Shown: positions 1 to 64,000 of the stretch, piece after piece
How positions within the stretch are numbered: position 1 is the stretch's first letter
Layout: each line of letters begins with the position of its first letter
DNA from: Epinephelus fuscoguttatus
Taxonomy: Eukaryota; Chordata; Actinopteri; Perciformes; Serranidae
DNA: 64,000 nucleotides
Reading direction: 5' to 3'
NCBI RefSeq assembly: GCF_011397635.1
Contig: NC_064771.1
Coordinates: 12,897,379-12,961,378 of the forward strand
The notes under the pieces: generated by a model
What the model was told of the DNA's origin: nothing
Database searches by the model: none
Seen by the model: the letters and a program-made list of their open reading frames with translations, nothing else
Program-made: the position numbers and the translations under genes

Positions 1-221
1 AAATGCAGTGGATGCATGTGTGTTAGTAGGTGTGTGTGAGTGGAAGGGGGGCTATTCCAGCTGTTCAGGAAAGCCTTCTCAGGGGACCAACTGTACACAT
101 CTGGATAACAGATGATGTTTGTCTTCTCATTCACAGACAGACAGATGTGATCATCAGGGCTCTTTTTTTCTGCCTTTAAATGTGTAACCCTGATACAACT
201 TTCTTTATTGTTGGTCTCCAG

Positions 222-3200
222 GACACTGACAGACCTGCTGAAGCAGCAGGGAGGTGAAGTGAGCTCGGTGGAAAATGCCGCGGCCAGTTCGCCCAGCGGA
301 GGGAGAGCCAACGGCATTTCAGCCAGGATGCTGCGCAGCAGGAGTGGTGAGTACGGAGAGAGAGCATTCACGCACACACTGTAACACATTACACTACGAA
401 AACCTGTGTATATGTGCTGGTGTAAGTGAGTACAGTGACATTGTGTGTTTGTGTGTGTGTAATGTCAGCGAGAATCACGTTCCCATGCCAAATGACAAAA
501 ACATAGAACGCAACATCAGAGGAGCTCGACAAACAGCCTCTAAGGAGCAGTTTGGGTTCAGCCCATTTTGCATGTTTCTCTTTTGTCTATTTGCATAATG
601 AACAGTATCATATGCAGGGTCGCACATGGAATGAATTTCTCTCCATGCAGTTTTCATGACAGAGGAGTTCAACAACGACAGCTTGCGTGGTTGCTTTGGT
701 AAAGTGAAACGTTTTCTCTTAATACAGAAGATGTGTAAAACCTCCAAACAGAAATAAAAGTCTCAGAGCTCCCTTGACTTTATTAAAATAACATCCTAAC
801 ACAGCGCTGGCTAAATGTAATCACCAAAATCCCCAACAGAATTGAGGCAAGCAACTTTACACCACGTTTTCTTAGACCACAAAAGAAAACCCTATTTTAC
901 TTTTCTTTCTCTGTGTCAGTAACAACACATGCACTGTAAAAACACACACACATGCACATTACACACAGACTAGAAGAAGAAAAAGAAGCAGAAGAAAAAC
1001 CTCCCTTCTTTCCTACAACCAGAGTTCTTCCAGTCTGTCAATGTATTCCCACAGGCCTCCTTCTCTCTTTACCTCTCACCCACACACACTTACACTTTAT
1101 CTTACAGATGATCTCTGATGTTTGAACTTGGGATTCAAACAGGTGAGCTATCAGTCACAGTCCTGGGTCTACATCTTTCAGATTACTACAGAGCCGATTG
1201 TTAAAAGTTGTCTTAGTCTTTTTTTTTTTTTTTTTTTTTTTAAATCTAAACGCTGTAGAGGCAGAGATTGTTGAGACGTATGAGCCAAAAGCTCGTATTA
1301 CAGTATTTAATTTTCAAAACCACATGATGCCTTAACAGACCCTGTTTACAGTTGGTTTTAAGAGTTATCTGAACACAAGTAGATCTCCAGCTGACCACTT
1401 CTGTGCAGATTTTCTTACCAGGGATCCTACACATTTTTTTTCAAAGTTGCATACTTTTTAAGGCTTAAATTTCCAGACTTCTCAGTACATTTTTTGATCA
1501 TATTTGACATCTGATTACAAACAGCCGGCCATTCAGTCCACACACCTATGCAGAAAGGTGGATTCCACTGTTATACATCTTTGCCCAAAGAGGCAGAAAA
1601 TCTACTGGCCTTATCTACTTATATTATTTTCCTTTAACATATACAAACAAGAGTCAAAAATGAGATGAAATAAGTTAATTAAGTTAATTCCCTACACAGA
1701 AAAGACTACATCACTGCATAACCCACAGATGTTCACCCAGCTTAATAATAAGCATTTCTTTCAAACTAATTTGGTCATGGATGTACAGATTTGGCACAGT
1801 TATTACGCACGTGGGGGCAGAGCTGTTTTGCAGGCTGTGACGTACAGGCATTGAGGCAGCTGTGTAGGAGGGTGCATTCAGTCGCCATACTTATTGCCTT
1901 GCTTTTGACGTCATCAAGCTCGCTCTGGCCCATGAAAAGCAATCTCCACATATGATCGATTTATTTTTAGAAATATGTGCTTTTATATTTTCAAAATGGG
2001 GCAGTAGAATAAAAACAGTCATTTTTCCACACTCTCTTTTCTTTTTTTTCACACTTATCTAGACCTGAATATTAATAAAATTCAAATTCCATACTCTCCC
2101 ATACTGCAAAGGAACCCTGTGTTGCTGCTTACGTCACCTACACTGGAAAGACAAAAGCCCACACATACAGTACAGTTATTGCAACCACGCTCTCACCAGT
2201 CGCATTAGCAGGTGTGTTGTTACATCTGGAGATGTCTCTGTCAGTAGAATCTAACACGTCTCTTTCCATAGGGCAAAATGATGGATGGTCATGCAACACT
2301 TCATCTAACTCTTGGTAAAATGGGAAACTTGTAGAGTGTTGTCGTGATGTCACCAAAACAACCACCACTTCCTGCAGAAGTCCTTGTCGGGGACACATTA
2401 TGGATGTACAGTATAGACATCTGGATACAGCATTCATTCCTATGATGCTTAGTGCCACATGAAGCCAAAAAAATTTGACCTACTACTGGCTACTGGCAAA
2501 TTTTACAACTTTTACGACAAAATGATTTCAATAATGGCTTTTTAAGTGTTCGTACTTGAAAGCTGATGTACCACAAAATAGGGGTGGGGGAAATTTCCGA
2601 TTCTTAGATGCATCGCGATTCAGATGTGGACGAATCTGAATCAATTCACAAACGTCCAAATTTCGATTAATTAGAGTAATACAGAAGGTCCTAAATGATG
2701 CGGAACTAAGAAGCGCGGTACGCGTCATCTCTGGGACACTTTGGGATGCGCACCTGGAGCAGACACGCCGACACGCGCACAGAGGAAAACAAACATGGCT
2801 GACCGCCACCCACCTCGCCGTGAGATCCGAACAGCTCCTTCTAATTTAAAAGCAGATGTGTGGAAATACTTCGGCTTCTGCAACGTTGACGGCGGAAGCG
2901 AACTGGACAAGAGCCACGTTATATGTAAGCTGTGTCGTGCTAAAATTAAATACTTTGGCAACACAACAAACATGAGAAGCCATGTAACGATTCCACCTGA
3001 CAGAGGAGTCAGGGAGACGGCAGGCTGTTGTTGCTGCAGCTACTAGTGGCGCTACCGACCGGAGAACAATCGAGGAAACAATTAGAAAGCTGCCACCCTC
3101 ATCAGAAAAGGCCAAGCAAATTACGAAGGCCATCGCGGCATTTATTGCCAAGGATTTGCGTCCTTATTCCGTCGTGGAAAATCAGGGATTTTGAGCACTG

Positions 3201-6200
3201 CTGCATACATTGGAGCCCAGATACACCATCCCATCCCAATGCTATTTCACCGACACAGCCATCCCAACACTCTACCATCAAACCAAAACAGAAGTCATAG
3301 CCTCGCTGTTGAAGGCAGGTAGGAACGCAGTTACATGTGATGCGTGGATGTCTGTTGCCACCGAATCATTTGTTACTCTAAGTTAACTGCGCATTTTATC
3401 TTGTGATTTAAGATACCTGTTGTTACCTTTGGTTCCGTACAACGAAGTTGTAACTTTCCAGTTTGCACGCATTTCCATTTATATGTTTAATAAAATATAA
3501 TGGAAATGAATTCAACTGTTTCTTATTACAAATGCACTGTTTTTAAAAATTGCAAGTGTTGAATGCTTATTCAGTGAGACAAAAAGAAATGTGTGTTGTG
3601 AAAAAGTGCATCAATATACATAAATTAAAGATGCATCAATAATCGTTTTATAATCGAATCGTAGCCCCTGAATCGTAATCATTATTGAATCGTGAGGTGC
3701 CCAAAGATTCCCACCCCTGCCACAAAACCATTGTGTCGATTTAGAGACGTGTCTTTGACAATGTGTAAATCTGTGGGAAAAAGTCTTTTTGGGCCCAGTT
3801 GCATCACATGTAAGTTGTAATTACACTGTTTGGCCACTATGTCAGATTGGCTTCAAAGCCTGGTGCTGTTCCTGGGGGCTTAGGATGCATCAGGACACAT
3901 TAGTGTTTACACTATAAAAGATATAGTGGTGTGTTTGTATTTAGCGCTGTCACTTGTGATCGGATGGCCTAAGAAACATTTTAAAACCAAGTGTAAACAG
4001 GGTTGAGAGAGGAAGATACAAATACTGTCATGCTGGCATTTCTTTTGCTATGGAGACAGAGTTGGTTATTCAGTTAATCTAACCTCATAAACCTACACTT
4101 CATTTTCTGACTATTTTTCTATTTAATCTTTATTTAACCAGATAAAAACTAACTGAGATAAAATCCATTTTTCAGTGGTGACCTGGTCAAGAGGACAGCA
4201 AAGTCATGTCAAGTACACGTCGATACATACGTACCATAAAATACAAAACACACATCACAGATGGTACAAACTACCATCCATGTATCAAAAGAAGGAGATG
4301 AATATACGTAGATAATGCACAATACATACGGACAAAAAGGCATAAAGACATGCTAAAATTATTATGCCTTGTAGCCATGGATGGATCACTGAACGGGCCT
4401 ACCAGGCACAAGCCCAGGGGCACAAAGTCTCAGGGGTGCCCTGGGCTTCATCTGCAAAATGTCACTCAAATTACTGCAACACATACTGACCAGAAAGAGA
4501 TTCAAAAACGCCACAAGGAGATATAAAGGAACTGCAATCAGACAAAACAACCAAAAAAGGTCCATAAACACTACAGAGAGAGAGATGCAAAACAATGCCC
4601 AACTTTACAGAAGAAATAAACATATTTACAGCCTGGTACGAAAACGGTTTGCTCCCTTAAGTTTTGATATAACTCACCCATTTATATTCTATTAAGGCTT
4701 AAAGTTACGCATAATGAAGAACGGGCCACTTTGAGTAACAGGCTGTCTGCCAATAGTGTCGTCAGCTTCTCAGTCAGATCTACCCCCCCCACCCAAATAT
4801 GGTCACTCCTGCCCCGAAAAAACTAAGATGGCAACAGCAGTAATGCCAAACTCAAGGCTTCAAAATGGGGGTTCATAAACCAATGCATGATGTCACGGAA
4901 GCTTCGTCCATGATTTTTACAGTCTCATACTTTTTCAGCATTTACCAAGAACAGTCTGCTCTGATCAAGTTGGTTTGGCAGGAGTGACACAGATTCAATG
5001 CAGAACAATGCAAAGAGTGTTTTAAATGTTATGTCTGTTACACACTGTTGGCACTGGCTGGTGAGACTTAGTTTGGTAGGACGGAGTGAGAGATTGAACA
5101 ATAGCGCAGCTTCCTCTGTAAGTAGAACACATGCTTGTTGCACGTGCAACACTGGTGCACTACACACACAGTTTAATTAGTATGTTAATGTAAGCAGGCT
5201 GCAACCCTACAGGCAGCATGTGCCATTTTCCATACATCTTCTAAACATGCAGATGCAGCAGCTTGCATGTACATGTAACGTGGATTTTGAGCAGGTGCAT
5301 ACCACTCTCCAGCTACAAGTGAGTGTCATCATATTTTTGAATACCTGGACTGTTGTTTACTAAAGAGCAACGGACTGTGCACGTGGATTAGTATGCATTT
5401 TTGTGCGCCTGCATGTGAACATGTGAGTATGCATGGGTGTGTGTTTCAAAGGAAGGGAGAGGGGCGGAGGGTTTGATATAAGAGGCCCCCTGCTGAGTCC
5501 ATCTCTCATCTCTTGCTCTGTATAATTTCACACACTGCTAATGACATGTGGTGACGTACTGCATGTAGTGGACGCGTTTCATTGATCATATCCACTTGAA
5601 AAGGGCATCAGATTCACAAGCTAGAACGAACACTGAAAAAAGAGGAAAACAGATGTTTGTCAGGCAAATGTGCCACACCTGCAGCAGCCCTATTGTCTCA
5701 TCTCTTGAGTGACTTGTTGCCTGTGTAAGAAGAGACAAAGTGCATGCACAAGAAATCTATCAAGTTACCGACTAGGGGAGTTAAAGCAACCCAGTTCACA
5801 GTGTAACCTAAGTGGCTGGTCTGTAACACTCAGATACTGCAGAACATCATGGCCCTGCAGTTATCAAATCATCAATATTAATGGGCACGTATCAGTTGAT
5901 CTCAGTAGCTAACATGATCTCTGCTGGCTGATTATAAGCATGTTGAAGTTAGCTGCTTGTCATGCACCGTTAAAAAGAAAATCAATCTTGTGTTATGGCT
6001 GCATGACCAGCGACCACCTGCTGGTCAAAATAAAACGCACACACAGCATGTGCAGTGCAGAGATTTATAATGATACCAGATGCTAAGTTTGCACCTATCC
6101 ATTCCAATGGAGATGCTCACCTGGCACGTTCAGGATCTCATAATCTTGTAGGATCACCATTTGCAAAACTTCAACTAGATTCTTTTTGAGATTATTTACC

Positions 6201-9200
6201 ATCCTGTTCCTGGTGCAAGATGTTACGCCAGACTCCCTTTAAGAAATATGACACATTAAGAATTTGTTATGTTTCTGCAAAACCACATAACTCAAGAAAC
6301 ATAAAATAAAAGGTGTCAATTCTGCACCAATATAACCCATAAAGATAAACTGTATTGCAAAGAAACTTTTTTGAAACGTTTTGGATTTTGTCACCTCAAG
6401 TCACCACTAGGTTAGCTGCTTTATTTTAGTGGGAGGAGACTGGGAATAAGAGGCAAACCATTTCAAAACTTAAGATGTTGGATGAGATACACGCCAGATT
6501 AAATGCGGACTCTTGTTCACTCCACAGTTTCACCAGTTTCTGCCTGAGGCTGGTTCACGTTGTTGTGTGTCCCTGGAGTCCCCTCCATGTTTACTATCTA
6601 CTCGGTTTGCTGCTTCCTGTTTGGTGCTGAAGAGAGCGCAGCTATTGGTTGTTGACAATGTTCATGTCATTGAACTTCAGAATTTGCATGAGCCAAGACT
6701 AAAAACCTAAAAGGCCTATTAAAGGTGTTTTATTTTTTGCAATGTCAAGACAAGAAAATGACTGACTTACGACAGCCCGCACTTTACACCAAATATTAGT
6801 TATAATGGGAGTGCACACTAACTGAAATAAAACTCTTATTTTTTTATTCTAACATTGGAAGTTTGTCCGCGACCGTGAGATTCCTTAAAAAGTCGTTTGG
6901 TGTAAGGCCAATATATCGAACATGTCTGTCCCCTAAATGCAGAGCTCTGAAGCTCTTAAATAATTACTACATGTAGGCTTTTCAGTAACTCCTACCATGT
7001 TTTCCTGATTCCTGTTTTCTCTCTTTTGTCTAAACTCACACCTGTCGTTCCTCCTGTTGCTGCCCTTGAAAAGGTTTAAGTCGTCGGCATACTGGAAAAT
7101 ATTAAATCTCCTCCCGCTGATCACCACCGACTGCTCGGGGATTGACATGATCATCCAGCACCTCCTGGGGGGCCAGACGTCCTAAAGCTACTGCATGTTC
7201 TTTAAGGACATGGTGAAGTCTTGTAAAGAAGCCAGGATGTAGCAAAACATGTTGATTTAAGGGGAAAAAAAAAGAACTATAAGTAAGTAAATATGGGCGT
7301 GGAACATGAGTGAGCCCACTTCTAAATGTGAAGTGACAGTATAGCGAACAGCAGAGGACTTGGCAGAGAAATCAGTGGTGATGATGATATCTATTGATGC
7401 TAATGAGTTCCATATTTATGCACATTACGCCCCCTTCTTCCGAGAGGAGGAAAATGTCCACTGGCTGTTTGCGATCAATAAAAACAGATGGCAAAAAACT
7501 TTGTCCAGCAGGCTGCTTTGTGCCAATTAAACAAAACAAAACTCCTCATTGTATCACATCCAATCTCAATATGACAGCTATACATTAGGAGGAGAAAAGT
7601 TATATTTGAAGTCATAACTTTGCTTGAAGACTGTTGTGTAACACGTCACCTGAAAGCAGTCCACACACATGTATTGTTTTTGGTCATAGCACAGTTTTAA
7701 GAAAACTCAAAGGCTGACATTTGGAGGTCGACACGTCAGCGCTTTGCATCATGAATCATCTCCCTCAGTGACATCAGTTGCAGGAATCTTCATGCTTTAT
7801 TTTTAAAATGCAGAGACTGTGAATTGAAGCTGGCACAAACAATGACTATACAAACACAAAATGTAATGCAAAATGCTCCCCAATTGAGCCACAGAGCAAA
7901 GTGGAACACTACATAGATTGCCTGGGCAGAAAACAGATGAACAGTATTGGTTTTTCCATTGTAGACAAGATGGCAGGCCGAGGCCTTTGGAAAAAGTAAT
8001 GCTCTTTACACACAATAATTAAACACATTTCAACTGATTGGATGCAAGTGTTGGCCTGTTGTTATTCTCTCTGTGCCTTGACTTTGAAGCCAGATTGTGT
8101 AAGTTTTGAAAAGAGATTATGAAATCATCTTTTTACAAATGAAAAGTTTAATGCATAAGCAATAAAAAACACTGTTGCTTCATTCAATACACTCCTTTGG
8201 GATTTTACTGCTGCAGCCTTAACTAATCTGGATTAGGGAAGTCACTAAAACCGATACTTCTGTATCAAGTTGATGCCGAAATTCTGACTACATGACAGTA
8301 CTTGTTGCAACTCTACCAGACCTGTTGGGGCAGCATATTTGCCTACAAGTGTTTGAGTCTGTCATTTAACGTCAAAAGAAGAAGAATGCCTACCAGCACA
8401 GAAAAACATCAGTGACACATGGAAGACAGTAACAAGTGCTGTTGCAGGGACAGCTCCACCTCATCTCGTCAAGAAGAAAAGCATTTTTTCCTGGGGCGAG
8501 CATATTTATTCAGTTCAATTCAATTCAATTTTATTTATGAAGCCCAATATCATAAATCACAATTTGCCTCACAGAATTTTACAGCATACGACAACCAGTG
8601 CTTAATTTGTAAAATTAGAAGTAGGGGAACACTTTGGGCTTCTGAGAGAGCAGTGTTCCCCCACTCCCAAAAGTGGGGGAACACTTTGGGCCTCTGAGAG
8701 AGCAGTGTTCCCCCACTCCCAAAAGTGGGGGAACACTTTTTCAAGCGGCACCCAAGCCGCCTCACTGTGCAACTCTGAATGGAATGGTTGTGACATCTAG
8801 TGTTGTCACGGTACCAAAATTGGGACCCACGGTACGATACCAGTGAAAGTATCACGGTTCTGAGTAGTATCAGGATACCACAGCAAAAATGAGGCAGATG
8901 TGCCTTTTGTCATTTATGAAAAGATAAATCACTTTTCTATAAATCATCACTGATATTTCAATGGAATAAATTACTTATTGACTTATTCATACTTCAAAAA
9001 CAGCATCAATACGTGATTAACATAGGGGGGATTGAAATAAAATAAATAAATAAAATAAAAATCAACCAGCCACCCACCTCCGAGAACAGTCCCTCCGTAA
9101 GTAAAGAACAGTCCCCAAAGTGCAGTGAGGTTTGTGGGCCATTACCTGCCACAAAGAGAGAAATGTGAACGGCTCGTTTCTCCTCTGACATGCCACATAC

Positions 9201-11567
9201 CTGTCTGCCGCCACGGCTCGGTTGTCCAGGTACTACTGGGCAGTCATGACGCCAACGAAAGAGGAAATTAGGCTACTGAACCTGGAGTCAGACTTCTCCG
9301 TCACCGGTAAGCCGTTATCTTGCGCCGCAGAGCCACCGTAGGCTGTTTGACCGCCGTATTCCTGTCTGTCCCACAACCAGCAGGATTTGCCTTTCGTTTC
9401 TGCTGCTGATTGAAATCTCTACTCACACAGTGTGCTGAATGATTTATTTTGCTCGCACAATACTATTTTTAGTCGCAAATGCGAGTAAAATGCTCGCACG
9501 TAGAGCTCTGTGGAAAACAAATCACTGCCGACAAGTAAAAAGAAATAACTAATAACTTTCACTGCTCAAAGATACTCACATGTCTGGAAAACAAACCACT
9601 ACAGCAGCATATTGAGTGCCAGGTGGCCAGTGTGCGCCGTTATTGACCAACGTCACCGTTATTGGACGGCGCATTGGACACTCACCCTCTTGCGATTGGA
9701 CTTTGAACTTATCCCACAGTAGTGGCACGTGAGGCACCGCAGTACTACGGTATTCCACCTTGCAACATTAATGACATCAGCCAATACTGTATGTAGTTTT
9801 TAGATGTGAAAAGTTCTAGACCCATGCAAATTAGTTCCGGAACGCACTGGGGCCTTTTCTGAAAAGATCCTGGTATGCGTTCCAGCATGTTCCGGCTCAA
9901 ATTAAGCACTGACGACAACCCTCTGTCATTTGGACCCTCACAGCAGATAAGGAAAAACTCCCTAAAAAAACTTTAACAAGGAAAAAAAATGGTAGAAACA
10001 ACAGACAGACACATGTGCAATAGATGTCGTGAACAGATCAACAAAATTAAATATTAAATTCTTTGTATTAGGAGCGCCGAATATTGACACTATGCTACAA
10101 AGGCCAGCTGCGTGACGAGGCACGTGTCTATTCTGCATTGAGTACTGTATGTGTTAGCCTTTCTGTAGGCCATCACGGAAGTTAGCGCCACTCTGGTTCC
10201 CTTGTCAAAAATCCAATAGATTTCCCCATTGCGTAAAATAAGCTCTATGGCAAACAACATTTTATGATACTAAGATGTTTTGTTTAGATAATCTTCACAA
10301 ATTAACACCACTTTTATGATTTTTGAAGTCTAAATGCAATCACTAGAAGTAAAAAGCTAATGTTAGGCTATGAACGAACAACACCACAGTCACATAACTT
10401 CATAAAAGTTTCTTCAGCTTGTTTTAACCACAGACCTTATTTTAGGCGTCTAACCAAAACCTTGTTCAAAAAACCACTGACTTAAAGACAAGGGAACTGA
10501 GTGGTAAAATGCTAACTCATTTCCAGGTTTTAGTACTCATTCCTGCATCACTTCATGTCAAAGACGCTCCAACTTTTGTTTTACTGTGCCTTTAACGGAT
10601 AGTAATGTCAAAAAGTTCGAAATCATTTAAGTCAGAGGGTTGTTGTTGTTTTTTTAGATTTACATGAACCATCAGCAGCTAATGTGAACTGAAGATAGGA
10701 GGCAAATATTTGGCCTAAAAGTCTCCAACAAACATGACTCATTGCAGAGAGAAAGCTTGAAGCAAAAAGCGATGACCTATTTATCAAAGACGACTGCAGA
10801 AGTAGCATGACCCAGTAACAAGTCACTCTCCGTAACACAAATTTCACCTTTTCTTCTCTCACTTTTTTTTTTTTTTTTTAAACCCAGCTGTCAGACGAGT
10901 TACTTTTTGAGCACTCCTCTCTTCTAAAATGTTTCCCTGCACTTTCAACTCTTCCCCCGGGGTCATGAGAGGCAAACTACTTATTGTTGTAAATTAATGA
11001 TCTCAGTTTGAATCTTTGCTCCCCTGCTCGTGTCATGTTGATTATTCTGACAAAAGGCATTTGTACGATCAACTCAGCAGATCGCACAGAGCGAAGATTA
11101 AAAAGTATGTAGGGGTGGGAGAGGTTTGTTTGTCTCCTCTGACTCTGCTGCAGTAAACGATGATGCACACAGACTTTCACATGTGATCTCACTGATGACA
11201 GACGTGGAACACGCTCTCGCTCTCTCGCTTTATTCTCTGCACTTAAGTCTGCTTATGCGTACCGTCGCTTTCTCGCACAGTGACACATGGGGACGTTCAT
11301 ATTTCATCTCGGTGATGACAGACGCCACGCAATGCACTCTCTCCTTTTTCACTTTCCCCATGGCGCTTAAGATTCCTTTTATGTATGGTTTCACACACAA
11401 ACACACACTCAGAGATGCACAAAACACACACGGTACGGAGAAACGAAGGTTGACCTCACTGCTTGTCTTTGTGTTTCACGGTCATGAGCACTCACAATAG
11501 CACATCAATGCAAACAGCAGAGAGACGGTATAGGTGTGTGTGCACTTGTGTGTGTCTGTGTGTGTGA

Positions 11568-11605
<38 letters not shown>

Positions 11606-14164
11606 GAATCCCATCACATCAAAAAGTCCTTTAACTCCTCTTAAAAACTCTCCTTAAGTTGCTGACCTAAAAATGAAGCTAAATCATTAGTGCTTCAGCT
11701 AAAACTCCGTTAACTACTTCCAGATGAGCTGGGAAGACAAAATATCCAGAACAGAATACAACCCTGCTAATCAGAGAATATTTCATGTCTGCATAACATT
11801 TCTTTATTATGTATTATTAAGTTTTGTCTTTTTTGAAAGGAAAACATAAAGTAGCCAATAGTTCTGCCATTACCACATGAGAAAAATGTTCTATTTTGCT
11901 TTTCTCATTTTTTACTTTTTTATTTCTACCTCTTATAAAGAAAATTGGCCACCTTTAGAGAGCATCAACGAGTAGCAGTGTGTAGCTACCTCAAAGTATG
12001 TGTCCATCCCTCGATTACCCTGTAACTTATTCATTCATCCTCAGATCAATTCATAACTGATATATTATCTGAAGCCTAATTTTTATACAAGTAATATTGA
12101 TACTGGTTTAAATAAACAATCTGATTGTACTTCCTGATGTTTGCAGAGCAAGTTTTGTGTGAAAGGAATTCAAGGCCTGTCTCAATAAAGGCCTTAATTA
12201 ATATACTTTTCAACCAGCTTTGACTCTGACTATGTGGGTAGTATGTGTAAATGAACTATGTTAAACTTCCTGTCATTGTACCAGCACCGAGATCTACCTG
12301 CTCCTTTCCAAGTCAAATCCGCCGGATGGCACAAAACTCTTGGGCTGCTACTTGAACAACAAATTGTACTTCCTCATGTTTGTATGCCCGCCACCATCTT
12401 GGACACAGAGTATAAAAGTGGATTGAGAGAGAGAGAACAGTCCCTCTTTCTCTCTCTATTATTATCTTGCATGCCTAAGATTTAAAAAGAAGAAATCTTT
12501 TGGGACCTTGAAGGCTCCATAATTTAACACTCTGAGTGGAGTCATCTTCCACAGCGAGTAGGCTACTTTACTTTGGATACTGTAAGTACAGTGTACTGGT
12601 ATTACTTTGACTTGAATGCAGAACTTTTACTTGCAACAGAGTTTTTTACACTGTGGTATTTTTACTTTTATTTAAGTAAAGGATTTGAGTACTTCTTCAA
12701 CTACTGGTGATATGCCAGAGTAACACACACACACACTTGGGTCCACCTCCACTCTGGACCGAGACGTTCTCTCCATCCCTCAGATCTGTCAGCCTGTTTC
12801 CACACTCCTGAATTGTTCAGACAGATGATACAAAGAAAGGCTGATCTTCGCCGCCGTACACCTAAATCGACCGCTGCCTGCAATTCCCACTGAGAGAGAA
12901 GATATTACATAACTCATTAAGCAGCGTTCCTGCCCTCTTGTTCTGTGCTTAAAAGATCCCGAAGCCAGACGTTCACTTCGTGGTGCTTAATGGAGAAATT
13001 AATATGTGCAACCATGCTGGAGTTTTAACATCCACAACCCCGAACCAGAACCTTTCCTAATTCCTTCAGCTCCTGTTTTATGTATTTGGCTTGCACACAC
13101 ACATACACACACACTTACATTTTTACTCCATTATACAATCACTGAAACCTTGTACATGAAAAGAGGGTTTGGCCAAGCAAATGGACTCATTAATTGGTCT
13201 TGTTTGTATTTCTGCGTGGGCGAGTGTATGTTCACGGGGCAAAAATAGTAACATCAGACAATTTTTGCTTCCTTTTAGGTGGTAGGAGCAGAAATTAGTC
13301 ATCATCAACATCTGTTGTGTTGGTTTCAGAATGATGAAGACAGTTGGAGACTGTATGCATATGACACTATCATGTTTTTGCCAAATGATGTGCTGATTTT
13401 TAAGCGTTGAAAAATAGATCATATAGCTGCTGTAAATGGGAAAAAAATCTTCCCGCATGAGGGCAAACTCCTGGACCCGCTTAGGTGTGGGGTGAGCCCT
13501 GAATGTTCACAATGTCTGGCTCCAACCCTGCTCAGCAAAGTCTTTAGTTCTTATTTCTCCAAAGCTCTATTTAAATTCTGTTAAAGATGTTCTGCAGGAG
13601 CTTAGTACAGCTAATTTACATGTTAGCCTACAGAAATTATTATTACAGACATTATATGGCTAATCTCTTGATAAAGGATGACCATAGTTTGTCAGCAATA
13701 TCAAAAATTAGACACCAAAAACAGGACGTGATACAAGCCTGGGAAAAACACGTGAAGGAGATGTAAAAATCTGTCAACGCAAGTTAAATAAAATATAAAA
13801 ATAAGGACAACGAGTCATCTTTCCACCAGTGATTAAGTGAAGTTATTAAATGTGAAAAGCATTTACACCAGTACTATCTGATGCTGAGTGCAGTACGCAG
13901 AGATCTGAGCTTCTCATGACAACCAGTTAGCACCAGTGTGCCTTAATCTGTCACTCATTTATTGTTGCTCCGACATCGTGTGGAACAATAGATGATGAGG
14001 ATGATGATGAGAAGGAAGTAGACGATGATGATGATGGTGATGAAGATAGTGGTAGTGATGATGATGACAGTATAAAAAGGGCTTTTTTCTCATAATCCGC
14101 TAATCTGGCACATGCTGAGAGGTCAGCACCACTGAATTACACTGGATGATTTTCCTGTGCCTGA

Positions 14165-14205
<41 letters not shown>

Positions 14206-14848
14206 TATCAATGTCCTGTACGCTGTAGTTTAAGCTGATTAGCTAAGAGGATGTTTCACATCTTGTATTATGCCTTGAGTGTGTGCGTGCGCGTGTGTGT
14301 GTGTGCGAGAACAGTGATTAAGGTAGAGGCTCAGCGTTGTAAGTGCAAGTGTTGTTAATGTAAAGACTAACTCCTGACATTTCTCCACCCCTCTGGTTTC
14401 AGCATAATTTTCTAATTTATGCCACAGAACATCCTGCCATCCTGCACGTTCCTCTCGTTCACCAGCTCTGTCTCTCTGCATGATCTAAACCACATATGAC
14501 TCTCTCACTCAACGTGTCTCTTTCTTGTGTGCATTAGTATTCAGAAGTTGTGCCGTGTACACGTCTTTTTTTTAAAGACTGAAAGTCACAGATGTGATGA
14601 CATCGTATATCTCTGATGCTGTGGTATTCCCAGTGCTACACACACACACACACTAATACACAAATAGACGACTTATGCATGGCAAATCAGATTGGCGAGC
14701 ATATCAATGTGCTTTACTGAAAATTAAACACACAAAGAAGCACTGACACACACACAAACACAAGTTTTAAACTGTGAAGATGCTAAAACAATAATGCTGT
14801 TTACTACTGATTTTGTTACTCTCACCTAAATGTCCTTATAAAGCATGT

Positions 14849-14891
<43 letters not shown>

Positions 14892-17800
14892 CAGTGTGGA
14901 CATTCGTGAGCGTTACATGTGTGCCCATCCATCCCTGAGGCTGACATCAAGTGCGCTGGCTGCATCAGTGGACTTCATTAATGCTAATAGCCTGGGCTTC
15001 ACTCTCTCAGCCACTTTGTTCCATTGTTCATTAACCTCACTTCATTTAGCATGGGACTGGCTGGCCGTCAGGGTTGGGTTCCACTGCCTTATGCTTTAAC
15101 GCATTTTAAACCACGCTATTTTTGTTAACCCAGTATTTATGTGACATTCCACAGTTAAAATTCCCACCTGAGAGATTCCTAGTACAACCAGTGATGTGCT
15201 TTAGGGCCATGACACAACAAGCTGACTTCTAAGCATGAGAAAGGCCAAGTGATCAAACTCTTTCACCTAATGTCACCATGTCTCCAAAATATGGAGCGTG
15301 GACTGGTGGCTGGAGAGGTGCCAGTTCACCTCCTGGGCACTGCTGAGGTGCCCTTGAGCAAGGCACCAAACCCCCCAACCGCTCGGGCACCTCACCAAGG
15401 GCAGCGCCCTCACTCTGACATCTCTCCACTTTGTGCATGTATAGGTCCTGTTTGTGCATGTGTGTGTCTTTCGGACCTGTGTGTAATTGACAAACAAGAG
15501 TGAAAACATTGAATTTCCCCTAAGGGGGATTAATAAAGTAAATAAACTAAACTAAACTTATAATGTGAGAACAAGTTCTGATCTTGTGGGGAAAAGTTAT
15601 TATCTTGTGGAAACAAATTATTATCTTGTGGGAACATGTTAATTATCTTGTGGGAGCTAGTTAATTATCTTGTGGGAACAAGTTATTATCTTGTGAGAAC
15701 AAGTTATGATCTTGTGAGAACAAGTTATGAACTTGTGGGGAAAAGTTATTATCATGGAGGAACAAGTTATTATCTTGTGGGAACAAATTATTATCTTGTG
15801 GGAGCAAGTTATTGTCTTGTAGGAACAAATGATTATCTTGTGAGGGAAAGTTTTTTTCTTTTGGGAACAAATATTATCTTGTGGGAACATGTTAATGATC
15901 TTGTGGGAGCTAGTTAATTATCTTGTGGGAACAAGTTATTATCTTGTGAGAACAAGTTATGATCTTGTGGGAACAAGTTATCATCTTGCGGGAACAAGTT
16001 CTGATCTTGTGGGAACAAATTACTATCTTGTAGGAACAAATTATTATCTTGTGGGAGCAGGTTAATTATCCTGTGGGAAAAGTTATTATCTTGTAGGAAC
16101 AAATTATTATCTTGTTGAAATAAGTTATTATTTTGTGGGAACAAATTATTATCTTGTGGGAACAAGTTAATCATCCTGTGGGAAAAGTTATTATCTTGTA
16201 GGAGCTAGTTATTATCTTGTGGGAACAAGTTATAATCTTGTGGGAACAAGATATAATCTAGCGGGGACCAGTTATTATCTTGTGGGAACAAGTTATCGTC
16301 TTGCGGGAGCAAGTTAATTATCCTGTGGGAAAAGTTATTATCTTGTAGGAGCTAGTTATTATCTTGTGGGAACAAGATATAATCTAGCGGGAACCAGTTA
16401 TCATCTTGTGGGAACAAGTTATCGTCTTGCGGGAACACGTTATAATCTTGTGGGAACAAGTTATTGTCTTGTAGGAACAAATTATAATCTTGTGGGGAAA
16501 AGTTTTTTTTCTTTTGGGAACAAATATTATCTTGTGGGAACATGTTAACTATCTTGTGGGAACAAGTTATTATCTTGTGAGAACAAGTTATGATCTTGTG
16601 GGAACAAGTTATCATCTTGCAGGAACAAGTTATGATCTTGTGGGAACAGATTATTATCTTGTAGGAACAAATTATTATCTTGTTGAAATAAGTTATTATT
16701 TTGTGGGAACAAATTATTATCTTGTGGGAACAAGTTATAATCTTGTGGGAACAAGATATAATCTAGAGGGATCCAGTTATTATCTTGTGGGAACAAGTTA
16801 ACGTCTTGCGGGAACAAATTATAATCTTGTGGGAACAAGTTCATTTTTGCGGGAACAAATTATAATCTTGTGGGAGCAAGTTATTGTGTTGTAAGAACAA
16901 ATGATTATCTTGTGAGGAAAAGTTTTTTTCTTTTGGGAACAAATATTATCTTGTGGGAACATGTTAACTATCTTGTGGGAGCTAGTTAATTATCTTGTGT
17001 GAACAAGTTATTATCTTGTGAGAACAAGTTATGATCTTGTGGGAACAAGTTATCATCTTGCGGGAACAAGTTATAATCTTGTGGGAACAAGTTATTGTCT
17101 TGTAGGAACAAATTATAATCTTGTGGGGAAAAGTTTTTTTCTTTTGGGAACAAATATTATCTATCAACTATCAGCTTGGTGTGTCAGAGGCCTGCTCTAA
17201 GTATGCTCAAAACAAGTTTAGGGGCTTGCACACAATAATCTGCACCCACTTCAACAGAAATTGGGTGGGTATGTGAAATTAAGAAAGTATACAGGGATTG
17301 AGGTTCTTTTTCAAGCTCGCTTTTTTCATTCTTTATACAATTTCAACGCATTCATTCAATGAAGATCTGATTGTCCAGTGCAATGCTGGATTCCTGACCA
17401 GGCAACTGGAAATGGAAATGGTTTTTGCATCAGCCACCATATTTTGCTTACACGCTTGGCACATGTCCAATTTTTCTCCGAGATGCCATGAAATCCTACA
17501 ATTACAAGTTTAACTACGAATATTTTTGTCGAAATGAAGTGCCACGGTGGTCCACTGACAAGGGAGGGGCTTCACCTCTCTGGTATTTCTGTTTATATTG
17601 TGCTCACATGTTTCATATTCCCAAATCAATGTGGATAATCAAATTATTACCAATCAACTGGCACACATCAAGCGTTGGGCAGGCAGTATTATAACATACT
17701 ATGGAAGTACTGGTTAGATCTGGGGCTTCAGGCAAATTATAATGAAGCTGCCATATGAGGTCTGCTGTGCATGTTTGGTACTTAAAGGTGACATGGTGCT

Positions 17801-20800
17801 CACAGACTGTACACATTGGAAGAACTGTAAGCAGGGTCCCTCAGCACATTAATGCTCCAGGGCTACCTAAAGGGTTAATCCAGCCATGATTCAGTACCAG
17901 CATTTCATAAATTTATTCTGCATCTGGCAACTACAGTGTGATTATGTCATCTTAAAAACACTAAGAAAGGTTGTGGTAGTGGTTGAAAAAAACATAAAGT
18001 GTATACGTGACAGGACACACGCTCTTTGTGCCTATTGTGATCATCGCCAGCTGACTCTGCCTTTCTTTGCTTGTGTCTTACCAGAACAGTACCAGCTGAA
18101 TAACTCTGCTTACGGGCCGTTTGGACAAGGGCTTCCACACCCGCACAGCAACCCCAGCACAGTGGGACTCAACAAATATACCTCCCTCAAAGCTGTGGGT
18201 AAGTTGGACACACAAGCACACACAAAATGATGCTGACTCCAACCGACACAGTAACCTTTAGAGTACAGTAGGTTGGCAGTACAGGAGCTGTCAACTGACG
18301 AAGGTCTCTTTGCCTCTTGGCAAACCGAGAGCTGATCTTATAGAGAAGCACACGCTGTTTCTGTCTGCCACTGTGCTGTTGGATAATGAAATTGTCTCTA
18401 AATGTGATTGAGTGATTGATTGATTACAGCAGACTTACTCTCCAGCTCCTCACAGCCAACAGAGAGGCCTCGAGAGCTGTCTGATCAGTTATGTCACTGA
18501 AACCTTTGTTTTAATGACCAACAACACTGTGATCTTATTACAGCTAGGATCATTGTGCAACAATATTTTAGCAGAGGCTAAACAGGCAGCAGAGGTCATT
18601 GCGAAGGACCAAGCTCTATAATACATGTATTTCATGTAACACAACCTCTGGGAGCAGCACTGGAGCTTTGAGGCGAGAAGAAACTACTGAGGAAAACATG
18701 ATGAAAACTATGTGACTGGTGAATTTTCTCACTTTGATTTTAACTACAGTAAAAAAAAAACCTAAACTTAAAGGGATACTTTTCAATTTTCAACCAGCTT
18801 TCAATCATGAAAATGTGAGTAGTAGGTGTAAAATACAACACATTCTCACTCCGACCTCGTCACATATTGACGTTTGGTTTCCATGTCCACATATGACATG
18901 CAAGGTACCCTAATTGCTTTGATTGTTGACGTTTTGGGACACCGTGTTCTGCCTGTTACATACATTGTCTTCTTTCAAAATATGTTTCCGTTTTCACAGG
19001 AACTTTAACATTTGCATACAGTCTCTTTCAAAATAAACCCACTATGTCGGTACATAGGCGGCACGGTGTTATGGTGGTTAGCACTGTTGCCTCACAGCAA
19101 GAGGGTTCCTGGTTCGATCCTGGGTGCGGGAGCCCTTCTGTGCGGAGTTTGCATGTTCTCCCTGTGTCAGCATGGGTTTTCTCCAGGTACTCCGGCTTCC
19201 TCCCACAGTCCAAAGACATGCAGGTTAATTGGTGACTCTAAATTGTCCGTAGGTGTGAATGTGAGTGTGAATGGTTGTCTGTTTCTATGTGTCAGCCCTG
19301 CGATAGTCTGGCGACCTGTCCAGGGTGTACCCTGCCTCTCGCCCACTGTCAGCTGGGATAGGCTCCAGAGACTTACCCCCCACTTTCTATGCAACTGGAA
19401 TCTGGCTGATTTGGTCGAATATCAACTAATGTATGAAGTAAATGTGAATAAAAAATCCTTAATTGGTGATCTGTTAGGTGAAAACTGACCACATACAGTC
19501 AGAGTGACTTAATCTTATTGAAATGGTCATGAGTTTTTAGCTTTAGCTTATTGTTATAAAGCAAATGTTGACTGCACAATGTAACCACCATAGAATAATG
19601 ACACTATCGACATTTAGACTTGTTCCTTATAAGCCTCACCATCATTATGCAATTCTGTCTGCCACCGGGTAAGATCTTCCATTAAAAAAAGAAGTGCGAC
19701 CACTAAATAACCAAAACAGGAAGAGAATAGCACCTTTGTCTTCCGTGGTAGCAATGGGTAGCTCAGTTACCAAAGATTATCAAAACTCACAATGCTAAGC
19801 TTCACTCAACAGATGAGTCAAATGTTATGCAGCACTACAGCAGTTAAGGCCTCACCATAATGAGGGTTCATGATTGTCTGAAATCCCTATTCACAACTCA
19901 CTATTGAGTAAACTATTGAGTGTGAACTGGGATACAGAGCAAAGCTAACATGCCTTCAGATGTGGTTTTGTAAGTGAACTGTGATGTAACTGCAAAGCTG
20001 CTACAGCCTGGGAAATAGGCTGTAGGGTTTTTTATCAGGTAATTGTACAAAACATTTAATGGCTATAAAGGTCAAACACACATGTTGTTGTCCTTGAATA
20101 GCAGTGGGTGTACTAGCATATAGAGCCACATCCAACCCCAGGTATTCCATTAGACCAAAACAACCCTATACAAGTGAGCCAAAGGCAAATCACTGCTTGT
20201 CAAGATAGATTGTTTTAACCTTTATTACCCATGAAGGGTTGACTGAGCATGAAAGTCATTTTTAAGCATAATTGAGAGATGCCCAGTAACAGCGTAGGCT
20301 TCTAGCCTACAGACTTTTAGTTTGCCAGCTAATTGGTGTTAGCTTGGTTGTACCCGCCCTCTCCAGGTAGCTTTTTATTGCTTCCAGTTAACTCGTTATA
20401 AACCAGAGGTCACTTAAAGGGTCTTGAATATATAATATATGGCTACATGCATCCTTTAAAAAACTGAGGTTAAAAAAAACATGTCCCAGTCAGTGGAAAA
20501 AACGATTTAAAAAGACATGACCCTCCAAACTGTGAGGTACAGTAGGAAGCATTCAAATGTTATATAACTTCATATGAACGTTTTCTTTTCACAGTTTTGA
20601 TTAGTATCAATTTTTCATCATTTATCAACTATTTTTAAAATAAAATCAACTGGTAAGAAATCTCAGCATTTTAAACATAGATGAAAACAAACAGCTGCTG
20701 TTAGTGGACTTCGACTTTCGGGCAAAAATGATGAAAACACACACACACACACACACACACAGAGCCAAGGTTACTGTTCATGTAGTCAAGAAGCTGGCGG

Positions 20801-23800
20801 CGATGACCTCAGTTTTTAGTTTATTTAAATAATTCTCTGTGACATTCATGCTAGCCCATAACACACACACGCATGCACACGCACACTCCGGACTCAGGGC
20901 GAGGGTATTTATAAACCTTCACTGCTATGTCCCCACTTCCTGACACACATACCTTTACTTCCATCATCTCCATTTCACTCCTCAGTTCCTCCCTCCTCAT
21001 TGCTCTCCGTGACTTCTGCCCTCTCAAGCCCAACATAAGAGAAATACCGCGAGTGTTCACCCTAAGGGCATGCACCAATTGGAAATACTTAAATCACCAG
21101 CTTTCCCCTTTGATCTTCTTCAAACCACCCCCCTCATCCTGACCATCCTTCTTCCTCCCCTGATTCTTTCTATGTTATCTTTCCACTCATTTAGCATTTC
21201 ATATTTTCTCAACAAGAAAGTCCAATTTATATGTAATGGGAGAAAAAGTAACCTCTTTGGCTGCTGATGGGTCACACTGACCCTTCCAACTAGACACTGC
21301 TATTATACTTCCTCATTATTTTGCCATTTAACTTGTTTTCTGTTCTGTCATAACACTGCATCCTTCTTTTAGGCGTCTTCCTTTAAATTTTCACCTCCTT
21401 GCTGGCCCTCTAGTTTTCCTCCTAACTCGTCTCTCTTTTCACTTTTGATCAAAAGGTGAACTGTTTTAGTGTTTCTTGTTAGCATTTAAAGTAAGAAACT
21501 TTTTTAATAGCAACAAGTGATATTTATGGTATAATGTTACCTGCTAAAACAAAGTGTAACGGTAGCATAAGTGGAGAAGAGTCATAAATTCAGAAAACTG
21601 GCTCACCAATGTTAGTAAACCGGCAGTAACTCACAAAAGTTAGCTAACATTAGCTAACATTAGGCACCATAAGCTATTGTTCATACCAGATCGAGTGACG
21701 CTGCAACCCAATCACCAGAGTAAATGTTGGCATTGTACATTTCTGCAAACAACGAATACATTCCATTTGTATGTTATTATGTTGAAGTTTTCATATGTTT
21801 CAGTAATAACACTGTGGTTAGCGTGTGGTTAGGTTTAGGCAAAAAAAAACCTTATGGTTATGGTTAGGATATGATCATGTTTTAGCTTAAAATACCCGCT
21901 TTTGGTGGCACAATCCTAGCTTGAAAATGCAGCAACGTCTTGATTTCATGGCACTATCCTTGCTGGAAACACAGCAACATCTTGGTTATAAACAAAAGTT
22001 TTGGGGGAGTATTATTCCCAGTGGAAATACAGTGATGTTTCACTAAAAACCATACCATTTTTGGCTAAAAAGCCGCTGGAAAGACAGCGTCAGGTAAGTA
22101 AAGAACACCCAAGTTTTTGCTGAAAAACACTCTGGTTTGGTGGTTAAGAAGCTGCTGGAAACATAGCCACAGGTCACTAAAAAAGTCCCACGTTTTCACA
22201 AAAACACTCAGGTTTGATGGCTAAAAAGCCACTGGAAACACAGCAACAGGTCACTAAAGAACACCCACGTTTATACAAAACACAGTGATGGGTCACTAAA
22301 ACACCCACATTTCCCTAAAAAAAAAAGTCAGCAATGACTCGCTAAATTGTTGTCTGTTTGTTTCAAACAATAGTCTCCAACTTGGCAGGCATCTTGCCTT
22401 GGTGACATAGCATCCACCATCCATTCCACCTCCCAAAGATAAAGTAAACTTACATCACTTTAAACATTGATATGCCACATATGAAACCAAAATGTAACAC
22501 ATGCTTGGTTTGCTGAAACATACAATGCCAACATTTTCTTCTGGCGACTAGGACAGAGGCTTAAATGGCAACACCCGTAAGTGTATTAAATTGAGGTTTT
22601 ACTGCTTATCAATTTAAGTTTTCATCCCCAAGGAGAAAGAATGTCTAATTTCATGTTTCAAAAGTTGCATGGCCTCCCTTTAAAAGTTTCTAAAATACTT
22701 TGTGGAGCAAACAAACATGACATTGCTGACAGGTTGGAGCCGGGAGGTCCTCACATTAATGCATCATGGATTAAGTGTGATTCAGTCATCAGTGTTCCTA
22801 CAATGACAGACTCTGTGTTTGCACATTGACAGCTCATTTTAGGCTACTTCTGCATGTGACTCAGAACTGCATCAGACTGTGACAAATTGAAAATGACTCT
22901 AAAGTATAAACAAGTTTAAGTAGGCCAAATATAGCATGTGGATGCTGTACTGGCCTAATTGTTAAAGGTTGAAAACAGAGCACACTACAGTAAATTAAAG
23001 TATTATTTCCTTTAATTCCAACTTTTTAATTTTAAGTTAATCATTTCTCTCAGTTACGATAGCATTTGCCGAGTCAGATGATCAGACAGGTGGACAACTG
23101 TTTTTGCCAGATCATTTCAATTATATATCTTAAATGTCTGTAGCCCTCATTGCACAGGAAAACTGTGTAGGCACAACTACAGTAAGTACAGAAGGTCAAA
23201 GTTCAACCAGGAAGTCAGTCTGTAAAACACCTAAGATGAAAAAAAAATATATGTCCAAAGCTACAAAAATAACCATATTGTAATAAACTTTTCTCACCCA
23301 CCCCTTTCTTTGTTACAGCGCACAGTGCGTCTCGTAGCTACTACAAGAGCTTCCCACTCATGGACTTCTCCCAGTACCAACCTGTGGCACCTCCAGCCTT
23401 CCAGCCTGTGCCTCCACAGCCCAAAGAGAAGTCATACATCCACCAGCCTGTGTCGGCGCACCATGACCTCCACGCCCCTCTCTCCATCTCCATCCCCTCC
23501 AGCCACCTGGAGCATGCACGCCTCCCCAAGACCACCACGCACCCGCTGCTCTCCAGCTCTGCCTTCAAAGCCTGGGAGCCAACTAGCCGCCACGTCCACA
23601 GGCAGGCATCCGCCCCGGGGCACACCGCCCCTTCAATGCACAGCTCCACCCGCAGACAAGGCTACTCGATCCGGAGGCAGCAGAGCATAGAGAACATGCC
23701 GGATCTTTTTAGCCAGCCCTATGTAGGGGTGTACGGAGGAGCTGAAAGGGGGGCCGCGCAGGGGCAGCATGTACAGGGGCAACCCTCCTATTACCACCAC

Positions 23801-23851
23801 AGCAGGCAGAAGAGCTACTCCACCCACAGTACAACTGAGGTGACTGTCTGA
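222..23851 (+). CDS. shisa8: Shisa-family AMPA-receptor auxiliary protein, C-terminal three exons (partial, shisa8-like)
   Basis: Three coding exons join in frame: 222-346, 18085-18198 and 23319-23851 (stop TGA 23849-23851), each flanked by AG/GT and joined in phase 1. The first encodes TLTDLLKQQGGEVSS, which matches the juxtamembrane cytoplasmic segment of Shisa6-9 and is closest to the TELLKQ form of SHISA8. The second carries LNKYTSLKAVG, close to SHISA9/8. The third is a Pro/Ser/His/Gln-rich tail with an RRQQSIENMPDLF segment, ending in EVTV, the class I PDZ ligand of the CKAMP44/Shisa6-9 group. The signal peptide, cysteine-rich ectodomain and transmembrane helix must lie upstream of the window. 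Shisa6-9 proteins bind AMPA receptors at synapses and change their desensitisation. The choice of shisa8 over shisa9 rests on the first exon and on the DESI1/XRCC6 neighbourhood; membership of the family is firmer than the paralogue. Confidence 0.72.
2579..3719 (+). mobile_element. Non-autonomous hAT-type DNA transposon, internally deleted, with 8-bp TSD
   Basis: The element begins TAGGGGTGGGGG and ends CCCACCCCTG, whose reverse complement is CAGGGGTGGG, giving imperfect terminal inverted repeats. It is flanked by a perfect 8-bp duplication CCACAAAA at 2571-2578 and 3720-3727, the length made by hAT transposases. Subterminal runs of GATTC/GAATC lie on both sides. It is 1141 bp, far shorter than a full hAT element, and contains only the front part of a transposase, so it is a deletion derivative that could move only with an enzyme supplied in trans. 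Confidence 0.88.
2794..3384 (+). pseudogene. Broken hAT transposase N-terminal fragment with BED zinc finger (ZBED-like)
   Basis: From the ATG at 2794 the frame reads a BED-type finger: VWKYFGFC, then CKLCRAKI (Cys-x2-Cys) and a MRSHV helix with one His near residue 67. The frame breaks near 2990-3030. Transposase-like sequence resumes in another frame at about 3065-3384, with EETIRKLPPSSEKAKQIT, IAKDLRPYSVVE and CDAWMSVATESFVT, the last typical of the start of the hAT catalytic core. The rest of the core and the C-terminal dimerisation region are missing. It lies inside the 2579-3719 element, so it is a transposon relic and not a host ZBED gene. Confidence 0.8.
4128..4230 (-). repeat. Dispersed teleost repeat fragment, LINE-3'-end-like
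   Basis: The run CTTTATTTAACCAG followed by a GTGACCTGGTCAAGAGGACAGCA-like segment resembles a very common teleost repeat, in reverse orientation to its poly-A end. Recognition is from memory of the family; ends are approximate and no target duplication was found. Confidence 0.45.
4720..4930. repeat. Dispersed teleost MITE-like fragment
   Basis: The stretch includes GCCAAACTCAAGGCTTCAA and GATGTCACGGAAGC followed by TTTTTACAGTCT, phrases I know from a common non-coding teleost repeat. There is no open frame, and terminal repeats were not resolved. Confidence 0.45.
7050..7160 (-). other. Possible minus-strand exon or LINE reverse-transcriptase relic (FQYADDLNLF)
   Basis: On the minus strand a frame reads IPEQSVVISGRRFNIFQYADD and continues LNLFKGSNRRND, ending at a plausible donor (GACAG|GTGTGAG). 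YADD after hydrophobic residues resembles the reverse-transcriptase catalytic box of non-LTR elements, but no other RT motif is in frame nearby, and the segment also looks like a single well-formed exon. I do not recognise the protein. It is either an old LINE scrap or an exon of an unknown gene. Confidence 0.25.
8622..8745. repeat. 52-bp tandem repeat with internal inverted arms
   Basis: The unit GGGGGAACACTTTGGGCCTC plus TGAGAGAGCAGTGTTCCCCC plus ACTCCCAAAAGT is 52 bp and occurs about 2.3 times. Each unit pairs GGGGAACACT with AGTGTTCCCC, and CCCACTCCCAAAAGTGGG at the unit junction also folds, so the block can form a chain of hairpins. Confidence 0.8.
8798..9770. mobile_element. hAT-like non-autonomous element (inner, nested)
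   Basis: The left end TAGTGTTGTCACGGTACC and the reverse complement of the right end (TAATGTTGCAAGGTGGAAT) are related imperfect inverted repeats. Flanks are GTGACATC (8790-8797) and ATGACATC (9771-9778), 7 of 8 matching. It sits inside the 8596-9911 element and is therefore the younger insertion. No transposase frame is seen. Confidence 0.65.
11525..11601. repeat. Microsatellite (TG)n/(GA)n
   Basis: An imperfect GT tract passes directly into about 15 GA dinucleotides. Confidence 0.9.
12560..12715 (-). repeat. Dispersed teleost repeat (TACTTTTACTTAAGTAA family)
   Basis: Phrases such as GAATGCAGAACTTTTACTTG and TTTAAGTAAAGGATTTGAG are typical of a very common teleost DNA-transposon-derived repeat. 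No target duplication was resolved. Confidence 0.6.
13993..14070. repeat. Imperfect (GAT)n trinucleotide repeat
   Basis: A run of GATGATGAT with interruptions (AGTGGTAGT, GAAGATAGT). It lies in an intron and has no coding context. Confidence 0.85.
14167..14306. repeat. Paired (CA)n and (GT)n tracts
   Basis: GCGCGCGCACAC plus about 15 CA units (14167-14203) is followed 75 bp on by a GTGTGCGTGCGCGTGTGTGT tract (14279-14306). Both are alternating purine-pyrimidine and complementary to each other. Confidence 0.85.
14849..14886. repeat. Microsatellite (TG)n
   Basis: About 17 TG units, followed by TATGTGTCAGTG. Confidence 0.9.
15296..15553 (+). repeat. SINE/LINE 3' tail-type teleost repeat
   Basis: It contains GGTGCCCTTGAGCAAGGCAC, TGCATGTATAGGTCCTGTTT and the tail GAATTTCCCCTAAGGGGGAT followed by TAATAAAGTAAATAAAC, a widespread teleost retroposon 3' end on the plus strand. 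The AAATAAACTAAACTAAAC tail is a simple-repeat terminus and leads straight into the 21-bp minisatellite. Confidence 0.7.
15567..17163. repeat. 1.6-kb minisatellite, 21-bp unit, about 76 copies
   Basis: The core unit is GGGAACAAGTTATTATCTTG plus T (21 bp). Variants include GATCTTG, ATCTTGCGG, GAGCTAG and CATGTTAA forms. Each unit holds an inverted pair ACAAG/CTTGT around TTATTAT. Because 21 bp is seven codons, stop-free frames run on both strands (GTSYYLV repeats on plus, NNLFPQD repeats on minus). These are by-products of periodicity: there is no splice, start or composition evidence for a gene. A T-rich variant (TTTTTTTCTTTTGGG) recurs near 15850, 16503, 16922 and 17134, each time preceding the same order of variants, so there is higher-order structure. 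Confidence 0.95.
19054..19390 (+). repeat. tRNA-derived SINE-type teleost repeat
   Basis: The head GGCGGCACGGTGTTATGG runs into TGGTTAGCACTGTTGCC (A-box-like) and GGTTCGATCC (consensus RNA polymerase III B box), so a tRNA-derived promoter is visible. The body includes GGAGTTTGCATGTTCTCC, CCAAAGACATGCAGGTTAAT and CAGCTGGGATAGGCTCCAG, phrases of an abundant teleost repeat. The usual end after GGATAGGCTCCAG has decayed. Confidence 0.8.
20737..20761. repeat. Microsatellite (AC)n
   Basis: About 12 AC units. Confidence 0.85.
21890..22330. repeat. Degenerate ~78-bp tandem repeat
   Basis: Units such as AAGCCGCTGGAAAGACAGC, AAGCTGCTGGAAACATAGCC and AAGCCACTGGAAACACAGC start near 22067, 22146 and 22223. 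Each is followed by AGGTCACTAAAGAACACCCA and then an AAAACACTC(A/T)GGTTTG segment. The region upstream (TGGTTAGGTTTAGGC) belongs to a known type of teleost dispersed repeat. Confidence 0.75.
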
Positions 23852-24972
23852 GCACCAAGGCCTCAGAGAGTGGTTAAACAAAAAGCTTTGGTGTTAGCTA
23901 AATGCCAGACTTTGGGACAGTTGGCCCAACAAGTGAGGGACATTAAACAGAAAGACACATTCAGATTAATGAGATAAAAAGGGGTGATTTGATGAGCAGA
24001 AACAGAGAGATTCAGGAGAAAAAGAGCGTAGCAGAACCACCACACTTTACAGATTAGGTAAAGGTTATAATTGGACTCTAGCGATGGTTTTGGATCACAT
24101 TTAGACTGTACCTAAAAGGAAATCTATCACTCTCAGGTTCCTATAGGTCACACAGCCTTCACAGATCCTCAGTTTTTGTGGTTTCATTGTGGCTGTACAG
24201 GCCTTGTAGGAATAGAGATGAGAGAAAAGGACAACACAAATCTTGCCAGCTCTTAGAGCAGGGGGCTTGATTTTGTCTTTGAAACGGTTTTACATGTTGA
24301 CTTCCTGTCAGATTTAGCAGAAACAAACAGTTTGTGTTGGCCAAGTAGCTCTGGTTAAGTTTAGGTAAAATTGGTCATCAGTACAAGTGGCTGTAAAACA
24401 ACAGCCTGGTTCATGGTCAGGTTTGGTTATTAAAAACATTCCACAGCTGACAAATACTGCAGCAAGAGGCAAAACTTCCTAATGTTGTCAACAGCTGCTT
24501 TAATGTAAATGTTGTTTATAACCTTTAAGATCCATGTATGTGGTTCACCTACAGGAGTTAGACCTCACCTCAGGAACGACTCAATTTAAATTTTGGAAGA
24601 ACACTGAAAATCTTTTTTCTTTATTCTCAAGAATAGTTTTTTTTTCCTTCCCAAGAGTTGGAAAGATTGATACCACTGTCATATCTGTACGCTAAATATG
24701 AAGCTCCTCTCAGCAGCCAGTTGGCTTGGCCTAGTAAAGGTTATGAGTACTCGGGAGCGCAGTAACCTCCTGGAGTCTTGTCGTAACGACAACAAGTCAT
24801 TATTACACTTTGGTTTTGTACAAAATTTAAAAAAACAAGATATAACATGTTAACGACTAACTTTTTTGTGATCTGAACCCTATTTTCCCATGTTTTTCTG
24901 TATGTGACTAATGAAAACAACAAATTTTGAAATTGCCCATTGCCACTGACAGGCTCACATTGTTATTCTAAG

Positions 24973-25607
24973 TAGGGGTGGGAATCTCTAGGCACCTCAC
25001 GATTCGATTCAATTCCGATTCCAAGGGCAACGATTTCGATTATAAGACGATTCTCGATTCTAAAACGAGCCAATAAGAAAATTTACACTAGATATTGAAA
25101 AACATTTTTGTAATAAAGCTGGGAATACATATTCTGTATCCAGTGCATACAGTTTGTATGCACTGGATAAAAAAAACCCTTTTACTTACTGTGGTTGAGA
25201 TGACTACACTCCTCATCCACAAATCTCAACAGGGCTCTCCTGCCCCTCGTCGACCTCCTTGATATTTCTCCTCCAGTATTTACAAAACTATAACTGACTA
25301 TAACTATCTATGAACTATAAAAACACGAACTATTGCAAAAACGATGAACGATGGCAATACTACGAACTATGGTGAAAACACGTCAAAAACACGGCACAAA
25401 AAATTCAAAAGCTCTCAAAAAACCACAAATACTATTATTTACAACACTAAATATTATTTACAAAGAAAACGCCACCCAAACTCCACTAAAACTCACCAAA
25501 ACTCCAAAATTAAAATCGATTATGAGTTTTCCAAATCAGTGCTCGCATCGTTCAAGTCAGAATCTCAATGCATCTAAAAATCGATTTATTTTTTTCCCCC
25601 ACCCCTA
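24973..25607. mobile_element. hAT-type MITE, 635 bp, perfect 8-bp TSD
   Basis: It starts TAGGGGTGGGAATCTCTAGG and ends CCCCCACCCCTA. The 8-bp duplication ATTCTAAG lies at 24965-24972 and 25608-25615. Subterminal GATTCGATTC and AATCGATT blocks match the style of the 2579-3719 element, whose ends are nearly the same. There is no transposase frame; the interior is A-rich. Confidence 0.88.
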
Positions 25608-28600
25608 ATTCTAAGTGTCTGTAACATTATGATCCTCAGAGGCACTAGTAGGCAGATTTTGTTACATCTGGACAGATCTAGGTTAGCTGCTTTCCCCTAA
25701 TTCCAGTCTTAATGCTAGCTAAGTTAACTGGCTGCTGGCAGTAGATCATATTTAGTGTACGTTTGCTTTTTAGCACAAACATGAAAAGATGATATTTTGA
25801 CTAAAATGCTTTGCAGTGGTGGTTAAGAAGTTGGGGTCCTTCATAACTCCTGTAAGTGGGATGTTTTTGCACAAGGTGATAATGTGGAGTTTTTGTTTGT
25901 TTGTTTGTTTAATTGTTAAATCATCTTGTTATGGTGAGTTTGTGGAGTTTGTGGTATGGGGCAGTAACATTCCAACTTATTTTAAGCACAAATGGTTGAT
26001 TTGACATTTGGGTTAGGGTTAGATTTTTTTGTTTGTTTTTTTAATGTTTTTTTTTTTAGATATGCTGGACATTTTTATTGTATCCTATACATCATATACA
26101 ATTTAGTTCAGGTGTAATTACAAATCATCTCAAGGTAAAAGAGTTCAGGTCATTTTCAGGCCCCGTAGATGTCTTTCTTTGCAGTTCTTTGTCCCTCCTG
26201 TTCTTCTTGTAAAAACACCTCTTCTATTTTGCATCTCTCAGTCTACCTCCATGCACAACTGTTTTCTCCTCATTTCTTTCTCACCCCCCTCGGCCTCTCC
26301 CACCCTCTATCCACAATGAAGTGCTTTGCATTCTGTACCATCGGGCCAAGCACACAGGGACAGCATCCCCGGGGTCACATTAACTCAACGGTGAGGACAA
26401 TGCCACCATCATGTCAGCTCCCATCAGCCTCCATCCCATCTAGAGAGAGGGAGAGGAGGAGAGAGAGGGACAGTGGAAGAGCCAGAGGCTGGAACTCTTT
26501 AGAAAAGAAGAGAAAGGGAGGAGAGAGAAGAGAAAAATAGAAAAACAAATGTACATGGCCGCTTGTTTTCTTTCCTCGGGGGGTGAAAAGGAAAGAAGTC
26601 ACTGTGGATCTGGGTCTCTCACTACTAAGCTGTCTGGGTCATAACTCAGAGTGTGTGGACGTGTGTGGATGCCTGTGTGCGATTTCCAAGCCCCGGGCAC
26701 CATTGCAGGGGGATTCGCTGAGGCACTTCTAGGCCTAGAGTGTTAAACATTTGTCATCTTGTCTCTGAAGCCTGTACAGCAAAGGACAGTGTGCAGAGCT
26801 GCTGCTTTGAACATGCAACAGTTAATGCAACACATCCACTGGACTTGTTGGTGAGAGTTTATGGCTCCAACACCCTCAGGAACTGCACAGTCAAGTCAGC
26901 TGTTAACAATGATTGCTCATGTTCCCAGAAATACTTCCATAAGGTAATAATACATGTGCTTAAAGAGCACATTTTCTGTGGTTAAAGTGAGAAGTGCTTT
27001 TGTAGCAGCTGAATAAAGAGTCAAGCAAAAAGATAGGTACAGGTGAATAGAGACCAAACACAATTAATGGACAAATCACACAACATAACACAGTGCCATT
27101 AAATGACCGAACCCCTCTTTGCGGCTAAACTACCTGCATAAAGTAGTGACATCATATAAATTCGCCATATTTAGCCAAATCAAATTTTAGTATCAGCTTT
27201 AACACACACATACACACCCACAGATACACAGGAGCTACCTTAGACTTCACAATCACGTACAGCCTCACAAAGTTATGCAGGAAATAATGGGGTCTGAGAC
27301 ATCAAACTAAATTTCAAATGTCCTGTTTTCCTGAGAGACAACAGCGCAAGTCTGAGCCGCAGGCTGAACGTCCCTAAATCCTTTTATATCATGCTGTATA
27401 TTAAGGAAGTGCAACATCTAAAAGCAACCATCGTTCTCAAGGCAACAAAAGAGAACATTGTTACGCTACATTTCCACCGGATGCAGCAAGGACGCTTGGG
27501 GACATGCTTGATGGGCTTTCCACTGATGACATACCATATTATGGATTGCATTTGACTGATAAATGCACTGCTAGTTGGGTGGTCCCTGGATCTCTTCTAG
27601 CTAGACCTGTTCATAAACTGTTATTTTGTATAAACAGTCCAACCAAAATGTATTTCTGAGAACATCTGAGGCAAGAAACAGGAAATGCCGCTGCTAAGTC
27701 TCGTTGTATTTTAGAAGTACTTTGCCTAGTTTGACAGCTTGGTCCAAGTTTCGTGAGCCAGATGCATCAAAATGGACTGACTCATTTGTCTAAAGTTGAA
27801 TCTAGTCTACCTAACGCAAATACAGACAAGCCAATGCACCAAAAAAAACCTCCACCAAGCTTGCTACAACACTCCCACTACCCAGTGTGCTACTGCTTCT
27901 CCTGCTATCCTTTGGAAGTCAGTAGAAAGCGCCCTTCGTCCCTGGATCTGATGGAAATGCGCCATTAGGTTACTATCTTCCAAGATGCTTTCTAAGCATG
28001 CAGTAATTTACTTTTATGGCCACTTGTGGGGGCAGCAGAAACAAGCTGAGAAAAATGATGACATGCCAAACTTCTAGATGTTGCCTTCTCGAGAGGCAAC
28101 TGTTTACACATTTAGAAGATTCAAAGCTATACTCATTTTGAATCTGGCAGTGTGATTCAAATCCAACATTCAATCTCCTTTTAGCTACAGTTTGGTTTCT
28201 GCTAACTTTTGAGGGAAATATCCATCTAGTTTCTAAATGCTTCACTATATTCACTTGCTGGTCACTGACTTTGTCTTTTTGGTTATGGTGGTGGACAGGT
28301 AAAGTACAGCGGGTTCTTAGAGCTGCTTTGAGAAAAAAAATCTGACTGCTGAAGCTGAAAACAATGCCCTAGAGAGACAGTGAACTAAAACAGTAAAGTT
28401 GCTGGTTCAAAAACCTAAAGAATGAGCTGAAAGATGCTAGAATAGTCCATAGAGTTCAGGGGAAAATGGAGAGTTGGGTGCAGAGATTTCATACAAGACA
28501 CGAACACAGCCACGGTGATGTGACAGATTGGTTTGTGGAATACTGTTTTGACGTCTTGAGCTTTTTTTGCTGTCACCATCTTGTTTTTTTTGTTTGGAGC

Positions 28601-28879
28601 CAGAAGTGACCATATTTGGAGCAGGGTGGAGCTTTAGAGGAGCGACAGGTGGATCTGACTTAGAACCGAAAGACACCACGGTAGTAGATAGTGGTCAATC
28701 CCAAGGTAGCCGTGCCGTAAAGCCCACTCTGCTTGATTATCTATTTTACTCTAAATGAGACCTTAATTTACTGAATACTCAATCATGCTGTATTGAAGAA
28801 AACTTGAAACTACTGACTGCGACCAGAAACTCAACAGGACAATGCTTACTGAGGTAATAAGTCCAGTGAGAAGTAGGGT

Positions 28880-29060
28880 CATTGTCTCATAGACTTCTAT
28901 ACAATAATACTTCTTTTTGCCACCAGTTGAGTCGCCACCTGCTGGCCATTAGAGAAAATGCGAGTTCACGCCACTTCCACATTGGCTTCAGTTCTCAGAC
29001 CTGGAGGCTATTTCCACTTCTATCATACAGTCTGTGGTTGTCGATAATTCCCTGTAGGGT
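28880..29060. repeat. Dispersed teleost repeat fragment
   Basis: TCATAGACTTCTATACAATA, GCCACCTGCTGGCCATTAGA and CAGACCTGGAGGCTATTTCC are phrases of a common teleost repeat. Boundaries are approximate. Confidence 0.5.
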
Positions 29061-29222
29061 TCATCACTTCAAGTGACCCCTCTCACATTACACTAATGAT
29101 TTGCTACATTGTTATTAGAAAAGTACAGATTATAACCGCTTTAAAAAAAAAACATACAACATGAAAAAGGTTCTAATTCCAAGGAGAAACTCTGAAGTAG
29201 CTCTAAGCTTTGGAAACGTGTC

Positions 29223-29230
29223 CATAATGG

Positions 29231-29302
<72 letters not shown>

Positions 29303-29347
29303 GTATTAAACCATTATGACAGACAGACAGAGAGAGAGAGAGAGAGA
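29223..29347. repeat. Long (AT)n palindrome with unique arms, then (ACAG)n/(AG)n
   Basis: CATAATGGTTTAATA (29223-29237) and TATTAAACCATTATG (29304-29318) are perfect 15-bp inverted arms enclosing about 66 bp of almost pure AT. It is followed by ACAGACAG and AG runs. The structure could extrude as a cruciform. Confidence 0.9.
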
Positions 29348-32300
29348 TTAGCACACCTTAATCAGACTTACGTTAAAAAGTAAATTTCAGTGCATAACCA
29401 TGGTGCACCACATGCAGACATAAAACTAATATTAACTACACACCTTCTGCAGCTTGCCTCCCATTGATAAATCCTATTTTTTTCACATTGGAGGATTGGA
29501 CCCCCACCTTCACTTCCTGTGTATTTCTGTGAGTAAAGCGGGGTATTAACACTGTCAGCGGTATAAGGATTCAATAACCAGGGATAAACTGCTGCAGGTA
29601 AAGCATTTACTGTAGAGTGCTTTCTTTTGGAAAGTTGTCACAGAGTATTTGGAGTTGTATATTTAAACAATGCCATTGGGTGGCACCAGATAACAACACA
29701 GTGACATCTGAAAACATGAGTTATGACAATGGAATAACATCAGTTTTCCATCCCACTGCCAAAATCTGCCTCTCAGTGACAAAGTGCACTCCATATTTGC
29801 CCTCATGACCCCCAAACCACACAGTCAACCTCACTGTCTCCTCAAAGACAGGGGCCATTTCTCTCATTCACTAACAGATACAAACAAACATACTGTCATA
29901 GATTTTAACTCTCTACACTGTGTTTTAACAAGTTCTAGTAAATGTATCCGAGGGTTAGCAAATCAAATTAAGCGCACTGTGACTGATGCTTTGGTCACTC
30001 TTTCAACCAAATCTTTCAAACAAATCTCACACGAGTTAACACAAAAGTTATTTTCACATTACCGATGCAGCAAAGGATCATGGGCAGGAATCATTTCCTC
30101 TCCTTGCTTGACGTTGTGTGTTAAAAGCGTTGAGATCTGCTGGTTTAGAGACACAACATCTGTTTTTATGAGCAATAGAATTTTAGTTCTTTGCCGTGAA
30201 CAAGTGCTTCCAATGTTTTCTCTTGGTATGAAATCATGCAACGATGATACCCCTATGTTCTTTTCATCCATTTCTGATAAATGTTTCACATCTGTGTACA
30301 TTACGATTCAATCTTTTTGATTACGGTATTTTTTAGGTTTTATGTAGTGCAGACATCTTTGGAAAAATCATGTGTTCTGCTTTATTTATGAATATTGTGT
30401 AAATAGGGATTTTCCTATATATTTCGTTTGAATAAGGGCTGTATGAACCGAGTCATTGTAAGTATCTATTATAATTGCTGTCAGATTTTAATAGAATATA
30501 TTATTTCATGTTAAGGATTTTAGCAACATGAAACATGCATAGAAAGTTCTAAATTAGATGAGCTGTGCAATTTTCTACTGTGCAATAGAGGAGGATGAAG
30601 TAGGCCTGTTGTAATGTGTGTCACATTATTGCAGTGGGTTTTTACATTAGTGGCAAAACACAGTGACACACATTAACTGCAGTGTAGGACAAAGCAACTG
30701 GAAAGCCGACAGGCTGTCTAAAGCATTGATACTTTCTATTGTATGATTACACAATATATGGGACGCTGTGCAAAACAAGGAGTGGTGAGGTTAGATCTGA
30801 TTTGCAGTGAGCAGCATGCAGCAGTTTGTTTAAAACTGGTTTGCACACGCAGAGAAGACTGTGATATGTAGCGCTGTGTGAGGATACTGGGCTGTGCAAT
30901 AGAAACTGTTCCTTTGCAAGTTAAAGAAGGGAATTCATCCCACTTTGGCACTATGAATCTTTGCAGGTCATTGTCTTGGAGAACCTTATATTATCTGTTT
31001 AACAAAAGAATATATAAAAGAACAGAGTTATGATAAATGTATAATACAAAAATGATAGCCAAGTAAATCCAAGGTGTGTTGGTGTGATTTACAGTATGTA
31101 GCAAAAATATGTAAATACTGTATGTACCTGTTCTTATTACAACAAACAGCTAATTTATACCCAAAATGTTCTAGAAATGTTCTTTGCAGAGGATTGTTTA
31201 GTAACTGATGCCACTTTTGATGATATGAAATATTAAAGATTGTAAAATCAATATAAGGCTTTGGTTTGACTTGTGTTTGTATCAAAGAAATGAGACCACC
31301 TTATGGGTCAGTTAATTCTCAAAACAATGAACAGAAATCACTTTCACCAACTTTTTTTTAATAATAAAAAGTGCTATATTTAACAGTTGTCTATTGGCAG
31401 GAGATTGAGAGCACAACATCTGTTTTGCTGTCAGCCTCAGAGCAGCTCCTCTGGAGTAGCTGGAGGTAAATGACAGTAGTTACAGTACATCTGCAGTATT
31501 CTCCCAGCTGGGATTTGAGCAAGAAACAATCACAAACATGTCCCAGTAACCACTAATTCACCCGCCAATTCTACAAATGTAAACACATTAAAGATGTATG
31601 TGTTGCTTTGATGTATCGCGGAGTAAACTGGTCGGTGCCACCGCTGAAGTGAGCCTGTAGTGACACCCTGTGGCTGCTCTTGGTACTACATGAACCTGAA
31701 GCATTCGTAATTGGGTGTCCTCAAGTTTGTAATTCTTAATCCAGTCAATTTTAATCCTTTTTTTTTTTAAATTGTTTTTATCAATACAGAACATAAAACA
31801 TCAATAAATTCTTATGCAACAGTAATGAGCCATTCTTCAGGTTAAATATTTTAATAAAATTTAAAACCTTACACAGTCCAGTTTTTGAGAATAAGTGATT
31901 TTAGAGGCCTTGTGCATGTATGTAGAATTGCATTTGGGACAATTTAATACTTTTTTTAACAACCTGCAGACAATCTTTAAGCATGATCAAATAGGTGTGA
32001 TACTAACAATACCAATAATAAATATATTCAAAATAACAATTGATAATTTAAAGGAAACTTTTCAGGAAGGACATGAGAATAAACTGAAAATAAAGACACC
32101 GCTGGCATCATTCATACTTGTTTCTCTTTAAGGAGTTATTCATGGCCTTACAGTAATGCAGGTAAGTGGCTGTTTGCATTAATACCTGCTGTACATTATC
32201 ATGCATGTAAATACAAACTACGCAAAAATTCAGTATCCATTGCCATCGGGAACAATACCTGGATATGTAACAATCTGTCCTTATAAATTGAACCGTCTGG

Positions 32301-33630
32301 CAAGTAAAGCAATTGAAAGATGTACAAGTGATTTGGTCCTGTATTTCAAAAATGCTCTGCGTCATTAGCTGTTCCTGAATGAAGCAACCACCTCTGAAGT
32401 TACACACGTACACTAAAGACAACTCAATATATTTAGTCAAACTGTATTTTCTGAATATACAAAATACAAAGACAGGCGAGAACGGTTTACTTCATTTTAA
32501 CTTTCACTTTCTTACTTGCTCTTGGAGTGCAGCCCTGACATAATGATGACCACAGGAAGGAAATCATAACAGAATATGACATGTTAAGTATTATCCAGAG
32601 AACAGGTATTACTGTGTATTTTGATACTGATACAGATTAAGTTTGAAAAAAACAAACAAAAAACAGTTATTTAAGTGACAAATTTCGAGGATTGCATTAA
32701 CACTCATTAAAATACAGAATGAAGCATAGATTTGCCAAAATATATATTATATACTGGTATATATATTACGCACATACTGTATATTCTGTTAAATTGTAAC
32801 GAACAGCATCCCTGCTGATGAAGAAAGGCACTTGACTCAGAAGCCCAGATGCGCACAGTAATCAAAAATGTATGATGTGAGAATGACCACAAGGAGGTGA
32901 GGTGATGACGGGGGACACTTATGAGATGGATTAATCTCCATTCTCCCTCTCAGCTGATATGGTGGCATACAGGGTGAAAAACAAGTTATGTATTTGAGCA
33001 TCAAGAGGCAAAGGAGTGATAGAATTAGTCAGGCTTTGCTGATACAGTGCTGGTAAGGAAATATATCAAGTTCCATTAACATTTTAAGGAAGCTAAAAGT
33101 TACCATTATTGTCCTCTTCTCATATCTGATTCTGTACGGGTCAATCAATTTTCTATACTGGTTCTTAATTGTAACACACTTCACAATAGACTGTCATAAT
33201 GAAGCACCTTAGTATAGGAGGGAGATGTATATTTAAAAGCATCTTAATAGCACCGATGCAGGTAATTAGGATTTCAGCTTTTAAAATAACAATTTAAAAA
33301 ACAAATCTGGAGGATATATATAATGATTTAGTTCAACCAGACGAGGTACTCTCACTTCATGAACACACACAAACTCGTAGCAACACCTGATTTATCGCAC
33401 CCACAGTAGAAATCTCCTTGTTGGCCCCAGTTGCTGGCAAATCTTAAAAACCTCAGATGTGTAGAATATGCAGAAACTGAACAGAGAGGACAGTCCAAAC
33501 AATGTCTGGTTAACTGGAAAAGCGGCTTAAAGCAAAGATCAAACCGTCAACCACAGGTGGAAATGTGATCGGGGTCTGGCTGGTGGCTGATGGCAAGTGT
33601 CCCACTCTTACCCAAACTCTTAAATAAAAT

Positions 33631-36600
33631 CTATCGCTGTCCAGTTATGTTGGTGCCTCCGGGATTTATGACGATGGAATCCAGTAAGGGACGGAGAGCC
33701 TGGCCAAAAGGCCTAAAGACAGTTGAAACAAAGTACAACATGTGAGCTATGACAGGGAGGGGGAAATTTAAAAAAAAAAAAAAAAAAAAAGAAAAGAAAA
33801 AAATTAGCATAACACAACCACAGTCTTTCAACTGAGAATAACACACACTGGCAGAGAGCAAGTAAGAGATAAATAACAGACTGAAGTCACAGTGTCACAA
33901 TAAGTGCAACTGCAGTATTACTTTTGTACTATTGCAAGTGATTGCTGTGTAATATTAATATTTCATAAATGTTGCGCTGTACTGCAACGCAATGTTGTTG
34001 GAGTGTCACCTCCTCTGGGAGGTATAAGTGAACTGATCAAAGGAAAAATCCACCATTACACCTTCTCATATAAGACATCAATCTGGGATGTTCAGTACAT
34101 CTCAGGCTTTATTTGGGGTGAAGTGATGCAAATTACTATTTTCCTACGCCTATTTTTTCCTTCTTGCCTCTACTGCTTTCACGATAGTTGCTGTATGTAA
34201 CATTTACTTGGCTGTAACCCCTACTTAGAAATAAATACATCTTTAAAAAAGTGTTTTCCATCTCTTCAACAATGGATTTCTCTCTGGTAGATCAGGGAAC
34301 ACTGGTGCACAACAATTACTTAAACATATAAGCTCTTTCTATTTCTGAAAGGGCATCTAAGGGACTCACACCAGTATATATTGCAGATGAATGACTTGTC
34401 TTTCAACTAACGACTGCATTTCCCCACTTCCACCTACTGTTATTTATGTTTGGTTGGACTTTCACAAGAAATTGCCAACCAACAAAATGATCAAACAATG
34501 TGCAGGCCCATCCACAGATATGGCTGGACCTCTAAAATGGTCCAGTGAATGGGCCCTCCCCAAATCTGTTTTGGACTAATCAGTTCAGCGCAGGTGCATT
34601 AGTTCAGTCAGTGAATTTTTAAGGTCATGTGACCAGCTGCCCAAAGTTTTCAACAATTGCATTCAGTTTTAAGGGAAGGAGGGATACATTGTGAAACACA
34701 CACACATGTTGCTATTATCAATATTGTGGTTCAAATAAATTGTGGTTATCATTTCGTATACTTTGGGTTAATGTGATCATTGCTGGCCTCCATACTCCTA
34801 CCAAGGAAGTTTTCCTTATGGGCGGCCCTGACAATGTGTGCTCAAGATCTGTTTTCTAGTGTGTTATTATGATTGTGTGGCGGGATGCTTGCATTTGCTG
34901 TGCTCTGAGAGTAGAGTGGCAGCATTTGCACAATGTTCTTGACAACCTGAACAGAATCCAAGCCCACCTAAACTATATATTTTACTATAAAACGATATAG
35001 TGACAGGAGCCCAATGTCAAATAAATGACCGTACAGGACTTACAAAGACAGACACCAAAACTGCTAAAAAAGTTGCAGCCAAGTTCTCCACCAATTAGTG
35101 GATTAGCTTTGGTATCATGATGGTATTAATTATTCAAGGTATTAGATTAAAAAAATACAAAATAAGGATTACTAGTATTGTGACATCAGCATAAGATCAG
35201 AGAGATACAGTTTGACTATAAATACAGAGAATAAGACAGAGACAAAAATAAGAACAACAGAACAGCTTTACAGAGCTTATCGACTCACGTGGACAGTACG
35301 TCAGATGGAAGGTCTGTAATGTACGATGGGATCTTTTTGCCCGTGAGGAACTGAGCCACCTCGTTGCTGAAAGTGTTGCAGTTGTGCTCAAACAAGTTGT
35401 ACTTGTCACCTCTGTTCACCAAGAGAATGAAGACGAGACAGAAAGAGAGGAGACAGAGACATATTCAGAGAAAAGACAGAGAGCCCGGAGAGGGGCGGGT
35501 GAGCCGTAGGAAAATACAAGATAGAGACATATTGATGGAGAGATAATGCAACTGAGAAGTGTGAGACTTTTAAAGTATTGAATATAAAGTACAGAGGACT
35601 CATAATGTCCAAAATATATATTTTATTCAATATAAAGGAAATATGGCCCATAATTCTTGCTAGAAGAAGAGACAATTTCAAGGTGATTGTATTTTGTAGC
35701 ACTGCAGGATATTATTTTGAAAGGTTAGCACAGCAGCAAGGCATTTGCCTTACAATTACTTGTGTTTTTATTCTTTTATTTTTTTCAACTTGTAAATTCT
35801 CAATTTAATAATTTGGAGAATGCCAAGGATGTCTCATAATGTATTCAAAGACTTTCTTTTAAAAAATAAGTTGTAGTCTACATCCAAACTATAGAAAAGT
35901 AAGAAATACTTTCCACCTTGACCTACAGGATGGTCCAGCTGGAATGTAAGTCTGATCTGTGTAATGAGCCTGTGCCTTTACCTGTATGTGGACTCTGCCA
36001 GTGAAATCAGATACTCCATGAACAGCTCTGCATTCACCTCAGTGGAGCCCAGGTCCACTATGGAGTCAGGATCACCCAAGGGGGTTCCACTCTAGGATGC
36101 AACACACATAAACCCCTCAGTATGCCTTGTTCAAAACACCTTGACAAACACTTTTCGATTCATTACTTTGTTAGTATTTGCATTTTCCTGTACAGAAATA
36201 AAAGTGTTTAAATCACATGTGCTTTGTATTTGAGGAAAGAATGAAGCTGATTCTTACAGGTGGACAATTGCTGATGCCTTCTCCCATATAGAAGAACTCC
36301 TTTCCATGGATGACAATAGCAGTGTGCCTATAAAATATCAAAACACGTTATTCCAAAAAACCTAAGTCAATGAAATCACTTTACCGCAGTTTACAGCATC
36401 TTTGGTGAGAAAACTTACAAAATTTACTTGATTAAAAAAAAGCTGCACTCACCATATCCCATCTAGCTGTCTCCCTGTGATGATAAAAACAAGAATGAAA
36501 TCAGACTGGCCTTATTTCAACCTTATTTATACATCAAGTATTCTGTCAAGCCTCCATCTTAGGCCTGAGCAGCGTCCCCGGTCTCTCCTGAGTTCTCTCC

Positions 36601-36754
36601 CGGGCCCGGGCGCACTGTCTACGGCTTCCATGAAGCCACTCAACAGGTAGCTCCTCAGAAACTCACCTAGCATGACAGGACTCAGCTGGCGGGCCATGCC
36701 TTTGGACATGTCGTAGATATACAGTAACACTGGGTAGGAGTCGGTTTGGTCCAT
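33631..36754 (-). CDS. desi1: DeSUMOylating isopeptidase 1 (PPPDE domain)
   Basis: Six coding exons on the minus strand: 36754-36667, 36474-36453 (22 bp), 36327-36258, 36091-35982, 35411-35289 and 33712-33631 (stop TAG). They total 495 nt and encode 164 aa; human DESI1 has 168. The start [20 protein letters not shown] aligns with the human N-terminus. The family removes SUMO from selected targets (BZEL for mammalian DESI1) through a papain-like PPPDE fold with a His-Cys dyad. Here these are His38 in GIWHTAIV and Cys108 in FEHNCNTF, the same numbers as in human. The C-terminus [13 protein letters not shown] is conserved and the last residues are shorter. At the 35411 acceptor an in-frame choice must be made: using AACAG|AGGTGAC keeps the frame, whereas the AG two bases later would give an immediate stop. 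The gene is head to head with xrcc6. Confidence 0.95.
33713..35288 (-). other. desi1 last intron
   Basis: 1.6 kb, AT-rich, with a poly-A tract at 33770-33790 (poly-T in gene sense) about 60 bp before the last-exon acceptor. No transposon ends or exons were recognised. Confidence 0.6.
35412..35981 (-). other. desi1 intron 4
   Basis: 570 bp of AT-rich sequence with a purine-rich block near 35425-35545; nothing else recognised. Confidence 0.6.
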
Positions 36755-37840
36755 GACGGCAAAAACAGGTTACTTTAAAATGACAACTGCTGCTAACCTG
36801 GTTCAAAGTTAGCTGACTCACACCCACTGAGAGTTAGCTTGCTGGCTAATTTACCGGTAGGTAGCAAACAAACTTTAATTTAAAAAAAAAAAGTTTATCG
36901 TGGAACTGTTACGGCTATAAAAAAACAAGCTACAGACTACTTTCCAGAAAAAGTAATGAATAAAGTATAAAATATAAATGTCGTAGTAAAGGTCCAAAGT
37001 TACCAGGGTCTGACAGCTCGTGCTGTGTCACTGTCCGACTGTAAACAATAACATGACTGTCAAAATGTGATTTCCCACTTTTTCCGGAGTCGAAACCCTC
37101 TGCTCACACGTCCCGCCCACTTTGCTAGGATTGGCCAGCATCTTAGATTGGCAGACCAGTGTCCAATAGACGACGAGCCGTTTCATACGCTCTTCAGCGT
37201 GCTCGTTCACGTCCCTGAACGCGCCAGCCATTAAAACTAGCCCAGACTTGTGGGGGGAAAGAAGCAGAGCACGGCAAGTGACTGTATGTTCATGCAGTGA
37301 CTTAATATATCTTCATGTTATTGTTTTAATGTGTTTAGTCCTTATAGTTTGTGTGTATCATAAGAAAAATATGTTTGTTTACTAAGCGAGCTCAAACTGT
37401 AGGTGAGGCGACCAGTGGCTAATTACAAGCTAAGCTAGCTAACCTAAACGCTGCCTGGGCAAAGTTGAAACCTCGGTTAAAGTTTATAAAGTCTTAATAA
37501 TGTCTACATTAAACGTCATACAGGGTTCGAACGGCGTTGTCCTTTGCACAGGTATTGTTCACTGATTAAATGAGCACGACACTATTGTGGCTCGGGTTGG
37601 GTTGTGCTTTCTTCCAAAATGCATCAGATGGTTAAGAAGAGATGGGCAATTCGTCCAGAGGTGGAGCGTGTGCATCATTAGAGTTTACAGCAAGATGCTG
37701 GCTGCGAAAAAATGACATTGTTTGAATCCAGTCCAAATTCTCTACTACTACTACACAGTTTAAACATCAAACATTTAAGTACTTTATTTTACCTGTTGTT
37801 GTGTCTTCTTGTATCCTTTGACAGAAACAAAGCGGCGTAG
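36755..37840. promoter_or_regulatory. Divergent desi1/xrcc6 promoter region with CCAAT and GC boxes
   Basis: The two start codons face outward 1.1 kb apart. Within 60 bp there are a GC box CCCGCCC (37112-37118), two inverted CCAAT boxes ATTGG (37130-37134 and 37147-37151) and one direct CCAAT (37163-37167), with no TATA box nearby. NF-Y/Sp1 clusters of this kind are usual in TATA-less bidirectional promoters of housekeeping genes. xrcc6 translation starts in an exon that begins just after AG at 37823-37824, so its 5' noncoding exon must lie upstream, probably near 37200-37300. Transcription starts are inferred. Confidence 0.6.
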
Positions 37841-40800
37841 ATGGCGGAGTGGAACGCCTTCTACCGCAATGAGGAGGATGAGGAAGAGCAGGAGGACGGA
37901 GAGCAATCTGGAGGTGAGATGAAAGCCTCCTCACCACTTCATCTGTAGTGCAAATAATGCAAGATTGTCTGCTACCACAGCTCTCTCTAATATGGGCATT
38001 ACTGCTCTACATTTTATATTTCCTCCACATTTTTATATTTCACTTTGCGTTTCACTAATATATGTGTCTGACAACTTTGATTTGATCACACCTGCATGCC
38101 ATGTAATTTATATTTTACAGTGATCTACAACATATGACAGTATATGTGAAAAAAGAAACATAGAATAATGAATAAGTAGGAAGTAAGTACCCTTCTTCCA
38201 TAGATTATTGTGGTAGGACTTAATGACACTTGTTGCTGCAGCGTACACTAATGCACAAGTGGACTCAATGGAGATTAGGTGCAAATGGTGATGGCAAACT
38301 GTCAGTTAAATAAAATCATGTGGCATGTGTTCTTTTGCAGCAGGAAGAAGTCATCTCAAGATAAAATTATGTTTGGCAATATCTTCCCGATTCCACATTT
38401 AGTAATGTTTAATTGATTAGTTAGGAGACCTGTGAGGCTTTTTTTTTTTTTTTTGTAGTCTTGTAATGTTATCCCTACCACTCACAGTCCCAGTCGCCAT
38501 CATTCTCAGCTCTGCTGCTATTGGAGATTATCCTCTGCTGGCACGTGCTGTGCACTACATCACCTCAGTACAGCCTCTCTGAACCGTTCTACTGAACATG
38601 TTATTTAACACTTGTTATCAGGTAGCGTTTGATGCTGAAAATTAAGGCATTTTCTGAAGCCTTAAAGTCAGACAATAACAAATCAGTCTCTCTCTTTGTC
38701 AGATGATTACAAGGTGACGGGGAGAGACAGTTTGGTCTTCTTGGTTGATGCGTCCAAGGAAATGTTTGTCAAAGGAGAAGACGGAGAACCCTCCAACTTT
38801 GACATGACCATGCAGGTAAAATGGCCAGTTGCCAGTTTTGTCGTAGTTGAATTTGCAGAAAAGTGCTGGCAATTTTACAAGTACATCATCTAGATTGTTT
38901 CATGCAGTTATTATTTTATTATTGAAGCCATAAGAAAAGCTGAAAACTTCCAGAGCTTACCTATTGTACATCCAAAATAAGTTGTTTTATTATTAGATAC
39001 CCCCTTATTCTTATAATAATCATCGTCTGTGTTCTGTCCTCGTAGGTTGTGCGCAGTGTGTACACCAGTAAGATCATTAGTAGTCACAGGGACCTGGTGG
39101 CTTTGGTTTTCTACGGCACCGAGCAGAGCAAAAATCCCAGGAACTCATTCAAGCATGTCTACGTGTACCACGACCTCGATGAACCCGGTGAGATGCTGCA
39201 CTCTGCAAACACATGATCACACTTCACCTGTAAAGCTGCTGTTTTGCTGAAACCACAAATGTGGGTACAGCTGCTGTGCACAGGTTTCATGCTTTGGATG
39301 TATTCATATAAAACATATTCAACCTTTTAATTTATTGTTATAACATGTTATTTCTCACAAACATAGGAGCACTTGAAATACCAGTGCACAGTTGCCGTTG
39401 ATTTTAGTAAATACATTTTTGATGTCAGTGCATGTGCAGCAAAATGTAAGCACATTAATAAAGTCCTCTGAATCTGCCTGCTAAGGTGCAAAGCGAGTGC
39501 AGGAGGTGGACGCTCTGCGGGGGGCTAAAGGTGCCCAGCTCGCGGCAGAGACCATGGGCAGCGGGGAGACGTCTTTAGGAGACGCCCTGTGGTGCTGCGC
39601 CAACCTCTACAGTGACATCAAGCTGCGCCTGTCACACAAGCGGCTCATGATCTTCACCTGCAGGGATGAGCCACACGGGGGTGACAGCGTGAAGGACCGA
39701 CAGGCTCGCACCAAGGCTGGTGACCTCAAAGAGACCGGTATGTCTGAAGGAAATACTCTGTCATACTGTTTTGGATTAAAGCTCAGAGCTGCACTTTCTT
39801 TCTGTTTATCAACCCAGCTAGTCCTTACAATTTATGACTTCTGTGTGATAGGCGCTAACATCAAAATGTTACTTCATAATTTTTAATTGGTGATTCTTAA
39901 TTGCAGTTTTAACATGTTAATCTTGTACATCATGGACTCATGTGACTTATCCCCACTCTCTTAGGTGTCATCATTGATTTAATGCATCTGATGAAACCGG
40001 GCGGCTTCGATGTCGCACCCTTCTTCCGTGACATTGTAAGTCCACCTGAAGATGAGAGCGAGTTGGGGCTGCAGCTGGAGCCTTGTGACAAACTGGAGGA
40101 CCTCCAGAAGAGGGTACGCGCCAAGGAGCAGAAGAAGAGAGCCATGGCCAGGTAGAGACAAGTCACACATTTCTGTTTCCAAACAGATAAAAGTAGAGTT
40201 TAGTTACTTAATTTTTTTTCTCATTGTTCTATTTACGGCTCTGCGTTTTGCTTTCTTCTTCCTTTGTGGTGCATCGTTGTGTCTATTTAATCATTTAACA
40301 TTTGTTCTTCCCTTCTCCTTACTCTTCCTTCCCTCTCTGCCATCTTCAGGCTAAATCTCTGTCTTGGTGAGGGCATAAATCTAGCAGTGGGAATTTATGC
40401 AACTGCTGTGACAGCTCGGAAACCACCTCCCATCAGACTTTACAGGGAAACCAACGAGCCAGTCCGCAGCAAAACCCGAACCTTCCACACCCAGACTGGC
40501 AGCCTGCTGCTGCCCAGTGAGATAAAGAAAGCCCAGGTGAGAGCAGATTTGATGTAGAAGATTGGTTTGGTCTTTTTGTAAAAGATTTAAATTGTCACAT
40601 ATGTACTGTAAACTGCAAGTTTGATTTTATAGTAACTAACTGGTAATAAATCCTAAATTATGGTCTGTTACCCACCAGAAAGACTTGATGACAAACAGCT
40701 GAACAAAATTAACCTGAATGTCATTGCTGATCAAAATCATTTCAGTGATTTGATTCAGTTGATTCAGTGATTTTTTTGTCATGTGTGTCTACTCCAGGTG

Positions 40801-42745
40801 TATGGTAAGAAGCAGATTGTGATGGAGAGAGATGAGGTGGACGCCATCAGGAAGTTTGACGATCCTGGAATGTTTCTGATTGGATTCAAACCCATGGAGA
40901 AGCTCAAACGTCAGCACCATATCCGACCGGCTGTCTTCCTCTACCCTGAGGAGAACGAGGTGAAAGGTAGGACTCTTTGTGTCTGATTTACTTCACCCAC
41001 AAAATGACCATTTGTATATCAATTATCCACCACGTGTTACCTTGATTTCATGAGGAAGCTTTTGGCATGCCTCCACAGTAAATGGAGGATCCAGAAAAGG
41101 AGAACATTCTTCATGAATGGAAGTAAAGGGGGACCGCGTTTTACAACAGCAAAACTGTATCAAAACATCAAAACCTTGTACTAAACTCATGCAATTCGTG
41201 CACAAGACTTGGATTATTCTACATGAGTTTGTAAACAGATGTTTTAATACAGGTTTCCTGTTGTTAAACGTGGTCCCCGTTTACTTCAATTCATGAAGAA
41301 TGTTCTCCTTTTTTTGGAATCAAAAGTGTCTGACAGCTTCTTCTCTGTTTGTTAAGCGTGAATATATTCTTGGTTTTCCTCCACCAGGCAGCGCATGCCT
41401 GTTCTCTGCCTTGTTAACAAAGTGTAGCGAGAAGAACGTGTTCGCTCTGTGCCGCTGCATCTCCCGCCGAAACTACTCACCTCGATTTGTTGCCCTGGTG
41501 CCTCAGAAGGAGGAGATCGACGAGTGGAAAGTACAGATTACACCACCAGGTAACACACTGCTGGCACCACAGTCTGCAATACTAAAAATATGAGTCCCTC
41601 AGGTAAAAGGTTGGGAACCACTCGTCTAGATCATTGTAGTGTACTGAAGTTTGATGGCAACATGTGGTCTCTCATGCCCTAAATCAGGTTTCAACGTCAT
41701 CTATCTGCCGTACGCTGACGACTTTCGGACTCTGGATCCCCCCCAGTGCCCATTGGCTTCACAAGTTCAGGTGGACAAGATGAAGGAGATCGTCTCCAAG
41801 CTCCGCTTCAAATACAGGTAGCTGCTCATGTTTTATGGAGATCTTCTTTTAGGGATGCTTTTGTAATCCTAAACAGCAAAGCAATGTGTCTGTGTCATTG
41901 GTGTATGTTGTTTAGCTTCTTCAAAATGATACTACTTTAATTGAGGCATGGCACTTTTCATGTGGGATTTATGGACACTGTGGTGCTCGTAACAATGTTA
42001 CTCACTGGGTTTCTGTCTGTAACATGTTTTCATTGTTTGTAATGTAATGCAGGAGTGATGCTTTTGAGAATCCAGTCATCCAGCAGCATTACAGGAACCT
42101 GGAGGCCTTGGCTCTGGATATGATGGCTCCAGAGGACGTAGAGGACCTCATCAGTAAGATATAGTCACACAAACATTCAAACTGTCTCGACCTCTACAAA
42201 AACTTCTTGCTCTTATGTCTCACACTTCCTGCGCCTGTCTGTCTTTTTCTCTGTCTCAGTGCCAAAGGTGGACCAGATGGACCGCCGTCTGGGTCCTTTG
42301 GTTCAGGAGTTTAAAGATCTGGTCTACCCTGCGGGCTACAACCCCGAGAGCAAACCGGCCCCTAAACGCAAAGCAGGTCAGAGCTGAAGTCATAACAGGA
42401 ACTGAGTAACATTGCTTTTACTGTATCTTTGTTGTTGGTGCCGAGGTTATTGATCAGTACTGTTGAATGTGGCCCTTTTGTGCTACGATGCAGTTAAAAT
42501 AACATCATTCTTTTGACTGATTTTTTTTTATATATGATCCAACAGCTGATACCGGAGGCGGAGCAGAGAAGAAGCCCAAAGTGGAGGTGTCAGAAGACGA
42601 GCTGAAGGCCCACGTGCAGAACGGCACCCTGGGTAAGCTGACCGTGCCCGTGTTGAAGGACGCCTGTAAGCAGTTCGGGATCCGCACCACCGGGACCAAG
42701 AAGCAGGAGCTGATAGATGCTCTGACCGCCCAGCTGGGATCTTGA
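37841..42745 (+). CDS. xrcc6: Ku70, DNA-end-binding subunit of the Ku heterodimer
   Basis: Twelve coding exons: 37841-37913, 38703-38815, 39046-39187, 39486-39737, 39965-40151, 40350-40536, 40798-40966, 41388-41549, 41688-41817, 42053-42153, 42260-42376 and 42546-42745. They sum to 1833 nt, 610 aa (human 609), in frame throughout. Ku70 pairs with Ku80 in a ring on broken DNA ends and recruits DNA-PKcs for non-homologous end joining. Visible parts: an acidic N-terminus; a vWA-like domain from [12 protein letters not shown] (about residue 31); the Ku core with [15 protein letters not shown] and [15 protein letters not shown]; a basic linker with KRKA and EKKPKVE (likely nuclear localisation signal); and a C-terminal SAP domain (about 563-607, [20 protein letters not shown]). 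The gene looks intact. AATAAA at 43188-43193 is a likely poly-A signal. Confidence 0.97.
41090..41318. repeat. Foldback (MITE-like) element in xrcc6 intron 7
   Basis: GGAGAACATTCTTCATGAAT near 41099 pairs with ATTCATGAAGAATGTTCTCC near 41289, and the arms continue inward for about 80 bp (GGGGGACCGCG against CGTGGTCCCCG, ACTGTATCAAAACATC against GATGTTTTAATACAGG). No coding content and no clear target duplication. Confidence 0.8.
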
Positions 42746-43933
42746 GGAGTTAAATACACAACTCAACTGTGCCTTCATGAGCAGACAAACTTGTTCAGAT
42801 CAGTGTATCTGTTGCACCTCAAGTGTAGAATCGTCTTCAGACACTTTGTACAAACCAAGTTCTGGTGAACTGTGTGATCTATTTTGAAAGCAGGTAGCAG
42901 GTTTTTAATGTACAGTGTGGTCTGTGAAATTTGGGGACAGATCAGGACACTGTTCGGAGTGTTGAAAGAAAAGATTCCTGTTGTGCTTGATAAGATTAAA
43001 TCAGTTGAATTACCCTTTTGTTGTTGTCAAGGCATCATGGTTCAATACAGCTCAGTGCTAAAGTCTGCAGTAGGTGTGTCAGTCCTAGATCATATGAATC
43101 GTGTTTGAATTTCTGGACTCACATTGTACAGTAAACATACAGTCATAAAAATACTGTAACTAGGGTTGATAATCCTACGTTTGCATTAATAAAACCAAAA
43201 CCTTTTACAGCCCTGCATCCACTTTGTTTTATTTTTATAACCCCATGAGTCAGTACACTGTACATGTCGAGCAGCATTTCCAGTTTTTCTTGTAGCAAGA
43301 AAGAGGTGTGTTCATCCAAAGTAAGACCTCAGCATTATCATCATACCTGGACCTTCTCACTGCGCTCTGTTTGCCACTCAGCACAACAAAGTGAGAGCAG
43401 TGTTGGGGGCACGCCTGCACAGGCAAATGCCTCTGCACAAAAGCAGGAAGAAGAGATCACACACAACTTTGACCTCATGAGTTGCAACAGGTTTTGACAG
43501 ACTGGAAGTAGATGGCATTCCTGAGGAGGATTATCTGACTACACTGCAGGTAATGAGGCTGTAGGAACAGTTTGCCATTGCTATGGGATTAAATAGACTT
43601 TAACTACAGTATATTGTATGTGTTGAGTTTTCAAGTTGGTTTTTTAGTTTTGGTTTACCTTGTCTTGAAACTTTGCTACATGTTAACACAGTCTTTACTA
43701 GGTCTAAGTTGACTTACTGAATGGGAAAATGATATTTAGGCACTTTACTTTTGCCATAACAACATATTTAATCCTGCTACTGTTCCTAGCTTTGGTTTGA
43801 GTTGTGTACATATTTGTTTACTCGGGTGTTATGTTGAACTTTACGTGCTTTTATGTTGACAGTTCTGAGCAGAAACGCTGCCTCATATTGTCGCTACTTT
43901 AACACCGACTGAAAGTCTGACAGCTGAAGAGAA
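42746..43933 (+). other. xrcc6 3' UTR and short spacer before the AIG1-like gene
   Basis: The xrcc6 3' UTR probably ends just after AATAAA (43188-43193). The remaining 0.74 kb contains the presumed promoter and 5' UTR of the next gene, on the same strand. No repeats or TATA box were recognised. Confidence 0.55.
43188..43193 (+). terminator. Poly-A signal AATAAA for xrcc6
   Basis: Canonical hexamer 443 bp after the xrcc6 stop. Confidence 0.6.
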
Positions 43934-44660
43934 ATGGAGTGTCAGTGTGACAAGGACACCCCTGAGGATGCAGGTGAGGCGCCATATTAAAAATTCAATA
44001 AATATGTACCCTTAAAGACCTTAAAGATGTCTACTTCATAGAGTAAATAGAGTATTATTTGTAATTTAACTTCCTTTGTACGATAATTTAATTTAAAAAT
44101 ACGTTCAATAGTTTTCCATTACTCCCTTCAACTCGCATCAAATCTTGTACTGTAATATTGTGTCTTTATGGCTGCAAAACAAACGCCATTAGGTGTAGAC
44201 TGTGAAGTCCGTAGTATATTATGTCAAGGTAGCGTCAACATCGTTGTCACTTCCGGGTTAGCTTTTCAAAATTAAAAATAAAATAAAATAAATCAACGCC
44301 GCGTTACTTTCCTGTTCGGAAAATTTGAGAAAATTAACCAGAAATTCAACACTATTTAACAATGTGTGACGTAGGTTGATAATGTAATAAATCTGAAGCA
44401 ATTTCTTACTGTGCTATTTTTTTTAAATACTTTTTAATTTGTCAAAATAATAGTCTCTGACAGTAGTTGGGTTACTTCTCATTGAACAAAAGAAAAAGAA
44501 AATGTCAATCTTAACATGAGCTACCATACGTCCCTCCCATCCCATGATCCCAACATCTCAAATAACAAAAACAAGCAAAACAAACAAACAGAATAATATT
44601 AAAATAGATATGACAGTGATAAAAATAAGAGTACATACGTACATACACTCTTACACAGAT

Positions 44661-44702
<42 letters not shown>

Positions 44703-45312
44703 GGATAGATAGATATTACCGCAATAAATAAGAAAGAGGAGTAAAGTAAATGAAATAACTTAAAATTAAAAACAATAAACATGAGGGGAAAAAAGACATA
44801 TAGGAAATAAAAACTGGTTTGGTTCAGGAGATATTTTAGAAAAAAATATACTCCTTTCTTCTCTTTTCCCCTTCTTTTCTTTAATCCCTTCTCCTCTTCC
44901 TCCTCCCCTCATTTCCCACTACCTTATTACTTTTGTTTAATACCCATTTTCTGCATTCTCTTCCATCTTGCATCAAATAGTTTAGCTAGATTCCTAACAC
45001 TTAGTTGTGGCCCCTCCGGTTTCAACCAATCTGTTTGTTGTCTGCTTTAGTGGAGCTACTCTTAAAGTTTTACAAAGATACTTATCATTTTGTTGAGAGA
45101 GTAGTGGTGGTGTTCGGCCAAGTAATAATTGCTCGGGCCCTAACATTAGTGAGCACTGAAAAATGCTGTGTATCGCTTCCCTTATTTCTGTCTAACTCTG
45201 CTAAATTTAAGTTTCCTGCTGTCAAAACAATCCTGGAATGAGAGATTGTGATGTCAGCCTTTACATATAAAGGTGAAAATGAATGTAAATCTTGATATGC
45301 CTGCAGCCATAG

Positions 45313-45377
<65 letters not shown>

Positions 45378-48300
45378 GTCCTGAATTCAACAATATGCTT
45401 TTCAGATTTAGAGTATTTCATTCTCCATCTCACATTTGGGTGAAAGGTAAACCCCATGATAAGCTGTGTGCAGTACTAATGTCATGCTTTCCTCATTCCC
45501 CTCTCTGTTTAGGCTGGTGGATGAACGCCAACAGCGTCCAGATGGGAGCTTTTACCGTAGTGGGGTATCTTCTCTACAGATTCTCACAGAGTCAGTCACT
45601 CTCTGACACACATGCTCATACTCATTTGGCAAATACAGAAAGTTAGCCTGACATATAAGCCATGTTGTTTCTCTGATTGATTGACCTGTCCTCTCAGAGA
45701 TAGGGATATTAATGTACTACAAAGCACAGGAAATATAAAACAGATTAAAGTTGCTTGAAATGATCAGAAATGGTGGCGATGAGATCAGACATAAATGTTA
45801 TATCATGGGTTTAGGGGTCCTACTCACAGAGGGTGACCTCCAACCCACAAGTATTGAGTAGACAGATTTACAACAGACCTGTGCACATTCATTTGCTGAT
45901 CAAAAACACACATTTCTAAAGGATAAAGCAGGTGATACTGTGTGTTTTCCTAATGCTACAACATCAATAAATCCATGATGACCTCTGCTGTAATACTGAT
46001 AGTACTGTGTTTTTCCTGCAGCACTCCCAGCTCTGATCCGATGGCCCATTCGTCTGTTCTGCTCTGTAACGGGTGAGAGTAGTCAGAGTGGTATATCAGT
46101 GGTCACTTTGTCGTCTTCTTCACAGTCTGATTCTAACTGACAGCGCACAAAACCGTCAGTACTGTCATGTTGTTGTAAAATAAAATCACCAGATCATTAA
46201 TGTGTGTTCTGCCTCAGGTCTGTCAGCTCTTTGGGGCTGGGTGAGCCGCCTGGTGGGAACTCTTCGTGGTATGGAACACTCTTTTCTGACCCATAGGAAT
46301 CAAGTAAAATATAACATGTGAAGTCATATGCTAACTTTTCTTTTATGTCTCAGTAATCAAGAGCCTGTGCAAATGGCTGTCTCGAGTTTGGAAGTTTTTT
46401 GCAGGTGAGTGCTGGTTGCATTTGTGTGTGTTGTTTGCTCTTTATTGCTTCATTTGAACCTTCTATGCGAAGGTAAACACATCAGGAGAAGTTTTCAATA
46501 TGAGTGTCTGGGTAGTCTGAGGAAGTGACTCAGAAATTCAGCAGACACATGACAGCAATTTAGTATCTGAATGGAGTGGGGCTATTTTAGCGATAGAGCT
46601 ACATGATAATTATAGGCCTATAATCAAGCAGCTGCAATCTGCTCCTCCACCAGCGTCTTCCTCCAAGTTCAAGTGGCTGGTTGCTGTCATCACAGGTCAG
46701 TTCACCTTCATTCTCCTTTAGGTACATGGTTTTGGGTTTTCTCTTTGTGCTGTTGACAGTGGTGCCCCCAGAAAGTTTTCATAGGGGTGACCAGATGGGG
46801 CCCCTGAAACTCTTGGGGTGGCACACCAAAACCAAAAGCCATAAATGAATTCAAGGAATTTGATTATGCCTTTGAGGTAATGGGCTTGTTATGTGGCAAT
46901 AAGGAGAGTTAAGGAAGTATCTCACGTGAATATACAAATACTGGTCCAGCTAACATTTTGAGTTTCACAACAATCTGTTTAATATGTTACATATCTATAC
47001 ATGTCAAGCTGAAAACACACTGGCACAGCCGCGGAATGGGGCATCAGGTGACATGCAGCTCGTCAACAGACGACCATACAACGTTAATACTACTTTTACT
47101 GAAAGATCTGTACTTCCTCCACCTCTGCATTAGCCTAAAATCATGTGTGGAAACCCATTAATTTAAGTTGATTTCTCACCTTAAGAGCTAGTCTCCAGAG
47201 CTATGACTGGCCAGGAAGTAATATCTTTTTGGCCATGGTCTTTATAATGCCTGGATTGTGGGTCGTTTAGCTCATTTCTTGACCTCAACAACGAGTCTCT
47301 CCTCATCCATTCTTCATCACAAGAGACACAGCTACAACAACAAAGTTCTCTTTATGCATCATTGGTGAAGAGAGGAGTCGAGCTGCCATAGGAGCTGAAA
47401 AAAAGAGCTGTTGCAGGAACATTTACTGGGATCAAGCCTTCTCAAGTTTAGGGAAGACTCATGGTTATCCATAGAACTCATTTTCTTTCAGAAATCTTGA
47501 GGTGAGAGTTTAAGGGACCCTTCAAAAATGGCCATGTCAGTTGTTCCCTCATGAAATTTTAGCCTAACTGTCGACTGTTTTTTAGCCCCTTTCCTGACGA
47601 ACTATGTTGACATTGTTGGTACCAACAGATGCCTTACTGTACGTTCAAACCAGAAGCTTCCAAAGAGCCAAAGCCAAAGCCAAAAATATTTGTGGCAGCT
47701 TTGGTCGCTCTAGTTGCTCATCACATGAATCATTCAACATTCGATCGTGCTTGTCAATTTAAAGGAGCCAAAAGGCAGACTACTGGCTTGAAAGCAGCAT
47801 TGTTGCTGCTTGCTGTCATCCAGTCAAAAAGCTCATAGTTGGCCTACAGAGAGTTATGTTTGGTCATTTAAAACAGAAAACGTATGTCATCCCATTTGAA
47901 CCAAACAAGGAAGACTTGCATGCTACGTCACAACATTAGGCTGCAATTCTCTCCTCTATTACTAACATTACACACTTTAAAACTCACCAGACCAACCAAC
48001 TACCTCCACGACACGTTCCCAAGCCTCATTCTTTTTATTTTGGTCTCTGTAACCAAACAGCGGCACATTATAAAGGACTGAGTGGCCGCGAACGCAAGTA
48101 ATAAACTTCTCAATATCCACTGTCGGAACAAGTGTGCTGTAGGAACCAAAGTTACATGGCTTGTTCTCTGGGACCCGCTTCATCAGAGCACATCAGCATT
48201 CCGATTGGTTGCTACGGAACCGCATCAGGCCTCATTACCATAAAGTTAAACGAGTTTTAACTCCCCTCCAGACCGCTCCAGTCGCTTTGGTCACCCAAGA

Positions 48301-49391
48301 CACGCGGCTGACGACCAGGTTGCCCCGGTCGCCGGGCTCTCATTGAAAATGAATGACTTCCACCGTTTTGGAAGCCCTCGTCGCTGTTGGTTTGAACATA
48401 CAGTTAGGCTGTCTAGTTAAAAAAAATCCACTACCTTTACACCACAACCTCCTATAGACAGTAAGGTCAGCCTCCAATTATTTTTGCCAGGAGGGGGCCA
48501 GTGGGGGACCAGCAACTGTATCAGGGTGGCCAAGCCTGGGGCCCCACTGTCTGTTAAATCTAAGATATTAAAACCACAAGATCCACTCGCTCAGGCCCAG
48601 CTGGACTGAGAATCACAGCTCTTCCCAAAAGTGCTTTATTATTTATCTGATAAAAACTTGTCACCTCTGCAGGGTCATCCACAGATGGAGCACTGGAGTC
48701 AGGGACCAACAAACCAGGCCTGAGACTGATCCTCCTGGGGCCCACAGGTGGAGGACGGACCTCTCTTGCAGATACTTTGGTGGGCAACAGTGAGACAAGG
48801 GCACCCATGGGTCCCTTGATGGAGAGCACCAAGAGAAGGATAGTAGTGGATGGTAGAGAAATTGTAGTGATCGACACTCCAGATCTTTTGGGGCTGTCAT
48901 TGGGGAACACCAAGAGAGCCAGGGAAGCTCTGAGGAGCCTTCAGCTCTCCAGTCCTGGACCACACGCCTTCCTGCTGGTGATCCGAGCTCCAGGCTCCAG
49001 CATGGGGATGGACCAGGATGCAGCTCAGGCGGTCCGAGCCACTCTTGAGCTGTTTGGCGACGGGGTCGTGGGGCACATCATTCCAGTGCTCACCCATGCA
49101 GACCGTCTGGGTCGAAAGTGTAGTGTAGATCAGCTGCTGGATGCAGACTCTGGGGGTCTGAAGAGGGCTCTGTCTCTATGTGACCAGAGGCCAGAGTTGG
49201 TGGACAACAGACCAGACTGCCCCCCAGGGGCACGGGGCGTGACACGCAGGCAGCTGGTGGAACGTGTGATGGAGATGAAGACACTTAGGGGGCATTTCAT
49301 CCACGAGCTGCAGAGGAGTGAGGACCGCATGAGGGAGGAGCTGCTGGCAGACATGGGCTCTGCACTGGCTAGAAAACTGGGACACATGTAA
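43934..49391 (+). CDS. Orphan AIG1/GIMAP-like protein with degenerate GTPase motifs and tryptophan-repeat N-terminus
   Basis: Seven exons keep one frame, all joined in phase 1: 43934-43973, 45513-45590, 46022-46072, 46218-46268, 46354-46404, 46654-46695 and 48673-49391. They give 1032 nt, 343 aa. Residues 1-13 are short and acidic. Exon 2 is hydrophobic (MGAFTVVGYLLY). Exons 3-6 each encode a 14-17-residue segment centred on Trp and flanked by Arg/Lys. Residues about 121-320 are an AIG1-type G domain: LRLILLGPTGGGRTSL (G1), VVIDTPDLLG (G3), HAFLLVIRAPG (AIG1 conserved box), PVLTHADRLG (G4) and CDQRPELVDNR (G5-like). GIMAP/AIG1 proteins are GTP-binding scaffolds at membranes, many with immune roles. 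Here the P-loop Lys is Arg133 and the DxxG Gly is replaced (DTPD), so normal GTP hydrolysis is doubtful. The C-terminus is a charged helix (residues 300-340) and lacks the family's usual terminal membrane anchor; the anchor may have moved to the N-terminus. AATAAA at 49792-49797 is a likely poly-A signal. A pseudogene is unlikely, since all splice sites and the frame are intact. I know of no named orthologue. Confidence 0.82.
44659..44713. repeat. Microsatellite (GATA)n
   Basis: About 13 GATA units with one GATG interruption. Confidence 0.92.
45314..45375. repeat. Microsatellite (CA)n
   Basis: About 31 uninterrupted CA units, the longest dinucleotide tract of this type in the window. Confidence 0.95.
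46022..46695 (+). repeat. Array of tandem mini-exons encoding a Trp-centred repeat
   Basis: Exons 46022-46072, 46218-46268 and 46354-46404 are each exactly 51 bp; 46654-46695 is 42 bp. All are phase 1-1, so each can be added or skipped without changing frame. With the split codon as residue 1, each segment reads x-L/I-x-A/S-L-x-R/K-W and then usually xxR(L/V): TLPALIRW, GLSALWGW, VIKSLCKW and ASSSKFKW, with Trp always residue 8. This register, phase and size point to repeated exon duplication. Confidence 0.85.
46757..48549. mobile_element. hAT-like element filling intron 6 of the AIG1-like gene
   Basis: The left end CAGTGGTGCCCCCAGAAA and the reverse complement of the right end (CAGTGGGGCCCCAGGCTT) are related inverted repeats. 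Flanks GCTGTTGA (46749-46756) and TCTGTTAA (48550-48557) match at 6 of 8, as an old 8-bp duplication would. It makes up about 1.8 of the 1.98 kb of this intron. A second repeat is nested inside (47631-48409). No transposase frame. Confidence 0.6.
47631..48409. mobile_element. Nested inverted-repeat element
   Basis: GCCTTACTGTACGTTCAAAC (from 47631) pairs with the reverse complement of the segment ending at 48409 (GCCTAACTGTATGTTCAAAC). The arms go on to CTTCCAAA on both sides. Superfamily not assigned; no coding frame. Confidence 0.65.
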
Positions 49392-49791
49392 ATAAGAGAG
49401 GGAGAAGGAGAGAGAGAGTGTGTGAGACAGAGTTGTTGGGGCAGTGAAAAAATAAGGGGGCAGGACTCATTCAAGTGTTAAACATGCAATTTTGACTTTA
49501 AGTGCAAGGGTGATTCTGCGCCTGAGGTATTTTTGTCAATCCTGGTTTACCACTGTCCAAATGAATTTACTACCGCTGGACAGCTTTTGGTTTTCAACAT
49601 GCCGCAGATGCTTTTGGTTAGTTATTATGCCCACACACACTTAATTTTCCTGTTTTGATGTGTTGTAATTCTTCAGTGTCTGTATATTCTCTTGTACAGG
49701 CCTCACATTTTCTTACTCTGCTGCGGTGCATGGCCCACCTCTGTCTTTCATAATTCATAGGAGATATCAAACTTTAAAGATGATCGTGGAA

Positions 49792-49797
49792 AATAAA
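49792..49797 (+). terminator. Poly-A signal AATAAA for the AIG1-like gene
   Basis: Canonical hexamer about 400 bp after the stop codon. Confidence 0.6.
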
Positions 49798-49901
49798 CTG
49801 AAGCTACACTGGGACTAGACTTCAGCAGGACTGTTCAATGTCGTCTGTGCTTTCTCCAGAGCCCTCTGAAACAGCATTTGGACCAGGAAACAGTTACTTA
49901 A

Positions 49902-51151
49902 GGAACAGTTCACCCCAAAAATCAAAAACACATATTTTTCCTCTTGTCTGCCTTCTCCTCATTATAATGGAACTAGATGACACTTTGCTTGTGGTGCTTA
50001 AAGTGCCAAAAAATATATTTGAAAAACTCAACATTGACATTGCACTTTTATATAGCACTATTAATCAGTGTAACAGCTGGTGAACCAGGTAAGAGTGGAC
50101 TCAAACGTACAACTCTCGAGAAATAATAGTCTTTACTGGTCAAAAGGTAGGTTCAGTACACATGAGGTCTATCGGTGAAGGCAAGCAAATTCAATAGGGA
50201 TGAGGTAAAGGCAGAGTCAATCAACAGGCTAAATCCAAAAACCAAGTAAAGGACACTGGGAAAGAAAAGGCTGGAACGCTAGACACACAAGGAGCTAGGA
50301 CAAACAGGCAATGAAAGAAAACAAGACACACTAAATACATTGTTGAGGGGAAGGATAATGAGACATAAGTGAGGCTAATCATGGTTGGAAAGACAATTAG
50401 ACACAGGTGAAGTCATTAAAGGCAGGGAAAACACACAGGGGCAGGAAGTGAGGTGATCTGTCATGTTGTATTCAACTTATCTCATATTTGAAAAAAATGT
50501 CTGTAACTTTCTCTTCCCTAATTGGCTTGTGGGAAGGTATCAAGTATTTACAAGGCAAAAGGCATGAAGTCACAAGTCACTGTTAAATTCCGATGGAGTT
50601 GCAAGTCTTTCTTGATTGCGTCAAGTCAAGTCTAAAGTCAGCAAATTTGTGACTCACATCTGACTCAGGTCCAACTCATGTGACAAGAGTCCACACCTCT
50701 AACTGCTACCTCACCTAGCACCACTGAGCTAGCCAACGTGACAGCTCAGCCGAGGAGGACGCCAGTAATGTTTGCATACAGTGCATTCACAAGCATGAAA
50801 TGCACGATTCCTTCTGAGCAGTGATACAATTGGTGGGTGTAGTTCAGTAGGAAGAAAATAGTTCCTTGATTAAACTGCTCACAACAAGGTCTGTGGATTA
50901 TCTTGAGTAATTGGGTCATGACTTCTGGAAAGAGACATTGCTGTTGAGTTTTTTAAATGTGTGTTTTGGGGTTGTTGTTTTTTTTGGTGCTTTGAGCACC
51001 ATAAGCTGAGTGCTTCCATCATATCGGAGAGAAGGCAGACATCTTCACGGCTGATATCTCCAAAACTCTGCAACTCATACCAAAACATTTAGCTGAATAA
51101 ATAGCACTACAGGTAAAAGGAAAAAATGTACATTTGGGCTGAACTGTCCCT
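49902..51151. mobile_element. TTAA-flanked MITE (piggyBac-type ends), interrupted by other repeats
   Basis: The left end GGAACAGTTCACCCCAAAA and right end TTTGGGCTGAACTGTCCCT are inverted repeats, each bordered by TTAA (49898-49901 and 51152-51155), the target site of piggyBac-type elements. The interior phrases GCTTGTGGTGCTTAAAG and ATAATGGAACTAGATGACAC belong to a common teleost MITE. The middle (about 50050-50700) is foreign: one dispersed repeat (50050-50470) and a hAT-like end GTCCACACCTCT near 50700. Confidence 0.75.
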
Positions 51152-51155
51152 TTAA

Positions 51156-53656
51156 TTTTTAACATGCTCAAATGTAATTGCAGGTTTTATACACTGTATT
51201 TATGTAGCTGTGGTCAGAAAAAAACTTCATCATACTGTCAACAGATGGCAGTAAAACGATTTATGATTTATATTTCATCATTAAATATATATATAATTTC
51301 AGCTTTAATTGCACAATGTTAATATTGTCTCTATTTTGCAAGTATAGGCTATGTGGTTAATGTAGTGCAGCATAAACCAACTTTGATTCACTTTTCATTT
51401 TCAGAATTGAGGTTACCCACATTATGCAGACAAATCTTAACGACATGAAGAACAAATTTCACAACTGAAGCAGAGTAGCTCTGTAGTTAGAGAGGATATT
51501 CATTAAACAGTGCAGAACTTCAACAGATCAATCAGGTTCCTCGTGGGCATGATGATAGCACAGGAAAGGAAATAACACCCACTTGTCTGCTGCTCTTTTG
51601 CCAAGCCTGACCTCTGACCTGAGAAAAAGAGAAAACAGCATTAAAGAGATAGTTCCCCTCCAAATGGAATTGCAGTCATTATCTTCCAGCTCGTCTGGGA
51701 GCCAGATGGTGTGTGTCAGTCAAACAAATGTACTGTAAAAGTCCAAAATCCAATATTTACCTAATTAGCTCCAAGATTTTTAAGTGTCTCTCTCTTTTGG
51801 GTAACTTGTTACTGTTAGTAAACTAATTTGGAAGAACTGACAGGAAAACAGGATCTAACTTCTGGATCCGTTTAGCTAGAAAACACTTTATCAAAAGCTT
51901 TTCCACCTGCACTAAATACAGTACAGCATTTTTGTGTTTATTAAATTTGAACACCGCTTTTGAAAAAGATCTGTTGTCTGTGATTGAACGTGCAGTTCAG
52001 GAAGGCCACAACTGAGGAAAAGAGATTCATTTTCACAATGTATCCACATTATCCTTGTTATTGTGGGCATTATAGGGTTAAGCAGGGCTGATGGTGGTGG
52101 TCCTAAAAGCTTTGATGGATTCAGTTCAATTGACAGAAAGAGCCAAAGTCTTGTGTATAATGAAATATGTTTTATATAGACATTGAATCAAATAAGCAGA
52201 CACAACCACACTTTGCAGTTATTTGCAGCTTTTTAGCTACTTCTCTTTGTTTTAGATTTTCTGCACATTCTCAAGAGTTTGCACACCAAAAAGCTAAATA
52301 CAAGGTCAATAAAGTTTTGAGTGAATGTTGAGCTACTCTCAAATGTCTAAAACTCAGTACAAGAATCAACTCTGTGTAGCCATGTGCAGCGTGACCAAAC
52401 AAACCATGGGCTGAGGCGATTTTTTTGCATCACACTGTTACAATAATGTAGGCTGAAAAAGAAAATCAACAGTGTTTATTATTTAAAGTATACCCTGGTA
52501 GCAGCCTCTGAGTTCCACACCATGTTCAATGTATGAATCTATTGTTTCCTCAGAATCCCTTGTGCATAGCATGCAATTTGATTCTCCTCCAGTCACAATT
52601 AAAACTACTCGCCTACATAAAGAAGCAATGAAGGAATGATAATACATTGAAAGGCTATCACAGAAGAAATAAGGCCACAAAGTCTAAAAATCTTAAAGAT
52701 GTGATCTTAAAAGATGTGATTTATAAATATTGCATAAATATTGACATCAAAATTGAAATCTTACCACTTTATTAAGTTGTTGTTGCAAATACTTCAGCAG
52801 ACAGTTGCCTGCCCATTCAGCAGACACAGAGTGAATACATTTACTTGGAGGTGTCTGTGGACACCTGATGGTCCAAAATTCCATGGTCTGAGCCAGATGT
52901 CACAAACATTCGGGGCTCAGCCCATAGCCAGTGGGGTCAGCTATATGCACTATTTGTAAGGCATCTGAGATAAAACAATGCCCCCAAGTCTGTCGGCCTA
53001 GCCTGCATCATCTGGGGAAAACATGATGGTTGCCAAGGGGGGAAAATCCATCCTAAAAATTCAGCCTACATCTGATTTTTAATTGTTCTTCAGATTTCTT
53101 CATCAGTCAGAAACTGTAACACCACAGATACTGAGGATAAATAATTTTGACCCATGCCACTTAAAATGAGGTAAAATTGTTGCAGAAATAACATTACTGA
53201 TCTTGAAACTTTTCTGTTGCACTATGCTGGAGTAGAGTCCACAAAATGAATGTTAAGCTGACAAATGAATCCATAGTGTAATATTCTGTGCAAATCAAGA
53301 ATCCTCAACAATTTCAAGTTAATGTAGTCCTCAATACACTGGAATCAAGGCAAAAAGAAGAACTTTTACTCAATTATATCACATTTCTTCAGGGAATAGC
53401 ATCTGAGAGGAAATTCAGGGCTGGAGCCCCAGAAACCACGCCCTGCTCTGCCCCTGCGATATTTACCCACCATCTGAAAGATATCTGGCTTTTATCTGCT
53501 AAATATTCACCACGGAGTTGCTAACATTGTCTGCCATGTTAAGCAGATATTGTAGCCTACATTAGGAGTGAATGATTTTCTGTCTTCTTTTCCTTTTCTC
53601 TCATCCCCTTCTTTCTCCCTCTCCTTTACATGCAAAAAGGAATAAAAGTTTATGTA

Positions 53657-53698
<42 letters not shown>

Positions 53699-53836
53699 GA
53701 GTATGTAATATATGTTGTGCAGATATGTATAAATATAATAATAACACACACAGCGGTGTCACGATGGGCCCTGGGTGTTGCTTCGTTACTAGTAATGTGT
53801 TATGAAGCACACATACACACATGCACACACACACAC
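51156..53836. other. Spacer without recognised gene
   Basis: 2.7 kb of AT-rich sequence. It includes an (AT)n tract at 53662-53694 and a (CA)n tract at about 53823-53848 that marks the left edge of the tandem duplication. No exon-like frame or transposon ends were identified. Confidence 0.55.
53662..53694. repeat. Microsatellite (AT)n
   Basis: About 16 AT units. Confidence 0.9.
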
Positions 53837-55121
53837 ACACACACACACAGATTTAGACATGTATTTTACCAACAGTGTGTCTTACTGCTGCTTTTATGTT
53901 ATATCTGCTTGCAGATGTGCCCAGCTTGTCAGTCATGAGAGATTTTGCATCTAAACTAGCTACTATAAAGTGTAACATCTCATTACATGATTACACAAAG
54001 ACTTGACACTCGACAATATCAAGATACAAATAACCCAACAATCAACATCACATATCTGTATGTCAAAAACTACAAAAGAAAATAGGAAATTATTCGTTTA
54101 ACTAAATAGTTTTTGTAGTTTATAAGCATATAAGTCTGTTATAGATTGATACTATTTTACAAAAACAGAAAACCATGATGGGGATGGGCTTGTGTTTTTG
54201 AGGGTATATATAGAAAATCGCACAATTTTTAATTTTATGTGAGTTGTTCTTTGCACATGGATTGTATTTCCAGGTGGCAGTCGGGCCCTTCCACCCTAAG
54301 GGCCCCAGCGCAACCACACTGTTTGCACTGTCTATAGTTACACCCCTGAACACACAGCATCCCAATCATACACATGATACACATATATTTGCATAGTCAG
54401 TCTTTGTGGACTTCCTTTTTTTTGTTTCTTTCTGACTACTTTTGTTTTTTTGTTTTTGTCAACAACATACCCACAAGTTGGAAATTATCTTTTTTTTGTC
54501 ACCTTTGTTTTTATCGTTCATTTTGGTCTTACGTTATATCAGCAGCTCTTTTGGATGTGTATGTGTTCCTGCACATGTTTTTTTCTTTTTCTTTATTGCA
54601 ATTTTTTTTTTTTTATAAAAAGGAGTGAATCAAAACAGTGAAGTTGCAACTTAAAACCAAAACAATAAGACAAAAGAGGCTAAAAAGTTCCATAGATCTT
54701 AGCAAAATTGTGGAGCTGGTTAATAATTATTTGTGTGTTGTCACTACAACTGACTCTTAGTGATGTGATCCATTGTTAATATAGGAAGTACTACTGGTCA
54801 CACTCATAAACATTTTATGCTTTCAGCACTCTGAAACTAAAGTTGACCACACATGAACTCCTTCCACCTGGCCTCAGAGTTGAAAAACTGCAGCAAACAG
54901 GGCATGGAGTAGTATTGTGTTGTTTGTTTACATACATGCCCACTCACGGTGAGAATAAAGTGGAAAATCCGTGGTTTCGCAGTCTCAGGGGAGGGACTGC
55001 TCCACTGTCTACTGACGCAGGCGGTGACAGCAACATGGAGCCAGAGAGACGCTACTGCGCATGTCCGCGTCTGCACGGACGGAGAGGGAGACAGCGAGCG
55101 AGAGAGGGAGAGCCAAAGCAG
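53837..55121 (+). repeat. Tandem duplication, copy 1 (~1285 bp)
   Basis: It begins in a (CA)n tract followed by GATTTAGACATGTATTTTAC (g at 53850) and ends GAGAGCCAAAGCAG at 55121. Copy 2 repeats the same sequence at an offset of 1279-1285 bp. By eye the two differ at only a few single bases (for example ATCAAGATAC/ATCAACATAC), one short indel near 54310/55595 and poly-T length, so the duplication is recent. The last 126 bp (54996-55121) are a second copy of the start of the presumed josd1 first exon, including TGCGCATGTCCGCG at 55056-55069. Confidence 0.95.
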
Positions 55122-56400
55122 ACACACACACACAGATTTAGACATGTATTTTACCAACAGTGTGTCTTACTGCTGCTTTTATGTTATATCTGCTTGCAGA
55201 TGTGCCCAGCTTGTCAGTCATGAGAGATTTTGCATCTAAACTAGCTACTATAAAGTGTAACATCTCATTACATGATTACACAAAGACTTGACACTCGACA
55301 ATATCAACATACAAATAACCCAACAATCAACATCACATATCTGTATGTCAAAAACTACAAAAGAAAATAGGAAATTATTCGTTTAACTAAATAGTTTTTG
55401 TAGTTTATAAGCATATAAGTCTGTTATAGATTGATACTATTTTACAAAAACAGAAAACCATGATGGGGATGGGCTTGTGTTTTTGAGGGTATATATAGAA
55501 AATCGCACAATTTTTAATTTTATGTGAGTTGTTCTTTGCACATGGATTGTATTTCCAGGTGGCAGTCGGGCCCTTCCACCCTAAGGGCCCCAGCGCTCAC
55601 ATTGTTTGCACTGTCTATAGTTACACCCCTGAACACACAGCATCCCAATCATACACACGATACACATATATTTGCATAGTCAGTCTTTGTGGACTTCCTT
55701 TTTTGTTTCTTTCTGACTACTTTTGTTTTTTGTTTTTGTCAACAACATACCCACAAGTTGGAAATTATCTTTTTTTTGTCACCTTTGTTTTTATCGTTCA
55801 TTTTGGTCTTACGTTATATCAGCAGCTCTTTTGGATGTGTATGTGTTCCTGCACATGTTTTTTTCTTTTTCTTTATTGCAATTTTTTTTTTTTATAAAAA
55901 GGAGTGAATCAAAACAGTAAAGTTGCAACTTAAAACCAAAACAATAAGACAAAAGAGGCTAAAAAGTTCCATAGATCTTAGCAAAATTGTGGAGCTGGTT
56001 AATAATTATTTGTGTGTTGTCACTACAACTGACTCTTAGTGATGTGATCCATTGTTAATATAGGAAGTACTACTGGTCACACTCATAAACATTTTATGCT
56101 TTCAGCACTCTGAAACTAAAGTTGACCACACATGAACTCCTTCCACCTGGCCTCAGAGTTGAAAAACTGCAGCAAACAGGGCATGGAGTAGTATTGTGTT
56201 GTTTGTTTACATACATGCCCACTCACGGTGAGAATAAAGTGGAAAATCCGTGGTTTCGCAGTCTCAGGGGAGGGACTGCTCCACTGTCTACTGACGCAGG
56301 CGGTGACAGCAACATGGAGCCAGAGAGACGCTACTGCGCATGTCCGCGTCTGCACGGACGGAGAGGGAGACAGCGAGCGAGAGAGGGAGAGCCAAAGCAG
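55122..56400 (+). repeat. Tandem duplication, copy 2 (1279 bp), leading into josd1
   Basis: It abuts copy 1 without spacer: AAAGCAG is followed directly by ACACACACACAC. Its end at 56400 runs on into GGAAAAATTGGCAAAGAC, unique sequence continuing to the splice donor at 56520. It is therefore the original locus order, with copy 1 the added unit, or the reverse if only one promoter is active. Confidence 0.95.
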
Positions 56401-56519
56401 GGAAAAATTGGCAAAGACAAAGGACTGAGGAACCTTTGGGGACACTGGGGACACCAGATTCAGTTTTTACACCGGTTTATGATACTCCAGCTGGGACAGC
56501 AGCGTCAGGAAGCAGCCAG
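56275..56519 (+). other. Presumed josd1 promoter-proximal sequence and 5' noncoding exon
   Basis: A locally GC-rich segment in AT-rich flanks ends at a strong donor CAG|GTAAGTGG (56519/56520), 566 bp before an acceptor at 57085/57086. It has no TATA box; TGCGCATGTCCGCG (56335-56348) is a partial NRF1-like palindrome. Purine-rich GAGAGGGAGACAGCGAGCGA follows. The start of transcription is not visible and the exon is inferred from the donor, composition and position before josd1. Confidence 0.5.
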
Positions 56520-57085
56520 GTAAGTGGTCGGTGAGAGAAAACGAAGATATAAGACGTAAAGGAAGCGTTGTGGTTGTGTTTGCTGTAGACACAGGAGTCA
56601 CGTAGAGCAGCCACAAGATTATCGCCAGATATCTGTTACTTTCGTGGATTAATTGCATCTGGACATGTGTGGTTTCACATTATAACAGCGGGTATATCTC
56701 CTTAATGGACTGTAAGCTCTGTAATGTGTGTGTCTGGTGTTGTTGGGGGCTGTTGTCATATTTTGCTAGCTTACTGAACAGGCTGCTTCCTCTATCCACA
56801 CCAAGCTCCTGGAAATGTTTACCTTCTTCTCAAATTTGAGGTCTGCTGTCCAAGAGGAGATTGTAGCAGGTTATAATGTCACCTCAGCTATTTATTTCCA
56901 TTAACAACAAATACAGCTTTGCTTTAAAGTGTTTTTTTAAGTTGTGTGGCTGCTGTTGAGCTGTTTGAAGATGTCTTTTGGGCTCTGCCAACTTGTGGTG
57001 GGAACTTGTGACCATATTTAGATGAGTAAACTATAAATTAACTGAAGTAGATAATTAAAATACGGCTTTTCCTTCTATCTTTCAG

Positions 57086-57642
57086 GCACTCAGTGTATCT
57101 GTTCCAGTGGAAGTGAAGCTTCACGGTCAGCAGCCTGGTGATGGAAAGAACTGCAAAGCTATAGGCTTGGTGACTGGATGGAAAGAGCTGTCAACGCACA
57201 TAGAAGATGGGGGAAGTGGAAACACACAGAAATCAGCAGCTGTTCGACTGATGACACCGCTGCCGTGTTGCTGGGGGAGTAATCTTTCATTCGGGCGCAT
57301 CTGGAGTATCTTTGTTTGCTGGCGATCCCACCTTGAGTTCCAGTTTCCCCCCTCCCTCCCTCCTGTTGACCTTTCTTCACATCTATCGTGTAGGGAGAGC
57401 AGGTGTTAAACAGCCACAGCCACAGGTCATCATTTACCTTGCAACCCCCACCTCCCCCTTGACCATACACAGAGACACACACAAGCTCCTCTCTTCCAAG
57501 CGGCTGAGAGGTTGCTATGGCAATGGTTGTCATGATGCTGATGTAGCATCCTGAAAGTAGTAGCTGTGGAGGTAGTGGCGGAGCTGGAGGAGGTGGCGGC
57601 GGCAGCGGTGGGAGTGGTGGTGGTGGTGGTGAACGGTCAGGG
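57086..57642 (+). other. josd1 5' leader in coding exon 2, with upstream ATGs
   Basis: The exon opens after TTTCAG. It holds an upstream open frame from 57107 to 57409 (100 codons, not in frame with josd1) and another at 57312-57554. Just before the start codon lies a (GGT/GGC)-rich stretch (57571-57630) that is open in the josd1 frame back to TAG at 57544 but contains no ATG. Confidence 0.5.
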
Positions 57643-60600
57643 ATGGGAAGCGCTCCGTATCCAGCCGGCGAGTGGAAGGGGAAGGGGCGAGGCGGCCTGC
57701 AAGAGCTGGGCTGCATGCGCTGGAAGGTCGGCAAGCAGAAAGGAGGAGGCGGAGGAGGGGACGTGGTGGTGGGAGCAGAAGAGAGGAGGTGCAGGGATCC
57801 CACGGACTCTCAGCAGCAGCAGCAGCAACAGGATCTCTCATCCTCCTCTTCCTCCCTAACCCCTCCACTGCCTCCTCAACCATCTCCGACACCTCCGGCC
57901 ATTTATCATGAGAAGCAGCGGAGGGAGCTGTGTGCCCTGCACGCGCTCAACAACGTCTTCCAGGATGGGACGGCCTTCAGTAGAGACACCCTGCAGGAGA
58001 TATACCAGAGGTAGAGAAGCTAATTTGCCTATCTACAGTATCACATTACATGAAATGCTGTGAACAGTCATCTAACCTCTCTTGTCAACTTGTTGCAGGC
58101 TTTCTCCCAGCACTCTGGTGACACCTCACAAGAAGAGCATGCTGGGAAATGGGAACTATGATGTAAATGTCATTATGGCAGCCCTGCAGACCCGAGGGTT
58201 TGAGGCAGTTTGGTGGGATAAAAGAAGGTATGTATGGCTGGTGCTAAAAACTTTCATTTCTGTTGTCTTTTTTCATGCACTACAAAACATAAAGCAGTCG
58301 AAGAACAGTAACGCTCACGTCAGTAACTTCTGGAGTAGTTGCAGTATATCTTTTGATTACCGTCCTCGTAGTTTCCCCAAATAGTCAATATCAGGGTCAG
58401 ACAAATCTTTGATATCTGCACTTTAGGAGCACCCGCTTAAACCCCAGAATGTAACAACATAACGGACATAAATGCTTGTTGTTAAATGTTGTAAAGAGAC
58501 TCCCTGTGTCCTCCTCTGCACCCCAGCCACCTCATCAGCAGGGCCTTGAATGATCTCCGCGATTAGTCAGCTGTTCCATCAGTTGACAAAGTCTTAAAGA
58601 CACTTTTATCAGCATTCCGGCCTCCCTCATTAACAGGCTTACATGACTGTCGAGAACAACAGCAGCCACAGACTCGCTTTTATCAGTAAAACAATAATGT
58701 TATCAGACAAGCCTTATTCCTGTTCCTCTGTCTCGACTCAAACAGCAACAAAATCAGAGCTTCTTTTAATCTAGCGAGAAAAACAAAAGCTATCTCTGTT
58801 GCTGATTGATTCAACCCAGGGCATGTGATTAAAGCTTTTGCATTATTGTCATTGTAAATACTCAGTAGTTATGTTTGTAATGTAGCTGTGACACGGGATT
58901 ATTTTGTAACTCCCTTTGTGTTGCATTTGAGTGCTTATGGGGAACTTTGATGGCCACAATTTCTGAATCAGCTTCCAAACGACAACCTTGTTAATGTATT
59001 TAACTACCAAATTAATGTGATCCTTTTCACAACACTCATGTTTGCTTATTACACCACACAGTTAGAACATAATTTTGACAAAAAGCAAAGAGGTACATGT
59101 TGATCAAGGAAGGAAACATAATTGATGTAGCAGCAAATTATGAAACACTGAGTTCCAATGTATTTTTATTATTTGGGGAACATTATTGTGAAAGGTTGTC
59201 TTGATAACCCTATCTGAGGCCTAGGTGTTTCAGACCTTAGAGAAGACATTTTAATCTGAATCTTTTTGTGTCAGTTCAACCTTAAACTGTCTGTTTAAGA
59301 TTTGATTTGTTTAAAAATAAAAGCTCAATGTAGTTTGGTACTGTTGTAGTTTATAGAAATTGGCAAAAATTTAAAGCACTTCAGGGTGCAGTAAGTACAT
59401 ACAGTGACAAGTCCTGCTGTTTGAGAATCAATTTGCTGCTTTAGTTTGTTTTCATATCCAGCTACATCAATGTCAAGATGTATTGTCGATTATTTCTTTT
59501 GATATATTGTGTATCGAATTTCTGCCATTGTGCTCCTAACACTATCATGGGCACTGTACCCACACAGACTGACCTTGTGATTCTTTCCCCTTATGATAAC
59601 TATCTTGCAGATCTTTCCAGATTAAGTGTATCTTCATTTCATACAGAACTGAAAGGCTGGCAGTAGTTCATATAATTAATCCTAAACCTAAAGTCTGCTG
59701 GAGAAGATGATCGACAGTGATGCAAGGATTAAACAACTTGTACATGATGGGATAAAAAATTTCAAAAGCACTTGTATGGTCAATTTAAACACACAGCATT
59801 ACATATATACAGCATTTACTATTATAATAAGTTATCTTTCTTCCTCCAGGGATGTAGGCAGCATCGAGCTGTCCAATGTGACAGGCTTTATTCTGAACGT
59901 GCCATCCAACCTGCGCTGGGGGCCTCTCCGTCTGCCGCTCAAACGCCAGCATTGGATCGGCGTCAGAGAGGTAGGGGGAGTGTACTACAACTTGGACTCT
60001 AAGCTGCGCAGCCCCCAGCCCATCGGCAACTCGGATGAGCTCAGGTGAGAGTGACAGGATGTGTGTGTTGGTGTGTGTTCTTACTATAGCGGCTATGATT
60101 GTTCGGAGATGTAGAATAATTGTGCCATGGTGGATTCACCTCTCACACACAGGAGGTGTTTTCTAGCACCACAGTGGTGGTGATCTGAGGATGATTATGT
60201 TGGTCTGTTTCAAACTCCTCGGTCCAGTGTTAGATTTTTTAACAACTGTAGTATTGGCCAGATTGCCATGAAACTTGATAGTGAGTCGGACACTAACCAC
60301 TGTGACTCAAGTAACACTTTCTGCAGCTGTTTCACAGTAAAAGCCTTGAATTTGTTGGATGGATTTTTACTGTATAGTAGGGCTTCAGTGATTATTTTCA
60401 TTGTCATTAATTTGTTGATTATTTTATCAGTTAATCAATCAGTTGTTTGGTCTGTAAAATGTCAAAAACAAAGATGAAAATCATCAATCAGTGTTTCCCA
60501 AAGTCCAAGATGATGTCCTCAAATATGTTGTTGTGTTCACAGCTCAAAGATATTCATACATGAGTAAAGAAACCAGAAAATATTCACATTATAGAAGCTG

Positions 60601-61627
60601 GAATCAGTGATTTTGAAATGTTTGGTTGTTGTTGTTTTTTTTTAATTCTCAGATCGATTAATCTATTATCCAATATGCTGGAGGTTAATTTACCAGTTGT
60701 CAACTAAGCGATTAAAAGTTGCAGCTCTACTGTGAAGTAGCTGCAGGAAATGTAGAGATTGCATTCACAGTAGGCACTCCAGCACCAATTAGTCATTACA
60801 GCGCTGATAATACGGAAAAGGAGAGCAGATCATAAAATTGTTTTGTTTTGTTCTTCTTTTTTTAGCTGCAGGACAGCTTTGGGAAATACACATATGCTTA
60901 TATGAAAATATGCAATGCTAATTTTACTGGCTGCTGGCAGTAGCTTCATATTTACATTACAGATATAAGAGAGGTGTCAGTTTTCTCATTTTAGTCTTGA
61001 CAAAGGAAACAAGCATATTTCCCAAAATGTTGAACTGTTCCTTTAAGGCTGCTTCAATCAAAATGATAGTAAACGATGGATCAAATGTGTAATGTGCAAG
61101 GGGTCACTCATTGTGACAAACCCACAGAGAATTATCATGAGACAGATCCTCTCAGCTCTACGGAGCATTGTAGCATCATTTAACTAATTTCTTCGGTTTC
61201 ATGGCGTGCAAACTCCACTCTTGATTAATTTTGTTTCCAGTAGCAGCAAGCAGCTATTGTCAGCAATAAAGCTCTTGTTAACCCACTATATGCTACCTGC
61301 CTGACTGACAAAGTTAGCGACCAGCTTATGAGCATGGGAGCATTTAACAGCTAATGAGCAAGACATTTCCCTCAGGTGTTGATGGAGACCAAAACAGCGC
61401 TAAAAGGAGTGTAAATATTGGCCTTACATTGATCAGGTAGCCAACATGACTCCAAATGAGTTTCTGATGAAGGTATAAATAGGCAACTATTTGTCAACGT
61501 GCTTACAACAACAACTTTGGAAGTGACTGTATGTTAATGTTGTGTTTTTGCTAGAGGTCAGGAGAAAAATCGGTTTGGTATAGTATCACGTATATTTTTG
61601 TGTGGCAATATTGTATCAATACAATTT

Positions 61628-61662
<35 letters not shown>

Positions 61663-62249
61663 TACATATAAATGATTAATATCACAAATACAAATTAAAC
61701 TTTTAGTAGCTTACTATAATGTTAAACTTTGTATCTTTTTCTGTCCACTAGTTAGGATTTGCCGCAATAAAATGGATTAAAGTGAGATAAACAGACTGAA
61801 AACTTTATCTTAATAGATAAAACAGATGTTGACAAAGTTTTCTGTGATTGCAATCTATCACAACGTATGTTATCGCAATACTCAGCATATCCCTACACAT
61901 TAAAAATGGCAATAATATTGTTTGATGACTTACATATCATGATAATATTGTATCATGGGGCCTCCTGTGATTCCCACTCCTAATTTTTACTGCCCCCAAG
62001 TGGCCAAAAAAAGAACTGGAAGCTTCAAAGCAGGCCTACTCTTTAAAATCTTGACCCTGTGTATTGACAGGTTTTATACCAATTGCTATAAAAGAAATCT
62101 TTGCTTTTCATCATTATAACTGTGGCTGTCCTGTTTTCCCACATCCCAGGAAGTTTCTACGCCAGCAGCTGCGAGGGAAGAACTGTGAACTCTTACTGGT
62201 CGTCTCAGAGGAAGTGGAGGCACATCAAACATGGCGGTCTGATGGCTAA
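57643..62249 (+). CDS. josd1: Josephin-domain deubiquitinase 1
   Basis: Four coding exons: 57643-58010, 58099-58227, 59850-60044 and 62150-62249 (stop TAA 62247-62249). They give 792 nt, 263 aa; from the second in-frame ATG (57715) it would be 239 aa. Human JOSD1 has 202. The Josephin domain starts at [18 protein letters not shown]. The catalytic Cys is Cys97 and the His is His200 ([10 protein letters not shown]), matching human Cys36 and His139 with an offset of 61; YYNLDSKL supplies the third acidic/polar residue. The tail [19 protein letters not shown] is nearly the human sequence. JOSD1 cleaves ubiquitin chains weakly, is activated by monoubiquitination and acts at the plasma membrane. 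Odd here is the N-terminus: a Gly run (residues 34-39), seven Gln (57-63), six Ser (66-71) and a Pro-rich stretch replace the short human leader. [10 protein letters not shown] at 57715 resembles the MxWKG start of known JOSD1, so that ATG may be the main one. Confidence 0.95.
57796..57852 (+). repeat. Coding CAG/CAA (Gln) repeat and Ser run in josd1
   Basis: CAGCAGCAGCAGCAG, then CAACAG, encodes seven Gln, followed by Asp-Leu and six Ser. It lies between the start and the Josephin domain. Confidence 0.9.
58228..59849 (+). other. josd1 intron 2 of the coding region
   Basis: 1.6 kb, AT-rich; no repeat ends or exons recognised. Confidence 0.6.
60378..60729 (+). mobile_element. hAT-type MITE, 352 bp
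   Basis: The left end TAGGGCTTCAGTGATTATTT and the reverse complement of the right end (TAGAGCTGCAACTTTTAATC) are the inverted ends of a very common teleost MITE; the interior CAGTGTTTCCCAAAGTCCAA and AAGAAACCAGAAAATATTCA agrees. Flanks CTGTATAG (60370-60377) and CTGTGAAG (60730-60737) match at 6 of 8. Confidence 0.85.
61560..61973 (-). mobile_element. hAT-like MITE, reverse orientation
   Basis: The right end, read on the minus strand, is TAGGAGTGGGAATCACAGGA followed by GGCCCCATGATAC, a common teleost MITE start. It contains an (AT)n tract (61629-61651) and paired ATATTGTATCA phrases. The left boundary is approximate and the duplication was not found. Confidence 0.55.
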
Positions 62250-63551
62250 AGGTTTAACACCTCCTAAGCTAAGGGATCACAACTCCAGCTGGGCCAACGG
62301 GCCAATCACAGGACAAACGGGAGAGGAAGTAAAGTCGTGCACAGCCAATCACATGGATGCACACTTGCAGATGTAATTTTCCCCCCTTTATTGGGTTTTG
62401 TTTACACAGCCATTGCTGGACTCTTAATCTGAGAGGATGCAGAGCAATGAAGGAAGCAAACACTTTACAGGGAGAATCAAAGAATCACAGTCCTTTACTC
62501 ACGACACACTTAAGACTTATAAAACGTTATTATTCTGTTTCTGCTATTCTCGTGTTTTTATATATATTGACTATTTTTCAATGTCGGTTTTGATCCGTTG
62601 ACTTTTTTTTCTTTTTACCGTTGAAGTTTCCAAAGTCATGGGATTTCAGGCTTTATGAAAAATGCTGTGTTGATCTGCTGTCTCCCACAGTGATCCTCCC
62701 TGCTTCTGTCATGATGTTCACTGATGTGTCTTTGTGTTCCTCTCTCTCCCTTCACGTTGTGAATGTCCCCCTCCTGTCCGTCCGTATCCTCGGTTCTTCA
62801 CTTTCACCAAAGCGTGCCCTTTTCTTGCCTCAGTGTGACTCCATCTCACTTCTCCTCTCGGCCCCTTTTCCATATATCACAGGTCAATTATCACGTTGCC
62901 AACTTTGTATTTCATCTACTTCCCAAACGCCTCTGGCACAGTCTGAGCCTACACTGTACCGAGGCTGTGCCGACACAACAGTTTTATACGCAACAAAGCA
63001 ATGCAACACCCAGGCCAAGCACTCCCTCTAGTGGATGTTTGCCTCAGTTTCCTACCAAGGAAGTAACAGCACCATTCATCCAGTTTTTTGTGATTATTCA
63101 TATTCAAATCGTTGCTTTATAGTGATGAGGAGTGCTTGTCAACGAGGAAAAAATGCAATACTAACAGTTATCATCTTTTAGTAGTATTATACTGTAGAAT
63201 TATCCAGTTAAGGTGGTAAGAAAACCAGTTGTCCAAATTATTGATAAAATCAGACTCAACAAAAGTACAGGAATTGGCCACACTCTGTGTAACCTGCACA
63301 TTATCAGCATGACAGTTCATTTTTGGCTTTGAAAAAAACACTCACCACAACAACCCCAACTCAAGGTCTTCGTACAAGTCCGTTCTGGAGCTTTTGACTG
63401 CACCACATGGTCCTCATCAGCAGATTGAATTGACTCAGTTGCCCATGAAATGTCGATATTAAAACTTTCTTGTAGTGCTAAAATGGTTATTGATTAACGA
63501 AGTAGTTGAACGACGGAAAATTGCTGACAGTTTTGGTTATCTATTAATAGT
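62250..63551 (+). other. josd1 3' UTR and downstream
   Basis: No further gene is recognised. A canonical AATAAA was not seen within 1.3 kb of the stop, so the UTR end is unknown. A pyrimidine-rich stretch lies at 62680-62880. Confidence 0.5.
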
Positions 63552-63555
63552 TTAA

Positions 63556-63737
63556 AGGTAGAGTAGGTGATTCTGGAGAAAGAAACTTGATTGCTGAGTC
63601 TGAGTTTCAGGTTGTCAATTAGCGACGCTTTGGGTTGGTATTCGGATCAAACTACCAACCCAAAGAGTCACCGTTTGACGACTTACGAATGAGACTCAAC
63701 AATCAACTTTCTTTCTCCAGAATCGCCTACTCTACCT
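63556..63737. mobile_element. TTAA-flanked foldback MITE, 182 bp
   Basis: AGGTAGAGTAGGTGATTCTG at the left and CAGAATCGCCTACTCTACCT at the right are inverted arms, continuing through GAGAAAGAAACTTGATTG to a central hairpin (GGGTTGGTA/TACCAACCC). TTAA borders both ends (63552-63555, 63738-63741), as for piggyBac-type insertions. Nearly the whole element can fold on itself. Confidence 0.88.
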
Positions 63738-64000
63738 TTAAGCAATTGTCAGTTATTGTTTGTAAATATGCTCAAGTGAAAGTAAAAGCTAACCTCCCAT
63801 TCACTATTGTTTAGCATTTAGTCTTTCTATATTTTAGGGGTTTATTTTTTGGTGCTGTGTCTGTAGGGTGGCTACTCATTATGGTCTGGCAGCTGGTCAG
63901 CATCCACACCCATACACGTCTCAGACACAGACAATAAGAAGGAAGTAATAATATCATTGTACACACTTCAGGTGGGTCATAAGCGATGATTTATGAGCAA

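Follow-up and report, generated by a model that had tools for sequence, protein, structure and literature searches.

The analysed window is a stretch of 64,000 nucleotides from the Epinephelus fuscoguttatus genome (C20:12897379-12961378; the genome comprises 1,046,998,120 bases on 26 contigs). Its forward strand carries, at positions 43934-49391, seven exons that join into a stop-free frame of 343 amino acids ending in a domain of the AIG1/GIMAP type (Table 1). The upstream neighbour is identified as xrcc6 by its SAP (1.1e-10), Ku (1.8e-10) and Ku C-terminal arm (8e-7) domains and by a PDB match to Ku70/XRCC6 (1jjr, 3.2e-37). The downstream neighbour is identified as a josephin gene by a PDB match to Josephin-2 (1.4e-17) and by partial hits to the Josephin domain, the best at 1.1e-9 and two more, at 2.3e-5 and 0.0015, under the curated cut-off. 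The first-pass annotation had placed an AIG1/GIMAP-like gene between xrcc6 and josd1; the type of the gene and both neighbours, as xrcc6 and a josephin gene, are supported by their domains, whereas the name josd1 rather than josd2 is presumptive. The first-pass annotation took the surroundings for an otherwise conserved block; on human 22q13, XRCC6 and JOSD1 are not adjacent and are separated by about 3 Mb. A search with Rfam at gathering scores gave no match anywhere in the window.

Table 1. Exons, domain, motifs and poly-A signal of the AIG1/GIMAP-type gene (positions in the window).
Feature	Position	Strand	Length (nt)	Remarks
Exon 1	43934..43973	+	40	Carries the start codon; encodes a short acidic N-terminus (residues 1-13) plus the first base of codon 14
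Exon 2	45513..45590	+	78	Moderately hydrophobic segment; weak donor
Exon 3	46022..46072	+	51	17-residue repeat 1
Exon 4	46218..46268	+	51	17-residue repeat 2
Exon 5	46354..46404	+	51	17-residue repeat 3; most amphipathic of the repeats
Exon 6	46654..46695	+	42	Possible shortened fourth repeat; no better than background
Exon 7	48673..49391	+	719	Encodes a linker, the whole G domain and a C-terminal tail; ends with the stop
AIG1 domain, residues 121-316	48720..49307	+		Pfam PF04548, E 3e-25
G1/P-loop GPTGGGRTS	48738..48764	+		Arg replaces the usual Lys
G3 DTPD	48873..48884	+		Motif reading
G4 THAD	49092..49103	+		Motif reading
Poly-A signal AATAAA	49792..49797	+		Sequence motif

All six introns are of the GT-AG type and lie in phase 1, and the seven in-frame exons and 343 residues of the first-pass annotation are borne out. 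An in-frame TGA is located three codons 5' of the start codon, whose context (AGAGAAATGG) was rated good, and exon 7 is contained in an open frame of 245 codons. Splice sites between positions 43900 and 49450 (322 GT and 389 AG) were ranked using a simple matrix. The donors of the six introns, in order, rank 2, 59, 4, 19, 1 and 5, and the acceptors 2, 8, 15, 5, 33 and 17, so that most are near the top and the weak sites are the donor of exon 2 and the acceptor of exon 6. An unguided scan restricted to strong phase-1 exons 30-120 nt long returned three candidates, namely exon 3, a shortened form of exon 3 and exon 5, with exons 2, 4 and 6 under its thresholds. The seven-exon AIG1/GIMAP gene predicted here looks real.

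The G domain lies entirely in exon 7 and was confirmed by the PF04548 profile, with 89.2 bits against a curated cut-off of 27 and coverage of profile positions 1-196 of 212, in agreement with the earlier assignment to AIG1. Its matches in the PDB include GIMAP2 (9.6e-19), GIMAP5 (2.1e-16), GIMAP4 (3.2e-14), GIMAP7 (3.3e-14) and GIMAP1 (2.5e-12), and NCBIfam gave no match of note to exon 7. The G3 motif (DTPG/DTPD) and the G4 motif (T-H-x-D type) are of the expected form, whereas the P-loop deviates from the usual G1 pattern GxxxxGK[ST]. The comparison set for this pattern represents part of the family and contains 103 non-redundant domain sequences from the same genome, including that of the window gene. 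The pattern is fitted by 81 of these 103, a crude count in which five rows labelled ET match further downstream and 13 rows, some of them fragments, match nowhere; the pattern is thus usual and not universal. Since accepted members without it exist, the membership of the window gene rests on the score of the whole domain and not on G1. The P-loop arginine was rejected as a unique mark of this gene, as it also occurs in L016 (by pattern) and in five inner domains located on C6 (on visual inspection).

The P-loop arginine may weaken nucleotide binding, and this counts against the reading that we prefer below. Taken further, the protein might be a pseudo-GTPase, in which the fold is kept as a scaffold with no hydrolysis or with scarcely any nucleotide binding. 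This reading draws on the substituted P-loop in a genome where most domains fit the lysine pattern, but G4 is retained, the arginine is shared with the domains named above, and the DTPD form of G3 is present in five of 99 domains of the same genome (by pattern) as well as in human GIMAP2 (in the PDB alignment). We regard the pseudo-GTPase as a plausible although not favoured possibility, and one that is compatible with our main reading.

The PF04548 profile search of the genome produced at least 154 matches, a lower bound with 150 of 195 candidates scored, and exon 7 used as a genome query gave 111 matches. The AIG1 matches listed are spread over 14 contigs, and for this reason a position outside a GIMAP cluster, which the first-pass annotation had taken as a sign of a lineage-specific gene, is not unusual. 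Among the matches listed, the only other one on the same contig is a partial hit at a distance of about 14.5 Mb. The best paralogue, L010 (C23:14251367-14251921), shows 37% identity over 190 residues (query residues 15-204, E 9.1e-20). Acceptor phases were called for the 103 domains from the best acceptor just 5' of each domain or within its start; 27 domains had no acceptor above the threshold, and among the 76 callable domains 72, including the window gene, are in phase 1, three in phase 2 and one in phase 0. A G domain carried by a single phase-1 exon is accordingly the rule in this genome, and the distinctiveness once attributed to it does not hold. Most AIG genes of the snail Biomphalaria glabrata are likewise described as carrying one exon per AIG1 domain (PMC7053062), a likeness drawn here by description and not by sequence. 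Relatives of exon 7 were also sought in viral contigs (nine pattern stretches) and in prokaryote genome contigs (229 stretches) and none was confirmed, an absence that is uninformative for other fish.

Two trees were calculated. The large tree comprised 99 sequences from this genome and a fragment of human GIMAP2 (100 rows; those shorter than 180 residues were dropped). It placed the window gene on its longest tip (2.29), beside 11 dispersed divergent genes with support of 81/87. The small tree, of 30 chosen rows, again gave it the longest tip (3) beside some of the same genes (87/84), in a fork that was not resolved. Both runs flagged the window gene as unsure in placement and deviant in letter make-up. 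The dispersed genes, located on C13, C15, C19, C21 and C23 (for example L010, L017 and L083), are thus its weakly placed nearest relatives. Like the window gene, they have a phase-1 acceptor before the G domain (in the nine of the 11 for which the phase was listed), but their G3 is mostly of the PGW type instead of DTPD. The window gene is very divergent, and none of the matches found in the genome is a close paralogue. Its very long tip speaks against a recent copy, without thereby showing conservation. The same long tips and the flagged letter make-up could be expected of a decaying relic on the way to becoming a pseudogene; however, the open frame around exon 7, six intact splice junctions and recognisable G1, G3 and G4 motifs make this very improbable.

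The leader encoded upstream of the G domain is the unusual part of the gene, whereas its one-exon G domain and its location are ordinary. Residues 13-108 form a run of 96 residues without Asp or Glu, and 11 Lys/Arg and eight Trp fall within residues 15-105. The peptides of exons 3, 4 and 5, of 17 residues each, have a summed BLOSUM62 score of 45 against a shuffle mean of -48, with none of 20,000 shuffles reaching this value. These repeats are old, because their pairwise DNA identities are only 25, 22 and 18 of 51. Exon 6 scored 11.3 as a shortened fourth repeat, within the background (best background exon 15.3). A scan of positions 43900-48800 for extra 17-residue exons in the introns (61 candidates, the scores of exons 3-5 including their self-match) revealed none, the best candidate beyond exons 3-5 and their variants being exon 6.

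The hydrophobicity of exon 2 is moderate, with a best 19-residue Kyte-Doolittle mean of about 1.1 and a maximum of 1.3 in the whole leader; the usual cut-off for transmembrane segments on this scale is 1.6. With no leader window above 1.3, the leader is not shown to contain a classical transmembrane helix, and this counts against our preferred reading. By helical moment, exon 5 (0.445, reached by a fraction of 0.0004 of 5000 shuffles) and, at a lower value, exon 3 (0.322, fraction 0.018) are amphipathic. The fractions for exons 4 and 6 (0.084 and 0.57) are not significant and likewise count against that reading. The moment of 0.508 for a helix at residues 72-89, equalled by none of 5000 shuffles, is overstated, as this helix was picked as the best among many windows, and the values per exon are fairer. 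The first-pass description of exons 1-6 as a hydrophobic segment plus a repeat array therefore holds for the repeats of exons 3-5, but exon 2 is only moderately hydrophobic and exon 6 does not differ from background. A hydrophobic C-terminal anchor was not found, the ten highest Kyte-Doolittle windows lying in the leader or within the G domain, where they start at 161 and 225-229.

Searched against its own genome, the leader gave five matches at E values up to 10, all of them to exons 1-5 of the window gene, and no recognisable copy elsewhere; a diverged copy could escape this search, which missed even exon 6. The best Pfam match (Melittin, 0.18, under its cut-off) and the best PDB match (1.3) are not significant, and the leader was rejected as a known domain. 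Such isolation, together with the weak donor of exon 2 (59 of 322) and acceptor of exon 6 (33 of 389), would also fit a gene whose G-domain exon is genuine and whose leader model is partly wrong, with another start, skipped small exons or other joins. We consider this unlikely, given that the similarity among exons 3-5, the uniform phase 1 and the top-ranked donors of exons 1, 3 and 5 are hardly to be expected by chance.

Mammalian GIMAPs are lymphocyte GTPases whose membrane tether, where present, is C-terminal. GIMAP1, 3 and 5 are described as anchored in the membrane through their C-terminus, and GIMAP2, which resides on lipid droplets, has a C-terminal double hydrophobic segment and dimerises in a GTP-dependent manner, with GIMAP7 able to stimulate it (PMC8201404). 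The window gene shares with mammalian GIMAP1, 2, 4, 5 and 7, its best PDB matches, an AIG1 G domain in which G1, G3 and G4 can be recognised, but differs from them in its long basic leader of repeat exons, its P-loop arginine and the lack of a hydrophobic C-terminal anchor. The earlier claim of an N-terminus unlike known GIMAPs is thus upheld against the mammalian layout (PMC8201404) and is weaker for the wider family, as snail AIGs are predicted to have membrane segments in several topologies (PMC7053062), so that N-terminal membrane segments are not unknown there. A repeat-exon leader like that of the window gene is not described for Biomphalaria glabrata in the available part of PMC7053062. 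Our literature searches found no title or abstract start describing the window gene or its leader, and nothing on a GIMAP with an N-terminal transmembrane segment.

From these comparisons we consider it probable that the locus encodes a functional, divergent and apparently single-copy AIG1/GIMAP GTPase with predicted membrane attachment through its N-terminal leader. The leader would act as the attachment device, with the moderately hydrophobic stretch of exon 2 and the tandem basic, Trp/Leu-rich exons 3-5 inserting into or lying on an intracellular membrane. The G domain would remain cytosolic and oligomerise in a nucleotide-dependent manner, as GIMAP2 and GIMAP7 do, and the topology would be inverted relative to the C-terminally anchored mammalian GIMAP1, 2, 3 and 5.

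The first 12 residues of the protein are acidic, and its moderately hydrophobic segment is flanked on the C-terminal side by basic sequence, a layout that would suit a signal-anchor of the mitochondrial outer membrane type; the surface of lipid droplets or of the ER are alternative predicted locations.

The repeats may have arisen by duplication of one 51-bp exon, and the leader by the joining of symmetrical phase-1 exons ahead of the phase-1 G-domain exon of the family. Any of exons 2-6 could be skipped in frame, because each is a multiple of three in length and has the same phase. Extending the favoured reading, the gene might represent a distinct old fish GIMAP subfamily with inverted topology, in which duplicated 51-bp exons make up a modular leader that could be adjusted through exon skipping and that forms a row of membrane-binding helices, holding a G domain with an arginine P-loop, possibly impaired in hydrolysis, on an organelle surface. 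This fuller picture is speculative and we hold it with considerable doubt.

If the protein is tethered at its front, the G domain of this family would work in either membrane orientation. The G-domain exon follows a phase-1 intron in nearly all callable cases of this genome and could be joined behind any phase-1 leader, which suggests a simple reason for the many partners with which AIG1 domains are found.

On contig C23 of the same genome, the region of L010 and L083, two dispersed AIG1 loci related to the seven-exon AIG1/GIMAP-like gene of the window, holds three consecutive AIG1 (PF04548) matches. Two of the three lie inside one open frame, given as 1889 codons and thereby unusually long for the AIG1/GIMAP family; a TGA falls within one of these two matches.

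Coordinates of the AIG1 region on C23 and of further features in the window
Feature	Position	Strand	Pfam match
L010 and L083 region, three consecutive AIG1 matches	C23:14244303-14251921	-	
Open frame with BED zinc finger	window 2699-3046	+	zf-BED, 4.9e-9
Long frames of a short repeated peptide	window 15582-16859	both	
192-aa frame, C-terminal end TTEVTV	window 23273-23848	+	none
Tandem duplication, first pair of copies	window 53834-54133 and 55119-55418		
Tandem duplication, second pair of copies	window 54579-54878 and 55858-56157		

Within the window, the BED zinc finger frame possibly originates from a DNA transposon, which we presume to be of the hAT type. The 192-aa frame may correspond to the terminal exon of a gene for a shisa-type protein that carries a PDZ-binding end. 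Long frames built of a short repeated peptide on both strands suggest a minisatellite rather than genes. Downstream of the AIG1/GIMAP-like gene, a stretch of ~2.3 kb contains a tandem duplication whose copies are spaced ~1.28 kb apart; this duplication looks recent, since its copies share 99% and 96% identity over 300 nt.
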